From Bacteroidetes bacterium HGW-Bacteroidetes-4 (GTDB lineage Bacteria; Bacteroidota; Bacteroidia; Bacteroidales; SZUA-534): a DNA stretch of 64,000 nt. Position 1 is the first letter of the stretch, and each line of letters begins with the position of its first letter. Below the pieces are notes generated by a model, which saw nothing but the letters and a program-made list of their open reading frames with translations, made no database searches and was not told the DNA's origin. Of this stretch, positions 1-64,000 are shown one piece after another. The stretch spans positions 1 to 64,000 of the forward strand of contig PHDD01000007.1 in NCBI GenBank assembly GCA_002840905.1. The letters run 5' to 3'. Made by a program: the position numbers and the translations under genes.

Positions 1-25
1 GCTGGCAATGTTTAGTTCAACATAC

Positions 26-66
26 CCTCCAATGCAAAGCGTATGCAAGCAACGCTTTATTGGAGG
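26..66 (-). terminator. Strong hairpin downstream of uxuA
   Basis: An inverted repeat: CCTCCAAT (26-33) pairs with ATTGGAGG (59-66), and AAAGCGT (36-42) pairs with ACGCTTT (52-58), with a 2-nt bulge and a 9-nt loop. It lies 18 bp past the uxuA stop. There is no clear U-run on the minus-strand exit side, so it may be a 3' stabilising stem-loop or Rho-independent-like element rather than a textbook terminator. Confidence 0.45.
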
Positions 67-83
67 CTAAGTGTTGTGTATGT

Positions 84-1292
84 TTATTGTTTATTAAAAG
101 AAGTGAGCAATCCCAATTCCATACCACGTATTTCGGCCAGGCTTTTCATACGGCCGTAGAGCCCATAGCCTGGATAGTTGTCTAGGCCAATATCGCCAAG
201 CATTTGAAAGCCATGATCGGGACGAATGGGAATTTTATAGTCGCTGTGTTCCTGGCTTTTCCGTCGGATGCTTTCTTTTATAAGTAACGATGCTACATTC
301 AATATATCGACATCGCCATCGAACAGGTTGTTTTCCATAAAGTTGCGATCGACATCACGGGTAACGTTTCGCAAATGGGCAAAATGAATTCGGTCGGCAA
401 ATTCATTGGCCATTTTTACCAAATCGTTGTCGTAACCCGCTCCCAGCGAACCAGTACAAAGCGTAATGCCATTGGCCGGACTGTTTACTTCGTTTAATAT
501 ATATTTTAAATCGTCGTAACCCGTAACTATTCGTGGTAGCCCAAGCTGCGCCCATGGAGGATCGTCAGGATGAATAGCCAGTTTAACCCCTTTGTGTTCT
601 GCTACCGGAGTAATTTCGCGTAAAAAATAAATGAGGTGTTCCCGTAGTTTGTCCTTGTTGATGTGTCGGTACTCATCTAAAGACGCTTGAAAAGCTTCCA
701 GGGTGTAGGCCTCGAGTGAGCCGGGTAAACCCAGCAGAATGGTGTTTTGCAGCTCTGCTTTTTGGTCCTCGTTGAGTGAACCAAAGTATTTGGTGGCCTG
801 GTCAATAACTTCCTGAGAATAGTCGCTGGCTGCATTTTGTCGTTTGAGAATAAATAAATCGAAAGCAGCAAACACATGATACACATACATAAGGCTTTGT
901 GAACCATCAGGGTAGGTAAGGGCCAGGTTGGTCCTTGACCAGTCGAGTACCGGCATAAAATTGTAACATACCGTATAAATGCCACATTGTGCCAAATTGC
1001 TCAACGTTTGTTTATAGTTCTCGATATGTTCCTTGTAATTGTTTTTTTGCTTTTTAATGGCTTCACTCACCGGAACACTTTCAACCACTGCCCAGGTCAA
1101 GTCATGCTTTTCAATCAGGGCTTTCCGCTCTTGTATGGCTTCCAGAGTCCAAACTTCGCCAACGGGAACCTGATGAAGCGCTGTTACAATTCCTGTAGCC
1201 CCAGTTTGTCTGATTTGGTCGAGCGTTATACGATCATTGGGTCCAAACCAACGCCAGGTATGCTCAAAACCTGGTTTGTTAAGGTTTTGCAT
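84..1292 (-). CDS. uxuA: Mannonate dehydratase
   Basis: Dehydrates D-mannonate to 2-keto-3-deoxy-D-gluconate in cytoplasmic glucuronate catabolism. The 402-residue protein begins MQNLNKPGFEHTWRWFGPND, as in the UxuA family. Metal-site motifs in order are IHPDDPPW, LCTGSLGAG, HLRNV and RPDHGFQ, which carry the His, Cys, His and Asp ligands known for the enzyme. A GTG 22 codons upstream would overlap the preceding gene; I chose the ATG at 1292 because homology begins there. It is the last gene of a minus-strand operon after the aldo/keto reductase. Family assignment is secure. Confidence 0.95.
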   Translation of the reverse strand: MQNLNKPGFEHTWRWFGPNDRITLDQIRQTGATGIVTALHQVPVGEVWTLEAIQERKALIEKHDLTWAVVESVPVSEAIKKQKNNYKEHIENYKQTLSNLAQCGIYTVCYNFMPVLDWSRTNLALTYPDGSQSLMYVYHVFAAFDLFILKRQNAASDYSQEVIDQATKYFGSLNEDQKAELQNTILLGLPGSLEAYTLEAFQASLDEYRHINKDKLREHLIYFLREITPVAEHKGVKLAIHPDDPPWAQLGLPRIVTGYDDLKYILNEVNSPANGITLCTGSLGAGYDNDLVKMANEFADRIHFAHLRNVTRDVDRNFMENNLFDGDVDILNVASLLIKESIRRKSQEHSDYKIPIRPDHGFQMLGDIGLDNYPGYGLYGRMKSLAEIRGMELGLLTSFNKQ

Positions 1293-1344
1293 GATTTTAT
1301 TTATTTTGGTATTTACCAGATATTTAATTTTATTATGTTTTGGT

Positions 1345-2331
1345 TTAATAGGCTCCACGAATATGTTGATGCACTTTTTGGGTGTAAAACGATTTTAACT
1401 GAACATGAAGCACGCTATCCAAAGAATTTAGTTCGCTGATGGCAGCATTGGTTTTAATCTGTATAGTAGAACTGGCCCCGGGAATAATTGTGCTTACCGC
1501 AGGATGGTCAAGAATCCAGCGTAAGGCAAAGTCTGAAAGGCTCATCGATTCGGGCAGATAGTTCAATTTTAGGGCATCAACCAGTTCCAGCCCTTTATGG
1601 AATGGCAGGCCAGCAAAGGTTTCGCCTACATTAAAAGCTTCACCGTTCTGGTTGAAATAACGGTGATCGTTCTGAGCAAAGCGTGTTTCCGGATTGAATT
1701 TACCGGTTAATAATCCGCTGGCCAGGGGCAATCGAACAATAATGCCCACGCCTTTTTCCTGTGCACGGGGCAGCAGTTCATTTACCAGTTTCTGACGAAA
1801 AACGTTAAAGATGACCTGAAGCGAGAGTAATTCTTCCTGCTCAAGGCAAAGCAAGCCTTCGTCCACCGATTCCACGCTGGCTCCATAGTGTTTTATCAAT
1901 CCTTCAGACTGTAAATCGCGCAGCCAATCAAAAACATGGCCTTTTTGCAGTTCACGGGTAGGAATGCAATGCAGTTGCAACAGGTCGATAGAGTCAAGGC
2001 CAAGACGTTCGAGCGAACCAAGTACCGAAGTTCGCATGATTTCTTTGCTGTATTTGTCAGGATAGGCAGCGGCACTGCGCCCAAATTTGGTTGCAATTTT
2101 AAGTGGCGTTTTGCTGTTTTTTATATAAGCACCCAGTATGGTTTCACTTTTTCCGCCACCGTAAACATCGGCCGTGTCGAAAAAGCGTACGCCCGAATCA
2201 ACAGCTGCCTGTAATATTTCAAAACCTTTTTCTTTCGAAATATCTTCGCCCCAGTCGCCTCCCAATTGCCAGCAACCAAGCCCCACTTCCGAAACATCAA
2301 AGCCTTGTTTGCCTAATTTCCGATATTTCAT
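1345..2331 (-). CDS. Aldo/keto reductase
   Basis: A 328-residue NAD(P)H-dependent aldo/keto reductase with the AKR tetrad visible: Asp52 and Tyr57 in FFDTADVYGG, Lys82 in IATKFGR, His121 in LLQLHCIP. The C-terminal STIIPGASS segment matches the cofactor-binding part of the family. It lies between the SDR oxidoreductase and uxuA on the same strand, 52 bp before the uxuA ATG, so it is probably co-expressed with uronate catabolism. Its substrate cannot be read from sequence. A sugar-derived aldehyde or an alternative uronate/aldonate reduction is possible, but that is inference from position only. Confidence 0.9.
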   Translation of the reverse strand: MKYRKLGKQGFDVSEVGLGCWQLGGDWGEDISKEKGFEILQAAVDSGVRFFDTADVYGGGKSETILGAYIKNSKTPLKIATKFGRSAAAYPDKYSKEIMRTSVLGSLERLGLDSIDLLQLHCIPTRELQKGHVFDWLRDLQSEGLIKHYGASVESVDEGLLCLEQEELLSLQVIFNVFRQKLVNELLPRAQEKGVGIIVRLPLASGLLTGKFNPETRFAQNDHRYFNQNGEAFNVGETFAGLPFHKGLELVDALKLNYLPESMSLSDFALRWILDHPAVSTIIPGASSTIQIKTNAAISELNSLDSVLHVQLKSFYTQKVHQHIRGAY

Positions 2332-2373
2332 ATTTTTTTCTATTATAAATGATTTGTGTTGTATTATAGCTGT

Positions 2374-3198
2374 TTATACCCCGCTAAAAGTGCTAAAGCC
2401 GCCATCGATGGGGAGAACCACTCCGGTAACAAATGAGGCGGCATCGCTGGCCAGATACAATACAGCACCCACCAACTCTTCAGCCAGACCAAAACGACCC
2501 ATCGGTGTGTTGGCAATAACTTTATTTCCCCGCTCAGTGTAAGTACCGTCGGGGTTAATCAGTAAGGCACGGTTCTGGTTCCCGATAAAGAAACCCGGTG
2601 CAATAGCGTTTACACGAAGCTTGTCGCCAAATTTCATGGCCAGTTCCATAGCCATCCACTGGGTAAAGTTCGATACCGCAGCTTTGGCTGCCGAGTAACC
2701 GATAACACGTGTTATGGATTGAAAGGCAGCCATTGACGAAATGTTTATGATGTTTCCAGAACCCTTATCGGCCATAACTTTTCCAAATACCATCGAAGGC
2801 AGTACGGTGCCTTTAAAATTCAGATCGCTTACTTTATCCAGGTCATCTATTTTTAGGTCGAATACAGTACTGTCGGGACTGATGGTGGCGCCGGGCATGT
2901 TTCCGCCGGCAGCGTTCAGCAACAGGTCGATGGTACCGTACTGTTTCAGAATCAGGGAGCGACTGGCTTCGAGGGCAGTTGTTTCCAACACATTGGTACG
3001 GAGTCCCAGGGCTTGACCACCCAGGTCCTGAATGGTTTTTGCAGTAGCTTGTGCAGCTTCCATGTTAATGTCGAGAAAAACAAGTTTCATTCCCGCCTGC
3101 GACAGGCCTTTGCCTATGGCAGCGGCAAGTACGCCTCCACCACCGGTTATAACGGCCACCCGGTTATTCAGGTTAAAAAGTTTATCGATGTAGCTCAT
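2374..3198 (-). CDS. SDR oxidoreductase, probable D-mannonate oxidoreductase (fructuronate reductase)
   Basis: A 274-residue classical short-chain dehydrogenase. The Rossmann motif TGGGGVLAAAIG is at 18-29, NAAGG at 95-99, the serine in NISS near 154, and the catalytic pair Tyr168/Lys172 in YSAAK. SDR enzymes of this type next to uxuA reduce D-fructuronate to D-mannonate in Bacteroidota and take the place of the unrelated E. coli UxuB. Operon position between the alpha-glucuronidase and uxuA supports this. The exact substrate is inferred from context; a 2-keto-3-deoxygluconate or gluconate oxidoreductase role is the main alternative. Confidence 0.85.
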   Translation of the reverse strand: MSYIDKLFNLNNRVAVITGGGGVLAAAIGKGLSQAGMKLVFLDINMEAAQATAKTIQDLGGQALGLRTNVLETTALEASRSLILKQYGTIDLLLNAAGGNMPGATISPDSTVFDLKIDDLDKVSDLNFKGTVLPSMVFGKVMADKGSGNIINISSMAAFQSITRVIGYSAAKAAVSNFTQWMAMELAMKFGDKLRVNAIAPGFFIGNQNRALLINPDGTYTERGNKVIANTPMGRFGLAEELVGAVLYLASDAASFVTGVVLPIDGGFSTFSGV

Positions 3199-3619
3199 TG
3201 GTTTATATTTTTAAGTTTATGAATATAGCAGTATTTGCTTAAGCAGTAATTTTGCCGTTGGTAAGCCCGAGTGACGGTTTGGTTTGGGATGATTTTATCA
3301 AAAAATTACCACTGCCTTTATTGTTACTCACCGGAATCGGTGTTTGGTGTTGCAGAAGTCTGGGTTGAATGATGCGGAAGTTTGCGTTTAATGATGCAGC
3401 ACTCTGCGCACGAAGATGCAGCACTCTACGCAAAATGATGCAGCACTCTGTGCACAAAGATGCAGCACACTGCGCACGAAGATGCAGAGGTCTGAAATAT
3501 TCGATGTAAAACAACAGGAACAAGGTAGAGAATGATTGATTGTACCCGGGTAAGTCATTAAAATTAAGTGCTGCCTTTTTCATGCAATCGATTTTATAAG
3601 GTTATGGCTTGTACCCTGC
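3199..3619. other. 421-bp intergenic region containing the 22-bp repeat
   Basis: Between the GH67 gene and the SDR gene. Apart from the tandem repeat I see no convincing promoter or gene. An open frame on the minus strand (3239-3583) runs through the repeat but has Cys/Leu-rich repeat-derived content and no family resemblance, so it is not called as a gene. Confidence 0.7.
3349..3502. repeat. 22-bp tandem repeat array, seven degenerate copies
   Basis: Seven head-to-tail units start exactly 22 bp apart at 3349, 3371, 3393, 3415, 3437, 3459 and 3481. The four central units are nearly identical and begin GATGCAGCAC. Most units keep a small dyad, CAG-NNNN-CTG, whose 4-nt centre varies (AAGT, AAGT, CACT, CACT, CACT, CACA, AGGT). 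The array lies within the minus-strand operon between the alpha-glucuronidase and the SDR gene. A 22-bp period is close to two helical turns, so the dyads would face one side of the DNA. Function unknown. Confidence 0.95.
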
Positions 3620-5773
3620 TTATTCATTTTTAATTCCAGGCACAAAGCGGTGTTCTATATTCATGTAATACTCCAGTGAATGAGCTGGTTGGTCATATCC
3701 TTCAGGAATGGGTTGACCAGAAAATTGTTGAAAGTGCAATATGCAGGCATCACGCCACCAACGTGCCTCTTTAGCCTGTATCTTTAAGAGTTCTGCTACG
3801 TGGGTAAAACGTTCGGTATCGACAAAGTCGGCTTGCGCGTCCCATTGGTTTTGCATCTGCCTGACAGCATCAGCACCAGAGTAATAGCGGTAGCATAATT
3901 CATCCCATAGGGTGCGTCCCGATGCTAAAGTTTCGTTCCAGCCTACATGATGAAACCACAGTAGGTATTTGTCGGGGCAAAGTTCACGCTGGCCAAATAC
4001 CCGGGCCACTTCTGGAAAATACTGGTTCACCGCATTGCTCCCGGTAGCGGTACGATCGAAACCCAACCCCTGTTTATCAGCACGGTGGTAATAAACTGAG
4101 GTCCAGTCGGGACGACCTCCGGTAACCCAAGGGCCAGGACCGTAATGATGGTTGCGGGCCATAATGTGGTGCAGTCCTATAGGAGTCATATAATTGACCA
4201 ACACTTCGCGTGAATCCATCATCATCGGTACCATGGACTCTACAAAGTTTGGTTCGGTAGTAAAAGTCATTTTAAGCCACTCTTTTGCTATTTCTTCAGC
4301 ACTAAGTTGATAATCCCAGGCTAAGCGTCCGTAGGCATACCAGTTGGCCTGGGCAAAAGGATGTCCGGTCCAGTTAAAATCGTTTCCAATATTCGAAACA
4401 CCAGCTATTCCGGTGAGTTTATTTTTATAAAGACTTCCGTCTATAACACTGGCTACGGTAGAACCTTCACCTTTGCACCAGGTGTCGCTATCGAGAGTTT
4501 CTTTGTAAAGCGGTGCCTGATAAAATAAATGTGTAGCACAACCAGTATATTCCTGGGTTATCTGAAACTCCATCATCAGGGGGGTTTGTTTCATGGAACC
4601 AAACAAGGGGTGAAATGGTTCACGGGGCTGAAAATCGATGGCCCCGTTTTTTACCTGTACCAGCACATTGTCGCGGAACTTACCATCGAGTGGAAGGAAT
4701 TCGTTGTTGGCTTGTTTGTGCCGGTCGTCGGGAACTTCGTGACTGTAAACAAAAGCCCTCCAGATAACCACACCATCATAAGGGGCTACCGCATCGGCCA
4801 GGAGGTTAGCTCCCTGTGCGTGGGTTCGGTGGTAATCCTGAGGCCCGGGCTGCCCCTCGCTGTTAGCTTTTACCAGAAACCCGCCAAAGTCAGGGATTAA
4901 GGTGTATATTTCGCGGACTTTATATTGCCACCATTGTTGTACTTCAGTGTTCAAAGGATCTGCAGTCTTTAAGCCACCTTGCTCAACCGGCGCACTGAAA
5001 CGAGCTGTTAAATAGACTTTTATTCCGTATGGGCGTAAAATATTTGCCAGGGTTGTAAGTTTTTCGAGATATTGTGTGCTTAACACCAGTGCGTTTGCAT
5101 TAACATTGGTTACCACTGTACCATTAATGCCTATCGAAGCATTTGCTCGTGCATAATCGGTATAACGTGGATCGGCATAATCGGGTAATTTGTGCCAGTC
5201 CCAGATTGAAAATCCGGCATAGCCCCGTTCTACTGTTCGGTCAAGGTTATCCCAATGATTAAGAAGGCGCAGCTTTAGTCGGGGCTTTTGGATCAGATTT
5301 AGTTCCGTAAGCGACAGTTGCTGCTGCATGTGTCGCAATAAATGAAACGTTCCGTACAGCAGTCCTATATCGGAATTGGCGGTAATCAGCAGGGGCCCGT
5401 TAGACGGTTGAATCAGCTGGTAACCTTCGTTTCCCAGAGCTTCAACCGAAGCCAATGCTGGTATGTTGCTAAAGTCATGCAACTCGTTCAATTTGGCAAT
5501 CAGCAAAGTAGCTTCTATAGTGTGGGTGGTTTTAACTGTTACCGGAGTTTTGAGCATTGAAGTAATGGCTCGCTTCAATTCCTTACGTATAATTTGTTGG
5601 GTTTCGGAATATCCAGGAACAACTACCGTACCTAATATTTTTTGATAGTTTTGTTCCAGGTTGGCATCTGAAATAGGGGCATACCTGAGCCAAAGGTCAT
5701 AGCCATTTTCGGCTTTAAGTGACATACTTACCGATAAGCAAACCAGCCCAATAATTAAAGTATATCTTTTCAT
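3620..5773 (-). CDS. aguA: Alpha-glucuronidase, GH67
   Basis: Removes (4-O-methyl-)alpha-D-glucuronic acid from the non-reducing end of xylo-oligosaccharides. The protein is 717 residues, close to the usual ~700 for GH67, with a signal peptide (MKRYTLIIGLVCLSVSMSLKA) that predicts export to the periplasm. By spacing to characterised enzymes the acid is Glu306 in VKANSEGQPG, and the bases are Asp380 in GAIDFQPREPF and Glu408 in QITQEYTG. I chose the ATG at 5773 because it starts the signal peptide; a start 13 codons upstream would overlap lacI. It begins 4 bp after the lacI stop and so is probably co-transcribed with it. Confidence 0.95.
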   Translation of the reverse strand: MKRYTLIIGLVCLSVSMSLKAENGYDLWLRYAPISDANLEQNYQKILGTVVVPGYSETQQIIRKELKRAITSMLKTPVTVKTTHTIEATLLIAKLNELHDFSNIPALASVEALGNEGYQLIQPSNGPLLITANSDIGLLYGTFHLLRHMQQQLSLTELNLIQKPRLKLRLLNHWDNLDRTVERGYAGFSIWDWHKLPDYADPRYTDYARANASIGINGTVVTNVNANALVLSTQYLEKLTTLANILRPYGIKVYLTARFSAPVEQGGLKTADPLNTEVQQWWQYKVREIYTLIPDFGGFLVKANSEGQPGPQDYHRTHAQGANLLADAVAPYDGVVIWRAFVYSHEVPDDRHKQANNEFLPLDGKFRDNVLVQVKNGAIDFQPREPFHPLFGSMKQTPLMMEFQITQEYTGCATHLFYQAPLYKETLDSDTWCKGEGSTVASVIDGSLYKNKLTGIAGVSNIGNDFNWTGHPFAQANWYAYGRLAWDYQLSAEEIAKEWLKMTFTTEPNFVESMVPMMMDSREVLVNYMTPIGLHHIMARNHHYGPGPWVTGGRPDWTSVYYHRADKQGLGFDRTATGSNAVNQYFPEVARVFGQRELCPDKYLLWFHHVGWNETLASGRTLWDELCYRYYSGADAVRQMQNQWDAQADFVDTERFTHVAELLKIQAKEARWWRDACILHFQQFSGQPIPEGYDQPAHSLEYYMNIEHRFVPGIKNE

Positions 5774-5777
5774 AATC

Positions 5778-6809
5778 TTACGGTTGTTTTTTAATTTTAA
5801 GCGATGAGCCACGAATGATGATGTCGGATTTTAACACGGTCTGGTTGGTGACGTTCAGGTTGCTGTTGCCCAGAATGTGTTCAATCAACTGATTGGCAGC
5901 CATGGCCCCCAAATCGAATGCCGGATAATTGACCGAGGTTAGTCCGGGACTTACTATTTCACAAACCAAATCGTTGTTGAATCCCACAACTGCAATGTCG
6001 TCGGGAACACGGATACCCATTTGCTGAAAAGCCAAAATGCAGCCTACCGCGGTTTGATCGTTGGCTGCAAAAACGCCATCGGGCCGGGGACTCTTTTTTG
6101 CAATTAGGACAGCAGCCTGTTTACCGGCATCAAGATCGAGGTTTTTTAAAAAGAGGGTTTCGCCACAGTTGGTCTTATTTGCATCGTGCAGTGCCTGAAC
6201 AAAGCCTTTTTTTCGTTGCCAGTACACCTTATTATTTGAGTTAAGGGTAAGGTGAATCAGGCATTTACAACCCTGATCCAATAAATGGTTGCTTGCCTTA
6301 TAAGCAGCCTGGTAATTATCAATAATAAAGCAGGCCGAATCGGTAAGTTCCGGGGTACGATCGAAAAACACCAGAGGAATCCCTTTTGCAATAAAAGGAG
6401 CAAAGTGTTTGGTATCGGTGGTGTTCGCAGTTAATGATACCATCAGGCCATCGACCCGTTTACGAAAAAATGTTTTGGCAATGGATTCTTCACGCCGGAG
6501 TTCATCGAGTGATTGACTGATAAGCAGGTTGTAGCCTTTTTCCGAGGCCACTTTTTCGGCTCCGGCCAGGCAGGTTGAAACAAATTTGCTGTCGATTTTT
6601 GGAACAATAATCCCTATGGTATGCGTTTCTTTTTGCCGAAGGTTGGCTGCAAAAGTATTCGATTGGTACCCATTTTCCAGGGCATATTGCATAACCTTAT
6701 TGCGGGTATTTATATTGATGGCTTTATTCTCGTTAAGTGCCCTGCTCACTGTAGAGGCCGACATATTGAGCGCATTAGCAATATCGTAGATGGTAAGTTC
6801 CTTTTTCAA
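5778..6809 (-). CDS. LacI-family transcriptional regulator
   Basis: A 343-residue repressor-type regulator. The N-terminal helix-turn-helix and hinge (TIYDIANALNMSASTVSRAL, about residues 6-25) are followed by a periplasmic-binding-protein-like sensor domain with the usual HTIGIIVPKID start. The start codon is TTG at 6807-6809: the frame closes at a TAA five codons upstream (6822-6824), and no ATG or GTG precedes the HTH. It heads the glucuronidase operon and faces the HTCS gene, with a matching LacI-type dyad at 6866-6879. The effector is probably a uronate or aldonate from the pathway (inference). Confidence 0.93.
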   Translation of the reverse strand: MKKELTIYDIANALNMSASTVSRALNENKAININTRNKVMQYALENGYQSNTFAANLRQKETHTIGIIVPKIDSKFVSTCLAGAEKVASEKGYNLLISQSLDELRREESIAKTFFRKRVDGLMVSLTANTTDTKHFAPFIAKGIPLVFFDRTPELTDSACFIIDNYQAAYKASNHLLDQGCKCLIHLTLNSNNKVYWQRKKGFVQALHDANKTNCGETLFLKNLDLDAGKQAAVLIAKKSPRPDGVFAANDQTAVGCILAFQQMGIRVPDDIAVVGFNNDLVCEIVSPGLTSVNYPAFDLGAMAANQLIEHILGNSNLNVTNQTVLKSDIIIRGSSLKIKKQP

Positions 6810-6837
6810 ACTGCTTAATTCTTAAGTATTGTGCGGA

Positions 6838-6904
6838 CAAAAATAATAATTATTGCAATTCATTGTGCAATCGGTTGCAATTTAATGTAAAAAAATTAAT
6901 TTTG
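6838..6904. promoter_or_regulatory. Divergent promoters with LacI-type operator
   Basis: The dyad TGCAATCGGTTGCA (6866-6879) has the central CG and TGCAA/TTGCA arms typical of LacI-family operators, with one arm mismatch. On the plus strand a -33 TTG (6875-6877), a 19-bp spacer and a -7 TAATTTTG (6897-6904) fit the Bacteroidota promoter and would drive the HTCS gene. On the minus strand a -7 TATTTTTG (6838-6845) would drive lacI, with a TTG at 6868-6870 at a longer 22-bp spacing. The operator overlaps both -33 elements, so one repressor could control both directions. Confidence 0.72.
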
Positions 6905-6942
6905 TATCTTTATAATAAGGTTAAACTATCTTAATAACCATC

Positions 6943-9900
6943 ATGATTAAAAGGGGTACTCTTTGGTGTTTGTTGCTCATCATTTTTGGTATTGTGGGAT
7001 TAAAGGCTCAGGAAAAATGTGTTTTTTCTGACTACCTTTTTAACTCCATCTCAAAAGAACAGGGTTTGTCACAGTCGTCGGTTTTAAGCCTTTTACAGGA
7101 TCATCAGGGCTTTATTTGGATGGGAACCAAATACGGGCTCAATCGCTACGACGGATATCGTTTTGTTTCATTTAAGTACAATGCGGTCGATACCAATTCC
7201 CTGCAATCGAACGAGATTATTCAGCTTAAGCTCGACTACAACAACGATTTATTAATTGGCGCCCGTGGAGGCGGGCTTAATAAATACATCTATACCAGCC
7301 ATAGTTTTTTGCGCATTAAAGGAATCCCAAAACACAGTTCGGTTAATGACATTTTTGTTGATGCCGACAGCACGCTGTGGATTGGATCGACTGCGGGGCT
7401 TTTCAGAGGAAAAGCCACTAACGATGCGCATGATTACTACTTTAAAAATGTATCCCTAAATTCCATATTCCATAACCCAAGAGGTAATTTTCTGCCTGCT
7501 ACCAAACAAATGATTGCGGTGGTTTCCATTTATCGCGAATCAGCAAACCGTTTCCTCATTGGAACTGAAGATGGATTATTCCGCTTTGAAGAAGAAAGCA
7601 ATACCTTTACGAAAATAGATTTGGCTGCCATCAATGCTGCTAAAATAAACTCCATTATTAACGATGGGAAAGGAAAAACCTATATTGGCTCATCGGAAGG
7701 GATTGCCCTTATTGATTCCGTTTTGCCTGAAGCCACCATCACCTATTACGACATTTTACAACCCGAACACCGGCAACTAAAAGTGAATTGGGTAAACCAA
7801 ATGTTGATTGACCACAATAATACGATTTGGGGAGGTACACGCGGTGGCGGTTTATTCCGGATCGATAAACTGGGCAGGCTCCAGTACTTTCAAAGCAATA
7901 AAGACAGCAAGGGTTTTATTAGTGACAATGTAATTAACTCACTGTTAATTGATAAAACCGGCGTACTGTGGATTGGCACTGAGAGCCGGGGATGCAATAC
8001 CCTCGATTTGTACCGTAAGCGTTTTAACCATATCGAGATTGAAGCTATTAACGGAAACAATCACCAAAACCAACAGGTTACTGCCATAACAGGCGATGGG
8101 AAAAACACCTTTTGGATAGGAACTGCATTTAATGGCATCAATAAGATAGAAGCTTTGCCCGATGGTTCATTCACTTTCGAAAACATCAACAACATTTCAG
8201 TGTTGAGCAACATGCCCACCAACGAAATTATCTCCCTGTTGCTCGACAACAGGAAAAACCTATGGATTGGCATGGGAATAAACAGTATTGTTAAGGTTGA
8301 TAAAGAACGCAACATTGTAGGAATTCCCACGGCTGGTTTTGTGTTTGCTATTCATCAGGATCACAAAGGACAAATTTGGTATGGGACCTGGGGCAATGGC
8401 CTGGGAAGAATCAATCAGGAACAAAATACCGTGCAGCGTTTTAATACATCGAGCGCCAATTACCAAACGCTAAATAGCGACATTGTGGTTTCACTTACCG
8501 ACGATTTCCACAACAACCTATGGGTAGGCACCAAAGGCGGAGGTATAAATATAGCCCCGCTCGATGTGCTTAATTCAGGACAGTCAGGCTTTGTAAATTA
8601 TGTATTTTCCGAAGTCGATTCGTTGAGTATCAGCAATAACGAAATCAATTGCATACTCGAAGATAAAAACGGAACATTGTGGCTGGGAACCAGCAACGGG
8701 TTGAATAAAGCATTGATTCCCGAAGGAAAAACACCTAACGAAATCATTTATCAGGGAAAACTCAGGTTCCAGTCGTTTTTTGATACCGATGGCCTGCCCA
8801 ACAATGTAATATGTGGTATTCTGGAAGATAATGAAGGTTATCTTTGGATTAGCACCATGGACGGACTGTCGAAGTTTGATCCCGTAACTCAAACCTTTAC
8901 TAATTACAATGCCAACGATGGTTTGCAGGCCAACGAATTTCATACCAATGGATTTTACAAACAGGCTTCGGGTGAATTGTTTTTTGGAGGTGTCAATGGA
9001 ATTACAGCTTTCAATCCGGCCCACATTAAACAGAATCCACACCTTTCAAATGTAACCATAACAGTGTTTAAGGTTTTCGATACCGATGTGAAACCCAATC
9101 AGAAAATTCTGAATAAAGTATTACTTACCGAAGATATTTCAAGCACCAAACAAATAATACTAAACCACAAACACAAGGAATTTTCGTTTGAGTTTTCGGG
9201 CATGCACTTTTCAAATACGGCTAATGTACGTTACATGTATCGTTTGCTGGGCTTTAATAACGAGTGGCGTTATACCGACGCCAACGAACATGCAGCGACC
9301 TATACCAATATTTTTGAAGGCGATTATGTTTTTCAGGTAAAAGCAACCAATAATGATGGAATTTGGAACGACCAGATTGCCCAGATTAAAATTACTGTGT
9401 TGCCTCCTTTCTGGCGGACCCCATTGTTTTACAGTCTTTACTTTCTGGCCATTCTGATACTCCTGTTCTTTTTCCGCAAATACTCATTAATTGCAGCAAC
9501 CGAGAAAACAAAACTAAAGATTGAAGCCCTGGAGAAGAAGAAACTGGCTGAAATAACAGAGTCGAAAATGCGGTTCTTTACCAATATTTCGCATGAGATA
9601 CGTACTCCCTTAACACTTATTTATTCACCTCTCGAGCGGGTGCTTCAGCAGGGTAGTCTCGATGCCGAATCGCGCAGCAGCCTGTCTCTGGTCAAAAAAA
9701 ATGTGTCGCGCCTGCTGTCTTTAACCAATCAGCTTCTCCAGTTACGAAAAATTGATATTGGAATATTGGAACCCCGTTTTGAACCGGTTACTTGTATTGC
9801 TTACGTGAAAGATATCCTGGGATATTTTGAGAACCAGTCGAAACGAAAATCGATCTCCCTTACTTTTGAAGCCAACGATATTAGCGAATCCCAGGAATTA

Positions 9901-11193
9901 TGGATTGATAAGGAGATGATCACCACAGCATTGTACAATCTTTTGTCGAATGCCTTTAAATATACGCGGATAAATGGTACCATTAAGGTACGAATGGCAA
10001 AGGTAACGGCACGCAGCCTTGGACTTGCCCAGGCAATTAAGAATAATAAGGGTGTGGAAAGCTGGTTGCTGCTCGAGGTAGTCGACAACGGCATAGGTAT
10101 TCCTACAAAAGAACTAAACCATATTTTCCATCGATTTTATCAGAGTTCGAACAGCTCCACTACTGAGCAAGCTGGTTCAGGTATTGGTTTATCCATAGTA
10201 AAAGAATATGTTGAGCTTCATAGTGGAAAAGTAAAAGCATCAAGTATGGAGGGAAAAGGAACGACCATCCAGTTGTTCCTGCCACTCGGAAACGGATTCA
10301 TTACACCCAGACAGATTAAAGATAAGAGTGTTCCTTCTCATCCTCATAAGGCCATATACGAAACACTTAACGCGCTTAGTGAACCCATTGAAGAAGAGCA
10401 GGAACCCATTTCAGAAGACGCCGAAGCTGATGTGCTGCTATTGGCCGACGACGATGTGGACATGCTGAATTTTTTAAAAAACCATTTTAGCAAGCGTTAC
10501 CATGTAATTACGGCTACAAATGGTAAGGAAGCCTGGCAACTGATACAAAAAGAGCTGCCCAATCTGATTTTGTCCGATGTGATGATGCCCGGAATGGATG
10601 GCAATGAGTTGTGCAACCTGGTTAAGCATACCATCGAAACCAGTCATATTCCGGTTATTCTGCTAACAGCAAAAGCAGGCGACGATAACATAATTCAGGG
10701 GTATGAAATGGGTGCCGACCGTTACATCAGCAAACCTTTCTCGCTGCATGTGCTCGAAGCTCAGGTAGCTCAATTGATGGCCACACGCAGAAAGCTAATC
10801 GACTTATACAGCCGGAAAATATTACTTAAACCCCGCGATATTGCCATTACTTCAACTGATGAACGCTTCCTGACCAAACTCATGAACATTATTGAAGACA
10901 ATATTACCAACCCAAACTTCGATGTTTCGGATATGGTCGATAAAATGGGTATGAGCCATTCGGCAGTTTTAAAAAAGATAAAAGCACTGACCAATAATTC
11001 ACTGGTCGATTTTGTACGCAGGCACCGCCTGAATAAAGCGGCTTTAATCTTTCAGAAAGAAAAACTTCCGGTAAACGAAGTGGCTTATATGGTTGGCTTT
11101 GCCGATGCCAAATATTTTAGCAAGTGTTTTAGCAAACAATTTGGTAAAACACCAACCGATTACCTTAACGAAAACCTTGCTATGAACAACTAG
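6943..11193 (+). CDS. Hybrid two-component system sensor/response regulator (HTCS)
   Basis: A one-protein periplasmic sugar sensor and cytoplasmic activator of 1416 residues. In order: signal peptide (1-22, ending LKAQ), two-component propeller repeats (repeated LWIGT/GGG motifs, about 35-700), Y_Y_Y domain (about 740-820), one membrane segment (about 826-846), HisKA with His884 in ISHEIRTP, HATPase with DNGIGIP and GSGIGLSI, receiver domain with Asp1212 in LSDVMMPGMDG, and a C-terminal AraC-type HTH (about 1300-1410). HTCS proteins activate nearby polysaccharide-utilisation genes on binding an oligosaccharide. The ligand here is probably a xylan or glucuronoxylan fragment, inferred from neighbours. 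Confidence 0.97.
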   Translation: MIKRGTLWCLLLIIFGIVGLKAQEKCVFSDYLFNSISKEQGLSQSSVLSLLQDHQGFIWMGTKYGLNRYDGYRFVSFKYNAVDTNSLQSNEIIQLKLDYNNDLLIGARGGGLNKYIYTSHSFLRIKGIPKHSSVNDIFVDADSTLWIGSTAGLFRGKATNDAHDYYFKNVSLNSIFHNPRGNFLPATKQMIAVVSIYRESANRFLIGTEDGLFRFEEESNTFTKIDLAAINAAKINSIINDGKGKTYIGSSEGIALIDSVLPEATITYYDILQPEHRQLKVNWVNQMLIDHNNTIWGGTRGGGLFRIDKLGRLQYFQSNKDSKGFISDNVINSLLIDKTGVLWIGTESRGCNTLDLYRKRFNHIEIEAINGNNHQNQQVTAITGDGKNTFWIGTAFNGINKIEALPDGSFTFENINNISVLSNMPTNEIISLLLDNRKNLWIGMGINSIVKVDKERNIVGIPTAGFVFAIHQDHKGQIWYGTWGNGLGRINQEQNTVQRFNTSSANYQTLNSDIVVSLTDDFHNNLWVGTKGGGINIAPLDVLNSGQSGFVNYVFSEVDSLSISNNEINCILEDKNGTLWLGTSNGLNKALIPEGKTPNEIIYQGKLRFQSFFDTDGLPNNVICGILEDNEGYLWISTMDGLSKFDPVTQTFTNYNANDGLQANEFHTNGFYKQASGELFFGGVNGITAFNPAHIKQNPHLSNVTITVFKVFDTDVKPNQKILNKVLLTEDISSTKQIILNHKHKEFSFEFSGMHFSNTANVRYMYRLLGFNNEWRYTDANEHAATYTNIFEGDYVFQVKATNNDGIWNDQIAQIKITVLPPFWRTPLFYSLYFLAILILLFFFRKYSLIAATEKTKLKIEALEKKKLAEITESKMRFFTNISHEIRTPLTLIYSPLERVLQQGSLDAESRSSLSLVKKNVSRLLSLTNQLLQLRKIDIGILEPRFEPVTCIAYVKDILGYFENQSKRKSISLTFEANDISESQELWIDKEMITTALYNLLSNAFKYTRINGTIKVRMAKVTARSLGLAQAIKNNKGVESWLLLEVVDNGIGIPTKELNHIFHRFYQSSNSSTTEQAGSGIGLSIVKEYVELHSGKVKASSMEGKGTTIQLFLPLGNGFITPRQIKDKSVPSHPHKAIYETLNALSEPIEEEQEPISEDAEADVLLLADDDVDMLNFLKNHFSKRYHVITATNGKEAWQLIQKELPNLILSDVMMPGMDGNELCNLVKHTIETSHIPVILLTAKAGDDNIIQGYEMGADRYISKPFSLHVLEAQVAQLMATRRKLIDLYSRKILLKPRDIAITSTDERFLTKLMNIIEDNITNPNFDVSDMVDKMGMSHSAVLKKIKALTNNSLVDFVRRHRLNKAALIFQKEKLPVNEVAYMVGFADAKYFSKCFSKQFGKTPTDYLNENLAMNN

Positions 11194-11261
11194 TGCAGCC
11201 GGATGTAAAACATTATATGGCAAATTTTTTTTTTAACTATGTTTTGATTTATTACTGACAA

Positions 11262-12881
11262 ATGTATTCTAAACAGCTTATGAAACTATCATTATATATT
11301 ACCCTTTTAATTTCCGTCCTGTGCCAGTTTCAAGATGCACAGGCGCAGGTAAAAGATACCTATAATAATCCGGTACTTTCCGGTTTTTATCCTGATCCCA
11401 GTATATGTCGTGTGGAAAACGATTATTACCTGGTACATTCCAGTTTTGAATATTTTCCCGGGGTTCCAATTTTTCACAGTACCGATTTGGTAAACTGGGA
11501 ACAAATAGGTCATGTTCTCGATCGTTCCTCTCAATTAAATCTTCCTGAAGGGCTTAAACCATCGGAAGGAATTTTTGCTCCAACTTTACGGTATCATAAC
11601 GACACTTTTTATATGGTAACCACTTGTGTTCAGTGTGGTGGTAACTTTTTTGTTACCGCAACCAATCCTGCAGGCCCTTGGTCCGACCCAATATGGATTG
11701 CCGATGCACCGGGAATAGACCCGACTTTGTTTTGGGATGACGACGGTAGTGCTTACTATATTGGCGGACATAACCTTCATGGATACCGTGCCTGGCCGGG
11801 ACAAAATGGCGTTTTTATTCAAAAAATCGATATTGCAACAGGAAAATTACTTGGCGATCCGGTTCAAATGACCTTTGGGCATGCTACTAACGCCGTTTGG
11901 GGCGAAGCACCTCATATTTATAAAATTAACGGACGTTATATGCTGATGATTGCCGAAGGGGGAACCAGCATTCATCATGCTGTTACGGTTTTTGAAAGCG
12001 ATTCTCTGATGGGAAAATACACCCCCTCGTTAATAAACCCGGTATTAACTCACCGGCATTTGGGTAAGAATTATCCGATTGCCGCCGTAGGCCATGCCGA
12101 TTTGGTTCAAACTCAACATGGTGATTGGTGGGCTGTATTGCTGGCTACACGACCCATAAAACAGCAGGTTATGCTGGGGCGCGAAACTTTTTTAGTTCCC
12201 CTGGTATTTGAGGACGGATGGCCGGTTTTTAATCCCGGAAAAGGAATTGTGGAAGTTGAAATGCTGCTACCCAAGTTACCGCCCATGAAAACTTCGTCAC
12301 GATCGACTGTGGATGGATTTGAAACTGAAAGCATGGGCTATGACTGGAACATGTTGCGCACCCCCACCGAAAAATGGTATCAGCTTAATAAAGGCTTCCT
12401 TGAGATGCAAACCCGGCCACAAAAGTTGATTGAAAATACCCAACCCTCGTTCTGGGGGCGACGGATTCAGCATTTTACTTTTGATGCTTTTACCAAAGTT
12501 GATTTTAACAGCAACAAAAGCAACGAAGAAGCCGGATTTGTTGCCCTGTTGGACAGTAAAAACCATTATCGCTTGGTAAAAAAGGGTAAAAGCATCAAAT
12601 TGTTTAAAGTAGAAAAAGGTAACGAGACTTTGGTAGCCGAGGAATCTTATCATGGTAGTTCAGTAGTTTTAGGACTAAAAGCTGATTTTTTTGAATACCA
12701 GTTTTGCTATGGTAAGGATATTAACTCCCTGAATATACTTGGCGAAAAACAAGATGCCCGGGTTTGTGCACCTTCATCAGGACTCGATTTTACCGGACCG
12801 TATGTAGGAATGTACACCAGCAGCAATGGATTAAAATCAAATGCCAGGGCTTTTTTCGATTGGTTTAAGTATTCCAATTAA
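11262..12881 (+). CDS. Glycoside hydrolase family 43 (beta-xylosidase/alpha-arabinofuranosidase type)
   Basis: A 539-residue exported hydrolase. A hydrophobic N-terminus ending AQAQ is followed by the five-bladed GH43 fold starting NPVLSGFYPDPS. The three catalytic carboxylates are visible: Asp45 in FYPDPSIC (base), Asp153 in GIDPTLFWDD (pKa modulator) and Glu215 in WGEAPHIY (acid). A C-terminal beta-sandwich domain (about 345-539) is typical of the longer subfamilies. It lies 68 bp after the HTCS gene on the same strand. It would trim xylose or arabinose from xylo-oligosaccharides in step with the alpha-glucuronidase. Xylosidase and arabinofuranosidase activity cannot be separated from sequence alone. 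An alternative ATG six codons in also starts a good signal peptide. Confidence 0.93.
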   Translation: MYSKQLMKLSLYITLLISVLCQFQDAQAQVKDTYNNPVLSGFYPDPSICRVENDYYLVHSSFEYFPGVPIFHSTDLVNWEQIGHVLDRSSQLNLPEGLKPSEGIFAPTLRYHNDTFYMVTTCVQCGGNFFVTATNPAGPWSDPIWIADAPGIDPTLFWDDDGSAYYIGGHNLHGYRAWPGQNGVFIQKIDIATGKLLGDPVQMTFGHATNAVWGEAPHIYKINGRYMLMIAEGGTSIHHAVTVFESDSLMGKYTPSLINPVLTHRHLGKNYPIAAVGHADLVQTQHGDWWAVLLATRPIKQQVMLGRETFLVPLVFEDGWPVFNPGKGIVEVEMLLPKLPPMKTSSRSTVDGFETESMGYDWNMLRTPTEKWYQLNKGFLEMQTRPQKLIENTQPSFWGRRIQHFTFDAFTKVDFNSNKSNEEAGFVALLDSKNHYRLVKKGKSIKLFKVEKGNETLVAEESYHGSSVVLGLKADFFEYQFCYGKDINSLNILGEKQDARVCAPSSGLDFTGPYVGMYTSSNGLKSNARAFFDWFKYSN

Positions 12882-12922
12882 AGCAACAAGCTAATCGTTA
12901 TTTGATTTCTGGATTAAATCAG

Positions 12923-12963
12923 ATAAGGCTGATTCATTTGATTGAAGCAGCCTTATTTTGTTT
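12923..12963 (+). terminator. Terminator after the GH43 gene
   Basis: ATAAGGCTG (12923-12931) pairs with CAGCCTTAT (12948-12956); an inner TTCA/TGAA extends the stem, and a T-rich run (TTTTGTTT) follows. It ends the plus-strand xylan genes before the convergent his operon. Confidence 0.8.
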
Positions 12964-13048
12964 ACTTTTCCTGTCATCTTTAGCGATGCTTGGTTGGAGT
13001 AAAGATTTTTTTCTTAAACCTTCATGCAGTAATTGGTTAGCTAAGCTT

Positions 13049-14260
13049 TTATTTTCTGTTTTCGGGCAATCCGTAAGTTTCCATAATAAAGTCAATGTCT
13101 TTATCGCCACGTCCGCTCAGATTTACCAGAATCGATTCCTGCGGGTTCGCTTTGGCCAGTTTTAATGCAAAGGCAACAGCATGGGCACTTTCAAGCGCCG
13201 GTATAATTCCCTCGAGCCGGCTGAGTTCAAAAAACGCATCGATGGCTTCTTCATCAGTTGCGGTAACATAATTTACCCGTTTTAAATCGTTTAGTAAGCT
13301 ATGTTCCGGGCCAACTCCCGGATAATCGAGTCCGCTGGCTACTGAATAAACGGGAGCCGGAGCACCGGTTTCATCCTGCAAAAGGTAACATTTAAAACCG
13401 TGAATGGTACCCGGTTTTCCCTTAGTCATGGTTGCGGCATGTTCACCATAGTTTAGGGAACGGCCGGCTGGTTCTACCCCATAAATTGCCACCGATTCAA
13501 CTTCGAGATAGGCAGAAAAAATACCCATGGCATTACTGCCACCACCTACGCAGGCTACTACGTGGTCGGGTTGTTCACCGGTCATGTTAAAATACTGTTC
13601 TTTGGCTTCGATACCCACTACACGTTGAAAATCGCGAACCATTAATGGAAATGGATGCGGGCCAACCACTGAACCAATACAATAGATGCTTGTAATAGGG
13701 TCTTTTAAATAAGCCTGAAAAGCAGAATCAACAGCTTCCTTCAATGTTTTAAGTCCATGAGAAACCGGAATTACTTTGGCTCCAAGAATCTCCATTCGTA
13801 CTACATTCGGGTGTTCTTTGGCAATATCTACTTCGCCCATATGGATTTCACATTCTAACCCAAAATAAGCTGCTGCTGTTGCTAAAGCCACACCGTGTTG
13901 TCCGGCTCCGGTTTCGGCAATCAGTTTCTTTTTACCCAGATGTTTGGCCAAAAGAGCTTCTCCCATACAGTGATTTAGTTTATGAGCTCCCGAATGATTT
14001 AAATCTTCACGTTTCAGGTAAATACGACCTCCATATTTATCTGATAAGCGATTACAAAAATATACCGGTGTGGGACGACCTTGAAAATGTTTTCGGATGC
14101 TGCGCAATTCTGCAATAAAATTATGCGATTTACTGATGGAATGGTAGGCAGCGGTAATACTATCCATTTCTTTTTGTAACTCGGGCGGTATGAAAGAGCC
14201 TCCATAATTACCAAAAAATCCTTTACTGTCGGGATACGTTTTAAAATAATTGTTGGTCAT
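13049..14260 (-). CDS. trpB: Tryptophan synthase beta chain, divergent orphan copy
   Basis: A 403-residue PLP enzyme of the TrpB family. The PLP lysine is Lys94 in [11 protein letters not shown], the catalytic Glu116 is in [10 protein letters not shown], Asp312 in [11 protein letters not shown] and the Ser382 motif in LSGRGDKD, so the chemistry of joining indole and serine looks intact. It is atypical at the COMM/TrpA-contact region: the usual MGxxDxxRQ is MGEVDIAKE here, and HKxNN has become HKLNH. It is the last gene of the his operon, 35 bp after hisIE, with no trpA or other trp gene in the window. It may be a stand-alone indole-salvage enzyme or may act on another nucleophile (inference). 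Confidence 0.88.
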
Positions 14261-14295
14261 GTTAATTTATGTTTAGTGAATATATTACTTCAGGT

Positions 14296-14895
14296 TTATT
14301 TTTTGTGGCGTTCTTTTAGCACTGTTATCACATCGTCGAGGCAAAAACCTTTGGCTTTTAGCAATACAATGTAGTGGTACATTAAATCGGCCGCTTCATT
14401 AATAAACAGTTCTTTATTGTTGTCTTTGGCTTCAATTATTAGTTCTACAGCTTCTTCGCCTACTTTTTGGGCAATTTTATTGATTCCTTTATCGAATAAC
14501 CGACGAGTATATGAAACTTCGGGCGACTCTTCTCTTCGCATGGTGATCACATTTTCAAGGTATTGTAAGGAAAATTCGTTTTGGTTTACTTCATTAAAAC
14601 AGGTATCGGTTCCTTTGTGACAGGTTGGCCCCTGAGGATTTACCTTAATTAATAGGGTGTCGTTATCGCAATCGATCAGAATTTGCTTTAAAAAAAGGAA
14701 GTTTCCTGATGTTTCACCTTTGGTCCAGATTTTTTGCTGACTGCGTGAATAAAAAGTTACTTTTCCGCTGTCACGGGTTTTACTCAACGCTTGTTCATTC
14801 ATAAAACCAAGCATTAACACCCGGTTGGTAATGGCATCCTGAACAATGGCAGGAACAAGTCCGTCGGAATATTTTTTAAAATCTATTGTTTTCAT
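14296..14895 (-). CDS. hisIE: Bifunctional phosphoribosyl-AMP cyclohydrolase / phosphoribosyl-ATP pyrophosphatase
   Basis: Catalyses steps 2 and 3 of histidine synthesis in one 199-residue chain. The HisI half (about 1-105) carries GFMNEQAL, FYSRSQQKIWTKGETSGN and the metal-binding DCDNDT and GPTCHKGTDTCF motifs. The HisE half (about 110-199) carries KVGEEAVELIIEAKD and the AADLMYHY helix, both typical of the pyrophosphatase. The length is normal for the fused form. It is the last histidine gene of the operon, downstream of hisF. Confidence 0.97.
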   Translation of the reverse strand: MKTIDFKKYSDGLVPAIVQDAITNRVLMLGFMNEQALSKTRDSGKVTFYSRSQQKIWTKGETSGNFLFLKQILIDCDNDTLLIKVNPQGPTCHKGTDTCFNEVNQNEFSLQYLENVITMRREESPEVSYTRRLFDKGINKIAQKVGEEAVELIIEAKDNNKELFINEAADLMYHYIVLLKAKGFCLDDVITVLKERHKK

Positions 14896-14933
14896 TTTAT
14901 GTTAGTTTTTAAGTTGTTTCAAATTGTTATTCT

Positions 14934-15689
14934 TTAAATTCTTGTTTCAATTCCTTTTTGTTTCAGGTAACGTTTTAAGTCTCTGATTTCAATTTCTTTA
15001 AAGTGAAAAATGCTTGCAGCTAAAGCTGCATCGGCTTTACCAGAAGTAAATACATCGGTAAAATGATGCATGGTACCGGCACCTCCTGAAGCAATTACCG
15101 GAATGTTTACTTTTTCAGAAATGGTTCGGGTAATGTCGAGGGCAAATCCGTTTTTGGTTCCGTCGTGGTTCATGCTGGTGAGTAATATTTCACCAGCTCC
15201 AATATTATATACCTGGGTTGCCCAGTCTACAGCCATAAGGGGAGTGGCCAGGGTTCCACCATGAGTATTTACCAGCCAGTGGGTTCCGTCGAGGCGGGTA
15301 TCGATGGCTACCACCACACATTGTGAACCAAACTGTTTTGCCAGCGCAGTAACAAGTTGCGGGTTTTTAACGGCAGCCGAATTGATGGAAATTTTATCGG
15401 CACCGGCTTCGAGCAGGATTCCAACCTGTTTTACGTTGCTTATTCCTCCGCCCACGGTAAACGGAATGTTAACATTTTTGGCAATTTCTTTAACCAGTTC
15501 AGCAAAAGTTCGGCGTTGCTCTAACGTGGCCGAAATGTCCAAAAAGCATAGTTCGTCGGCACCCGATTCTGCATATAAGGCACCCAGTTCTACAGGGTCG
15601 CCGGCATCGCGGAGTTCTTTAAAGTTAATTCCTTTTACTGTTCGTCCGTCTTTAACATCGAGACAGGGTATAATTCGTTTTGCAAGCAT
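14934..15689 (-). CDS. hisF: Imidazole glycerol phosphate synthase, cyclase subunit
   Basis: A 251-residue (beta/alpha)8 barrel that uses ammonia from HisH to form imidazole glycerol phosphate and AICAR. The catalytic aspartates are Asp11 in [11 protein letters not shown] and the Asp near 130 in VVVAIDTRL. Phosphate-binding loops TVGGGIS and IASGGAG are intact. It lies between hisA and hisIE in the operon; HisH is two genes upstream. Confidence 0.97.
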
Positions 15690-15750
15690 CTTTTTTATAT
15701 TTTATAAGCTAATAATTTTTAGATTTTTGGTTTCTTATCGACTATTGTAT

Positions 15751-15776
15751 AGAATCTAGATTCTAAAGTCTAAAGT
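15751..15776. repeat. Palindrome and short direct repeat between hisA and hisF
   Basis: AGAATCTAGATTCT (15751-15764) is a perfect 14-bp palindrome, followed at once by AAAGTCT twice. Similar TCTAAATTCTA wording occurs in the intergenic region near 32460-32560. No function is assigned. Confidence 0.6.
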
Positions 15777-15785
15777 CTATTTTGT

Positions 15786-16520
15786 CTATTGTCTTGGTTT
15801 ATCAAGAACCAATTTCTCAAGTTCTTTCAAAGTGATGCTGCCTTCGTAGATTGCTTTTCCGATAATTATTCCATACATTCCCATTTCTTTTAATAGTTGT
15901 ACATCATCAAGTGTAGTTACACCGCCACTGGCTATGAATTGTTGTTCAGGAAACTCATCGATTAATTGCCTGTAAAGTTCGAACGATGGTCCCTGCATGG
16001 CTCCATCTTTTGAGATGTCGGTACAAATAACCTTTTTAATTCCGTAGGGCAGGTAGTTTTGTATTAGCTGTCTGATGTTTAAGTCAGAATCTTCCTGCCA
16101 GCCTTTAATGGCAATTTTTTGATTGCGTACGTCGGCCCCGAGAATTACTCTATCAGAGCCGTATTCGCGAAGCCACTGCCTGAATAATCCGGGTTGCTTA
16201 ACGGCAACACTTCCGCCGGTAATCATTTGCGCACCACTATTAAATGCCAGTTCTAAATCGTTTTGGGTATTTATTCCGCCACCAAAATCGACGGTTAAGT
16301 GGGTGTTTTTACAGATGCTTTCAAGTACTTTGTAGTTTACAATATTTCCTGTTTTAGCTCCGTCAAGATCGACCAAATGCAGGCGTTTTATTCCGGCTTG
16401 TTCAAATTTTTTGGCTACTTCGAGCGGGTTTTCGTTGTATACTTTTTGCTGGTTAAAATCGCCAAAGGTTAATCTTACACATTTTCCACCGATGATATCT
16501 ATTGCCGGGATGATTTCCAT
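15786..16520 (-). CDS. hisA: ProFAR isomerase (phosphoribosylformimino-AICAR ribotide isomerase)
   Basis: A 244-residue barrel enzyme for step 4 of histidine synthesis. Asp8 in IIPAIDIIGGKCVRL is the first catalytic aspartate; ILGADVRN near 125-132 holds the second. Phosphate loops DFGGGINT and IASGGVTT are present. I chose the ATG at 16520 (MEIIPAID) because the family starts there; the 11 extra upstream codons are not family-like. It follows hisH by 112 bp and precedes hisF. Confidence 0.96.
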   Translation of the reverse strand: MEIIPAIDIIGGKCVRLTFGDFNQQKVYNENPLEVAKKFEQAGIKRLHLVDLDGAKTGNIVNYKVLESICKNTHLTVDFGGGINTQNDLELAFNSGAQMITGGSVAVKQPGLFRQWLREYGSDRVILGADVRNQKIAIKGWQEDSDLNIRQLIQNYLPYGIKKVICTDISKDGAMQGPSFELYRQLIDEFPEQQFIASGGVTTLDDVQLLKEMGMYGIIIGKAIYEGSITLKELEKLVLDKPRQ

Positions 16521-16632
16521 AATTTTTTGTTTTTCTGTTATATTGTGATTCAATAATTATGTGTTTCTGATGTGTTGAACTTGTTTGTTGCCTTACTGAA
16601 TCACCTCTGATTTTTGAATTGTTGTTTTTAAT

Positions 16633-17217
16633 TTACATTTCGATAAAATTTTTTAAAATGGTTGCTCCCATAGTTCCGCTCTTTTCGGGATGAAATTGAA
16701 ATCCGAAAAAATTATCTTTTTGCAGTCCGGCAGTAAAAGGAATGATGTAATTGCTTTGGCAGATGGTTTCCGGACCTAATTCAGCATAAAAGCTATGCAC
16801 AAAATAAACGTATGCTTCTTCTTTAATTCCGTTTAGCAGGGAAGCGTTAAAGTGATTTATGGTGTTCCATCCCATATGTGGAACTTTTTTCAATGGAGGA
16901 AACTGTTTTACATTCAAATCGAAAATACCAAGGCAATCGGTATTGTTTTCTTCAGAATGGCGGCACATGAGTTGCATGCCCAAACAGATTCCCAAAAAGG
17001 GTTGTTTCAAATTTTTTAACACCTTATCCAGCTTGCGTTCTTTCAGGAATTTCATGGCTGTGCTTGCTTCACCCACTCCCGGAAAAATTACTTTTTCGGC
17101 AGCCATTAATTGCTGTGGGTTATCGGTTACCAATGGTTCAATTCCCAGACGGTTTAATGCAAACTGAACCGATTGTATATTTCCTGCATTGTATTTTACG
17201 ATGGCTATTTTTGTCAT
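16633..17217 (-). CDS. hisH: Imidazole glycerol phosphate synthase, glutaminase subunit
   Basis: A 194-residue class I glutamine amidotransferase that supplies ammonia to HisF. The nucleophile is Cys78 in LGICLGMQL; the His and Glu of the triad are in FQFHPEKSG near the C-terminus. It starts MTKIAIVKYNAGNIQSV, the usual family N-terminus. It lies between hisB and hisA. Confidence 0.97.
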   Translation of the reverse strand: MTKIAIVKYNAGNIQSVQFALNRLGIEPLVTDNPQQLMAAEKVIFPGVGEASTAMKFLKERKLDKVLKNLKQPFLGICLGMQLMCRHSEENNTDCLGIFDLNVKQFPPLKKVPHMGWNTINHFNASLLNGIKEEAYVYFVHSFYAELGPETICQSNYIIPFTAGLQKDNFFGFQFHPEKSGTMGATILKNFIEM

Positions 17218-17273
17218 GGCGTTTATATGTTATTATTTTTTATGCTGCTTGTCCTAATCCATTTTTTTATAAT

Positions 17274-18401
17274 CTAAAGTATTCCTTTGGTACTGGGCAA
17301 TTCGTGCGAACTATTTAATGTAATGGCATCGTTTATTGCCCGGGCAACTGCTTTAAAAATAGACTCTAGCTTGTGATGGTCGTTTTCTCCAGTAACCTTT
17401 ATATGCAGATTGCATTGTGCGTTGTCGCTAAACGATTTAAAAAAGTGTTTGGCCATCTCGGTTGGGAAATCGCCCACATATTCGCGATTAAATGCAACCT
17501 CCCAAATAAACCAGGGACGCCCTGAAAAATCGATGGCAGCAGTCGCTAAACTTTCATCCATGGGAAGTAAAAAACCATATCGGTTTATTCCGCGTTTGTC
17601 GCCTAATAGTTTTAAATACGCTTGTCCCAATGTTATGGCTACATCTTCAATGGTGTGGTGTTCGTCAACTTCTAAATCGCCGTTTACGTTAAGTTGTATT
17701 CCACATCCTGAATGCCTGGCCAATTGTTCGAGCATGTGATCGAAAAAAATTAATCCGGTTTGTATTTTTGTTTGTTGTATTTCATCCCGGTAAAGTGTAA
17801 GGTCGATGTCGGTTTCTTTTGTTTTGCGTTGTATTGTTACCTTATTGGTGGGTTTCAGCAAAAACCGGCTTATTTCGTTCCAGTCGTCGCTAATGAATGC
17901 ACAACTATCAATTAAATTTTCTTTATCTAATAAATACCGATTTTCTGCTTTATTAAACCAGATTGCTTTGCATCCCAGGTTTTTTGCGAGTTGTACATCG
18001 GTAATTCTATCACCAATAACGTAGGATCCGGCAATATCAAACTTTTCGTTGAAATACCCGGTTAACATGCCGATACCAGGTTTTCGCATGGGCGAATTTT
18101 CCTCGGGAAATGAAGGATCAATATGTTCAGCATCGAACACTACACCTTCGCCTGCAAAAATTGAAAGCATTTTTTTGTGAGCTTCTTCAAAGCTTGCGGT
18201 AGGAAAGGAGGCGGTTCCCAGACCGTCCTGGTTGCTCACCAGAGCAAAGTAAAAGCTGCTTTTATGCCGTAGTTCGTAAAGGTTACGAATTGCTCCGGGA
18301 ATAAAATCCAGTTTTTGTAAAGAATCCACCTGAAAATCAATGGGTGGTTCTTTAATTAAGGTGCCGTCGCGATCGATAAAAAGAATTTTTTGTTTGCTCA
18401 T
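17274..18401 (-). CDS. hisB: Bifunctional histidinol-phosphatase / imidazoleglycerol-phosphate dehydratase
   Basis: A 375-residue fusion. The HAD phosphatase half (about 1-165) carries DRDGTL, VSNQDG and GDRITDVQLA. The dehydratase half (about 185-375) carries HHTIEDVAITLGQA and HHKLESIFKA, the two metal-binding His repeats. This fused form occurs in enterobacteria and many Bacteroidota, and it catalyses steps 6 and 8. I chose the ATG at 18401 because the family begins at SKQKILFIDRDGT. Confidence 0.96.
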   Translation of the reverse strand: MSKQKILFIDRDGTLIKEPPIDFQVDSLQKLDFIPGAIRNLYELRHKSSFYFALVSNQDGLGTASFPTASFEEAHKKMLSIFAGEGVVFDAEHIDPSFPEENSPMRKPGIGMLTGYFNEKFDIAGSYVIGDRITDVQLAKNLGCKAIWFNKAENRYLLDKENLIDSCAFISDDWNEISRFLLKPTNKVTIQRKTKETDIDLTLYRDEIQQTKIQTGLIFFDHMLEQLARHSGCGIQLNVNGDLEVDEHHTIEDVAITLGQAYLKLLGDKRGINRYGFLLPMDESLATAAIDFSGRPWFIWEVAFNREYVGDFPTEMAKHFFKSFSDNAQCNLHIKVTGENDHHKLESIFKAVARAINDAITLNSSHELPSTKGIL

Positions 18402-18527
18402 AATTATTAAAATTATCAATGAAAATCGGTGTTGCGCTTTGTTGGCTTTATCCCCGTTCCGGCTAATTGATAGCGCTGAAAACGCAGATTTCTTAAAAAG
18501 GAAACGCTTTTTGTCACCAATTTAAAA

Positions 18528-19610
18528 TTACAATTCATTTTTAACCAGTAATTTAAGTGAAATACCCTGCATTTGTTTTATCAAAGCCTGGTTTTCGTTG
18601 GGTGTACCTACGGTAATTCGCAGGCAATTGTCGCAAAGCGCCACATTGCTGCGATTACGAACAATTATTCCCGATTGAGTAAGTTTTTTGTAAAACAGGT
18701 TGGCTTGTTCCATACGCACCAGCAAAAAATTTGCATCTGAAGGATAAATGGTTTTAACCGCCTTTAGTTTTTTTAATTCTTCATTGAGCCAGGTCCTTTC
18801 CTGCAGCAGGGTAGCTACCATTTGTTCCTTTTTATCGATACCATTTAAAGCTTCTAAAACATGCTGCTGGGTAAGTGTATTAATATTGTAAGGGTATTTA
18901 ATTTTGTTCAAAATGTCAATAATTGGTTTTTGAGCAAAAGCCATTCCCAGGCGTAAACCGGCCAAGCCCCAGGCTTTACTGAAGGTTTGCAATACCACCA
19001 GATTCGGATAGGTGTTGATTTCAGAAATCATACTGACATTTACCGGTGCAAAATCAATATAGGCTTCATCGACAACCACCAAACCTTTAAAGCACTTAAG
19101 AATATCGATGATACCGAGTTTACTGATTAAATTGCCACTGGGATTGTTGGGCGAGCAAATAAACATAAGTTTAATTTGCGGATTTACAACCTCCTGAATT
19201 TTTTCCAGAGGCAATGAAAAGTCTTCGTTTAAGCTGATTTCTTCCACCGGTGTGTCGTTAATATTTGCCTGTACTTTATACATACCGTAAGTGGGTGGAA
19301 AAATTAAAACCCGGTCTTTTTGTGGTTGACAGAAAGCCCTTAATAACAAGTCAATGGGCTCGTCGCTGCCGTTACCAAAGAAAATTTGTTCCGGCTCAAC
19401 ACCTTTAAGCCGGGCCACTTTCGTCCGTAGTTTATTTTGTGTGGGGTCGGGATAGCGATTGAACAGTTCGCTGCTGACCGAACCCAGCGAATTTTCGTTG
19501 GCATCGAGATAAATTTGTGCCTCGCCTTTAAACTCATCGCGCGCCGATGAGTATGGTGCCATTTCACGGACATTGGGACGTACCAGTTTTTCGATATCAA
19601 ATGTATTCAT
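18528..19610 (-). CDS. hisC: Histidinol-phosphate aminotransferase
   Basis: A 360-residue PLP aminotransferase for step 7 of histidine synthesis. The PLP Lys212 lies in FSKAWGLAGLRLG, with LDANEN near 36-41, the SPNNPSG loop and VVDEAYIDF upstream. It starts MNTFDIEKLVRPN, the usual N-terminus. It is the third gene of the his operon, 126 bp ahead of hisB. Confidence 0.97.
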   Translation of the reverse strand: MNTFDIEKLVRPNVREMAPYSSARDEFKGEAQIYLDANENSLGSVSSELFNRYPDPTQNKLRTKVARLKGVEPEQIFFGNGSDEPIDLLLRAFCQPQKDRVLIFPPTYGMYKVQANINDTPVEEISLNEDFSLPLEKIQEVVNPQIKLMFICSPNNPSGNLISKLGIIDILKCFKGLVVVDEAYIDFAPVNVSMISEINTYPNLVVLQTFSKAWGLAGLRLGMAFAQKPIIDILNKIKYPYNINTLTQQHVLEALNGIDKKEQMVATLLQERTWLNEELKKLKAVKTIYPSDANFLLVRMEQANLFYKKLTQSGIIVRNRSNVALCDNCLRITVGTPNENQALIKQMQGISLKLLVKNEL

Positions 19611-19698
19611 TGTATTATTTTTATGTGTGTCTGTAATCCAGTTAATTTGTGATGCTGTTTTCTTTCAATTCAGGTTACTGATTCATGCATTATCAGAA

Positions 19699-20994
19699 TC
19701 ACTTTATTCCATGCGATAAAGTATTTAATCGAACAGTCACTGCATTTTTATGTCCCATAAGCTGTTCAGCTTCTGCCATAATTTCAATGGTTTTTCCAAT
19801 GTTTTTTAATCCGTTGGGTGTTATTTCCTGAAAGGTTATTTTTTTCAGGTAACTGTCCATATTTACTCCGCTGTATGCATTGGCGAAACCGTTGGTGGGC
19901 AGGGTGTGGTTGGTTCCCGAAGCATAATCGCCGGCACTTTCGGGCGTATAATAACCCATAAACACCGAACCGGCCTGAGTTACCCTGTCGGCCCAAATTT
20001 TGGGTTCGGCTACTGCTAATATTAAGTGTTCGGGTGCGTAAGCGTTCATAAAACCAAGACAGCGGTTAAAGTCAGTAAAGCTGATAAGACGAGAGTTTTC
20101 AAGGGCTTTTGCTGCCAGTTCCTTTCTGGGAAGTTGTTCGAGTTGTTTTAAAGTTTCGGTTTCAATTTCCTCCAGTTTTTCAGGATACCGGGTAAGCAAA
20201 ATTACCTGACTATCGGCTCCGTGTTCAGCTTGAGAAAGTAAATCGGCTGCTGCAAAAGCAGCCGGTGTTTCCCTGTCAACTACCACCATAACTTCTGAGG
20301 GGCCGGCTGGTAAATCAATAGCAATTCCTTGCGATGAAACCAGTTGTTTGGCCGTGGTAACGTATTGATTGCCCGGACCAAATATTTTATCGGCTCTGGG
20401 AATGCTTTCTGTTCCATAAGCCATAGCCGCAATGGCCTGGGCACCACCCGCCTTAAATACTTTTGTTACACCACACAAACGGGCCGCATACAAAATAGCT
20501 GTATTTATTTTTCCGTTTTTATCGGGGGGAGTACAAAGTATAATTTCAGGACATTGGGCAATGCGTGCCGGAATAGCTAGCATTAAAACAGTTGAAAACA
20601 AAGGAGCTGTGCCTCCGGGAATGTACAAACCCACCCGGTTAATGGGAATGCTTTTTTGCCAACATTCCACGCCCGGCATGGTTTCAGTCCGAATTAGCCG
20701 GGGTAATTGATCGATGTGGAATTTTTCGATATTGGCTGCGGCTGTATGAATGGCTGTTTTTAATTCTATGGAAATGGTCTCAAGCGCCAGGTTAAATTCC
20801 GTATCGCTTACTTTAAGTTGGTCAATTTCAACCTGGTCAAACTTTTTTGAAAAAGCTTTAAGCGCCTGGTCACCATTGAGTTTTACTTCGTCCAGAATGG
20901 CCTGCACATTCGGAACAAACCTACTGTTATCAAAAACCGGCCGACTGATTAGCTCTTTCCAGGTTTGTTCCGGTGGATTTATGTATTTTTTCAT
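19699..20994 (-). CDS. hisD: Histidinol dehydrogenase
   Basis: A 431-residue zinc enzyme that oxidises histidinol to histidine in two NAD-dependent steps. The catalytic Glu322-His323 pair is in NAYAPEHL; the zinc-site region includes LLSQAEHGADSQ and the C-terminal SGTNHTLPT. GPGNQYVTTAK and AGPSEV match the substrate/NAD region. It begins 8 bp after the hisG stop, which suggests tight coupling. Confidence 0.97.
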   Translation of the reverse strand: MKKYINPPEQTWKELISRPVFDNSRFVPNVQAILDEVKLNGDQALKAFSKKFDQVEIDQLKVSDTEFNLALETISIELKTAIHTAAANIEKFHIDQLPRLIRTETMPGVECWQKSIPINRVGLYIPGGTAPLFSTVLMLAIPARIAQCPEIILCTPPDKNGKINTAILYAARLCGVTKVFKAGGAQAIAAMAYGTESIPRADKIFGPGNQYVTTAKQLVSSQGIAIDLPAGPSEVMVVVDRETPAAFAAADLLSQAEHGADSQVILLTRYPEKLEEIETETLKQLEQLPRKELAAKALENSRLISFTDFNRCLGFMNAYAPEHLILAVAEPKIWADRVTQAGSVFMGYYTPESAGDYASGTNHTLPTNGFANAYSGVNMDSYLKKITFQEITPNGLKNIGKTIEIMAEAEQLMGHKNAVTVRLNTLSHGIK

Positions 20995-21002
20995 TTTTTT
21001 GG

Positions 21003-21863
21003 CTAATAAATCATTTTTTCAATAGGTACTACTAATATGCCTTCGGCACCAGCCTCGTGCAGTTTCTCGCATATTTCCCAGAATTCATCTTCGGCCACCA
21101 CTGAATACAAGGCACTCCAACCTTCCAAAGCTAATGGTGTTACGGTGGGACTTTTCATTCCAGGAAGTATTTTTGATATTTCGTCGATTTTATTATTGGG
21201 CGCGTTTAAAATGATGTATTTATTTCGTTTGGCCTTTTGAACGGCTTTAATTCTGAAAACCAGCTTGTCGAGCAGCGGTTTTTTAGCACCGTTCATCCCC
21301 GGGGTGGCAATCAAAACGGCTTCTGATTTATAAAAGCTTTCCACTTCTTTTAAACCGTTTGCTAACAAGGTGCTTCCGGTACTTACAATATCGCAGATGG
21401 CATCGGTTAAACCAATGGCCGGAGCAATTTCAACGGAACCACTTATTTCGCTTACTTCTGCCTGAACACCTTTTTCCTTTAAAAACTTTTTCAGGATATT
21501 GGGATACGAGGTGGCTATGCGTTTGCCATCCAGAAATTCAGTTCCGGTGTATTCAAAACGTCGGGGAATAGCAATAGACAAGCGACATTTGGCAAATCCG
21601 AGGCGGTGTACCGTGTCAACTAAAACCATTTTTTCATCAACCACATTTTCGCCTACCACACCAATATCGGCTACTCCGTCGGCTACATAACCGGGAATAT
21701 CATCATCGCGAAGGAATAAAACTTCCAGCGGAAAATTGTAAGCCCTGATTTTTAACTGGCTGGTTCCTGAGTTAAAGTCCAGGCCGCATTGTCGGAGTAA
21801 TTCCTGGGTTTTTTCACTTAATCGACCGCTTTTTTGTACGGCAATTCGTAATACTGTTTCCAT
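21003..21863 (-). CDS. hisG: ATP phosphoribosyltransferase, long form
   Basis: Catalyses the first, committed step of histidine synthesis. At 286 residues it is the long form with a C-terminal ACT-like regulatory domain (about 210-286), so feedback inhibition by histidine is expected without HisZ, and no hisZ is present. Motifs: RIAVQKSGRLS at the start, DDIPGYVADGVADIGVVG, and the PRPP-binding loop DIVSTGSTLLANGL. First structural gene of the operon, downstream of a leader peptide and attenuator. Confidence 0.97.
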   Translation of the reverse strand: METVLRIAVQKSGRLSEKTQELLRQCGLDFNSGTSQLKIRAYNFPLEVLFLRDDDIPGYVADGVADIGVVGENVVDEKMVLVDTVHRLGFAKCRLSIAIPRRFEYTGTEFLDGKRIATSYPNILKKFLKEKGVQAEVSEISGSVEIAPAIGLTDAICDIVSTGSTLLANGLKEVESFYKSEAVLIATPGMNGAKKPLLDKLVFRIKAVQKAKRNKYIILNAPNNKIDEISKILPGMKSPTVTPLALEGWSALYSVVAEDEFWEICEKLHEAGAEGILVVPIEKMIY

Positions 21864-21914
21864 TTTGTGTTTTTATATCCGCTATAGCGGGGTTTGTAAC
21901 TGGTTTGCCTAAAC

Positions 21915-21942
21915 GAAAAAAGGCCCGCATTCCTGCGAGCCT
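21915..21942 (-). terminator. his operon attenuator
   Basis: On the minus-strand RNA, AGGCUCGCA, a GGAA loop and UGCGGGCCU form a fully paired 9-bp stem (one G-U) followed by a U-run, between the leader peptide and hisG. A weaker dyad CTGT/ACAG (21944-21947 with 21970-21973) lies between the leader stop and the terminator and could take part in the switch. Confidence 0.9.
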
Positions 21943-21978
21943 TCTGTTTATATCGTTTTAAATATATCTACAGTACCA

Positions 21979-22041
21979 TCAGTTCTGCGCCTTTTGAGCG
22001 TGAATAAAATGATGATGGTGATGGTGTAGATTTAAATACAT
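21979..22041 (-). CDS. hisL: his operon leader peptide
   Basis: A 20-residue frame, MYLNLHHHHHHFIHAQKAQN, with six consecutive His codons plus one more at position 14. It lies between the his promoter and the attenuator hairpin, 115 bp before hisG. This is the classic arrangement for ribosome-mediated attenuation: stalling at His codons when charged tRNA-His is scarce would prevent the terminator from forming. The start is an ATG with AT-rich upstream sequence and no clear Shine-Dalgarno. Confidence 0.93.
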   Translation of the reverse strand: MYLNLHHHHHHFIHAQKAQN

Positions 22042-22065
22042 GTTTTTTTTGTTTAATTACGGAAG

Positions 22066-22095
22066 CAAAAGTAGAGGAATTATTTTAAAGTGCAA
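22066..22095 (-). promoter_or_regulatory. his operon promoter
   Basis: Minus-strand -7 TACTTTTG (22066-22073), a 19-bp spacer and -33 TTG (22093-22095) match the Bacteroidota housekeeping promoter. Transcription would start a few bases before the leader peptide. Confidence 0.75.
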
Positions 22096-22249
22096 GTAAA
22101 CGATTGATAATTTATAAAAATAATAAGGGGTGATTTTTTAAACCTGTTGATTTTATTGACTTTATTCAAACTTTTTTTTTGTTTTTTTTGAATCTGTTTA
22201 AAAAATGAATAATTCACTGTAATATTGATTTCGAAAAATGAAATACTAA

Positions 22250-23134
22250 ATGAAGAGAATCCTAATCGTATTTTTGGCATGCTTACTGATTTCATGCAGT
22301 GGTTCCAAGCCTGAAAAATCGTCAAATCAACCTGAATACCCGGTTGAACTTAACCTGTCAGCCGCCGACAGTTTAAAATTGACAAAGGTTTGGCAAGTAG
22401 CTATCCAAGAAAGCTGGCATCAAAAAAGTTTGGCCGAAATTGAAATACAGGTTGGCGAATTGTTTTTGGAGATGCCATACGTGGCTGGAACCTTGGATAA
22501 GGATACGGTTGAAAAATTAGTAATTAACTTACAGGAATTCGATTGTGTTACCTTTGTGGAGCAGGTGATAGCCCTGACACTTACCATAAAATCGGGTGAA
22601 CTTAACTATTCAAATTTTGCCGAAAACCTCGAAAACTTACGATACCGAAACGGAAAACTGGATGGTTATGCTTCGCGTCTGCATTATTTTAGCGATTGGC
22701 TTACCGATAATCAGCAAAAAGGCTTTATAAACTTGCTTAGTGATGGTCTGGGTGATGCCGTTTTAGATACGAAGGTGGATATTATTTCGCAAAACTGGAA
22801 TTCAAACCAATTTGCTGCCGATAGCAAACTACTGGCTGAAATAAAAGCTGTTGAAGCAGCGGTTTCAAAATCAAATCTGAAGTACCTAAGCAAACAACGG
22901 CTCGAAGTAGTTGAAAACCAAATTCAGGCTGGTGATATTATAGCAATTACTACTTCTATTAAAGGATTAGACGTGGCTCACACCGGAATTGCCGTACGTG
23001 TAAATGGAAGATTGCATCTGTTTCATGCTTCATCAACTTTAGGAGAAGTGGTAATTTCCGATGTACCCTTAAGCGAATATTTACAAGCCAAAAAATCGTT
23101 TAGCGGTGTATTGGTGGCAAGGCTTATTCATTAA
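22250..23134 (+). CDS. DUF1460 family lipoprotein, NlpC/P60-like
   Basis: A 294-residue predicted lipoprotein with lipobox LISC (Cys16). It matches the DUF1460 family, related to NlpC/P60 cysteine peptidases/amidases that cut peptidoglycan. The probable catalytic Cys99 is in EFDCVTFVE and His244 in DVAHTGIAV; HASS near the C-terminus is also typical. It probably faces the periplasm and acts in cell-wall turnover or recycling; substrate unproven. It overlaps the convergent CoA-binding gene by 4 bp at its 3' end. Confidence 0.87.
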   Translation: MKRILIVFLACLLISCSGSKPEKSSNQPEYPVELNLSAADSLKLTKVWQVAIQESWHQKSLAEIEIQVGELFLEMPYVAGTLDKDTVEKLVINLQEFDCVTFVEQVIALTLTIKSGELNYSNFAENLENLRYRNGKLDGYASRLHYFSDWLTDNQQKGFINLLSDGLGDAVLDTKVDIISQNWNSNQFAADSKLLAEIKAVEAAVSKSNLKYLSKQRLEVVENQIQAGDIIAITTSIKGLDVAHTGIAVRVNGRLHLFHASSTLGEVVISDVPLSEYLQAKKSFSGVLVARLIH

Positions 23135-23577
23135 TTGGGATAGGCGCGGAATAGCTTAGCCAAAACCACATGAAATTTGTGGATTCCTTTTGGATTTACA
23201 AACATAAATACACAACGGTTGAAAATGGCGTTTACTCCTTTTTCCTGGGCATACTCAAAAGTTTCTTGATGAGCTGAACCCAATTGAAAAAAGAAGTTAT
23301 TAATACCTTTTTCAATAGCTTCTTTAACCAGTTGATCAGTAACATTGGGTTTTGTTATAAAAATTAATGCATCCACATCGCTGGGTAAATCAGCGATAGA
23401 TGTTATACATTCAATTCCTTCCACTTCATTGGTTTTGTTACTTACTGGTATTACTTGATAGGATTGTTTTTTCAATTCACGGAAAATGGCATTTCCTGTC
23501 TTATTATTGTCGCTTGATACACCAACGATGGCAAATTTTGAGCATTTAAAAAAGCGGTTAATTCTTTGTATTTCCAT
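23131..23577 (-). CDS. CoA-binding domain protein
   Basis: A 148-residue single-domain Rossmann-like protein of the CoA-binding (YccU-type) family: KFAIVGVSSDNNKTGNAIFRELKKQ followed by VIPVSNKTNEVEGI. Such proteins bind CoA or a related nucleotide; their cell role is not well established. Convergent with the DUF1460 gene. A candidate -7 TAAATTTG lies at 23666-23673 on the minus strand. Confidence 0.85.
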   Translation of the reverse strand: MEIQRINRFFKCSKFAIVGVSSDNNKTGNAIFRELKKQSYQVIPVSNKTNEVEGIECITSIADLPSDVDALIFITKPNVTDQLVKEAIEKGINNFFFQLGSAHQETFEYAQEKGVNAIFNRCVFMFVNPKGIHKFHVVLAKLFRAYPN

Positions 23578-23689
23578 TTATGATTAGTTTTTAGTAGTTT
23601 CGTATTCCAACAATAAATCTAATAAAAATAAACCACCAAATTTGCCACATTTAAAGTGTTTAGTTCAAATTTATTGTTGATAACTCCAT

Positions 23690-23720
23690 TTGCACACCAA
23701 CCTTTCCTTACCTATTTTTG
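23690..23720 (+). promoter_or_regulatory. Promoter for topB
   Basis: -33 TTTG (23689-23692), a 20-bp spacer and -7 TATTTTTG (23713-23720), about 55 bp before the topB start. Confidence 0.7.
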
Positions 23721-23774
23721 AAGTCGCATAAGCCATCCAAATAGTGGATTAAAGTATTTGTGCCTATTAAATAT

Positions 23775-26081
23775 ATGAAACTTTGCATAGCCGAAAAACC
23801 CAGTGTTGCCAAGGAAATTGCCCGTATTGTTGGTGCAAACCAACGTCGCGATGGCTATTTTGAAGGAAACGGATACCAGGTAAGCTGGACCTTTGGCCAT
23901 TTATGCACGCTAAAAGAACCTCACGATTATACGGATAGTTGGAAATCATGGCGATTCGATTCCCTGCCCATGATACCCGATCGTTTTGGAATTAAAGTGA
24001 TTGAAAACGACGGGGTAAAAAAACAATTTGCCACCATCGAAAAACTTTCCCAAAACTGCAACGAAGTAATAAACTGCGGTGATGCGGGAATCGAAGGGGA
24101 ATTGATTCAACGCTGGGTACTTACCAAAGCCAATTGTCAAAAACCATTAAAACGACTTTGGATCTCGTCATTAACCGACGAAGCCATAAAAGAAGGTTTT
24201 GCCAAATTAATGAATGGTGCTGACTTTGATTTGCTTTACGCAGCCGGCAACGCACGCAGTATTGGTGACTGGCTCCTGGGGATGAACGCCACGCGTTTGT
24301 ACACCTTGAAATATGCCAACGGAAAAGGTGTGCTATCCATCGGTAGGGTGCAAACACCAACACTTTCACTTATTGTCAAACGACATAAGGAGATTACCGG
24401 TTTTTTATCAGAACCCTTTTGGGAACTGAAAACCACTTACCACGAAGTGCTTTTCAGCGCTACACAAGGCCGTTTCCAGGTTAAAGAAGATGCGGAAGCT
24501 TTTTTGGAAAAAATCAGGGAAGATGAATTCGAAATTGTTTCGTTTACCAGGAAAAAAGGAACCGAAGCTCCCCCAAAGCTGTTCGATTTAACTTCACTTC
24601 AGGTGGAATGCAATAAAAAGTTTGGCTTTACAGCCGACGAAACTTTGCGGCACATTCAAAAACTGTACGAACGAAAACTGGTTACCTATCCGCGGGTCGA
24701 TACCACTTTTTTGCCCAATGCCATGCACGCCAAAATAAAAGGCATCCTCGAAAAGTTAAAACCTTATGAGAATTTTATTAAACCACTACTTACGGAACCC
24801 ATCCGCAAATCGAAAAAGGTTTTTGACGATAAAAAAATTACCGATCACCATGCCATTATCCCAACGGGAATAATGCCTGCAGGTTTGATTTACCACGAAA
24901 AGCAAGTTTATGATACCATTGCCCGGCGTTTTATAGCAGCCTTTTATCCCGATTGTGGGGTTTCAAATACCACGGTAATTGGTCAAACAGCCGGTGTGGA
25001 ATTTAAAGCCACCGGAAAAGTAATTGTTGAACCCGGTTGGCGCTCATTGTATCCTAAAAAGGAAACCGAAACCCATGGTGACGAGGAAGGCCAGTTGATG
25101 CCTGAATTTGTAAAAGGCGAACGGGGTCCACACACCCCCGATTTGCAGGAAAAACAAACCCAGCCACCCAAACCCTATACCGAAGCTACCTTGCTGCGTG
25201 CCATGGAAACTGCCGGTAAGCAGGTCGACGATGAAGAACTGAGTGAGTTAATGAAAGAGAACGGCATCGGGCGTCCAAGTACCCGGGCAAATATTATTGA
25301 AACCCTTTTTAAACGTAAATATATAAGCCGCGAACGCAAGAATCTGGTGCCTACCATCACAGGCATTCAGCTTATTGAAACCATTCAGAACGACTTGTTA
25401 AAATCTGTGGAACTAACCGGTATGTGGGAAAAAAAACTCCGCCTGATTGAAAATGGGGAATACGATGCTAAAAACTTTTTAGACGAAATGAAGCAGATGG
25501 TTAGCGATTTGGTAAAAGAGGTAAAACAGGAGCGGAGACAGGCTATAACTATTGAAGAAAAAAAAGAAGAAAAAGGAAAACCAGGCAAGGAATCTGGAGA
25601 AAGGGAAACAAAAAATATAATAACTTGTCCAAAATGTGGCAAAGGCTCCATGTTGAAAGGGAAAAATGCTTTTGGTTGTTCCGAATACAAAGCGGGTTGT
25701 CAGTTTGTGGTGTCTTTTGAGCAGTTCGGTAAAAAACTAACCGACAAACAAATTGAAGCTCTTTTATCCAAAAAACTTACCGGACTAATCAATGGTTTTG
25801 TGGTTAAAGGCGAAAAAACAAAAGGCGTATTAAGCCTAAGCAACGATTTTACCGTTGAAATTAAACTTGAACCCGCTGCCAGGGATAAAAACCCAGGTAT
25901 AGATGCAAACCAATTATTAACCTGCCCCAAATGCAAACAGGGATACTTGTTAAAAGGGAAAGCAGCTTTTGGTTGCAGTCGCTTTCGCGAAGGCTGCCGC
26001 TTTGTTGTTCCCTTTGCCGATTTGGAATCACGGTTTGCTACCCACGAATTAAATGCAGAACACCTCAAGGCTTTTATTTAG
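23775..26081 (+). CDS. topB: DNA topoisomerase III (type IA)
   Basis: A 768-residue type IA topoisomerase that relaxes or decatenates negatively supercoiled DNA through a single-strand break. The TOPRIM domain begins KLCIAEKPSVAKEIA and has NCGDAGIEGELIQ; SIGRVQTPTL and the active-site Tyr305 in VTYPRVDTTFLP follow. The C-terminus holds two similar zinc-ribbon-like modules starting ITCPKCGKGSML and LTCPKCKQGYLL, each ending with GCxF-type cysteines. I chose the ATG at 23775, since the family starts at MKLCIAEKP; a GTG five codons upstream is the alternative. A hairpin follows the gene at 26136-26165. Confidence 0.95.
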   Translation: MKLCIAEKPSVAKEIARIVGANQRRDGYFEGNGYQVSWTFGHLCTLKEPHDYTDSWKSWRFDSLPMIPDRFGIKVIENDGVKKQFATIEKLSQNCNEVINCGDAGIEGELIQRWVLTKANCQKPLKRLWISSLTDEAIKEGFAKLMNGADFDLLYAAGNARSIGDWLLGMNATRLYTLKYANGKGVLSIGRVQTPTLSLIVKRHKEITGFLSEPFWELKTTYHEVLFSATQGRFQVKEDAEAFLEKIREDEFEIVSFTRKKGTEAPPKLFDLTSLQVECNKKFGFTADETLRHIQKLYERKLVTYPRVDTTFLPNAMHAKIKGILEKLKPYENFIKPLLTEPIRKSKKVFDDKKITDHHAIIPTGIMPAGLIYHEKQVYDTIARRFIAAFYPDCGVSNTTVIGQTAGVEFKATGKVIVEPGWRSLYPKKETETHGDEEGQLMPEFVKGERGPHTPDLQEKQTQPPKPYTEATLLRAMETAGKQVDDEELSELMKENGIGRPSTRANIIETLFKRKYISRERKNLVPTITGIQLIETIQNDLLKSVELTGMWEKKLRLIENGEYDAKNFLDEMKQMVSDLVKEVKQERRQAITIEEKKEEKGKPGKESGERETKNIITCPKCGKGSMLKGKNAFGCSEYKAGCQFVVSFEQFGKKLTDKQIEALLSKKLTGLINGFVVKGEKTKGVLSLSNDFTVEIKLEPAARDKNPGIDANQLLTCPKCKQGYLLKGKAAFGCSRFREGCRFVVPFADLESRFATHELNAEHLKAFI

Positions 26082-26135
26082 CTGGACCTTCCACCTTCTT
26101 AAAATAAATTAGTATTTGTCGGGATGCAATGATCA

Positions 26136-26170
26136 AAGCATTTTGCCGGTATCGTTAAAATGCTTATCTT
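26136..26170 (+). terminator. Possible terminator after topB
   Basis: AAGCATTTT (26136-26144) pairs with AAAATGCTT (26157-26165) around a 12-nt loop, followed by ATCTTTC. The U-run is weak. A second palindrome, AACACCT-A-AGGTGTT, lies at 26189-26203. Confidence 0.45.
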
Positions 26171-26270
26171 TCATTCATTCAAAACAGTAACACCTAAGGT
26201 GTTGGTTTATCAGCAAAGAATTAACTCTAAATTAGTGTATATCAAGTTTTAATAGTATAAATTCAAAGCA

Positions 26271-29200
26271 ATGAAAAAGCTGCTCAAGATAGTGATGTAC
26301 TTCTTTGTCATCCTTTTTACATTTATTGTGTTGTTAATAGTTGTAGCCAAGCTTTCTGAAAAAAAGATAGCCAAATTAGCGGTTGAAAAAGCAGGCCAGG
26401 TGGTCAATGTACCAATTACTATAAGCGATGTTTCGTTTAATCTGTTGCGCAAATTTCCTTTTGCCACCATTGAATTAAACGAAGTGTGTCTGGGTGCATA
26501 CCATTATCCCAATCCAAACGATTCATCACAAACAACCATCGATACCCTGGCTTATATCGGAAGATTGTTTGTGTCGGTTAAAACCCGGCCTTTAATAAGG
26601 GGAGAAGTAGACATTGTTAAGGTAGAATTAGTAAACACTTATGCTACATATACTGTCGATTCGCTGGGAGCAACCAACTTCGATTTTTTGATGGATACCA
26701 CCGCTGTAGCAGAAGAGCCGGAAACCGATACCACACCTTCGGCTCCTTTAAATGTGAACTTAAAGGAACTGACACTTAAAAATATTGTATTGAATTACAA
26801 CGATGCCTCGCTAAAAGCCAAAGCGCAGGTAACCATTCCCCGTCTTAAGATGAGTGCCCGGGCACTGGGTGATGCCTACAGCGCAACTGTCGAAGGAAAT
26901 ATTGTTGCAAATAACTGCGCCTTTGACGGCACCAACCTGCATTTAATGAAAGAAACCGAACTGCGTTTAGATGTGGATTACCGTAACGATTTGGCTACCA
27001 TCCATAAACTCCGGTTAATCAGCGATGGGTTTGAATTTGAGCTTAATGGAACTGCGCTGGTGCGCGATACCATTGCTACCGATTTGGTATTTAATGCAAA
27101 TAAAATAGATTTGGCTGAGTTGATAAAATATGCTCCGTCTGAAATGTTGAGCGAATTTGGCGTAAAAAAAGTTGCCGGATTAATAAATTTCGATGGCACC
27201 GTGAAAGGCAATTACATCGATTCCCTGCTTCCTCAGGTTTCAGTTAATTTGCATATGAAGGAGGGAAATGTGGTAACTACCGAATATCCCGAACTTAAAA
27301 ACTTGTCGTTTGCCGGTAGTTTAACCAACGGCTTGCTCGCCACCAATAAAACCACCAGTGTTCAGTTTAAAAACATTCATGTGGAAACCGGTTCCAGTAG
27401 TGTCGATTTGGCATTTACGGTGGTCGATATCGATCATCCGGCATACGATGTGTCAACAAAACTAAAAATTAATGTAGCCGATTTTGCTTCGTTTATTCCC
27501 GATTCCCTGCTGGAATCAATTAATGGAGTGGTGCTGGCCGATTTGAAAACACGCGGACAATTACCCGATTCCATTACCGACGATTTTACCGATTATGCCC
27601 TGATGAATTCATCGGCATCGGTAAGTTTTCAAAACTTTAATGTGGTAATGGATTCGAGCCTTTCGGTAAAAAACTTTGGCGGACAAATGATTTATACGCC
27701 CGGACGTTTCCAGGTAAAAAACCTGCATGTGAATGTACCTGAATACAAGGTGAATCTTAAGAATACCGGTCTCGATACTTATTTTAAAGGCAGTGTGAAT
27801 CGTCTCGATAAACTGGCTTTAGATGTAAAGCGCTTCCATCTCGAAACCGACAGCAGTTCCATATCGGCTTCGGCTTACCTGAAAAACCTGGATTACCCGA
27901 CTTATAAATTCGATGGCAATGTAATGCTGAACCTGGCCGAAGTTTATACCATGCTGCCCGATACTTTGTTAAATCATTTGTCGGGTGGTATTACTTTTTC
28001 TATGAAAAGTGCCGGAACCCTTAATCTCGATTCCATCGAATCGCAGACTCCGGCTTTAGCTTTTGAAAATAGTAGTTTTGCCCTCGGATTTAGTAACATT
28101 AATGTGGAATTGCCCGATGAACTTACCCGGGTTAACAATTTCTCAGGTCAAGTTACGCTCAGCGACGATACCTTAAGGGTAAATAAATTAGGCGGATCAG
28201 CAGTAGGTATCGATTTTCTGGTCGATTCTACCCAGGTTTGGAACCTGTATAAAGCCTTTATTCAGGAACGCCGCGATGTGGAGCTGATTGTACAAACCCA
28301 ATTGCATCTGGGCACCATTGATTATGCGGCTTTGTTGCCTTTAATGGGTGAAGCTGAGGAACCGGAACCAGAGCCGGAACCCAAAACCATTTCGGGTAAA
28401 ATGAATGCAAGTGCTGCCGCTTTAGCCCAAATGCGCGATTCGTTGGCTACTGCCGATTCATTAAAATTATTGGCAGCACAGAAAGTTGAACCGGCCGATT
28501 CAACCACCGGACTTTTACCCGATTTTCAGGCCATGGGGTTGCCTCATTTCTTGATCCGGGGTAGCTTGTTAGTCGATAAAGTAATCTACGAAAAAAACAT
28601 TCTGGAAAACATCTCGGGTCTTTTCCGGTTTTCCGACAGCCTTTACGTTATCGATCAGTTTAAATTCACTACCTGCGATGGATTAATAAATACCTCAGTA
28701 ATGTTTGATGCCCGGAATTGGGCAGAACCTAAAGCCGATATAAAAAATGTAATTAATAAACTGGATGTGAATAAACTATTGGTGGTAAATGATAATTTTG
28801 TGGCTTATACTGGCGACACTCTCATTACCAGCGATAACCTGAGCGGTATTTTAACCAGTGAGTTCCATGCCCGGGCCTTTGTGGTGGGCGATTCATTTCC
28901 AACAAGCCGAATGAGGGTTAAAGGCGATTTTATGTTGGAAAATGGGAAAGTTTACGATTATCCTCCATTGGTTGAGTTATCGGAAAGCATGAAAGCCTTT
29001 GGTGGACTGCGCGAACTGGCCAAAATGGATTTCAACACATTAAAAACCAGTTTGTTTATGTTGAACGACAAAATTTATATTCCACAAACCAATGTGGTAA
29101 GTAATGCCCTCGATTTATCGGCATCGGCCATGCAGAGTATGGGCGAAGATTACGAGTACCATATTACGTTGCATTTGGGCGATGTGCTTACCGGTAAATC

Positions 29201-29465
29201 GAAGAAACTAATGGAAGAGCAAACCAAACAAAATAAAAAGGATGGGGGTACCGTGGAACGGAATGGTATAAACCTGGTTTCGATGAAGGTGGGCGACGAA
29301 AAGAAGAATGGTTTCGATAACGATAAACTGAAAGAAAAAATGAAAAAAACGATTATACGACAAAACTCATTTTTAAACTTATTGTTCGATCCCAGGCTTG
29401 TAAACTTTAGTACTGATCTTAATCGTGTTAAAAAAGAGGTGCCGAACACAACAGAAACAAATTAA
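26271..29465 (+). CDS. AsmA-family envelope protein
   Basis: A 1064-residue protein with one N-terminal membrane helix (about 7-27) and a long beta-rich periplasmic body of repeated strand motifs (LNFDG, VNLHMKEGNV, LKNLDYPTYKFDGNVMLNL). This is the architecture of AsmA-type bridge proteins that influence outer-membrane lipid and protein assembly. An acidic Pro/Glu linker (EPEPEPEP, about 699-706) and a lysine-rich C-terminus are visible. The cargo is unknown. It is followed after 34 bp by a DsbA-like gene on the same strand. Confidence 0.85.
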   Translation: MKKLLKIVMYFFVILFTFIVLLIVVAKLSEKKIAKLAVEKAGQVVNVPITISDVSFNLLRKFPFATIELNEVCLGAYHYPNPNDSSQTTIDTLAYIGRLFVSVKTRPLIRGEVDIVKVELVNTYATYTVDSLGATNFDFLMDTTAVAEEPETDTTPSAPLNVNLKELTLKNIVLNYNDASLKAKAQVTIPRLKMSARALGDAYSATVEGNIVANNCAFDGTNLHLMKETELRLDVDYRNDLATIHKLRLISDGFEFELNGTALVRDTIATDLVFNANKIDLAELIKYAPSEMLSEFGVKKVAGLINFDGTVKGNYIDSLLPQVSVNLHMKEGNVVTTEYPELKNLSFAGSLTNGLLATNKTTSVQFKNIHVETGSSSVDLAFTVVDIDHPAYDVSTKLKINVADFASFIPDSLLESINGVVLADLKTRGQLPDSITDDFTDYALMNSSASVSFQNFNVVMDSSLSVKNFGGQMIYTPGRFQVKNLHVNVPEYKVNLKNTGLDTYFKGSVNRLDKLALDVKRFHLETDSSSISASAYLKNLDYPTYKFDGNVMLNLAEVYTMLPDTLLNHLSGGITFSMKSAGTLNLDSIESQTPALAFENSSFALGFSNINVELPDELTRVNNFSGQVTLSDDTLRVNKLGGSAVGIDFLVDSTQVWNLYKAFIQERRDVELIVQTQLHLGTIDYAALLPLMGEAEEPEPEPEPKTISGKMNASAAALAQMRDSLATADSLKLLAAQKVEPADSTTGLLPDFQAMGLPHFLIRGSLLVDKVIYEKNILENISGLFRFSDSLYVIDQFKFTTCDGLINTSVMFDARNWAEPKADIKNVINKLDVNKLLVVNDNFVAYTGDTLITSDNLSGILTSEFHARAFVVGDSFPTSRMRVKGDFMLENGKVYDYPPLVELSESMKAFGGLRELAKMDFNTLKTSLFMLNDKIYIPQTNVVSNALDLSASAMQSMGEDYEYHITLHLGDVLTGKSKKLMEEQTKQNKKDGGTVERNGINLVSMKVGDEKKNGFDNDKLKEKMKKTIIRQNSFLNLLFDPRLVNFSTDLNRVKKEVPNTTETN

Positions 29466-29499
29466 TTCATTTCATTTAATGGTAATACGGTAATTCTGC

Positions 29500-30141
29500 A
29501 TGGGTAAAAAACGGGTATTTATAGTTGTATTTGGGCTTGTTTTAATAACAGCCGCTTTGTTTTATTGGTACAATAAACCAAAGGCTCCCGCGCTTTTTAA
29601 ACCAATAAGTGCCGGGGAGTACGATATTGTTTTTGGTTCAGCAAATGCCTCGGTTCAGGTGTTTGTCTTTTTCGATTACTTTTGCAGTCATTGCCGCAAG
29701 TTTTTTATCGATGAATACCCTAAGATTGAACAGGAGTTTATCAATACCAACCTACTTCAACTGGTGTTGAAACCAGTCTTCTTTTCGAATCAAACCCCTA
29801 TTGTTAAAGCGTATAAATCGGCTATTTGTCTTAATCAGTACGGTAAGTATCACGATATGCACCAATTGTTACTGGTAGAACCGGAAGCTGTTTTTTCTCC
29901 ATCGTTTAACGAATTGATTGAGGAATACATACAGCGGAATTCCATGTATGCTGAATGCATGTATGCTGGTGCTGTTGATCAGTACCTTGATGAAACCCGA
30001 AATTTATTTATTGCCAATCGTTTTAAAGGAACACCTACTTTTGTTATTAATGACAAAGTCTATAAAGGTTATCTTAGTTTTTCCCGATTTCAACAAATAA
30101 TTTACAACGAATATGGAAATATACCTCATGCCGATAAATAG
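29500..30141 (+). CDS. DsbA-like thiol:disulfide oxidoreductase
   Basis: A 213-residue protein with an N-terminal membrane anchor (about 6-24) and a thioredoxin-like domain with the redox pair Cys62/Cys65 in DYFCSHCRKFF. The cis-proline loop GTPTFVIN near 182 is intact. The domain faces the periplasm and would oxidise or isomerise disulfides. It is directly followed by a lipoprotein with eight cysteines, which is a plausible substrate (inference). Confidence 0.88.
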   Translation: MGKKRVFIVVFGLVLITAALFYWYNKPKAPALFKPISAGEYDIVFGSANASVQVFVFFDYFCSHCRKFFIDEYPKIEQEFINTNLLQLVLKPVFFSNQTPIVKAYKSAICLNQYGKYHDMHQLLLVEPEAVFSPSFNELIEEYIQRNSMYAECMYAGAVDQYLDETRNLFIANRFKGTPTFVINDKVYKGYLSFSRFQQIIYNEYGNIPHADK

Positions 30142-30166
30142 TTACATCAGGCTTAAGTTTTTTTTC

Positions 30167-30174
30167 TAATTTTG
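30167..30174 (+). promoter_or_regulatory. -7 element before the Cys-rich lipoprotein gene
   Basis: TAATTTTG matches TAnnTTTG, 45 bp before the start codon. No clear -33 TTG at the usual distance. Confidence 0.45.
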
Positions 30175-30218
30175 TAATAAGCTGTTTGCATTAATTAATC
30201 AATTAAATTCAAAATGAT

Positions 30219-30602
30219 ATGAAAAAACGATTTCATTTCTTACTTATGATTTTGATGGTAGTTGGCTTTACTTTTACGGCCTGTGAAACTACTGATGAAG
30301 ATTTGTGTTCAAGCGAATTAGGCAATGTAGGCCCCGATTATGGCTGTACCGTTCCGGTAATGCCTGAGATTTGTACCATCGATGGAGTTGACGATCATTG
30401 GGTTTTGAACGGAGTTGAATATTCCTGTCCCAATGGAGATTGTACCGTTATTCCCGAAGATTTGGTAAATGCTATTCGGTCTATGGAAGGTTGTTCCGGC
30501 AAAAAATCGATTGATTTTGCTGCAGTTAACCTGGCCCTGTCAGAGAAGGCAAAAGTCATTCTCGAAAAACTGCACGCTGAAGCCGTATTGTGTCTAAACT
30601 AA
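30219..30602 (+). CDS. Cysteine-rich lipoprotein of unknown function
   Basis: A 127-residue product. The signal peptide ends in the lipobox TFTAC, so Cys22 would be lipidated. Seven further cysteines (30, 43, 52, 70, 75, 92, 125) suggest a disulfide-stabilised secreted domain. No family is recognised. It lies 77 bp after the DsbA-like gene and is closed by a bidirectional terminator shared with the convergent TlpA-like gene. Confidence 0.7.
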   Translation: MKKRFHFLLMILMVVGFTFTACETTDEDLCSSELGNVGPDYGCTVPVMPEICTIDGVDDHWVLNGVEYSCPNGDCTVIPEDLVNAIRSMEGCSGKKSIDFAAVNLALSEKAKVILEKLHAEAVLCLN

Positions 30603-30612
30603 CGAATTACCC

Positions 30613-30655
30613 AAAAAAAAAGAGGCTGTCCCATTTGAGATAGCCTCTTTTGTTT
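30613..30655. terminator. Bidirectional terminator
   Basis: AGAGGCTGTC (30621-30630) pairs with GATAGCCTCT (30639-30648), flanked by A9 upstream and TTTTGTTT downstream, between two convergent genes. Confidence 0.9.
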
Positions 30656-30681
30656 ATGGACTTTTAATCCTAAAATTTCCT

Positions 30682-31203
30682 TCAGAACCCAAACAAACCT
30701 TTTTTCTGTTTGCGCAATTCTTTTTCCAAAGCGTCACCTCTAAGATTCATTGCTACAATAACACCATTGCCATCGATTAAAAAACTGGCCGGAATGCTTT
30801 TTATCTGGTATTCTTTTGAAACCGGGCTGAGCCATCCTTTTAAATCGCTAACATGGTAGGGCCATAGCATATTATCTTCTTCAATGGCAGCAGCCCATTT
30901 GTCGGCTTTCATATCCAACGACACGCTGAGAATGGTAAATCCTTCACCTTTTTTAAATTCAACATCTTTATACTTTGTATAGGCAGCAATCAAATTGGGG
31001 TTTTCTTTACGACAGGGCACACACCAACTGGCCCAAAAATCAATTAACACCATTTTGCCTTGCAGCGACGATAACTTGAATTCTTCTCCGCTAAGTGTGT
31101 TTTGAATAATTTCAGGAGCTTTGTCGCCCACTTTTAAATTCTGTGCCAGCAGGCTTCCCGAAAGAAGAACACTGAAGACCAGAAGTATCGTTTTTACTTT
31201 CAT
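30682..31203 (-). CDS. TlpA-like thiol-disulfide oxidoreductase
   Basis: A 173-residue exported thioredoxin-fold protein. The signal peptide ends SLLAQ; the redox pair is Cys61/Cys64 in FWASWCVPCRKENP, and IKSIPASFLIDGNG holds the cis-proline. The AhpC/TSA-type start VGDKAPEI is typical of TlpA/ResA proteins that reduce periplasmic thiols. I chose the ATG at 31203, which begins the signal peptide. Confidence 0.9.
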   Translation of the reverse strand: MKVKTILLVFSVLLSGSLLAQNLKVGDKAPEIIQNTLSGEEFKLSSLQGKMVLIDFWASWCVPCRKENPNLIAAYTKYKDVEFKKGEGFTILSVSLDMKADKWAAAIEEDNMLWPYHVSDLKGWLSPVSKEYQIKSIPASFLIDGNGVIVAMNLRGDALEKELRKQKKGLFGF

Positions 31204-31255
31204 GCTTGTAGGTTTTTTTTTTGATTTTGTGAATATAAGCATTTGTTTTTAAACG

Positions 31256-31276
31256 AAAAAAATGCCCACGGGGCTT
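31256..31276 (-). terminator. Terminator after ftsE
   Basis: On the minus strand GCCC-CGT-GGGC (31264-31274) is followed by a seven-base U-run. Short but well formed. Confidence 0.55.
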
Positions 31277-31295
31277 AACAAGTCAATAACGCTCG

Positions 31296-32039
31296 TTACA
31301 GCAGTTCTATTTCCTCGTCAGAGGCTTGTGGATTATCCTCATTAGGCATTGCAGCGGGCTGATTGTTGTATTCAATTAATTTGCTGTCTTTACATTCAAC
31401 TATCCGTGCGGGAAATTTATTCAATAAATTGTAATCGTGGGTGGCAAAAACCACAGCCTGTCCGTTGTTGCTTATCTCGAGTAACAGGCGCAGCAATCCT
31501 TCCGACGATTCCGGATCAAGATTCCCGGTAGGTTCATCGGCCAGAATCAAATCGGGATTGTTGAGCAGGGCCCGGGCAATAACCACGCGTTGTTGCTCAC
31601 CACCCGATAGTTCGTGTGGCATCTTATATTCTTTATAACCCAGGCCTACCTTTTCAAGAACTTCGGTTATCCGCTTGTGCATGTCGGCTTTCTTTTTCCA
31701 TCCGGTGGCTTTTAACACAAACAGCAGGTTTTCGTAAACCGAGCGATCGGTGAGCAATTGAAAATCCTGAAAAACAATGCCCAGATTACGTCGTAGGTAG
31801 GGAACCTGTCGGGTTTTTAGTTTCTTCAAATCATATCCGGCTATTGTCCCTTCGCCTCTGAGCAAGGGCAGTTCGGCGTAAAAGGTTTTTAACAGCGAAC
31901 TTTTTCCGCTGCCCGTGCGGCCAATCAGGTAAACAAATTCGCCCCGGCTTACTTCAAAATCTATATTGGTTAGCACCACATTGTCGGGATGCGCTATGGT
32001 GGCATTTTTTAAACGGATGATGATTTTTGAATCTGTCAT
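31296..32039 (-). CDS. ftsE: Cell-division ABC ATPase FtsE
   Basis: A 247-residue ABC ATPase. Walker A is GRTGSGKS (40-47), the signature LSGGEQQ (144-150) and Walker B LILADEP (164-170), followed by TGNLD. The overall pattern ([34 protein letters not shown]) is that of FtsE, which with FtsX controls peptidoglycan hydrolysis at the septum. No ftsX is adjacent; it must be elsewhere. A LolD-type lipoprotein exporter ATPase is the alternative. A -7 TACATTTG at 32067-32074 fits a promoter. Confidence 0.82.
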
Positions 32040-32066
32040 AATTTTACGATGCATTGCTTAATCTGA

Positions 32067-32074
32067 CAAATGTA
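32067..32074 (-). promoter_or_regulatory. -7 element for ftsE
   Basis: TACATTTG on the minus strand, 27 bp before the start. The same octamer precedes dapF (49879-49886) and the gene at 56379-57515 (57529-57536). Confidence 0.5.
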
Positions 32075-32304
32075 AAAATATTGTTCTATTGTTCTATTGT
32101 TTTATTATTCAATTGTTAACTATTCATTGCTAATTGCTAATTGCTAATTGTTCATTGTTGGCTGCCGACTCTTGGCGTTGTTCAGTCATTGCTTTGCTTT
32201 CAAGGGCTTATCACAAAGCCTTTGTATGCATGAATATTTCGCAGCAGAACAAAAGACGAGCATTTTCCCTTAGGAAAAAAAGCTCGACCAAATATTATTT
32301 TTTG

Positions 32305-32376
32305 TAATATCTGTATGGAAAAAGCTTCGCCAATTTATTCGTCGGGTAATTTCTGTACGGAAAAAGCTTCACCAAT
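32305..32376. repeat. Two 30-bp direct repeats 42 bp apart
   Basis: Copies at 32305-32334 and 32347-32376 differ at only three positions and share GGAAAAAGCTTC. A third, more degenerate copy (GGAAAAAAAGCTCGACCAAAT) lies about 40 bp upstream. Confidence 0.8.
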
Positions 32377-32709
32377 CAAAAAAGGAACGTATATCGGTAT
32401 TAGAAAAGCATCATTTGCTGGTTTCTTGTTACTGGATCACAGAATCACTGGATAATCGACTATTAGATCGTAGAATTTAGAGGCTTGCCCGAAGGTCAGG
32501 CCTCTAAGCTCTAGAATCTGACCTCTAAATTCTATCCTCTATCATCTAAATTCTAAAAAACATACAATAAAACCCAAAATAATCGTTTCTAAAACTGTAT
32601 GGGGACTAACCAAAGTAATAAACAATGCTTTGTTGAAAACAAGCGCTTAATGGGCGTAAGCCCAAGCGTTTTCTTTGTTACCTTTACACGATTATAAAAA
32701 ATAAACAGA

Positions 32710-35700
32710 ATGACCTACAAGTTGAAGCGAATTAAACTTTTGATTCTTGTTCTAATGGTTTTTGCTGGAACACTTTCGGCTCAAAAAACCCTTTTGTTTA
32801 CCGACGAGGATTATACCTATAAATTGGGCGTTGAACTGTTTGAGAAAGAACACTATGCCCAGGCCATGGAACTGTTCGATAAGGTAATTGCCTATTACGG
32901 AAACGAACCTACCGATATTAAAGCCGATGCAGAATACTACCGGGCACTTTGTTCCATCGAACTGTTTAATAACGATGCCGAATACCTGATAGCCCGGTTT
33001 ATTGCCAACTATCCTGAAAGTCCGCGCACCCGGGTGGCTTATTTTGAGATGGCAATTTACAAATACCGCAAAGGCAACTACCAGGAGGCCCTTTTTTATT
33101 TCGATAAAGTATGGAAACAAAACCTGACCAAAGAGCAATTGTACGAATTCTATTTCAAGCGGGGCTATAGCTATTTTAAAACAGATAATTTAACTGCATC
33201 GGCAAAAATGTTTTATGAGCTTTTAAACAAGGACAGTAAATTTACGGCCCCGGCGCAGTATTTCTATGCCCATGTAGCTTATCTCGATAAAAACTACGAG
33301 ACCGCCCTTAACGGATTCACCAAACTGAACGACGATCCTACATTTGCACCTTTGGTTCCTTATTATTTAGTACAGATTTATTATCTGCAAGGCAAAAACG
33401 ATAAAGTGCTTGAGTTGGGAACCGAATTGCTGACCCAGACCGATACCAAACGCGAAGCGGAAATTGCCCGCCTGGTAGGCGAGGCTTTTTATGCCCGTAA
33501 AGAGTTTGAGCAGGCCTTGGAATACCTCGAAGTTTATAAAAACAAAGCCGATACCTATACCCGCGACGATATGTATCAGTTAGGGTATGCCTATTACATG
33601 ACACAAAACTACGAGCAGGCCATGGCCACCCTTTCAAACATTACCAATGTGGAAGATGGCCTGACCCAAAATGCCTTTTTTCACATGGCCGACTGTAACC
33701 TGAAACTCGATAGCAAAGAGCAGGCACGTATGGCTTTTGAAGCAGCTTCGAAACTCGATTTTAACAAAGAGGTAAAAGAAATATCCCTGCTCAATTACGC
33801 CAAACTATCGTACGAATTATCGTACTCACCTTTCAACGAAACCATCACAGCCTTTTACGATTACATTACTACCTATCCCAAGTCCATTCATCACGACGAG
33901 GCCTACAGTTACCTGGTTAAAGTATACCTGAGTTCACGAAATTATAAAGACGCCCTGGCATCATTAAATAAAATTAAGGTAAAATCGCCTGAGATGATGG
34001 CAGCGCATCAGCGGGTGGCTTTTTTTCGCGGTCTGGAGCTTTTCAACAACCTTCAGTTTTCAGGAGCATTGGCCGCTTTTGAATTATCGCTGGGCGAGCG
34101 CGCCTTCGACAAAAAAATGCACTCGCTGGCCATTTATTGGAAAGCTGAAGCCCTTTACCGCCTCGAGAGGTATCAGGAAGCAGCCGAAAGCTACAATCAG
34201 TTTTTGTTAACTCCTGGCGCTTATTTGCTCGACGAATACCACCAAACCTATTACAATATGGGTTATTGTTACTTTAAACTAAAGAATTACAAACAAGCCA
34301 TTTCCTGGTTTCGCAAATACACCGACAATGCCGCCAAAACCCAGGTACTCAAACGGGGCGATGCATTTATCCGCATAGCCGATAGTTATTTTGTTACCCG
34401 CCAGTACATCGACGCGGTTGAATACTACGATATGGCCGTAAAACTCGATACCTTTGATGTGGATTATGCCTTATTTCAAAAAGGTTTTTCGTTTGGTTTA
34501 CTCAAGCAATTCAATGCTAAAATAAATACCTTATCTACCTTGTTAACCAGGCAACCGGCTTCAACTTATGCAGCCGATGCCCTGTTCGAACGGGGGCGAA
34601 GTTATGTTGCCTTGGATTCGGCAAATAAGGCCATTGCCGATTTTAATCTTTTGGTTCAAAGCTACCCAAACAGCTCGTATGTAGTAAAAAGTTTACTGCA
34701 ACTTGGTCTCTTGTACTACGGTGCCGATAAACCCGACCTGGCACTCGAAAGTTATAAAAGAGTAGTAAGCCAATTTCAGGGAACAGCAGAAGCCAACGAT
34801 GCCTTGTTGGGAATTAAAAATATTTATGTCGATTTAAACCGGGTAAACGAATACGTTACTTTTGCTGAAGCATATGGAGGAGCAGGGAATATCAGTGTTA
34901 CCGAAAAAGATTCCTTAACTTACCTGGCCGCTGAAAAAATATACATGAGCGGAAAATGGGGAACCGCTAAAAACTTGTTTACAGATTACCTGGCCAATTA
35001 TGCCAACGGCCGTTTTGTGTTGAATGCACGGTATTACCGCGCCGATTGCTTTAACAGGGAGCAAAAGGACGATTCAGCTTTAATTGATTTTCAATTTGTG
35101 ATTGACCGGGCAAAAAATATTTTTACCGAACCATCCTTACTAAATGCAGCCCAATTGTATGAGCAAAAAAAAGCCGATTCAGTGGCTTATCGTTTATACA
35201 ATAAACTTGAAAACCAGGCCGAGGTAAAATCGAGCCTTTTGGTGGCCCGCAAAGGACAAATGCATACAGCCTTTAAGATGCAGGATTACACCAATGCCAT
35301 TGAAGCCTCACGCCGGGTTATTATGACCGATAAAGTTTCGGAAGAAGAAGTACGCGATGCCCGTTTGATTATGGGAAAATCGTTTAAAGCACAAAACTTA
35401 ATGGATCCTGCTATTACCGAATTCCGGATTCTGGCTCTCGACGTTAAAAGTCAGGAGGGAGCCGAAGGCAAATACCGGGTAGCTGAAATCCTTTACCAGC
35501 AAAACCGACTCGATGAAGCGGAAAAAACCATTATGGAATATATTTCGATGGGAACCCCACACCAGTATTGGTTGGCTAAAGCCTTTATTTTACTTTCCGA
35601 TATCTACATAAAAAAAGACGATGGTTTTATGGCTAAAGCCAATTTACAGAGTGTTATTGACAATTATAAAACCAACAACGATGGCATTATTGAGGAAGCC

Positions 35701-35790
35701 CGGGAAAAACTGTCTGTTATTGTTAATAAAGAAAATAAACAATTTATTGAGAAAGACAAAACCAACAATGGTTTGAACGACACCTACTAA
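32710..35790 (+). CDS. Large exported TPR protein
   Basis: A 1026-residue protein with a signal peptide (ending TLSAQ) followed by tetratricopeptide repeats along nearly its whole length; repeated A-x-Y-x-G/A and YxxALxxFxKV patterns are clear. It probably forms a periplasmic or outer-membrane-associated superhelical scaffold. The next gene, 55 bp downstream, is an outer-membrane barrel, and the two are probably co-transcribed and work together. The partner and function are unknown. Confidence 0.85.
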   Translation: MTYKLKRIKLLILVLMVFAGTLSAQKTLLFTDEDYTYKLGVELFEKEHYAQAMELFDKVIAYYGNEPTDIKADAEYYRALCSIELFNNDAEYLIARFIANYPESPRTRVAYFEMAIYKYRKGNYQEALFYFDKVWKQNLTKEQLYEFYFKRGYSYFKTDNLTASAKMFYELLNKDSKFTAPAQYFYAHVAYLDKNYETALNGFTKLNDDPTFAPLVPYYLVQIYYLQGKNDKVLELGTELLTQTDTKREAEIARLVGEAFYARKEFEQALEYLEVYKNKADTYTRDDMYQLGYAYYMTQNYEQAMATLSNITNVEDGLTQNAFFHMADCNLKLDSKEQARMAFEAASKLDFNKEVKEISLLNYAKLSYELSYSPFNETITAFYDYITTYPKSIHHDEAYSYLVKVYLSSRNYKDALASLNKIKVKSPEMMAAHQRVAFFRGLELFNNLQFSGALAAFELSLGERAFDKKMHSLAIYWKAEALYRLERYQEAAESYNQFLLTPGAYLLDEYHQTYYNMGYCYFKLKNYKQAISWFRKYTDNAAKTQVLKRGDAFIRIADSYFVTRQYIDAVEYYDMAVKLDTFDVDYALFQKGFSFGLLKQFNAKINTLSTLLTRQPASTYAADALFERGRSYVALDSANKAIADFNLLVQSYPNSSYVVKSLLQLGLLYYGADKPDLALESYKRVVSQFQGTAEANDALLGIKNIYVDLNRVNEYVTFAEAYGGAGNISVTEKDSLTYLAAEKIYMSGKWGTAKNLFTDYLANYANGRFVLNARYYRADCFNREQKDDSALIDFQFVIDRAKNIFTEPSLLNAAQLYEQKKADSVAYRLYNKLENQAEVKSSLLVARKGQMHTAFKMQDYTNAIEASRRVIMTDKVSEEEVRDARLIMGKSFKAQNLMDPAITEFRILALDVKSQEGAEGKYRVAEILYQQNRLDEAEKTIMEYISMGTPHQYWLAKAFILLSDIYIKKDDGFMAKANLQSVIDNYKTNNDGIIEEAREKLSVIVNKENKQFIEKDKTNNGLNDTY

Positions 35791-35845
35791 AAGCGAAAAA
35801 TAAAAGCAAATAATAAAAGTAACACACCAATAATAAATTGAATCG

Positions 35846-37519
35846 ATGAAGCGGCTAAGTACATACCTTATCATAAGTTTAGCACTGATTAAAACAATTC
35901 ATGCTCAGGAATCGATGAATCAGGAAGTAAGAGTGGTTAAACCATACGAACCGGTTATTAGCGATGCCTTTAAGATTAGCGAATTACCAAAAATTGTAGA
36001 TACCATAAAGGTTGATGCCCGGTTCGAATACGAAATAACACCAGTTCAACATGCTACCGGTTTTAAACCAACTCCTATTAAAGCAGCCCGTTTAATCAGC
36101 GAACCACTGTCGAAACTCTATTATGGCTATGCAAAAGCAGGTTTTGGTTCATATTTATCGCCCATGGCCGAAGTGTACCTGGGCAGCAAAAGGTCGGAGA
36201 ACTGGCGATGGAATGCTTCATTAAACTATCACTCATCGAACGGAAAAATTAAAAATAGTGCCGGCCAAAAAGTGTACGCGGGTATATCCGATGCCGGAGT
36301 TTCGTTTAGCGCAAGCCGTTTTTTTAAAAACAACACCACCATAAAAGCCGATGCCGCTTACGGAAACTACATAAACTATTATTATGGTTTCGACCCCGAC
36401 TGGTTGCAGCAAACCAACACCACAGCACCGCTCTTAAAAGATGATATTGAGCATCAGGTGATGAACATTGCCCGGTTGGGAGCTCGCTTTGAAACAAACC
36501 ACCTCGATTCGGCCCACGTAAATTACTATGTAGATGCCAACTGGCAAAGCACCATGGGACTTAACAACATGGGTGAGAATATACTGAATGTGAAATCGAG
36601 TTTCGATTACTTTTTTGAACGGGAATTTGTTGGTGCCGATATTGAATTAAAATACACAAACAACAGCGGACTAAGTGATTCAATCAATGCAGCGCTTTTC
36701 CGCTTCAGTCCCTGGGTGGGTGCATTTGGCAATAAATGGCGTATTGTTGCCGGAGTGCATACCGTGTTCGATCAGGCCACCGAAAACTATAAGTTTTACC
36801 CGCGTATCAGCATGCATTACAACATAATCGACTATTTTTTAATTCCTTATTTCGAACTCGATGGAAACTATGAGGAAAACAATTATTATCAGGTTTACAA
36901 AAAGAATCCGTTTATCAATCAAACCTTAAGTGTAAAACCGACCGACACCCGCTTAAACCTTACCTTTGGGTTCAGAGGAAACATAAGTTCCAAAGTAGCT
37001 TTTAATGCTAAGGTAAATTATGCTCAAATAAATAACATGTACTTTTTTGTGAACGATACCAATACCCTGTTGCGCAATAAATTTACCACCGTTGGTGATA
37101 CCTTAACCCGAATGCGACTATTGGGTGAGTTGTCGTATAAAACCAGTGAAAAGCTTTGGCTTTCGGTAAAAACAAACATTTACAAATACGAAATGGGTTC
37201 ACAAATGAAACCCTGGCATTTGCCAACTTTCGATTTAAGTATAAATGCACGTTACCGCATACAAGACAAAATAACCCTCGATGTAAATGTGTTTGGTATA
37301 GGTTCGCGTTATGCCCGCAGTTTTGATGAAAACAACCAGTTAGTGGCAAAAGAACTGCAAGGAATTGTCGATTTAAATATAAGTGTGGAATACCGCTTGA
37401 CCAAAATTTTATCAGCATTTGCATATTTTAACAACATTAGTTCGGTAAAATATTATCCCTGGCACAATTATCCCTCACAACGCTTTAATGTGATGCTTGG
37501 AGCTACCTATTCGTTTTAA
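35846..37519 (+). CDS. Outer-membrane beta-barrel protein, TonB-receptor-like
   Basis: A 557-residue exported protein. The signal peptide ends KTIHAQ. A short conserved N-terminal segment, VRVVKPYEPVISDAFKISEL, precedes a series of alternating-aromatic beta strands and a C-terminus ending in Phe (RFNVMLGATYSF), as expected for a barrel. No plug domain is visible, so it is not a standard TonB-dependent receptor. Linked to the upstream TPR protein. Function unknown. Confidence 0.75.
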   Translation: MKRLSTYLIISLALIKTIHAQESMNQEVRVVKPYEPVISDAFKISELPKIVDTIKVDARFEYEITPVQHATGFKPTPIKAARLISEPLSKLYYGYAKAGFGSYLSPMAEVYLGSKRSENWRWNASLNYHSSNGKIKNSAGQKVYAGISDAGVSFSASRFFKNNTTIKADAAYGNYINYYYGFDPDWLQQTNTTAPLLKDDIEHQVMNIARLGARFETNHLDSAHVNYYVDANWQSTMGLNNMGENILNVKSSFDYFFEREFVGADIELKYTNNSGLSDSINAALFRFSPWVGAFGNKWRIVAGVHTVFDQATENYKFYPRISMHYNIIDYFLIPYFELDGNYEENNYYQVYKKNPFINQTLSVKPTDTRLNLTFGFRGNISSKVAFNAKVNYAQINNMYFFVNDTNTLLRNKFTTVGDTLTRMRLLGELSYKTSEKLWLSVKTNIYKYEMGSQMKPWHLPTFDLSINARYRIQDKITLDVNVFGIGSRYARSFDENNQLVAKELQGIVDLNISVEYRLTKILSAFAYFNNISSVKYYPWHNYPSQRFNVMLGATYSF

Positions 37520-37708
37520 TAATGCATTGTTCCCTGTTGGGATAAAAGCAAAAAGTACATTTGCTTTGGGGCATTTTTGTTTCAATAATTATTTTGAATC
37601 CATTCGTAAATAAAACCTGCGTTGCAACAGGAAAAATATTGTTCAAATCTTGTTAAAAACTACCTGAAATTAAGCCACTATAAAGGCAATTAAAAGCCGC
37701 TAAAACAC

Positions 37709-37716
37709 TATATTTG
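37709..37716 (+). promoter_or_regulatory. -7 element for gyrB
   Basis: TATATTTG matches TAnnTTTG, about 73 bp before the gyrB start. No clear -33. Confidence 0.5.
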
Positions 37717-37783
37717 GTTGTTTGTACCGGAACCATCAGTTATGGCGTAAACAATTAAAAATGAATTTATTATATTAAAATAA

Positions 37784-39751
<1,968 letters not shown>

Positions 39752-39775
39752 TAATAGTAGGTAATTACAAATTAA

Positions 39776-39812
39776 TAAAAGGGTTATCCGTTATGGAAAC
39801 CCTTTTTTTTTA
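39776..39812 (+). terminator. Terminator after gyrB
   Basis: GGGTTATCC (39781-39789) pairs with GGAAACCC (39795-39802, one bulge) and is followed by a run of nine T. Confidence 0.85.
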
Positions 39813-40206
39813 TTACGGTAACTGAAATTTAAGAAATGAATAGCTATGAAATGTGATAGCTGAACGAATTTAGTGTAGGGCTTTCATGTGTTAAGCGAAT
39901 ACGCTCTGTTACAAAATAGTTCCCTTATTTACAATTCGGGAGTGTATTGGCATTAAGTGGATTAATATCCCTCTTTGCTGCTTCCTAAATTTGATTTCAA
40001 GGGTTTAACCTGAGGTTTTGGTTTCTTTACTTATCGATTCAATTGATAAAAATAGCTTCATACAGGATATATAAATATGATGCTAACCTAAGAAAGTAAG
40101 ATTATTTAACGTTATCCGTAGCTATATTCTTGTTTTTGTAACTAGTTTTTTTAACTTTCGTATTTTAATCTTGCAACCATCATTATAATAATTATTAAAG
40201 TCATTT
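39813..40206. other. Intergenic region before the SpoIIE cluster
   Basis: About 390 bp without a gene. Its only supported element is the promoter at 40130-40159; the rest is AT-rich with no clear structure. Confidence 0.6.
40130..40159 (+). promoter_or_regulatory. Promoter for the SpoIIE phosphatase cluster
   Basis: -33 TTG (40130-40132), a 19-bp spacer and -7 TAACTTTC (40152-40159, one mismatch to TAnnTTTG), 47 bp before the first phosphatase gene. Confidence 0.6.
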
Positions 40207-41847
40207 ATGAAGAAAGGCGAAAATTTAAACCTTTCAAAAGATAAGGTATCAACCTCCTGGCAGATTATATTATTCTCATTAAATCAGAATGCCATTGCTC
40301 AGTTTAAGGCGGCTTTTTCTGAAATACCCGAAAATGATACACATTTATCCATTTATCAAACAGATTCTCAAGAGCAATTAATCAGTTTTATAAGAAATAG
40401 TCAAAAAACGTTTCTTAATCTCGATATTTCAGCTATTGAACCCGATAAACAGTTAGCGCTTATTTCCCAAATCAATCATAAAACACGCAGTAAATTTTGT
40501 CATACCATTTTGTGGATAAAACGCAATACACTACCTTTTATAATTGAAAACAAAATTGAATTAGAAGTAAACGACATACGCTTTATCGAAGACTTGTCAC
40601 AGCTTTATGTAAAGTCGGTTTTCAATACCATCTATACCAATTATTTAAATAATTTTAAGTTTGCTGCTAAAGATAAAGACAATCACAATTTGTTTAAAAA
40701 AATTGAACACCTGTCTGATTTCAACAAAAAACTCCTTAAAGCAGTTATCGAAAGCAGTAACATAAAAACAAAACTCACTCAACAGCGCATTGCCATTGAA
40801 CAACAGAATAAGGAAATCGAAGAACGAAATCTTGAACTGGAACGGGCTTTTAAAAAATCAAGCATTAACCACATAAAATTGGAGAAAGCTTTTCACGAAA
40901 ACGAATTACAACGTAAAAAACTTGAAGAATTGCTTAGTGAATTGCAGGAAACCAACCAAAAGCTGGAAACACAATTCCACGAAATTATGGCGCAGCGCGA
41001 TTTTATTGAACAACAAAACGAGGAGATTCAGTCGCAGCGCGATATGGCTTTAAAACAGCGCGATAAAATTGTTGCTCAACAAGAAGAAATAAACGATAAC
41101 ATTCAATATGCCAGTAAGATACAACAGGCACTTTTTCCACAAACAGACTGGGTGAATGTTTTATTGCCCCAGCATTTTGTTTTAAATAGGCCTAAAGACG
41201 TTGTAAGTGGCGATTTTTACTGGATATCGCAAAACCGGCATAAAACAATTATTGCCGTTTCGGATTGTACCGGACATGGTATTTCAGGAGCCATGATGAG
41301 CATGTTGGGAACTGCCTTTTTAAACGAGATTGTAAATAAAAACGACATTACCCATGCTCAGTTAATACTGGAACAATTACGTGAACGAGTTATTTCCAGT
41401 TTGCATCAGGATATTTCTCAAAACATGGAATATTCGCGCGATGGAATGGACATTGCCGTATGCATTTTAGATATTGTAGATAATTCATTGGAATTCGCCG
41501 GAGCCAATAATCCGATTTATATTGTCCGAAATAAAGAACTTATTGAATTCAAGGCCGATAAAATACCCATCGGTATTCATGAATTTTGCAATGAACCTTT
41601 TACTTCACACAGAATTGATGTTCTTCAGGGCGACAATATTTATATGTTTAGCGATGGTTATGCCGATCAGTTTGGAGGAATAAAGGGAAAAAAATTAAAG
41701 TATAACAATTTTAAAAAAATCCTGCTCGAAGTAAATGAACTACCTATTGAGGAACGAGAACAAATTCTTAATAAAAAATTTGTAGATTGGATGGGGCAGC
41801 AGGAACAAATTGACGATGTTTTGGTATTGGGTTTCACGGTAATGTAG
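40207..41847 (+). CDS. Cytoplasmic SpoIIE/PP2C phosphatase with coiled coil
   Basis: A 546-residue Ser/Thr phosphatase with no signal peptide or membrane segment. Residues 1-175 form an unrecognised domain whose WQIILFSLNQNAIAQF start and alternation of strands and helices recall a degenerate receiver. Residues 175-300 are coiled coil (repeated EQQNEEI/QRD heptads). The SpoIIE domain (about 315-546) has metal and catalytic motifs SGDFYW (Asp336), DCTGHG (Asp353), RDGMD, FSDGYADQ (Asp483) and the final DD (536-537). First of three consecutive SpoIIE genes; would dephosphorylate an SpoIIAA- or SiaC-like partner. Confidence 0.9.
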   Translation: MKKGENLNLSKDKVSTSWQIILFSLNQNAIAQFKAAFSEIPENDTHLSIYQTDSQEQLISFIRNSQKTFLNLDISAIEPDKQLALISQINHKTRSKFCHTILWIKRNTLPFIIENKIELEVNDIRFIEDLSQLYVKSVFNTIYTNYLNNFKFAAKDKDNHNLFKKIEHLSDFNKKLLKAVIESSNIKTKLTQQRIAIEQQNKEIEERNLELERAFKKSSINHIKLEKAFHENELQRKKLEELLSELQETNQKLETQFHEIMAQRDFIEQQNEEIQSQRDMALKQRDKIVAQQEEINDNIQYASKIQQALFPQTDWVNVLLPQHFVLNRPKDVVSGDFYWISQNRHKTIIAVSDCTGHGISGAMMSMLGTAFLNEIVNKNDITHAQLILEQLRERVISSLHQDISQNMEYSRDGMDIAVCILDIVDNSLEFAGANNPIYIVRNKELIEFKADKIPIGIHEFCNEPFTSHRIDVLQGDNIYMFSDGYADQFGGIKGKKLKYNNFKKILLEVNELPIEEREQILNKKFVDWMGQQEQIDDVLVLGFTVM

Positions 41848-41978
41848 CACTTTATCAATAAATAACTGCCATTAAACAAATTATGACGGCTGTTTTGCGT
41901 AAAAAAACGTATCGAAAAAGTAGTTTTCCCTTAATTAACTTATCTTTAGTTGGGATTTGGACAGATTTAAAATAGTAT

Positions 41979-43763
41979 ATGATACAAAGCAAAAACATAG
42001 TACCAAAAATAAGCATAGCTTATCTGTTGTTATTGGGCTCATTTTTATTGGTTTCTAATGCATTCTCGCAAACAAAAAAATTACCTGAAGATGTTTACAT
42101 CCAAATAGATAATTTTAAAAATAATGCCATTAAGAACCGAAATCTGGGCAATGACAATGCTGCTGCTACTTACCTGAATAAAATTGCTTACCTCTATTGG
42201 GAGTATTTTATTTATGAAGAAGCGGTTAAATATTTTCATGAAGTGCTTACAATTAATCAAAACTCAGGAAATATTAACGGAACCCAAAACGTGTTGCAAA
42301 ATATCGCCTTTGTTTATTCCGATATGGAACAATACGATAAAGCTATTGAAAACTTTACCAAGCAACTTGAAATTATAAAAACAAAAAACGATAAGCTGAA
42401 ACTAACGGAGTGTTACAGCAATTTAGCACTTACCTATAATAGCAATGCTCAGTACCAGGAGGCTATAAATGTTGCAAATACTGGACTGGAGTTAAGCAAA
42501 AACCTGAATCATTTAAAATTAATGCGTTCATTTTATGGCTCTTTATATGAGAGTTACGAAAAATTAGGCGACGAAAAACAAGCCAAAGCTAACTTTGAAC
42601 TGTATTCATCAATCGACAAACACATTCAACAGCAGTTATTTGCCGAACAACAACTATTAAATAACCAAAAACTGCAGCAGGTTGAAGCACAGAAAAAAGA
42701 AACAGAGCAAGCCCTGGTTAAAACACAGGATACGCTAAAGGAAGTGGAACAGGTAAGTCGTGAAAAACAACTTGAAATTAACCTGTTGAATAGTGAAAAC
42801 GCATTAAAAGAGGCAACGCTTAAACAAGCCGAAGCACGTATGAAAGCCGAGCGACGCTTTATTTATTTTTTATTGTCGGTGGTACTTTTTATAGGAACAC
42901 TTGTGGTATTAATATTTAAACAAAATCAACAAAAAAAACGGGCTAATGCAGTTTTACAAGATTTGAATACTGAAATAGAAAGAAAAAATCAGCAAATTCT
43001 TGACAGTATAAAATACGCCAGCCATATCCAGGAAGCTATTCTGCCTTTTGAGCAAAACTTACAGGCTGATTTTCCCGACTCATTTGTACTTTATAAACCC
43101 CGCGATATTGTTAGCGGTGACTTTTATTGGCATTCGCGATTCGAAAACAAAATATTTGTAGCTGCAATCGACTGTACAGGTCATGGAGTGCCCGGTGCAT
43201 TTATGAGCATGATTGGTAACACACTACTCAACGAAATTGTAAATGAACAACAGGTGCATAATCCGGCCAAAGTGCTAAAACAATTAAACGAAAAAGTAGT
43301 TCTTACCCTAAATCAGGATAATGGTCATGAAGGCTTTAGTGAAGATGGTATGGATATTACTTTTTGCTGTTACCATACCGATACACAGGTTCTGGAACTG
43401 GCATTGGCCAATCATAATGCCTGTATGATTTCTGAAAATAAAACACAAATTGTTGAAGGTGATATTTTTAGTATTGGCGGTAATGTTGGAGTTGATAATA
43501 TAAAATTCAATAATCACAGCTTTAACATAAATGCAACTACCTCATTGTATATGTTTTCTGACGGTTTTCAAGATCAGTTTCGCGGTAGTTCCGGACAAAA
43601 ATATATGGCACCCAGATTTATCCGCCTACTGGAATCATTACAGGATAAGCCTTTTAATCAACACAAAACTCTTTTGGAAAAAGAATACAACGATTGGAAA
43701 GGAAGTAGCCGGCAAATAGACGATGTTTTGGTAATTGGTATTCAGTTATTAAAAAACACATAA
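41979..43763 (+). CDS. TPR-containing membrane SpoIIE/PP2C phosphatase
   Basis: A 594-residue sensor phosphatase. A signal/anchor (1-30, ending AFSQ) precedes periplasmic TPR repeats (about 40-220), a coiled coil (about 215-290), a membrane helix RRFIYFLLSVVLFIGTLVVL (about 290-311), a short coil and a cytoplasmic SpoIIE domain (about 355-594). SGDFYW, DCTGHGVPGAFMS, DGMD, FSDGFQDQ and QIDDVLVIG are all present, so it should be active. The layout parallels TPR histidine kinases with the kinase replaced by a phosphatase. Lies 131 bp after the first phosphatase gene and 10 bp before the third. Confidence 0.92.
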   Translation: MIQSKNIVPKISIAYLLLLGSFLLVSNAFSQTKKLPEDVYIQIDNFKNNAIKNRNLGNDNAAATYLNKIAYLYWEYFIYEEAVKYFHEVLTINQNSGNINGTQNVLQNIAFVYSDMEQYDKAIENFTKQLEIIKTKNDKLKLTECYSNLALTYNSNAQYQEAINVANTGLELSKNLNHLKLMRSFYGSLYESYEKLGDEKQAKANFELYSSIDKHIQQQLFAEQQLLNNQKLQQVEAQKKETEQALVKTQDTLKEVEQVSREKQLEINLLNSENALKEATLKQAEARMKAERRFIYFLLSVVLFIGTLVVLIFKQNQQKKRANAVLQDLNTEIERKNQQILDSIKYASHIQEAILPFEQNLQADFPDSFVLYKPRDIVSGDFYWHSRFENKIFVAAIDCTGHGVPGAFMSMIGNTLLNEIVNEQQVHNPAKVLKQLNEKVVLTLNQDNGHEGFSEDGMDITFCCYHTDTQVLELALANHNACMISENKTQIVEGDIFSIGGNVGVDNIKFNNHSFNINATTSLYMFSDGFQDQFRGSSGQKYMAPRFIRLLESLQDKPFNQHKTLLEKEYNDWKGSSRQIDDVLVIGIQLLKNT

Positions 43764-43773
43764 AGTAATTTGA

Positions 43774-46700
43774 ATGGTAAAAAATACAATTCAATATATT
43801 GTGAGTTTTTTTATTCTAATGCTTTGGGTAGGTTTATTTCAGACTTTTGCCCAAATCGGAAGTCCAATCATTACCAATTATCCTTCCACAACTTTTGGTT
43901 CCACCGCACAAACCTGGGGTATTGTGCAGGATAACAACGGAAATATGTTTTTTGGTACCAATGTAGGTGTTGCTAAGTTTAACGGTTCCGAATGGACTGT
44001 TTATAAAACCCCTTTAAATTCATCAGTACGTTCATTGGCAATAAATAGTAAAGGAATTATTTATGTTGGAGCCACCCGTGAGTTTGGTTTTCTAAAACCC
44101 AATATTCATGGAAAATATGAATACGTTTCACTTTCCGACTCCTTGCCCGCAAAAGATTTTTCGGTCATTCTAAAAACCTTTACCATCGATGATGCTGTTT
44201 ACTTCCTGGCCAATCATCAAAAGATTTTTAAGTACCAACATGGTCTTGTTTCTGAAGTAAAACTGCACAAAATCAGCTATTTTCGTGGTTTTTTAGTAAA
44301 TAAAGAAATATGGCTTACCGATAAGTCATACGGTTTTGCCCGCCTTATAAACGACAGTGTTGTTTTTTACGACAATCCTAAAATCCCCGACGATATTTAT
44401 ACCATCTTACCTATCGACAATGATAAGTTTCTTATTGGTACACTTAAAGAAGGCCTTTTTGAATATGATTTTTTACAAAAAAAATGGGCTAAGTTTCAAA
44501 ACGAAGCCGATAACATGCTTAAAATAGGGAATATTTATCATGCAACCGTTTTAAAAAATGGCGATATTGCTCTGGCAACCTTAAAAAGAGGCGTTTTAAT
44601 AATTTCTGAAGTAGGAAAACTAAAATATATTTTTGATAAGCAGAGTGGTTTAATAAATAATGCAACTTATTTTGTTAGCAACGATGCCCATAACGATTTG
44701 TGGATTGCTCAGGAAAAAGGAATTTCACATTTAGAATTGAGTGTACCATTTAACCGTTTTGGAGTAAATTCAGGCATCGACGGCAATATTCAAAAGCTTA
44801 CTATTTACAACAATAACTTATATTGTGGAACATCGAGCGGAATTTACTACATGCCCATCGATAAAGAAGAACCTTGGAATCACAAAACCTTTCAACAACT
44901 TAGTCCGGAATTAATTTATAACCTCGATTACTGCCAGATACAATTCCCCAATAGCAAACAAAACATTTTATTAGCCTCTTTTTTGCGCGATTTAGCGGTA
45001 GTTTATCCCGATAACCGAATAGAAAGTATTCATAGTATTTATGGCTGTTATTCCATAAGTACTTCTGTTAAACGTCCCGGCAGAATATTTTTAGGAGGAG
45101 CCAATGGGTTAGAAGTCTTGGATCTTTCGTTTGAAAATGGAAAAGTTAAGGTCGAAAAAAGCACGCAACTGACTAAAATGTCTGAATCGATTCGGAAAAT
45201 AATAGCCGTGCCCAATGGTGATTTATGGATTCAGTCGGCTTTTAATTCATTGTTTCGTATTTCGTTCGATGAGCAGGAATCGTTAAGCAATTATCAGGTT
45301 TATAAATATCCGCAATTAAGCAATACCTATCCAGGAATTATTCTGACAGGAATGCATCACTTTAACGGAAAGATTTTTCTTACCTCTAACTTTGGAATTT
45401 TTAGTGCTGACATAGCATTACTTTCATCGGGTAAACAGGCATTTGAACCTGATTTAACCATGGGACTTAATTTTCAGAAAGACCATATTGCGGTTCAGTC
45501 AATGGAAAAAGACGCTTATGGAAATTATTGGTTTGCAAGTTCCATAGGACTGCTGAAGTACGATATTTCAAAAGATGAAATTGTATTGGCTGAATATAAA
45601 AGATTGCAGGGGAGAGCCATCCAGGGAATCCATATTTCAAATCATCTGGGGGTTTCAGTTATTTCTGAAGAAGACATCTTTATATTAAACCAGAATTATC
45701 AAAAAACGCCTGAGTACAATTTTAAAGTTTTTTTTGACGAGGTTGAATTTGGAATGGATTATTTACAACAAAGTTTCGATGGTGTTTTTTCATCAAATTT
45801 CAATTTAAAACAGTCAATACCACACGATCAAAATACTTTTTCGATTAAATTTTCGGCCGCTTTTTTTCAAAAAAGCGAATCCATAACTTACCGTTATATT
45901 TTAGATGGCTTTGAAAAACAATGGAGTGAAGCAAATAAAAGGCAAACGGTAAATTACACCAATTTACCTTCAGGCAAATATGTATTTAAAGTACGGGCCG
46001 AGAATATTTATAATAAAAAGAGTAATCAAGCCGAATTTTCATTTGTAATTATTCCGCCATGGTATCAAAAACCAGTGGCTTTGATAGCCTTCTTTGTTTT
46101 TGTTTTTGGTTTGGTTTGGCTATTTGTTTTCCTTTATACGTTGCGATTAAAAAAGGAAAAAAAGAAATTGCAATCGATTATTAAAGAAGCAATTCATAAA
46201 GAAGAATCGCAAAAGGAAGAGATTGAAAAACAGGCAGGAAAATTGTATTTGGCAAACCTCGAACTTCAGAAACTATCACTGGTAGCCAGTAAAACCGATA
46301 ATGCGGTCAGCATTATGGACTATAATGGTAAAATTGAATGGGTAAACGAGGGCTATACGCGTCTTTTTGGTTTTACTTTTGGAGAAGTTATTCATTCAAA
46401 AACCGATTTATTGGGTGAATTTGCCGATGTAACAATTAACGACATGGTTAATTTATGGTTTGGCGACAGAAAACCCATTATTTTTGAAAACCAAAAAGCA
46501 ACCAAATACGGAACAAAAGTATGGGTACAAACTACTTTAACCCCGGTTCTCAATGAAAATAAACAGGTAAAAAACCTGATTTCCATCGAGACCGATATAT
46601 CGCGCTTAAAATATGCTGAATCTGAAATTGCCTCGCAAAAAGATGAAATAGCCCGGCAACGCGATATAGCCCTCCAGCAACGCGATGCTATTACCAGTCA

Positions 46701-47463
46701 GCAAAAAGAAATTATCGACAGTATTTTATATGCCGAACGGATTCAAAAGGCAGTATTTAATAAAGAATCTGATTTAACAGCAATATTTAAAGATTCGTTT
46801 ATATATGATAAACCCCGCGACATTGTTTCGGGCGATTTCTTTTGGGTTCACGAAGTCGATAATTTAAAAATTCTGGCAGTGGTCGATTCTACAGGACATG
46901 GAATTCCCGGAGCCTTTATGAGTCTTATCGGTTTTACTTTTTTAAACCATATTATAAAGGAAAACGGTATTTTAGAACCCTACCAAATACTGAACTTATT
47001 GCGCGAAAAAGTAATCGCATCGCTTGGGCAAAAAGGCGATGATAATGAGGCTAAAGATGGAATGGATGTATCTATTTGTGTGATTGACACACAAAAAAAG
47101 CAGATTACATACGCAGGCGCTAACAATAAATCGTATTTGGTTAACAGTGAGGGCTTAATAGAGCTTGAAGCCGATAAAATGCCCATCAGTATTTACATTA
47201 CGGCAAAGCAATCTTTTAAACAAAAAATGATTAGTTACCAATCTAACGATGTATTATATATGTTCACCGATGGTTATCCCGATCAGTTTGGTGGGCAGCA
47301 TGGAAAAAAATTCAAATCAAGTCGATTTAAAAAGTTGTTACAAACTATAAGTAAGGAAAATTATAACAATCAGAAAACCATGCTCGACATCGAATTTTTA
47401 CGCTGGAAAGGTGCATTAAATCAGGTAGATGATATACTTATTGTAGGAGTTAATCTGGAATAA
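43774..47463 (+). CDS. Propeller-Y_Y_Y-PAS-SpoIIE sensor phosphatase
   Basis: A 1229-residue transmembrane sensor. Signal peptide (ending FAQ), a two-component-type beta-propeller (about 30-680, with WGIVQDNNGNMFFGT-like blades), a Y_Y_Y domain (about 688-766), a membrane helix (about 768-790), a coiled coil, a PAS domain (about 838-948), a second coil and a SpoIIE/PP2C domain (about 1005-1229) with SGDFFW, DSTGHGIPGAFMS, DGMD, FTDGYPDQ and QVDDILIVG. The periplasmic part is the same kind as in the HTCS at 6943-11193, but the output is a phosphatase. Ends 4 bp from the convergent siaC-like gene. Confidence 0.93.
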   Translation: MVKNTIQYIVSFFILMLWVGLFQTFAQIGSPIITNYPSTTFGSTAQTWGIVQDNNGNMFFGTNVGVAKFNGSEWTVYKTPLNSSVRSLAINSKGIIYVGATREFGFLKPNIHGKYEYVSLSDSLPAKDFSVILKTFTIDDAVYFLANHQKIFKYQHGLVSEVKLHKISYFRGFLVNKEIWLTDKSYGFARLINDSVVFYDNPKIPDDIYTILPIDNDKFLIGTLKEGLFEYDFLQKKWAKFQNEADNMLKIGNIYHATVLKNGDIALATLKRGVLIISEVGKLKYIFDKQSGLINNATYFVSNDAHNDLWIAQEKGISHLELSVPFNRFGVNSGIDGNIQKLTIYNNNLYCGTSSGIYYMPIDKEEPWNHKTFQQLSPELIYNLDYCQIQFPNSKQNILLASFLRDLAVVYPDNRIESIHSIYGCYSISTSVKRPGRIFLGGANGLEVLDLSFENGKVKVEKSTQLTKMSESIRKIIAVPNGDLWIQSAFNSLFRISFDEQESLSNYQVYKYPQLSNTYPGIILTGMHHFNGKIFLTSNFGIFSADIALLSSGKQAFEPDLTMGLNFQKDHIAVQSMEKDAYGNYWFASSIGLLKYDISKDEIVLAEYKRLQGRAIQGIHISNHLGVSVISEEDIFILNQNYQKTPEYNFKVFFDEVEFGMDYLQQSFDGVFSSNFNLKQSIPHDQNTFSIKFSAAFFQKSESITYRYILDGFEKQWSEANKRQTVNYTNLPSGKYVFKVRAENIYNKKSNQAEFSFVIIPPWYQKPVALIAFFVFVFGLVWLFVFLYTLRLKKEKKKLQSIIKEAIHKEESQKEEIEKQAGKLYLANLELQKLSLVASKTDNAVSIMDYNGKIEWVNEGYTRLFGFTFGEVIHSKTDLLGEFADVTINDMVNLWFGDRKPIIFENQKATKYGTKVWVQTTLTPVLNENKQVKNLISIETDISRLKYAESEIASQKDEIARQRDIALQQRDAITSQQKEIIDSILYAERIQKAVFNKESDLTAIFKDSFIYDKPRDIVSGDFFWVHEVDNLKILAVVDSTGHGIPGAFMSLIGFTFLNHIIKENGILEPYQILNLLREKVIASLGQKGDDNEAKDGMDVSICVIDTQKKQITYAGANNKSYLVNSEGLIELEADKMPISIYITAKQSFKQKMISYQSNDVLYMFTDGYPDQFGGQHGKKFKSSRFKKLLQTISKENYNNQKTMLDIEFLRWKGALNQVDDILIVGVNLE

Positions 47464-47467
47464 TTGT

Positions 47468-47842
47468 TTATTCGTAGGGAAGTAATTCAATATTTGCCTT
47501 TATCAGTTTTGCAAAACGCAAACCTGAGGCCATAATATCAGCGTCTTCAACATAATAATGCCAGTTTACTTTTATGTCGAATTTTTGAGTCATTTGCTGT
47601 AATTGAATCAATAATTTGGTAATTTGTTTTGCCGATGCCGTATTAAAGTAATCCAGTTTAAAATCGAAAGTAAATCCTTTATTTTCTGTATTTTCATATT
47701 GCTTTAACCATTCAAGAATCGGATTATAAAAAGCCACAGCATTTTCAGGAAGGGAGCGTCCTTCGATGCTGAAAATCCCAATTTCGGGTTCAAAGTGAAC
47801 TTTAGGTGTATCTTCAGTATGTTCTATTATTAGTTTTTCCAT
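47468..47842 (-). CDS. SiaC-like regulatory phosphoprotein (DUF1987)
   Basis: A 124-residue protein matching DUF1987/SiaC: FEPEIGIFSIEGRSLPENAVAFYNPILEWL and DYFNTASAKQITKLL. In Pseudomonas SiaC is phosphorylated on Thr68 by the kinase SiaB and dephosphorylated by the PP2C protein SiaA. With the ATG at 47842, Thr68 falls exactly in YFNTAS here, which supports both the assignment and that start; an upstream TTG overlaps the previous gene. It begins 7 bp after the SiaB-like stop and is convergent with the SpoIIE cluster. The downstream target is unknown; no diguanylate cyclase is in the window. Confidence 0.87.
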   Translation of the reverse strand: MEKLIIEHTEDTPKVHFEPEIGIFSIEGRSLPENAVAFYNPILEWLKQYENTENKGFTFDFKLDYFNTASAKQITKLLIQLQQMTQKFDIKVNWHYYVEDADIMASGLRFAKLIKANIELLPYE

Positions 47843-47849
47843 TGTTTGG

Positions 47850-48974
47850 TTAGTCAACTACTGTTTGTAAAACAAAAAAACTAAATTTTTCGTTAAAATC
47901 ATTGATTTCGAAGGTTAATTTACGATTTGTTTTTAACCTCAATTCAATCAAGCCCAAACCGGCTTCTTTACTGGTATCAATCTGAAAATTAAAAAGACTT
48001 TTTTCATAAAATGTATTTAATTCATCCATTGAGAGTGAATTAACGTAATTAATTTTCTTTTTTAAATTTTCAACCTCGCTTTTGTATATGTAATTGCCCG
48101 TATTCAGGTGGTATTGTTTGCCTTTTTGATTGATAAAGAAGATACCCGGATTCAGATTGTTGTCTAAACTGTTTGCTCCGTGCTTTACAATATTCTGAAG
48201 CATCTCAACCATAATGTTAAACACCTTCTTTTTCAAGTTCAGATTGTGTTCCATCATCTGGTTTTCCATAATCGACAACAAATTCAACAAACTTTCCTGG
48301 TTAAAAATTCCGTTGAAAATAAGAACCACATCTTCCTGATTAAGCAGGCGGTGAATTACTTTAATGTTTTCGAGTGCATGGGTAGCTTTGTGAACTTCAG
48401 GGCTATGTTCGGTTTCGTTTTGCGAAATTTCGGTATTTAAATAAAAGTAAGAATAGTTATCGTTCAAATCAACAAAGTCGTAAACCAGTTTATTTCCTGA
48501 TTTACGGGCCATTTCAATTAAACCTAGCCCGGCACCGCCTTTGTCTGAAATGATATTGTCGTTAAGTACTCTTTTGTAGTAATTTTTTAATTCTTCGTTA
48601 TCTAAACTATTAATTTTATTCAGTTGCTCGGTAAGGTTGGGAATGTTTCTTTTTAAGATAGGGTTTCCGGTAGTAATATAGTAGCGGTTGTCGACATCCT
48701 GAATTAAGAAAATTCCGGTTTCTTTAACATCAGAACTTTCTTCCATTTCCTGATGCCGGGTAATGTTCTGTAAACCTTCTACCATAATGGTAAACACTCT
48801 TTTTTTAATCTTCGAATCTTCTCCTGACTTATCAAGGTTCGATTCGGTTAGCGTTAAAATACCATCGGTAATATTCTGACTGAATACACCACGGTAAATG
48901 TAGCTCAGGTTATCCTTCTGCATTCCTTCAAATAACCGGTAAGCATAACTTATTTCTGAATGTTGGGTAGCCAT
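47850..48974 (-). CDS. Tandem SiaB-like HATPase protein (internal duplication)
   Basis: A 374-residue protein with two SiaB-like halves about 191 residues apart. The N-box is VEGLQNITRH (Glu66, Asn70) in half 1 and VEMLQNIVKH (Glu257, Asn261) in half 2; the glycine loop is GGAGLGLIEMARKSG (146-160) and EAGLGLIELRLKTN (337-350). Other matching blocks are GIFLIQ/GIFFIN and INSLDNEEL/VNSLSMDEL. Known SiaB is a single ~180-residue kinase of SiaC. Both halves keep the ATP-site Asn, so both may be active. I chose the ATG at 48974; a TTG nine codons upstream is the alternative. Probably an operon with siaC, and perhaps dapF. Confidence 0.83.
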   Translation of the reverse strand: MATQHSEISYAYRLFEGMQKDNLSYIYRGVFSQNITDGILTLTESNLDKSGEDSKIKKRVFTIMVEGLQNITRHQEMEESSDVKETGIFLIQDVDNRYYITTGNPILKRNIPNLTEQLNKINSLDNEELKNYYKRVLNDNIISDKGGAGLGLIEMARKSGNKLVYDFVDLNDNYSYFYLNTEISQNETEHSPEVHKATHALENIKVIHRLLNQEDVVLIFNGIFNQESLLNLLSIMENQMMEHNLNLKKKVFNIMVEMLQNIVKHGANSLDNNLNPGIFFINQKGKQYHLNTGNYIYKSEVENLKKKINYVNSLSMDELNTFYEKSLFNFQIDTSKEAGLGLIELRLKTNRKLTFEINDFNEKFSFFVLQTVVD

Positions 48975-49052
48975 TAACTCAATTTTGTTATCCCTTTTCA
49001 ATGTTAAATATAGAGTTTTCTTTCATCAAAATCAAATATATAAAATATTCAA

Positions 49053-49838
49053 TTAATCGAGCAGGTAAGTTCCCGTAAAAGTTTTTTTTGTTGGTCCCTC
49101 TAACCAGATATCTGTGTAGTTGTTTGCATCCTTTTTACTAAAATGTACTTTAAGTAGTCCACCTTTTGCCTGCAGTGTTACTGGCGATGAATTTCCAAAT
49201 AGCTGATTCAAAGTAAGTGCAGTTGCTACAGTTCCTGTACCACAGGAGTAAGTTTCATCTTCAACACCACGCTCGTAGGTAAAAATTTTTGTGATGTTTT
49301 GCTTGACCTGAAAAAAGTTAACATTAACTCCTTCTGCTTTGTACTTTTTCTCATTTCGTATTTTTCTTCCTTCAGTATAGACATTAAAAGTTGTTTGTTT
49401 ACTTTTGTCAATTACCAGATGAGGAGAACCTGTATTAATAAACAATCCCAAATCATGTGGTTCAATATCGGTAACATCGGCCATTTTAAGTGAAATTTTG
49501 TCAGCACTTTCATAAATGGCCTTATGTGGACCATCGGGTGCAAAAAATCGGGTTTCATTTTTTATAAGTCCCAAATCATGTGCAAAAGATACAATACATC
49601 GTCCGCCATTGCCACACATACTTCCGGGCTTTCCATCAGAATTGTAAAAATCCATAAAAAAATCAAAACCTTCTTTTCGTCGAAGTACAATTAAACCATC
49701 GGCACCAATTCCATACCTTCGGTGGCACATAGTTTGTATGGCTTGTTCGCTGAGTTCAATCGATTTGTTAAAAGCGTTTATTAGAATAAAATCGTTTCCC
49801 GTTCCATGATATTTTGAAAAAGCAATTTCTTGGGTCAT
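49053..49838 (-). CDS. dapF: Diaminopimelate epimerase
   Basis: A 261-residue cofactor-free epimerase that converts LL- to meso-diaminopimelate for lysine and peptidoglycan synthesis. The two catalytic cysteines are Cys75 in SMCGNGGRC and Cys199 in TYSCGTGTVA; FSKYHGTGNDFI is the usual N-terminus. It lies 78 bp upstream of the SiaB-like gene on the same strand. A -7 TACATTTG at 49879-49886 is the likely promoter, which may also serve siaB-siaC. Confidence 0.96.
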   Translation of the reverse strand: MTQEIAFSKYHGTGNDFILINAFNKSIELSEQAIQTMCHRRYGIGADGLIVLRRKEGFDFFMDFYNSDGKPGSMCGNGGRCIVSFAHDLGLIKNETRFFAPDGPHKAIYESADKISLKMADVTDIEPHDLGLFINTGSPHLVIDKSKQTTFNVYTEGRKIRNEKKYKAEGVNVNFFQVKQNITKIFTYERGVEDETYSCGTGTVATALTLNQLFGNSSPVTLQAKGGLLKVHFSKKDANNYTDIWLEGPTKKTFTGTYLLD

Positions 49839-49878
49839 TTAAAAAAAATTAAATGGTTAAACTTTTGTTAAAGTAGGC

Positions 49879-49886
49879 CAAATGTA
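49879..49886 (-). promoter_or_regulatory. -7 element for dapF (and possibly siaB-siaC)
   Basis: TACATTTG on the minus strand, 41 bp before the dapF start; matches TAnnTTTG. No -33 TTG at the expected distance. Confidence 0.5.
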
Positions 49887-49979
49887 CAACAAAAAAAAAA
49901 TAGTTTTCGTTTCACATGCATTACCAGTGAAATAAAAGAGAACAAATTCTTATGTTTAACTTTTAAAAACAATACGTAC

Positions 49980-51431
49980 ATGAAAAAGATAATTGGATTG
50001 ATTACTGCTTCAATAATTGGAGGAGTGGTAACACTTACAGGATATCATTTATTTATTGAAAAACCTGCATTGCAGCATACTCAAAGTGATTTTTATACCC
50101 AAAAATCTAAATCAACAGAAGAAGTGATACCGGTAAAAAATTCAATAGCCGCTTTAACCAGCATGGATTTTACCGAAGCTGCCCAAAAAACAGTTCATGC
50201 CGTGGTGCATGTAAAAGTGCGGAGCCAGATTTCAGGCTACGAAAATCCGTTTTATAATTTTTTGTTCGGAAGACCCAATTACCAGCAGGAACCAGCTCCA
50301 ATTGTTTCGGCAGGTAGCGGGGTAATTATTTCAAACGATGGATACATTGTAACCAATAACCACGTAATTGAAGGAGCTGATAAACTGGAAGTAACCCTGA
50401 ACAATAAAAAAACTTATACAGCAAAAGTTATTGGTGCTGATCAGGCGACCGATATTGCTTTAATAAAAATTGACGAAAAAGACCTTCCTTACCTCGATTG
50501 GGGAGATTCCGATCGATTACAAATTGGTGAATGGGTACTGGCTGTTGGGAACCCATTTAATCTGGCATCGACTGTAACAGCTGGAATTGTTAGTGCCAAA
50601 GCCCGAAGTATTAATATACTCAATAAAAGTACCGCCATCGAAGCATTTATTCAAACCGATGCAGCAGTTAATCCGGGCAACAGTGGTGGAGCATTGGTAA
50701 ATACCCAGGGAAAATTGGTGGGAATAAATACCGCAATTGCAAGTCCAACCGGTTCTTTTTCAGGATATTCTTTTGCAGTTCCTCAAAAAATTGCTCAAAA
50801 AGTAGTGAGCGATTTGCTTGAATATGGTGCCGTTCAACGGGCTTACATTGGAGTTAGTATTGCCGATGTTACCTCACCTTTGGCTAAACAAAGCGGCATA
50901 ACCAGCACCCAGGGAGTATATGTAAGCGATGTGTCGCCCGATGGTGCAGCAAAAGAAGCCGGCATAAGAGGTGGCGATGTAATTCTTAAAGTTAAAGATG
51001 TTTTTGTAAACAGCACTTCAGAACTTCAGGAACAAATAGGTCAGCATAGACCTGGCGATCAGGTTTCAGTTACGGTGCTCCGGGGCGATAAAAAGAAAAC
51101 CGTGTTGCTTACTTTACGAAATATCGAAGGAAAAACCGATATTATTAAAGCCGATGAAACCCTACAACTGTTTGGTGCTGAATTCAAGAACCTTTCACCA
51201 TCCGAAGCCAATAAGCTAAGAATCAAGGGAGGAGTTCAGGTTGTTTCTGTAGGTGATGGTAAACTCAAATCGGCAGGAATAAAAGAAGGATTTATAATTA
51301 CCTCAGTAAACCGGAGAGCAACTTATGACATTCAGGAGTTAAGGTTGATATTCAACAATTTAGAAGGTGGTGTTTATATCGAAGGCATTTATCCCAATGG
51401 AATTTCAGCTTATTATGCATTTGGTATTTAA
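49980..51431 (+). CDS. HtrA/Deg-family periplasmic serine protease
   Basis: A 483-residue DegP/HtrA protein for envelope protein quality control. An N-terminal membrane/signal segment (about 1-26) precedes a trypsin-like domain with the triad His128 in VTNNHVI, Asp158 in ATDIALI and Ser235 in NPGNSGGALV. Two PDZ domains follow (about 285-375 and 385-483). Start is the ATG at 49980. Divergent from dapF and followed by rpoD. Confidence 0.95.
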   Translation: MKKIIGLITASIIGGVVTLTGYHLFIEKPALQHTQSDFYTQKSKSTEEVIPVKNSIAALTSMDFTEAAQKTVHAVVHVKVRSQISGYENPFYNFLFGRPNYQQEPAPIVSAGSGVIISNDGYIVTNNHVIEGADKLEVTLNNKKTYTAKVIGADQATDIALIKIDEKDLPYLDWGDSDRLQIGEWVLAVGNPFNLASTVTAGIVSAKARSINILNKSTAIEAFIQTDAAVNPGNSGGALVNTQGKLVGINTAIASPTGSFSGYSFAVPQKIAQKVVSDLLEYGAVQRAYIGVSIADVTSPLAKQSGITSTQGVYVSDVSPDGAAKEAGIRGGDVILKVKDVFVNSTSELQEQIGQHRPGDQVSVTVLRGDKKKTVLLTLRNIEGKTDIIKADETLQLFGAEFKNLSPSEANKLRIKGGVQVVSVGDGKLKSAGIKEGFIITSVNRRATYDIQELRLIFNNLEGGVYIEGIYPNGISAYYAFGI

Positions 51432-51450
51432 TAATTAACATTTATTTTAT

Positions 51451-51458
51451 AATTTTGT
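51451..51458 (+). promoter_or_regulatory. -7 element upstream of rpoD
   Basis: TAATTTTG matches TAnnTTTG, 20 bp after the protease gene and 175 bp before rpoD, giving a long rpoD leader. Confidence 0.5.
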
Positions 51459-51548
51459 AACCCTTTTAAGGTTTTATGCGTACTGTTGTACGTTAACAAG
51501 AAAAAAGTAATTCTCAAAAAAGGGATGAATTATAAAACCACTTAAAGC

Positions 51549-51592
51549 AATAACCTGATCATAATTGAAGGATGTGGTCGGGTTATTGTTTT
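51549..51592 (+). terminator. Hairpin with U-run in the rpoD leader
   Basis: AATAACCTGA (51549-51558) pairs with TCGGGTTATT (51578-51587, one G-T) around a 19-nt loop, followed by GTTTTATG. It could end the protease transcript or attenuate rpoD, since the -7 at 51451 lies upstream of it. Confidence 0.5.
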
Positions 51593-51633
51593 ATGTCGTT
51601 CAATTTTTATAACTGGCAAAAGAAAATTATTGT

Positions 51634-52494
51634 ATGAGACAATTAAAAATCACCAAGTCGATAACCAACCGTGAAAGCGCTTCGCTTGACAAGTATTTGC
51701 AAGAGATTGGAAAGGAAGAACTTATAACAGTTGAAGAGGAGGTTGAATTAGCGCAGCGGATTCGTAAAGGAGATCGGATTGCATTGGAGAAATTGACAAA
51801 AGCTAACCTGCGTTTTGTGGTTTCGGTAGCAAAACAATATCAAAACCAAGGTCTTAGTCTTCCTGACTTAATTAACGAAGGTAACCTTGGATTGATTAAA
51901 GCTGCTGAAAAGTTTGACGAAACCCGGGGCTTTAAGTTTATTTCGTATGCTGTTTGGTGGATTCGTCAGTCAATTTTGCAGGCATTAGCTGAGCAATCAA
52001 GAATTGTTCGTTTGCCATTAAATCAGGTAGGTTCTTTAAATAAAATCAATAAAGCCTATTCCAAATTTGAACAGGAAAATGAGCGCACACCTTCACCCGA
52101 AGAGCTTGCGTTTGCACTTGATTTACCAAAAGATAAAGTGGTTGATACTTTACGTGTTTCAGGCCGTCATATTTCGGTTGATGCACCTTTTGTTGAAGGG
52201 GAAGATAACAGTCTTTTGGATGTGTTGGAGAATAAAGATTCCCCAATTGCTGACACTTTACTAATAAGCGAATCGCTGAGCAAAGAAATTGAACGTGCTT
52301 TGGCAACATTGACCGAACGTGAGCGTGATATTATTCGTTTGTTTTTCGGAATTGCCTGCCAGGAAATGACTTTGGAAGAAATTGGTGAGAAATTTGGACT
52401 GACTCGTGAGCGGGTTCGCCAGATTAAAGAAAAAGCCATTCGCCGATTGCGACATACATCGCGCAGTAAATTGTTAAAAACCTATTTAGGATAA
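51634..52494 (+). CDS. rpoD: Primary RNA polymerase sigma factor
   Basis: A 286-residue sigma-70 protein of the short Bacteroidota type, lacking the long region 1.1 and non-conserved region. Region 1.2 [16 protein letters not shown], region 2 [18 protein letters not shown] and the -7-reading [16 protein letters not shown], region 3 and region 4 [22 protein letters not shown] are all present. It would read the TAnnTTTG promoters noted across the window. A strong terminator shared with uvrB follows. Confidence 0.96.
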
Positions 52495-52507
52495 TAATAA
52501 TACCCAA

Positions 52508-52534
52508 AAGAGCGGCACTGCCGCTCTTTTTTTA
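52508..52534. terminator. Terminator between rpoD and uvrB
   Basis: AAGAGCGGC (52508-52516), ACT loop, GCCGCTCTT (52520-52528), then a T-run; a perfect 9-bp stem between convergent genes. Confidence 0.92.
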
Positions 52535-54556
52535 TTTAATAAGTTTTTTCTTTTCCACCAGTTTCTGGAGCTCAAACATTTCGTCTCGTAAACGTGCCGC
52601 TTCCATAAAATCAAGTTTTCCGGCAGCTTGTTCCATTTGTTTCCGGGTTTTATCAATAGTTTTCATCAGGGCCTCCTGACTCATGTAGGCAATTACCGGA
52701 TCGGCTGCAATATCGGTGTGCTCTTTTCCGCTATAGGCAGTTGTTGCTGGCTTTGTTTCCATGTCTTTACTTACCATGCTGCGTTTTGCTTTTACAATGG
52801 ATTGGGGAGTAATTCCATTATCCTGATTGTATGCCAATTGTTTTATTCTCCTGCGGTTGGTTTCATCAATGGTACGTTGCATGGAGCCGGTAACTTTATC
52901 AGCATACATAAGTACTTTCCCATTCACATTTCGGGCAGCTCGTCCGGCAGTTTGTGTAAGCGAGCGCTCCGAGCGAAGAAAACCTTCCTTATCGGCATCT
53001 AAAATTGCCACCAGCGAAACTTCAGGCAAATCAAGTCCTTCGCGTAACAGGTTTACGCCTACAAGAACATCATAAACTCCTTTGCGGAGGTTCTCCATAA
53101 TTTCTATTCTATCCAAGGTATCCACATCGCTATGGATGTAGTTGCTTTTAATATTTAATTTAAGAAGGTATTTATTTAATTCCTCAGCCATACGTTTGGT
53201 AAGTGTAGTTACCAATATGCGTTCTTCTTTGGTAATTATGTGGTGAATTTCTTTTATCAAATCGTCAATCTGATTCAGGCTGGGACGAACTTCAATAATT
53301 GGATCGAGCAATCCGGTGGGGCGAATAACCTGTTCTACAAAAACGCCATTGCATTTTTCAAGTTCGTAATCGGCTGGTGTTGCACTAACATAGATGGTTT
53401 GTCCGGTAACCGATTCAAACTCCTCAAATTTCAACGGGCGGTTATCAATAGCTGCAGGCAAACGAAAACCAAACTCAACCAGGGTTTCTTTTCGTGAGCG
53501 GTCACCTCCATACATGGCTCTGATTTGAGGTAGTGTTACGTGGCTTTCATCAATAATGGTGATAAAATCTTCGGGAAAATAATCGAGCAGGCAAAAAGGC
53601 CGGCTTCCTTCGTTTCGTCCATCAAAATAACGGGAATAGTTTTCAATTCCGGGACAATGTCCCAATTCACGAATCATTTCCAAATCATAATTTACTCTTT
53701 CATTAATACGTTTGGCTTCATGTGTTTTACCAATGCTGTTAAAATAATCAATACGTAAAACCAAATCGTCCTGAATTTGCTTAATAGCTTGCTGAATTCT
53801 GGCTTGCGTGGTCACAAAAATGTTGGCAGGATATATTAAAGCCTGATCCATTTTATCAATCGTATGCCCGTTTACCGGATCAAAAGAATAAATTTCTTCG
53901 ATTTCGTCGCCCCAAAAAATAAAGCGGTATGCAAAATCACTGTATGCCAAAAAAACATCCACGGTATCGCCTTTAACCCGAAAGTTTCCCCGTTTAAAAT
54001 CGACTTCGTTCCGGCTGTATAAAGCATCAACCAGCTTACGCAGAAACTGATTGCGACCGGCTTTGGTCCCACGTTTTATGAAGATGCTGTTTTCATGAAA
54101 ATCTTCCGGATTGCCAATTCCGTACAAACACGAAACCGATGAAACGACAATCACATCGCGTCTTCCGGAAAGGAGGGAAGAAGTAGTTCGAAGACGAAGC
54201 TTTTCAATTTCATCGTTAATGCTTAAATCTTTTTCAATGTAAGTATCGGTAACTGGTAAATAAGCTTCGGGTTGATAGTAATCGTAATAAGACACAAAAT
54301 ACTCAACAGCATTTTCGGGAAAAAACTCTTTCAGCTCAGAATATAACTGAGCTGCCAACGTTTTATTATGACTCAGAACCAATGCTGGCCGCTGAACATT
54401 TTCAAGCACATTGGCAATTGAAAATGTTTTTCCTGAACCGGTAACCCCCAATAAAGTCTGATAGGGAACCCCCTGCAAAATGCCATCGGACAATTGCCTG
54501 ATGGCCTCAGGTTGATCCCCAGTAGGACTAAACGGTGATTTTATGGTAAGATCCAT
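52532..54556 (-). CDS. uvrB: Excinuclease ABC subunit B
   Basis: The 674-residue helicase-like damage-verifying subunit of nucleotide excision repair. Walker A is LLGVTGSGKTFS near the N-terminus; YYDYYQPEAYLP (beta-hairpin region), DESHVTLPQIRAMYGGD and LLREGLDLPEVSLVAILDADKEGFLR follow. The C-terminal UVR motif (about 635-674) contacts UvrC. Normal length. It starts 10 bp after the upstream EEP-family gene stop, so they may be co-transcribed. Confidence 0.97.
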   Translation of the reverse strand: MDLTIKSPFSPTGDQPEAIRQLSDGILQGVPYQTLLGVTGSGKTFSIANVLENVQRPALVLSHNKTLAAQLYSELKEFFPENAVEYFVSYYDYYQPEAYLPVTDTYIEKDLSINDEIEKLRLRTTSSLLSGRRDVIVVSSVSCLYGIGNPEDFHENSIFIKRGTKAGRNQFLRKLVDALYSRNEVDFKRGNFRVKGDTVDVFLAYSDFAYRFIFWGDEIEEIYSFDPVNGHTIDKMDQALIYPANIFVTTQARIQQAIKQIQDDLVLRIDYFNSIGKTHEAKRINERVNYDLEMIRELGHCPGIENYSRYFDGRNEGSRPFCLLDYFPEDFITIIDESHVTLPQIRAMYGGDRSRKETLVEFGFRLPAAIDNRPLKFEEFESVTGQTIYVSATPADYELEKCNGVFVEQVIRPTGLLDPIIEVRPSLNQIDDLIKEIHHIITKEERILVTTLTKRMAEELNKYLLKLNIKSNYIHSDVDTLDRIEIMENLRKGVYDVLVGVNLLREGLDLPEVSLVAILDADKEGFLRSERSLTQTAGRAARNVNGKVLMYADKVTGSMQRTIDETNRRRIKQLAYNQDNGITPQSIVKAKRSMVSKDMETKPATTAYSGKEHTDIAADPVIAYMSQEALMKTIDKTRKQMEQAAGKLDFMEAARLRDEMFELQKLVEKKKLIK

Positions 54557-54566
54557 AAAGGATTAA

Positions 54567-55583
54567 TTATTTTTGATAAAATATGCTATAAACCGGAAAA
54601 TGGTCGCTGTAACCCCCATAGTAATTATCTCCTCCGTAAGTACGATTCGGCGATTTATCGCCGTTTTTATTGGTATAGCAAATAAATTCCGGTGTAAAAA
54701 TAAAACCATTCGGTGAATATAAACGAAATCCCTTTTCGGCTATAAGCAACTGGTTCGAAACAATAATATTATCTATCATATTGTAGTTTCCTCTGTAATA
54801 GTATGATCCTTTGCCTTTTGTATGAGCTTCATAAAGCAGATTTTTAAAATTGCTTTCATCCGTTAAAGCTCCGGCTTGCAGTATTTCTTTTATACTTTTG
54901 TTAGTGGGTTCATCGTTAAAATCGCCCATAATAATAATTTTTGCCAGATGGTTTATGCGAGTTATAGAATCGGTAATATTTTTCAGAGTAAGGGCCGATT
55001 GTATTCGCTTGGGTTCTGAAGCTTCTTCACCATCACGTCGTGAACTCCAGTGATTTACAAAAAAATGCAAGGTGTCGCGGTTTACTAACCCTTTAACATA
55101 CAAAATATCGCGGGTCCGTTTATTATCAGCAAATGGAAATCGAACTTCAATTGCTTGATGATTCAAATATTTGAATGCATTTGACCGATAGAGTAGAGCA
55201 CAGTCTATTCCCCGTGGATCGGGTCCATCCTTATGAACAATTTTATAATTTCCATTTGCCAGAATATCAGTTTTAATCAAATCTTCCAGAACTGTTCGGT
55301 TTTCTATCTCGATTAAGCCAATAATTTCGGGTAATTCTTTTGGGTTAATGGAATCGATAACCTGAGCGATGCTGTTTAGTTTTTTATAATAGCGTTCAGT
55401 ATTCCAACTTTTTTTTGATGCCGGGGTAAATTCTTCGTCTAATTTACTTTGAGCAAGGGTATCAAAAAGATTTTCAACATTATAACTTACAACGGTAAAA
55501 TACTTGCGGGCTTGCCATTTTACCGGTTGTGCCATGGTAGTTGCAACAAAAAGTAACGAGAAAACAAAAATAATGAGCTTCAT
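54567..55583 (-). CDS. Exported endonuclease/exonuclease/phosphatase-family protein
   Basis: A 338-residue member of the EEP fold family with a signal peptide (ending TTMAQ). Family motifs: VVSYNVENLFDT, IGLIEIENR (metal Glu), VNHWSSRRDG, IIMGDFNDEP and the final SDHFPVYSIF. Related exported proteins act as extracellular nucleases or phosphodiesterases; the substrate here is not known. Directly upstream of uvrB on the same strand. Confidence 0.9.
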   Translation of the reverse strand: MKLIIFVFSLLFVATTMAQPVKWQARKYFTVVSYNVENLFDTLAQSKLDEEFTPASKKSWNTERYYKKLNSIAQVIDSINPKELPEIIGLIEIENRTVLEDLIKTDILANGNYKIVHKDGPDPRGIDCALLYRSNAFKYLNHQAIEVRFPFADNKRTRDILYVKGLVNRDTLHFFVNHWSSRRDGEEASEPKRIQSALTLKNITDSITRINHLAKIIIMGDFNDEPTNKSIKEILQAGALTDESNFKNLLYEAHTKGKGSYYYRGNYNMIDNIIVSNQLLIAEKGFRLYSPNGFIFTPEFICYTNKNGDKSPNRTYGGDNYYGGYSDHFPVYSIFYQK

Positions 55584-55713
55584 AAAAATAATTTAATATT
55601 GATTTTGTTTAAAAGAGGTTTCATTTGTTACTATTGACTTACTCTACATAGAAAAGCAAATCAACGGTATGCAAAAATAACTTTATTCTGAAATTTACCG
55701 GACTTTATTAGTT

Positions 55714-56316
55714 TTAAAATGGTTTATAGGCCTTATTTTTTTCAATGAGAAAGCACTTTTTTACAACTGTAATGCCAAATAAGCCTTTGTGCATTTCGTA
55801 AGCAATGGAATCAGGGATAGTATGCAAATTAAGGGTCGAGAAACGGCGTAGCTGAATATGATTTATGGTGCCTGAGTCATCCAATTCAAATTCAATGCTT
55901 TGTTCGCTGCTGTACAACTGATAGTCTTTAACCGGGTAACTCTGAACCCATGATGTACTTGTAAAGTTGAAGTTTAAAGTTAAAATTAACCCGGTAATTA
56001 GGGGTGCAAGCGAAAAGTAAATAAGCAATGCTTTAAATTCGGAATGCTTTTTATACAAAACGGGGTAATACTTAAGTGGAATTATACTAAGTAGAATACC
56101 ACATACCAGATAAAAACCAAAAATGGTATTCCACGTAAGCAATGTTTTACCTCCAAAAATGGCCGATAGAAAAATTCCCAGAAAGAAAAATAATGCCATA
56201 AAACGAACCTGCTTATCCAAATTCTTATTTTCCGACTGTTTTTTATATAATACCTTATTGGCAGATGCTTTTAACCATTTACGGTACAGTTTTTTGTATA
56301 GTGCGTTCCGGCTCAT
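55714..56316 (-). CDS. Small membrane protein of unknown function
   Basis: A 200-residue protein with a basic N-terminus (KKLYRKWLKASANK) and three predicted membrane helices (about 38-55, 60-82, 93-113), followed by a soluble C-terminal half of about 85 residues with YQLYSSEQSIEFELDDSGTI. No family is recognised. It sits between two other minus-strand genes with short gaps. The reading frame is long and AT content matches neighbours, so it is a likely real gene. Confidence 0.65.
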   Translation of the reverse strand: MSRNALYKKLYRKWLKASANKVLYKKQSENKNLDKQVRFMALFFFLGIFLSAIFGGKTLLTWNTIFGFYLVCGILLSIIPLKYYPVLYKKHSEFKALLIYFSLAPLITGLILTLNFNFTSTSWVQSYPVKDYQLYSSEQSIEFELDDSGTINHIQLRRFSTLNLHTIPDSIAYEMHKGLFGITVVKKCFLIEKNKAYKPF

Positions 56317-56378
56317 TTTTAATTTAAATGTAAGCTAAATTTAAGAAGGAAAGACAAAACAACCAAAACTGCAATTAG

Positions 56379-57515
56379 TTAAACCGCCTGTTGATTTAAT
56401 AAAAGATTGCGTACCGGACGAAATTCGTTTCGTAGGGTTGGCCAACGGTCGGGAAACTGATTCAGTAAAATTATCGCCTTTTTTTGATGGTTTTTCAAAG
56501 CATCGCTAATGGCAGGTGCCGAAATAGGTGTTGGACAAGCACTTCCCACATTTTCGCTGGTTAAGCGGTCCTGATTGTTAATTACCCGTCGTGCTGCATT
56601 CTCAAGTTTTTCGAGTAATAAATAGGTTTTTTGATAACGTTCCTGAATTCCTGGTTCATTTGGAGATTCGGTAACCGTTGAAAATGTATCAAACTGAATA
56701 TCCCAGGCTTTAAGTACAATATTCGTTTGTGCAGTTCCATATTGCATATTCAAGGCCATTTGTGCTGCATGGGTAAGCGTAGATTTTAACTGTTCAAGAC
56801 TTCCGTTAAAATGTTCCAGCTTTTTTAATGCTGATTTGTCGAGTGAAAAATGGATTTGATATTCTTCTGATAATTGCTGAAGGTGGCTGTGACAAAGATT
56901 AACCATATTTTGATGTGCACCTCTTTTTAGCTGATCAATTTCAGATTGCAATTGTTCGTTTTGTTGTTGCAGGTTTTTAATTTGCCTGTTCACATAAAAT
57001 AAAGTGGTTTTATCTGACTGATTCTTTTTAAGTTGTAACTTAAAACTATTGTAAGCCAGGGTTCCAATAATGTTTTTTTCAGAAGTTGTAAGGGTATTGG
57101 AACTGTTCGAAAGGCCAAAACTGCTTAGATTTCGCCCTAAATATAAAAACAGCAAATCCGATTGTGAATCGTGTTCGTTTTGAAAGGCGAGGGCCAATAC
57201 TACATTAGCCGTTTCGTCAAAAATATTTAATTGCTTTTGTTCCTTTTCTATTGTTTCAAAGGGTAACTGGTCGGAACGCATCCACTGGAATTGAAATCTC
57301 TTTTTACGAAGTTTCTGGCTAAGTAAATTATCCATTATAACAAATTCATTCACCTGCGGCTGTTGCTTATGATGTATGTTTTTGCATCGAATAGCATTTG
57401 TATTCACATCGAAATACAAAACCGTACTTTTTTCAATACCGGGAATTAATTGAACCGATGCTTCAAGCATCGATACAAAAGGATCCTTTATAAATGAAAA
57501 AAGTTCTGGCATCAT
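56379..57515 (-). CDS. Soluble coiled-coil protein of unknown function
   Basis: A 378-residue cytoplasmic protein. Residues 1-160 could form a GAF-like sensory fold (STVLYFDVNTNAIRCKNIHH, VVLALAFQNEHDS); residues about 172-198 form a coiled coil (YVNRQIKNLQQQNEQLQSEI). The C-terminal part carries the distinctive SENVGSACPTPISAPAISDAL segment and a helical end rich in Arg/Lys that could bind nucleic acid or protein. I do not recognise the family. A -7 TACATTTG lies at 57529-57536, just before the start. Confidence 0.72.
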   Translation of the reverse strand: MMPELFSFIKDPFVSMLEASVQLIPGIEKSTVLYFDVNTNAIRCKNIHHKQQPQVNEFVIMDNLLSQKLRKKRFQFQWMRSDQLPFETIEKEQKQLNIFDETANVVLALAFQNEHDSQSDLLFLYLGRNLSSFGLSNSSNTLTTSEKNIIGTLAYNSFKLQLKKNQSDKTTLFYVNRQIKNLQQQNEQLQSEIDQLKRGAHQNMVNLCHSHLQQLSEEYQIHFSLDKSALKKLEHFNGSLEQLKSTLTHAAQMALNMQYGTAQTNIVLKAWDIQFDTFSTVTESPNEPGIQERYQKTYLLLEKLENAARRVINNQDRLTSENVGSACPTPISAPAISDALKNHQKKAIILLNQFPDRWPTLRNEFRPVRNLLLNQQAV

Positions 57516-57528
57516 TCGTTGTTTTGGA

Positions 57529-57536
57529 CAAATGTA
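57529..57536 (-). promoter_or_regulatory. -7 element for the 56379-57515 gene
   Basis: TACATTTG on the minus strand, 14 bp before the start codon; identical to the elements before ftsE and dapF. Implies a very short leader. Confidence 0.5.
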
Positions 57537-57565
57537 ATGCTTATAAAAAACATTTGAATGCTAAA

Positions 57566-57665
57566 TTAAGCCTTTTTATCAACAAAATTAAGCAAAGCTT
57601 AAATTAAAATTAAGTTTATATTTAAGTTGATTAAGATAAAAAGTTAAGCAAACATTTTACTTAAG
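57566..57665. repeat. Cluster of TTAAG motifs
   Basis: Eight TTAAG or CTTAA motifs in 100 bp (57566, 57588, 57598 reversed, 57610, 57622, 57631, 57644, 57661), mostly 9-13 bp or a multiple apart, in an AT-rich region just upstream of the small-peptide promoter. Compatible with helically phased protein sites or curved DNA. Confidence 0.6.
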
Positions 57666-57692
57666 TAGCTTTATAAGTCAGTTTGCAGACAT

Positions 57693-57700
57693 TATATTTG
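57693..57700 (+). promoter_or_regulatory. -7 element for the 34-residue peptide gene
   Basis: TATATTTG matches TAnnTTTG, about 85 bp before the peptide start. Confidence 0.55.
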
Positions 57701-57785
57701 TATTGCAGAAGTGAAAAAAATATTAAAAGAAATAAGGATAATATTACTAAATAACTTAATAACTTAAAACACGGAGGAAATAAAA

Positions 57786-57890
57786 ATGGGATATGCTTTA
57801 CTCGTAATTACGCTGGTTTTGATGGTAGATTATTTTATGGGCTACCGAAAAAAACACCTGAAGAACTCAAATAAGGAATCAGTAAGCTAA
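57786..57890 (+). CDS. 34-residue single-helix membrane peptide
   Basis: A short frame starting MGYALLVITLVLMVDYFMGY and ending in a basic, polar tail (RKKHLKNSNKESVS). It has an unusually strong Shine-Dalgarno, GGAGG at 57773-57777, 8 bp before the ATG, in a genome where such sites are rare. A promoter -7 lies at 57693-57700 and a very strong terminator directly follows. It is therefore a free-standing small-protein gene. The hydrophobic stretch (about 4-20) is interrupted by an Asp at 15. No homolog is recognised; regulator of a membrane complex is the usual role of such peptides (inference). Confidence 0.72.
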   Translation: MGYALLVITLVLMVDYFMGYRKKHLKNSNKESVS

Positions 57891-57907
57891 TTGAGCATAG
57901 GTTTACT

Positions 57908-57946
57908 AAAAAAGCCCTTTAAGTAGCATACTTAAAGGGCTTTTTT
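57908..57946. terminator. Strong terminator after the small peptide
   Basis: A perfect 16-bp stem (57908-57923 with 57931-57946), 7-nt loop and A6/T6 ends; usable in both directions, serving the peptide gene and the convergent helicase gene. Confidence 0.95.
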
Positions 57947-57963
57947 ATAAGTTAGATTCGGAA

Positions 57964-59757
57964 TTATCTTTTACGTTTGTAGCTTTTTGCACCATATGAC
58001 TCTCTTGAGTCTCTCGAATCTCTTGAACTACGGGGTTTTCTGCTTTTGCTTTTATCCCTTCTTGAATTGTCGGCCCTTGAAAAATCTCTTGCTCCAGCTG
58101 CTGATGGTTCGGGTTTTGAAACCTGAACTTCAAGCTTTGTGTCTTCATGATTAACGTTTTTAAAGGCATCAATTATCGTTTTCTCAAAGCGATTGTCCAC
58201 TTCAAAAAACGAAAATTTGCGTAGGATATCAATTTTACCAATTTCAATATCGCGGGTATGGGTTGCGTCGTTAATTATTCCCATTAACGATGCTGCATTC
58301 AGGTTTTGCTTGGTTCCAATGTTTATATGGAAACGGGTAAACCCATTATTGCCAGTGCGTTTTCTTGACCGGTCTCTTGTCGAGGATCCTTCTCTTGACG
58401 ATGAACTGTCTCTTGTGGACGCACTGTCTTTAGCCACATTTAAATCGGCAGCATTTCGGTAGTATTCTAAAAAATGGTTAAATTCCACTGAAACAAAGCG
58501 CTTGATTAGTTCATCACGATCGAGCCAGGCTAATTTTTTCAACACATCGGGCAAAAACGATTCAATTTGTTTTTCGTCAACCTCAATGTTTTCAACCTTA
58601 TCAATTAAATTGTAAAGACGTTTTTCGCAAATTTCGCGACCGCTGGGAATTAATTTATGCTCGAATTTCTTTTTTACCAGGTTTTCCAGCTCTTTAATTT
58701 TACGACTTTCGCGTGAGTGAATTATGGTAATTGCAATGCCGCTTTTTCCGGCACGTCCGGTACGTCCGCTACGGTGAATATAAACTTCAGGGTCGTCGGG
58801 TAAGTTGTAATTAATTACATGGGTTAAGTCGTTAACATCGAGTCCACGGGCAGCAACATCGGTAGCAATAAGTAATTGCAAATGTTTTGAGCGGAAACGT
58901 TGCATTACATGGTCGCGTTGCGCTTGCGACAAATCACCATGCAGGGCATCGGCATTGTAACCGTCCTGAATTAGTTTGTCTGCAACTTCCTGCGTTTCGC
59001 GGCGGGTACGGCAAAAAACAATTCCGTAAATACTGGGATTAATATCAGCCAAACGTTTCAGTGCCAGATACCGGTCGGTTGCTTTTACCATGTAAAACTG
59101 ATGCAAAATATTGTCGGCTCCTGAGTTTTTGGTACCAACAGTCATTTCATCGGGCTCCGACATGTAATTATTAGCTATTCGTCGAACTCCCTGGGGCATG
59201 GTTGCCGAAAAAAGCAGGGTTTGTTTTTCATTGGGAGTTACGGCTAAAATTCCATCCAATTCGTCTTTAAAGCCCATGTTTAGCATTTCGTCGGCTTCGT
59301 CGAGTACCATCCACTGTATGTGATTGATACGTAAAGCGCCACGATTAATTAAATCGAGTGTACGACCCGGTGTTCCTACAACAATTTGAGCACCGTCTTT
59401 TAGTGCCCGTAATTGAGGAACAATGCTTGCTCCACCATAAACAGGCAGAACAGAAAGTTTTTTTACATATTTCGAAAATGAATCCAAATCTTTGGCTATC
59501 TGGAGGCAAAGCTCACGGGTTGGACATAGAATTAAAGCCTGCGTGCTTTTACTTTCAGCCTTAATTTGCTGAATAATGGGAAGTCCAAATCCTGCTGTTT
59601 TTCCTGTTCCGGTTTGTGCCAGAGCAATTAAATCTTTACCATTGTGTAAGATAGCTGGGATTGTTTTTTCCTGAATAGGAGTAGGACTGATAAAGCCCAA
59701 ATCGTCGATTGCCTTGTAGATTTCTTCCGAAAGGCCCATTTCTTTAAATGTTGTCAT
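57964..59757 (-). CDS. DEAD-box RNA helicase, DeaD/CsdA type
   Basis: A 597-residue ATP-dependent RNA helicase. Motif I is AQTGTGKTAG (about 47-56), DEAD 153-156, then SATMP and HRSGRTGRAG. A DbpA-like RNA-binding domain (about 475-545, FHINIGTKQNLNAASLMGIIND) follows a Ser/Arg-rich linker (TRDSSSSREGSSTRDR). The tail (about 555-597) is basic and Arg/Ser-rich (SSRDSRDSRESY, KSYKRKR), suited to RNA contact. Such helicases remodel rRNA precursors and structured mRNAs, especially in the cold. The long leader upstream (listed separately) suggests post-transcriptional control. Confidence 0.94.
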   Translation of the reverse strand: MTTFKEMGLSEEIYKAIDDLGFISPTPIQEKTIPAILHNGKDLIALAQTGTGKTAGFGLPIIQQIKAESKSTQALILCPTRELCLQIAKDLDSFSKYVKKLSVLPVYGGASIVPQLRALKDGAQIVVGTPGRTLDLINRGALRINHIQWMVLDEADEMLNMGFKDELDGILAVTPNEKQTLLFSATMPQGVRRIANNYMSEPDEMTVGTKNSGADNILHQFYMVKATDRYLALKRLADINPSIYGIVFCRTRRETQEVADKLIQDGYNADALHGDLSQAQRDHVMQRFRSKHLQLLIATDVAARGLDVNDLTHVINYNLPDDPEVYIHRSGRTGRAGKSGIAITIIHSRESRKIKELENLVKKKFEHKLIPSGREICEKRLYNLIDKVENIEVDEKQIESFLPDVLKKLAWLDRDELIKRFVSVEFNHFLEYYRNAADLNVAKDSASTRDSSSSREGSSTRDRSRKRTGNNGFTRFHINIGTKQNLNAASLMGIINDATHTRDIEIGKIDILRKFSFFEVDNRFEKTIIDAFKNVNHEDTKLEVQVSKPEPSAAGARDFSRADNSRRDKSKSRKPRSSRDSRDSRESYGAKSYKRKR

Positions 59758-60067
59758 AAATACATACGTTATTCCGTCTAAAAAACCATTTTACTTTCAG
59801 CTCGGAGATTTAAAATTAAAGTGCTGAAAGGACTAAATTAAGACGGCCACGCAGCCATAAATAACCAGAAATGACTCCTTTTTTACACCTCTGTTTTTTT
59901 AATCGACTGTATATTTATAAAAACTGGAGCGAAACCGCTTTTTAAAAACTCAATATACAGATGTTTACATTGTCATTGATAATTGATCAACCTTCTTGTA
60001 AACAGCGCGCAAAGGTAAGTTTAATTATTTATAATCAAAGCTCCTGCAACTTTTTATTTTTAACTCA
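59758..60067 (-). promoter_or_regulatory. Promoter and ~245-nt structured leader of the helicase gene
   Basis: Minus-strand -7 TACCTTTG (60010-60017) with -33 TTTG (60036-60039, 18-bp spacer) places transcription start near 60003, giving a long 5' UTR. It contains two inverted repeats: CTGTATATT (59907-59915) with AATATACAG (59952-59960), enclosing a smaller AGCG/CGCT hairpin; and CTTTCAGC (59794-59801) with GCTGAAAG (59823-59830). This is the whole 310-bp gap; no gene is seen in it. Confidence 0.6.
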
Positions 60068-62476
60068 CTAAAATTGAGCTTTTACTGAGGCTATAAAATT
60101 TCTTCCGGCCGCTGTAATTCCGCTTGAATAAGGGCGATAACGCTGGTCAGTAATGTTTTCGATGCCAAAGGATATTGAAAGAATGGGATTCATTTGATAA
60201 AGAACTTTGGCATTTAAGGTAAACCACGACGGAACATAGGGATTTCCATCCCTATCTTTTGCATACAAATAATCCTTTCCTTGTTCATCAACCGGAAGAT
60301 TATCGTAGGAAATTTGTGCGTTATAAAGCGCATAAAATGCCAGATTCAATCTTGAGGTTGCATAAGTAATGTGTGTCGATCCAAACAAAGGGGCTGCATG
60401 ACGTAAAGCGCTGATGGTTCCATCATCCATTTCTTCACGTCCTTTTTGGTAATTAATCCGGCTTTTTATTCCTATACCACCGGGAATCTTAATGTTTAAA
60501 CCTCCCTGAACACCGTAAATACTGGCTTGTGCAGCATTTTGCAAGGCTACCACTTTACTCATTTGTCCTTCATAAACAATGCTGTCGGCGCCATTAAACT
60601 GAAAATCGCGACGTACCATAGCGTTGTCCAGCACAGTATAGTAAACAGTTGCATCAAATTTAAAAAAGTCGCTAATTATTTGCGTATAGCTTAGCTCAGC
60701 GTTATAGGCATATTCCGATTCAAGTTCCGGGTTGGGAACTATAACGGTTTCCGGTTCAGGATCAAATATTTTACCGATATCGTCAACATTGGGTGTTCTG
60801 AAACCAGTTGATACAATAGCCGATAACCACATGCTTTCATTAGGATTATAAATAGCGCCCAGACTTCCAGTTACGGCTCCTTTCTTTAAATTGGCCTCAG
60901 AAAATGGAAAGGAGTAAAAAGTGTCGTCAAAAGTGGCATTTAATGCAAAGTAATTGTAACGCATTCCACTGTTTAGTTTTAAATTATCGCTTAAAATCCA
61001 TTCAAAGGTAGCATAAGCAGCATACGAACTCCAATTGGATAGCGGATACCTTGCAGGTCCTGGAGTTTGTGTTTTCGACAGTATATTGATATCGGTGCCT
61101 TCAGAATTCACTTTATTGAAAACCCACTCTGCTCCGTAATACATTTGCATCTGCCCTGTAAACTGTTTTCTAAAATCGAAATTTATTGCATAGGCTGAAA
61201 CGTTTTCAATGCGTTCATATTTTATTGAATCTTTAAAACCGCGATCGTATCGACTTTCTTCAAAAAGTTGGTGACTCAAACGTATATTAATTTCATCATA
61301 AAAAGTAGTGGCTATACTGCTGGTAAGGTTTAAATTGTTCATCATCCAATTTTGCGGGCCATAATACCATTCAGCACTTCGTGGCAAGCCATTTTTATAA
61401 CGAATATGACGATCGTAGCGCGAATAATTGCTGGTAGTTGAATAAAGAAAACTGTAGTTAGCTTCCCAGTATTGGTTGGGCTTAAAACGTATTTTCTGCA
61501 TAAAATAGGTTTGTGAAAAACCCGTTGGCACTTGAAGTTTTGGGTTTTTATTGGGCACTACAGTATCAACTCCGTTTATTTGCTGTACGTATTCATTCCG
61601 CAAGTAATCGTCAGGTCCGTAACTGCCCATAAGCAAGTCGTTATAATTACTTTGTGTAAAGCTGCTCAAAAAAGCCCATTTTTGAAAACCTAAATCAATA
61701 TTAAAATGGGTAGTAAATTCATTGTTTGCCGACGAAACCCGGGAAGCAATTTGTCCGTTCAGTATTGCTGTACTGGAATCAGAAAAACTGGGTTTCAAAG
61801 TACTAAAACTAATAACACCACCTATAGCATCACTTCCGTAAATAACTGAACCCGGACCAAAAAGAATTTCAGTTTCCTGAATGGTGTAAGGATCGATAGA
61901 AATAATGTTTTGCAGGTTTCCGCTCCGGAAAATAGCATTGTTCATTCGCACACCATCTACTGCAATTAAAACCCTGTTGGTAGCAAATCCACGAATCATT
62001 GGGCTTCCACCACCCATCTGACTTTTTTGTATAAAAACTTCGTTGCTGTTTCCAATTAAATCGGCAGCCGTTTGTGGGTTCTGCAGAGCAACCGTTTTAG
62101 CAGTTATAATGCTTACTTTCGATGCGATATCGCTTTGACGCTGTTCCCAACGATTATGTGAAATAACTACCTCGCTTAGTTTTATAACTTTCTCTTTTAG
62201 ATAAATTACCGGACCTCCGCCCAGTTCTGATTTTAAAAACTGCCTGATTTCGTAGGAGGGATGACTGATAATTATAGTGGCATCATTACTAAACTCGTGA
62301 ATACTGGCATTGCCCTTTGAGTTGGTTAATACCATCACGTTGTGACTTTCATCAAAAATCATCACATTCTCAATGGGTTGCAGGTTCGATTCATCGATCA
62401 GTGTAATTTGCTGGGCCGACATTTGTTTAAATAGGGCAACAAGTAAAAGATATAATACAGTTTGCTTCTTTATCAT
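60068..62476 (-). CDS. TonB-dependent outer-membrane receptor (heme/siderophore-type)
   Basis: An 802-residue outer-membrane transporter. The signal peptide ends KQMSAQ. A carboxypeptidase-like beta-sandwich (about 22-90, LIDESNLQPIENVMIF) precedes the plug (about 105-225; TAADLIGNSNEVFIQKSQ, PMIRGFATNRVLIAVDGVRM, GPGSVIYGSDAIGGVISF) and a 22-strand-type barrel ending in Phe (ASVKAQF). The plug sequence resembles the hemoglobin/heme receptor group, so iron or heme uptake is likely but not proven. No SusD partner is adjacent, which argues against a polysaccharide role. I chose the ATG at 62476, which starts the signal peptide. Confidence 0.92.
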   Translation of the reverse strand: MIKKQTVLYLLLVALFKQMSAQQITLIDESNLQPIENVMIFDESHNVMVLTNSKGNASIHEFSNDATIIISHPSYEIRQFLKSELGGGPVIYLKEKVIKLSEVVISHNRWEQRQSDIASKVSIITAKTVALQNPQTAADLIGNSNEVFIQKSQMGGGSPMIRGFATNRVLIAVDGVRMNNAIFRSGNLQNIISIDPYTIQETEILFGPGSVIYGSDAIGGVISFSTLKPSFSDSSTAILNGQIASRVSSANNEFTTHFNIDLGFQKWAFLSSFTQSNYNDLLMGSYGPDDYLRNEYVQQINGVDTVVPNKNPKLQVPTGFSQTYFMQKIRFKPNQYWEANYSFLYSTTSNYSRYDRHIRYKNGLPRSAEWYYGPQNWMMNNLNLTSSIATTFYDEINIRLSHQLFEESRYDRGFKDSIKYERIENVSAYAINFDFRKQFTGQMQMYYGAEWVFNKVNSEGTDINILSKTQTPGPARYPLSNWSSYAAYATFEWILSDNLKLNSGMRYNYFALNATFDDTFYSFPFSEANLKKGAVTGSLGAIYNPNESMWLSAIVSTGFRTPNVDDIGKIFDPEPETVIVPNPELESEYAYNAELSYTQIISDFFKFDATVYYTVLDNAMVRRDFQFNGADSIVYEGQMSKVVALQNAAQASIYGVQGGLNIKIPGGIGIKSRINYQKGREEMDDGTISALRHAAPLFGSTHITYATSRLNLAFYALYNAQISYDNLPVDEQGKDYLYAKDRDGNPYVPSWFTLNAKVLYQMNPILSISFGIENITDQRYRPYSSGITAAGRNFIASVKAQF

Positions 62477-63000
62477 CAGTGTGCAATTAATGACTTTAAT
62501 AGAATTCAAAATTTTATTTTTAGTAGTTCGCTCGAACACAAAATTTAAGCCATTATTTCTCAAATTACCTATTTTATGATAAATCTCTTAATTTTTTCGG
62601 TAATTTCTTCTTCTAAGGCAAATTTTTAATGAAAGTATCTCAAAAAAAGACTAAAAAACGTATGGAAACATCTACATATTTACTATATTTAACCGATCAT
62701 ATGCAGGTTGGATAAAGGAGTGAGAGATTTTTGCATTTGATCCTACTTTGAGATTTAATAAATTTCAATTATTTTATTCAAATCACTTACATAATATTGG
62801 AATTAAACACATTTTCAATAATAGATTGGTAGTCTGTTCGGAAAGGATAAGAAAGAAGTTGAAATGATGCTGAAACAGGCTGTTTTATTGAATTTTTCCG
62901 AAACAAAAAGCTAATTTTTTTGTTTCGATTATTGTTAAATTTTTAGAGAACAACAAAAATAAAATATTCATAAGTATTAACTAATAAAAATAGATTCATT
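62477..63000. other. 524-bp divergent intergenic region
   Basis: Between the TonB receptor and aconitase genes. No exact TAnnTTTG element is seen in either direction, though the region is AT-rich with several near matches. A 28-codon frame (62629-62715) has no Shine-Dalgarno and is not called. Confidence 0.5.
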
Positions 63001-64000
63001 ATGCTATTTGATTTTCCAATCATTGAACAATTTTATCAGAACTATTCCGAAAAGGTAAAAAAGGCACGAAAGCTTTTAGGCAGACCATTAACACTAAGCG
63101 AAAAAATACTTTACAGTCACCTTTCGTCCGAATCGGAGCCAAAGGTTTATGAACGCGGTAAAGAATATGTTTTATTTAATCCCGATAGGGTAGCCATGCA
63201 GGATGCTACCGCACAAATGGCACTGTTACAATTTATGAATGCCGGAATTGACCAGACTGCTGTTCCAAGTACAGTGCATTGCGATCACCTGATTCAGGCC
63301 GATGTTGGTGCTTCGGATGATTTAAATGTGGCACTTAAACAGAATAATGAAGTTTTTGATTTTTTGAAATCAGTTTCGGCTAAATATGGAATTGGTTTTT
63401 GGAAGCCTGGAGCAGGAATAATTCACCAAGTTATTCTTGAAAATTATGCTTTTCCGGGGGGGATGATGATTGGAACCGATTCGCATACAGTGAATGCAGG
63501 AGGTTTAGGTATGGTTGCCATTGGCGTTGGTGGAGCTGATGCGGTTGATGTTATGGTAGGAATGCCTTGGGAACTTAAAATGCCAAAACTAATTGGGGTA
63601 AAACTTACCGGAAAACTGAGTGGTTGGGCATCACCAAAAGATATTATTTTAAAAGTAGCCGGTTTACTTACCGTTAAGGGAGGAACCGGTTATATAGTTG
63701 AGTATTTTGGCGAAGGCGCAAATTCACTTTCTGCTACCGGAAAAGGAACTATATGTAATATGGGAGCCGAAATTGGAGCAACCACTTCACTTTTTGGATA
63801 CGATGTAAAAATGTCGGAATACCTGGCTGCAACTGGTCGTTCTGATGTTGCCCTTTTAGCCGATGCTGTTAAAGACGATTTGGCTTCAGATCAGGAAGTA
63901 ATTAAGAATCCTGAAAAATACTTCGATTCATTAATTGAAATTAACCTATCAGAGTTAGAGCCGCATATTAACGGACCTTTTACACCTGATGCCGCAACTC
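63001..64000 (+). CDS. acn: Aconitate hydratase, N-terminal part (runs off the window)
   Basis: The first 333 residues of an aconitase, which interconverts citrate and isocitrate in the TCA cycle. Seen: [18 protein letters not shown] start, [52 protein letters not shown] and [14 protein letters not shown]. These match the mitochondrial-type aconitase common in Bacteroidota (full length about 750). The iron-sulfur cysteines would be partly beyond the window. The frame is open to the last base. Confidence 0.95.

Follow-up and report, generated by a model that had tools for sequence, protein, structure and literature searches.

Five genes at positions 40207-48974 of the window, the 64,000-nucleotide stretch of DNA that we analyzed, probably constitute a partner switch of the SiaABC type, based on threonine phosphorylation, uncoupled from c-di-GMP and serving as one channel of a genome-wide network. 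Three SpoIIE/PP2C phosphatase genes face the convergent genes siaC and siaB2 (Table 1). In Pseudomonas aeruginosa, the SiaABC(D) system comprises the PP2C phosphatase SiaA, the GHKL kinase SiaB, SiaC with its Thr68, and the diguanylate cyclase SiaD (PMC7647112, PMC8457831). Activation of the diguanylate cyclase is the sole SiaC output described in the literature that we searched.

Table 1. Features of the five-gene locus and its flanks (positions in the window).
Feature	Position	Strand	Remark
gyrB	37790..39751	+	conserved flank on the other side of the locus
SpoIIE-1: receiver-like domain aa 17-150, coiled coil aa 189-309, SiaA-type PP2C aa 313-546	40207..41847	+	
Pseudo-REC input domain within SpoIIE-1	40255..40656	+	low-depth model, pLDDT about 50-80
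SpoIIE-2: signal segment, periplasmic TPRs, TM helix aa 295-313, SiaA-type PP2C	41979..43763	+	
SpoIIE-3: signal segment, periplasmic Reg_prop propeller and Y_Y_Y, TM helix aa 768-786, PAS, SiaA-type PP2C	43774..47463	+	
4-bp gap, SpoIIE-3 stop to siaC stop, convergent	47464..47467		
siaC, SiaC family phosphoprotein, 124 aa	47468..47842	-	
Thr68 codon of siaC	47641-47639	-	
siaB2, fused tandem SiaB-family kinase, 374 aa	47850..48974	-	
SiaB half 2	47853..48395	-	lid glycines replaced (KEAGLG), ExxQN kept
SiaB half 1, canonical kinase half	48426..48956	-	E75, N79 (counted from the TTG start at 49001), KGGAGLG
dapF	49053..49838	-	conserved co-directional neighbor upstream of siaB2

An earlier note on this DNA had described three phosphatase genes with intact catalytic aspartates that end 4 bp from a convergent siaC (DUF1987) and tandem siaB pair. 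Each element of that description held. Pfam placed a C-terminal SpoIIE domain in SpoIIE-1, SpoIIE-2, and SpoIIE-3 (E values of 3.6e-19, 1.6e-17, and 2.1e-13, respectively), and the motifs SGDF, DxTGHG, DG(F/Y)xDQ, and QxDD are present in all three. The gap was confirmed, DUF1987 was detected in SiaC (E value of 4.4e-35), and two DUF6272/SiaB domains were detected in SiaB2 (E value of 6e-71). A signal segment and one TM helix each in SpoIIE-2 and SpoIIE-3 likewise agree with the periplasmic location proposed for the TPR and propeller inputs. The input of SpoIIE-1 had been read as a cytoplasmic coil; the coil and the lack of a TM helix were corroborated, but an additional N-terminal receiver-like domain had been overlooked. 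This domain is a (beta-alpha)5 unit, E-H-E-H-E-H-E-H-E-H at residues 18-150, followed by the 120-residue coiled coil. It lacks the beta-1 acidic pair, and D73 at the end of beta-3 is invariant.

The homology of the locus proteins to SiaA, SiaB, and SiaC was borne out, as the best sequence match of each of the five in the structure database was specifically a Pseudomonas Sia protein (6k4e for SiaA, 6kko for SiaB and SiaC). For SpoIIE-1, the SiaA PP2C domain 6k4e was the sole PDB sequence match (E value of 4.4e-31) and also the best match of the predicted fold (Z of 23.0, rmsd of 3.4, 233 residues aligned). SpoIIE-2 matched 6k4e with an E value of 4.3e-26, and SpoIIE-3 matched it through its PP2C domain (3.8e-31) and 4a2l through its propeller (4.5e-19). 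All three are thus SiaA-type PP2C proteins with the metal-binding Asp motifs intact. SiaC matched the SiaC chains of 6kko/6k4f (E value of 1e-9), and in Pfam it matched the SiaC family only, with no STAS family match. The SiaC-like Thr68 foreseen in the earlier note sits exactly in Y65-F-N67-T68; across three genera, position 68 is Ser or Thr in 41 of 41 SiaC proteins, with Tyr65 in 41/41 and Asn67 in 38/41. The curated cut-offs of PF19788 and NF038262 (SiaB family) and PF09345 (SiaC family) were passed, as was that of the subfamily model SiaB_fam_kinase (271 versus 85). The NCBIfam equivalog cut-offs were missed by the three phosphatases (185, 169, and 166 versus 700 bits for SiaA), SiaB (117.6 versus 225 bits), and SiaC (71.2 versus 150).

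The kinase had been called a duplicated SiaB. There are indeed two SiaB domains in one protein, but the halves are not equivalent. Half 1 carries the catalytic Glu and the G box, and its predicted structure superimposes on SiaB of 6kko (Z of 18.9, rmsd of 2.5, 167 aa). Half 2 retains the N-box Glu and Asn, and its ATP-lid glycines are lost in nearly all of 37 tandem SiaB proteins; it is possibly a pseudokinase or a regulatory half. The pseudokinase reading is drawn from motif loss, and half 2 may still be active. The tandem SiaB derives from one ancient fusion. It is co-inherited with its own clade of SiaC, to which it is sometimes fused, and this clade contains five SiaB-SiaC gene fusions. 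An alternative TTG start at 49001 would extend siaB2 by 9 aa.

Relatives (L029, L030, L033, and L034; partly L031) share the order dapF, siaB2, siaC, convergent SpoIIE gene(s), gyrB, and because of this recurrence the arrangement is more than chance. The two gene groups are conserved together, as the earlier note had anticipated, in the source family and three further families. Outside the source family, most siaB2-siaC pairs have no adjoining SpoIIE gene. In the SpoIIE tree, the three window phosphatases are non-sister paralogues, each grouped with its positional counterpart in relatives; recent tandem duplication of the three was rejected on these separate branches. SpoIIE-2 belongs to a clade of 11 (100/98) that includes phosphatases adjoining siaB2-siaC in other families, the sequences outside the source genome being sampled from siaB loci. 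By its phylogenetic placement, the TPR phosphatase is the conserved partner of the locus. It may even be that SpoIIE-2 alone acts on the local SiaC while the receiver-coil and propeller phosphatases mainly serve other SiaC proteins. We consider this unlikely. In its favor, of the three, only SpoIIE-2 falls in a clade with sampled members adjoining siaB2-siaC in four families, L034 and L066 retain the TPR protein alone, and L030 and L033 retain two phosphatases. Against it, L029 holds all three in identical order, the G279 locus (L052) has independently placed five phosphatases around siaB2-siaC, and the sampling of the clade was tied to siaB loci.

Whole-genome searches of the source genome recovered 13 SiaC proteins, 5 SiaB genes, and 23 SiaA-type phosphatases. 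The idea that three phosphatases form a self-contained local circuit around a single phosphoprotein was not supported in that form, given these counts and the absence of the propeller and receiver-coil phosphatases from several relatives. The window phosphatases may serve the 12 other SiaC proteins of the genome, with or without the window SiaC. Classical STAS anti-anti-sigma factors are a further conceivable set of substrates, given that four small STAS ORFs occur in the genome, along with an RsbU-RsbW-RsbV-like gene set at C20. This is very improbable, and STAS proteins as the main substrates were rejected on the tree, the copy-number correlation, and the STAS counts: the C20 phosphatase and one more branch apart from the 23 SiaA-type phosphatases, which outnumber the STAS proteins, SpoIIE number rises with SiaC copy number across genomes (see below), and SiaA was the best structure match of all three window PP2C domains, with no RsbU or SpoIIE chain among the structure matches listed for them.

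The survey proposed earlier, for co-occurrence of SpoIIE, DUF1987, and SiaB and for GGDEF absence, covered 149 genomes of the same order (63 with and 86 without SiaC; the statistics that follow ignore phylogeny). SiaB was present in 63/63 SiaC-positive versus 1/86 SiaC-negative genomes (Fisher 8e-42), SiaC copy number correlated with SiaB (rho of 0.87) and SpoIIE (rho of 0.73), and the median SpoIIE number was 20 versus 1. Individual genomes contained as many as 21 SiaC proteins and 18 SiaB domains, with SiaA-type phosphatases numbering in the dozens. The reported lack of a GGDEF gene extends from the window to the whole source genome, which is 100% complete and gave no match to PF00990, a profile that matched 8 of 14 control genomes; the SiaD/GGDEF output of the SiaABCD module is missing. 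It extends further to 62 of the 63 SiaC-positive genomes, the sole match being in G311, a 680-contig assembly. A GGDEF gene missed through incomplete assembly was rejected on the completeness and on this recurrence. GGDEF is rare in the sample as a whole (5/149; Fisher 0.40 against SiaC presence), and its absence therefore characterizes the order and is not caused by SiaC. Since a large part of the order uses multi-copy SiaC without a GGDEF cyclase, c-di-GMP control cannot be the general function of SiaC.

No output gene is encoded within the window. TerB-ABC-ABC2 membrane proteins, present in 57/63 SiaC-positive versus 0/86 SiaC-negative genomes, are the most likely class of SiaC target and a candidate replacement for SiaD. 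TerB-ABC genes adjoin siaBC in many operons, and many others have no Sia neighbor; in L055, siaB2-siaC lies directly upstream of a cheRRB-SpoIIE-siaB-siaC-TerB-ABC operon. The protein could also be a mere lineage marker. Polyprenyl synthetase was rejected as an output, as its adjacency was confined to the L035-L042 branch and L051. A second-messenger output, in which SiaC (or SiaB) would control a class III adenylate/guanylate cyclase instead of a diguanylate cyclase, is quite improbable. In the source genome and two other genera of its family, a PAS-PAS-class III cyclase gene (PF00211, 5e-50) comes immediately after an orphan siaB, and control of cyclases by partner switches is known (SiaD, and HsbD and BgrR as referenced in PMC8457831). 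However, the cyclase-linked siaB has no adjoining siaC and no link to the window SiaC, and the pair was seen within the source family only, with 4 cyclase genes among about 115 loci.

In the partner switch that we favor, the tandem SiaB would phosphorylate SiaC on Thr68, with half 1 catalytic and half 2 possibly docking SiaC as a pseudokinase or regulating half 1. The three SiaA-type phosphatases would strip the phosphate upon their own signals, with gating by a TPR sensor in the periplasm (the core locus member), by the propeller and PAS sensor, and by the receiver-like/coiled-coil module. Unphosphorylated SiaC would then bind a partner encoded elsewhere in the genome. The locus would be one channel of a many-to-many network, in which three signals may converge on one phosphoprotein. 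More tentatively, many Bacteroidales may run a large c-di-GMP-independent Ser/Thr partner-switch network, a parallel layer with dozens of periplasmic sensors, in which SiaC gates TerB-ABC membrane proteins (in places class III cyclases) and the tandem kinase-pseudokinase is the cognate kinase of the window SiaC class.

With up to 21 SiaC copies in relatives, this looks like a widespread unstudied signaling network and not a biofilm module. The data point to an as yet unstudied layer of Ser/Thr phospho-signaling in Bacteroidales that has many periplasmic sensors. Testable SiaC partners can now be named (TerB-ABC proteins and the class III cyclase), and structural work could start directly from the tandem kinase, with its divergent half, and from the SiaB-SiaB-SiaC fusions. 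Our literature search, which fell short of many subscription papers, found no paper linking SiaC or SiaB to Bacteroidota. The claim of an undescribed system stands for the Bacteroidota branch in that literature, but not for the principle, which is already known: this is a partner switch of known principle, decoupled from c-di-GMP and greatly expanded.

The system shares with RsbU/RsbV/RsbW and SpoIIE/SpoIIAA/SpoIIAB a PP2C phosphatase, a GHKL kinase, and a small STAS-like phosphoprotein, and the modeled fold of SiaB half 1 resembles SpoIIAB/RsbW. It differs in that the substrate is SiaC/DUF1987 and not Pfam STAS, no sigma factor is among the five genes, and the RsbU-RsbW-RsbV-like set is separate. 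Pseudomonas RssB, which aligns across aa 16-546 of SpoIIE-1, has the same receiver-coil-PP2C order, but the catalytic domain of SpoIIE-1 is closest to SiaA and its receiver-like domain lacks the acidic pair. The periplasmic propeller and Y_Y_Y of SpoIIE-3 resemble Bacteroides hybrid two-component sensors (4a2l, 3v9f), but are joined to PAS-PP2C and not to a histidine kinase-receiver-AraC unit. Compared to SiaABC(D) of P. aeruginosa, the source genome has 13 SiaC proteins without SiaD or any GGDEF, three phosphatases (TPR, propeller-PAS, and receiver-like inputs) versus one HAMP membrane protein, a tandem kinase whose second half diverges, and a convergent gene order. Common to both are the SiaA-type PP2C, the SiaB-type GHKL kinase, and Thr68 of SiaC, and by analogy reversible Thr phosphorylation would be expected to control partner binding here as well.

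All five genes that the earlier note had placed at this locus, three SpoIIE genes and a siaC-tandem siaB pair, were confirmed by the ORF listing and Pfam/NCBIfam (see table). The SpoIIE genes are separated by gaps of 131 bp and 10 bp, the run ends 4 bp from siaC, and the five-gene group is flanked by dapF and gyrB. As claimed, the catalytic motifs are intact: a motif scan found SGDF, DxTGHG, DG(F/Y)xDQ and QxDD in all three phosphatases. Hydropathy analysis detected a signal segment and one transmembrane helix in each of phosphatases 2 and 3, and the TPR and propeller domains are therefore periplasmic, as previously proposed. Thr68 of the window SiaC lies in a YxNT context, as in Pseudomonas SiaC, where the residues around T68 read LLYLNTSSIK (PMC7647112).

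Genes of the locus, and occurrences of a siaBC-containing operon at other loci
Feature	Position	Strand	Source
SpoIIE-1 gene, SpoIIE domain	40207-41847	+	ORF listing, Pfam/NCBIfam
SpoIIE-2 gene, SpoIIE domain	41979-43763	+	ORF listing, Pfam/NCBIfam
SpoIIE-3 gene, SpoIIE domain	43774-47463	+	ORF listing, Pfam/NCBIfam
siaC	47468-47842	-	ORF listing, Pfam/NCBIfam
siaB2, fused tandem, precedes siaC	47850-48974	-	ORF listing, Pfam/NCBIfam
Operon cheR-(cheR)-cheB...siaB-siaC-TerB-ABC-lipoprotein	L010 (6294-16053), L046, L077-L081, L086, L087, L091

In sequence searches against solved structures, the PP2C domain of SiaA (6k4e) was the sole match of phosphatase 1 (E 4e-31) and the best match of phosphatases 2 (E 4e-26) and 3 (E 4e-31), and SiaC and SiaB matched the Pseudomonas SiaB-SiaC complex 6kko (E 1e-9 and 1e-8, respectively). 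The predicted SiaB model aligned with SiaB of 6kko at Z 18.9 (rmsd 2.5, 167 residues), followed by SpoIIAB/RsbW-type kinases (Z about 11-12.6); the predicted model of phosphatase 1 aligned with 6k4e at Z 23.0 (rmsd 3.4, 233 residues). None of the window proteins reached the NCBIfam equivalog cut-offs for SiaA, SiaB or SiaC, and SiaB passed the SiaB subfamily cut-off. By the curators' standard, they are therefore classed as Sia family members, not SiaABCD orthologues.

The input of phosphatase 1 had been described as a cytoplasmic coil. The coil held up, hydropathy showed no transmembrane helix, and a further N-terminal beta-alpha domain was predicted besides the coil. An AlphaFold model of modest quality (alignment of 4 sequences, mean pLDDT 68) shows a domain of alternating beta strands and alpha helices (residues 18-150), then a helix of 120 residues and, after it, the PP2C domain. 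Foldseek ranked RssB, which has the order receiver-coil-PP2C and is alignable with phosphatase 1 across residues 16-546, just under SiaA, with isolated receiver-like domains lower down. Unlike true receivers, the domain lacks the beta-1 acidic residues; a single Asp, D73, is conserved in all four relatives. We read this modeled domain as a degenerate receiver. The periplasmic part of phosphatase 3 is shared with hybrid two-component sensors of Bacteroides (4a2l, E 4.5e-19).

A tree built from 64 catalytic domains placed the three window phosphatases on separate branches, each together with its positional counterpart from related genomes; they are not recent tandem copies of one another. The TPR phosphatase belongs to a clade of 11 (100/98), and the members sampled adjoin siaB2-siaC in several families; within the source genome, where sampling was independent of siaB, it is the only gene in this clade. 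That genome contributed 23 SiaA-type phosphatases and two (sites C20 and C9) on a distant RsbU-like branch; two at site C40 were left out, the usual motif being absent.

The halves of 37 tandem or fused SiaB proteins formed two separate tree groups (support 100/100 and 96/77), and the tandem form is thus one ancient fusion. Half 1 carries KGGAGLG in 37/37, stand-alone SiaB having mostly GGAGLG. In nearly all 37, the lid glycines have been lost from half 2 (KEAGLG, KESGLG, KKSGLG); the N-box of this half keeps Glu in 36/37 and Asn in 37/37. The simplest reading is a canonical kinase half joined to a divergent half, possibly a pseudokinase. In five genomes (L072-L076), tandem SiaB and SiaC occur in one polypeptide of 505-519 aa, ordered SiaB-SiaB-SiaC in L072. 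The SiaC proteins adjoining tandem SiaB belong to a supported clade (98/92) holding 24 of the 26 tandem-linked rows and including the SiaB-SiaC fusions. These findings are strong evidence that tandem SiaB and its SiaC are a cognate kinase-substrate pair. Separately, a polyprenyl synthetase gene was seen next to or close by siaB at L035-L042 and L051; this siaB is usually the tandem form and has a siaC in some cases. At L040-L042, siaC was not found next to this siaB.

A lack of joint conservation in relatives, which would have refuted the earlier reading, is not seen within the family, where the two gene groups stay together; the linkage is not universal. The arrangement dapF-siaB2-siaC-convergent SpoIIE-gyrB retains all three phosphatases in order in L029, two in L030 (same synteny, tandem SiaB 79% identical) and in L033, and the TPR phosphatase only in L034/L066. 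At L031 the TPR phosphatase is accompanied by a propeller protein without a detectable SpoIIE domain, and gyrB is absent. Multiple phosphatases surround siaB2-siaC in independent arrangements at L052 (five SpoIIE) and L054, and L061 has one SpoIIE. Adjacent SpoIIE genes were not found at most other siaB2-siaC pairs (L035-L039, L053, L056, L059, L060, L067-L071).

Searches of the source genome gave 13 SiaC proteins, 5 genes with 6 SiaB domains between them and 27 SpoIIE matches; its siaC genes are mostly orphans. The SiaC tree requires 13 separate origins for these copies. Nearly all of them pair in the tree with a copy from G377, and the majority with one from G264 as well, genomes from different genera of the source family; the paralogues therefore predate the genera and are not recent copies. 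Position 68 is Ser or Thr in 41/41 SiaC. Several orphan siaC genes retain their neighbors, including one between genes named by eye as phenylalanyl-tRNA-synthetase-like and rhomboid-like (L020, L113, L118; three genera). In this orphan, Asn67 is replaced by Ser.

SiaC was present in 14/247 genomes of a phylum-wide sample and in 63/149 of a sample spread evenly over the order, in which a genome carried as many as 21 copies. SiaB accompanied it in 63/63 and occurred alone in one genome. Among SiaC-containing genomes, SiaC counts correlated with those of SiaB (rho 0.87) and SpoIIE (rho 0.73), kinship being ignored. Median SpoIIE numbers, kinship again ignored, were 20 in genomes with SiaC, counted as first-look candidates scored to near 20 per genome, and 1 in those without. 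In the source genome, 27 candidates corresponded to 27 matches. The separation is independent of candidate counting, because genomes lacking SiaC never had more than 5 matches. A search of the papers available found nothing on SiaB/SiaC in Bacteroidota; DUF1987 is widespread and has been suggested to modulate adjacent proteins (PMC8457831).

The partner of the window's SiaC is not encoded at the locus. The reported absence of GGDEF extends to the whole source genome, and only 1/63 SiaC-containing genomes had a match, a single one; GGDEF is uncommon throughout the order. The most frequent neighbor of siaBC was a protein of ~1,020 aa in which a TerB-like domain at the N-terminus is combined with an ABC ATPase and an ABC-2 membrane domain. 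In many families it lies in a conserved operon, cheR-(cheR)-cheB-GAF-like-SpoIIE(GAF/PAS)-siaB-siaC-TerB-ABC-lipoprotein; no other chemotaxis genes were seen near its CheR/CheB (L010, L077-L081, L086, L087, L091). The TerB-ABC protein is convergent to other siaBC pairs at L009, L141 and L145. At L055, a window-class tandem siaB-siaC lies directly upstream of the cheRRB-SpoIIE-siaB-siaC-TerB-ABC operon (siaC-cheR gap, 94 bp). Queried with its N-terminal 255 aa (E <= 1e-25), the protein was present in 57/63 genomes with SiaC and 0/86 without (Fisher 9e-35, kinship ignored). Another TerB-ABC-ABC2 copy in the source genome (C20, L024:3658-9854) is convergent with an RsbU-RsbW-RsbV-like set (an RsbU-type TPR-SpoIIE, a 142-aa RsbW-like protein and a STAS protein), as though partner switches shared this class as a target. 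We consider this protein a candidate replacement for SiaD. A second candidate output is a PAS-PAS-class III adenylate/guanylate cyclase, which immediately follows an orphan siaB in three genera (L021:7317-9788, site C41 of the source genome; L089; L090); no siaC adjoins these three pairs. Two further arrangements were observed: a run of siaC-siaC-siaB-siaB-siaC with TerB-ABC after it, in a Bacteroidota genome that is more distantly related (L047:9073-11473), and a DUF4407 membrane protein convergent with a siaB-siaC pair (L016:8918-11102).

Taken as a whole, the earlier interpretation was partly supported. Its observations were confirmed and considerably extended by homology, motifs, co-occurrence and synteny; phosphorylation, the pairing of phosphatase and substrate, and the output are what we infer. 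In Pseudomonas, SiaC activates its partner by binding it in the unphosphorylated state; once phosphorylated at T68, SiaC can no longer bind (PMC7647112, PMC8457831). By analogy with that switch, the tandem kinase would probably hold SiaC phosphorylated, one phosphatase would be activated by a periplasmic ligand or by the receiver-like module, and dephosphorylated SiaC would bind its target; several phosphatases acting on one SiaC would constitute an OR gate. The system is read as a GGDEF-independent, expanded SiaABC partner-switch network whose fused kinase has a divergent second half.
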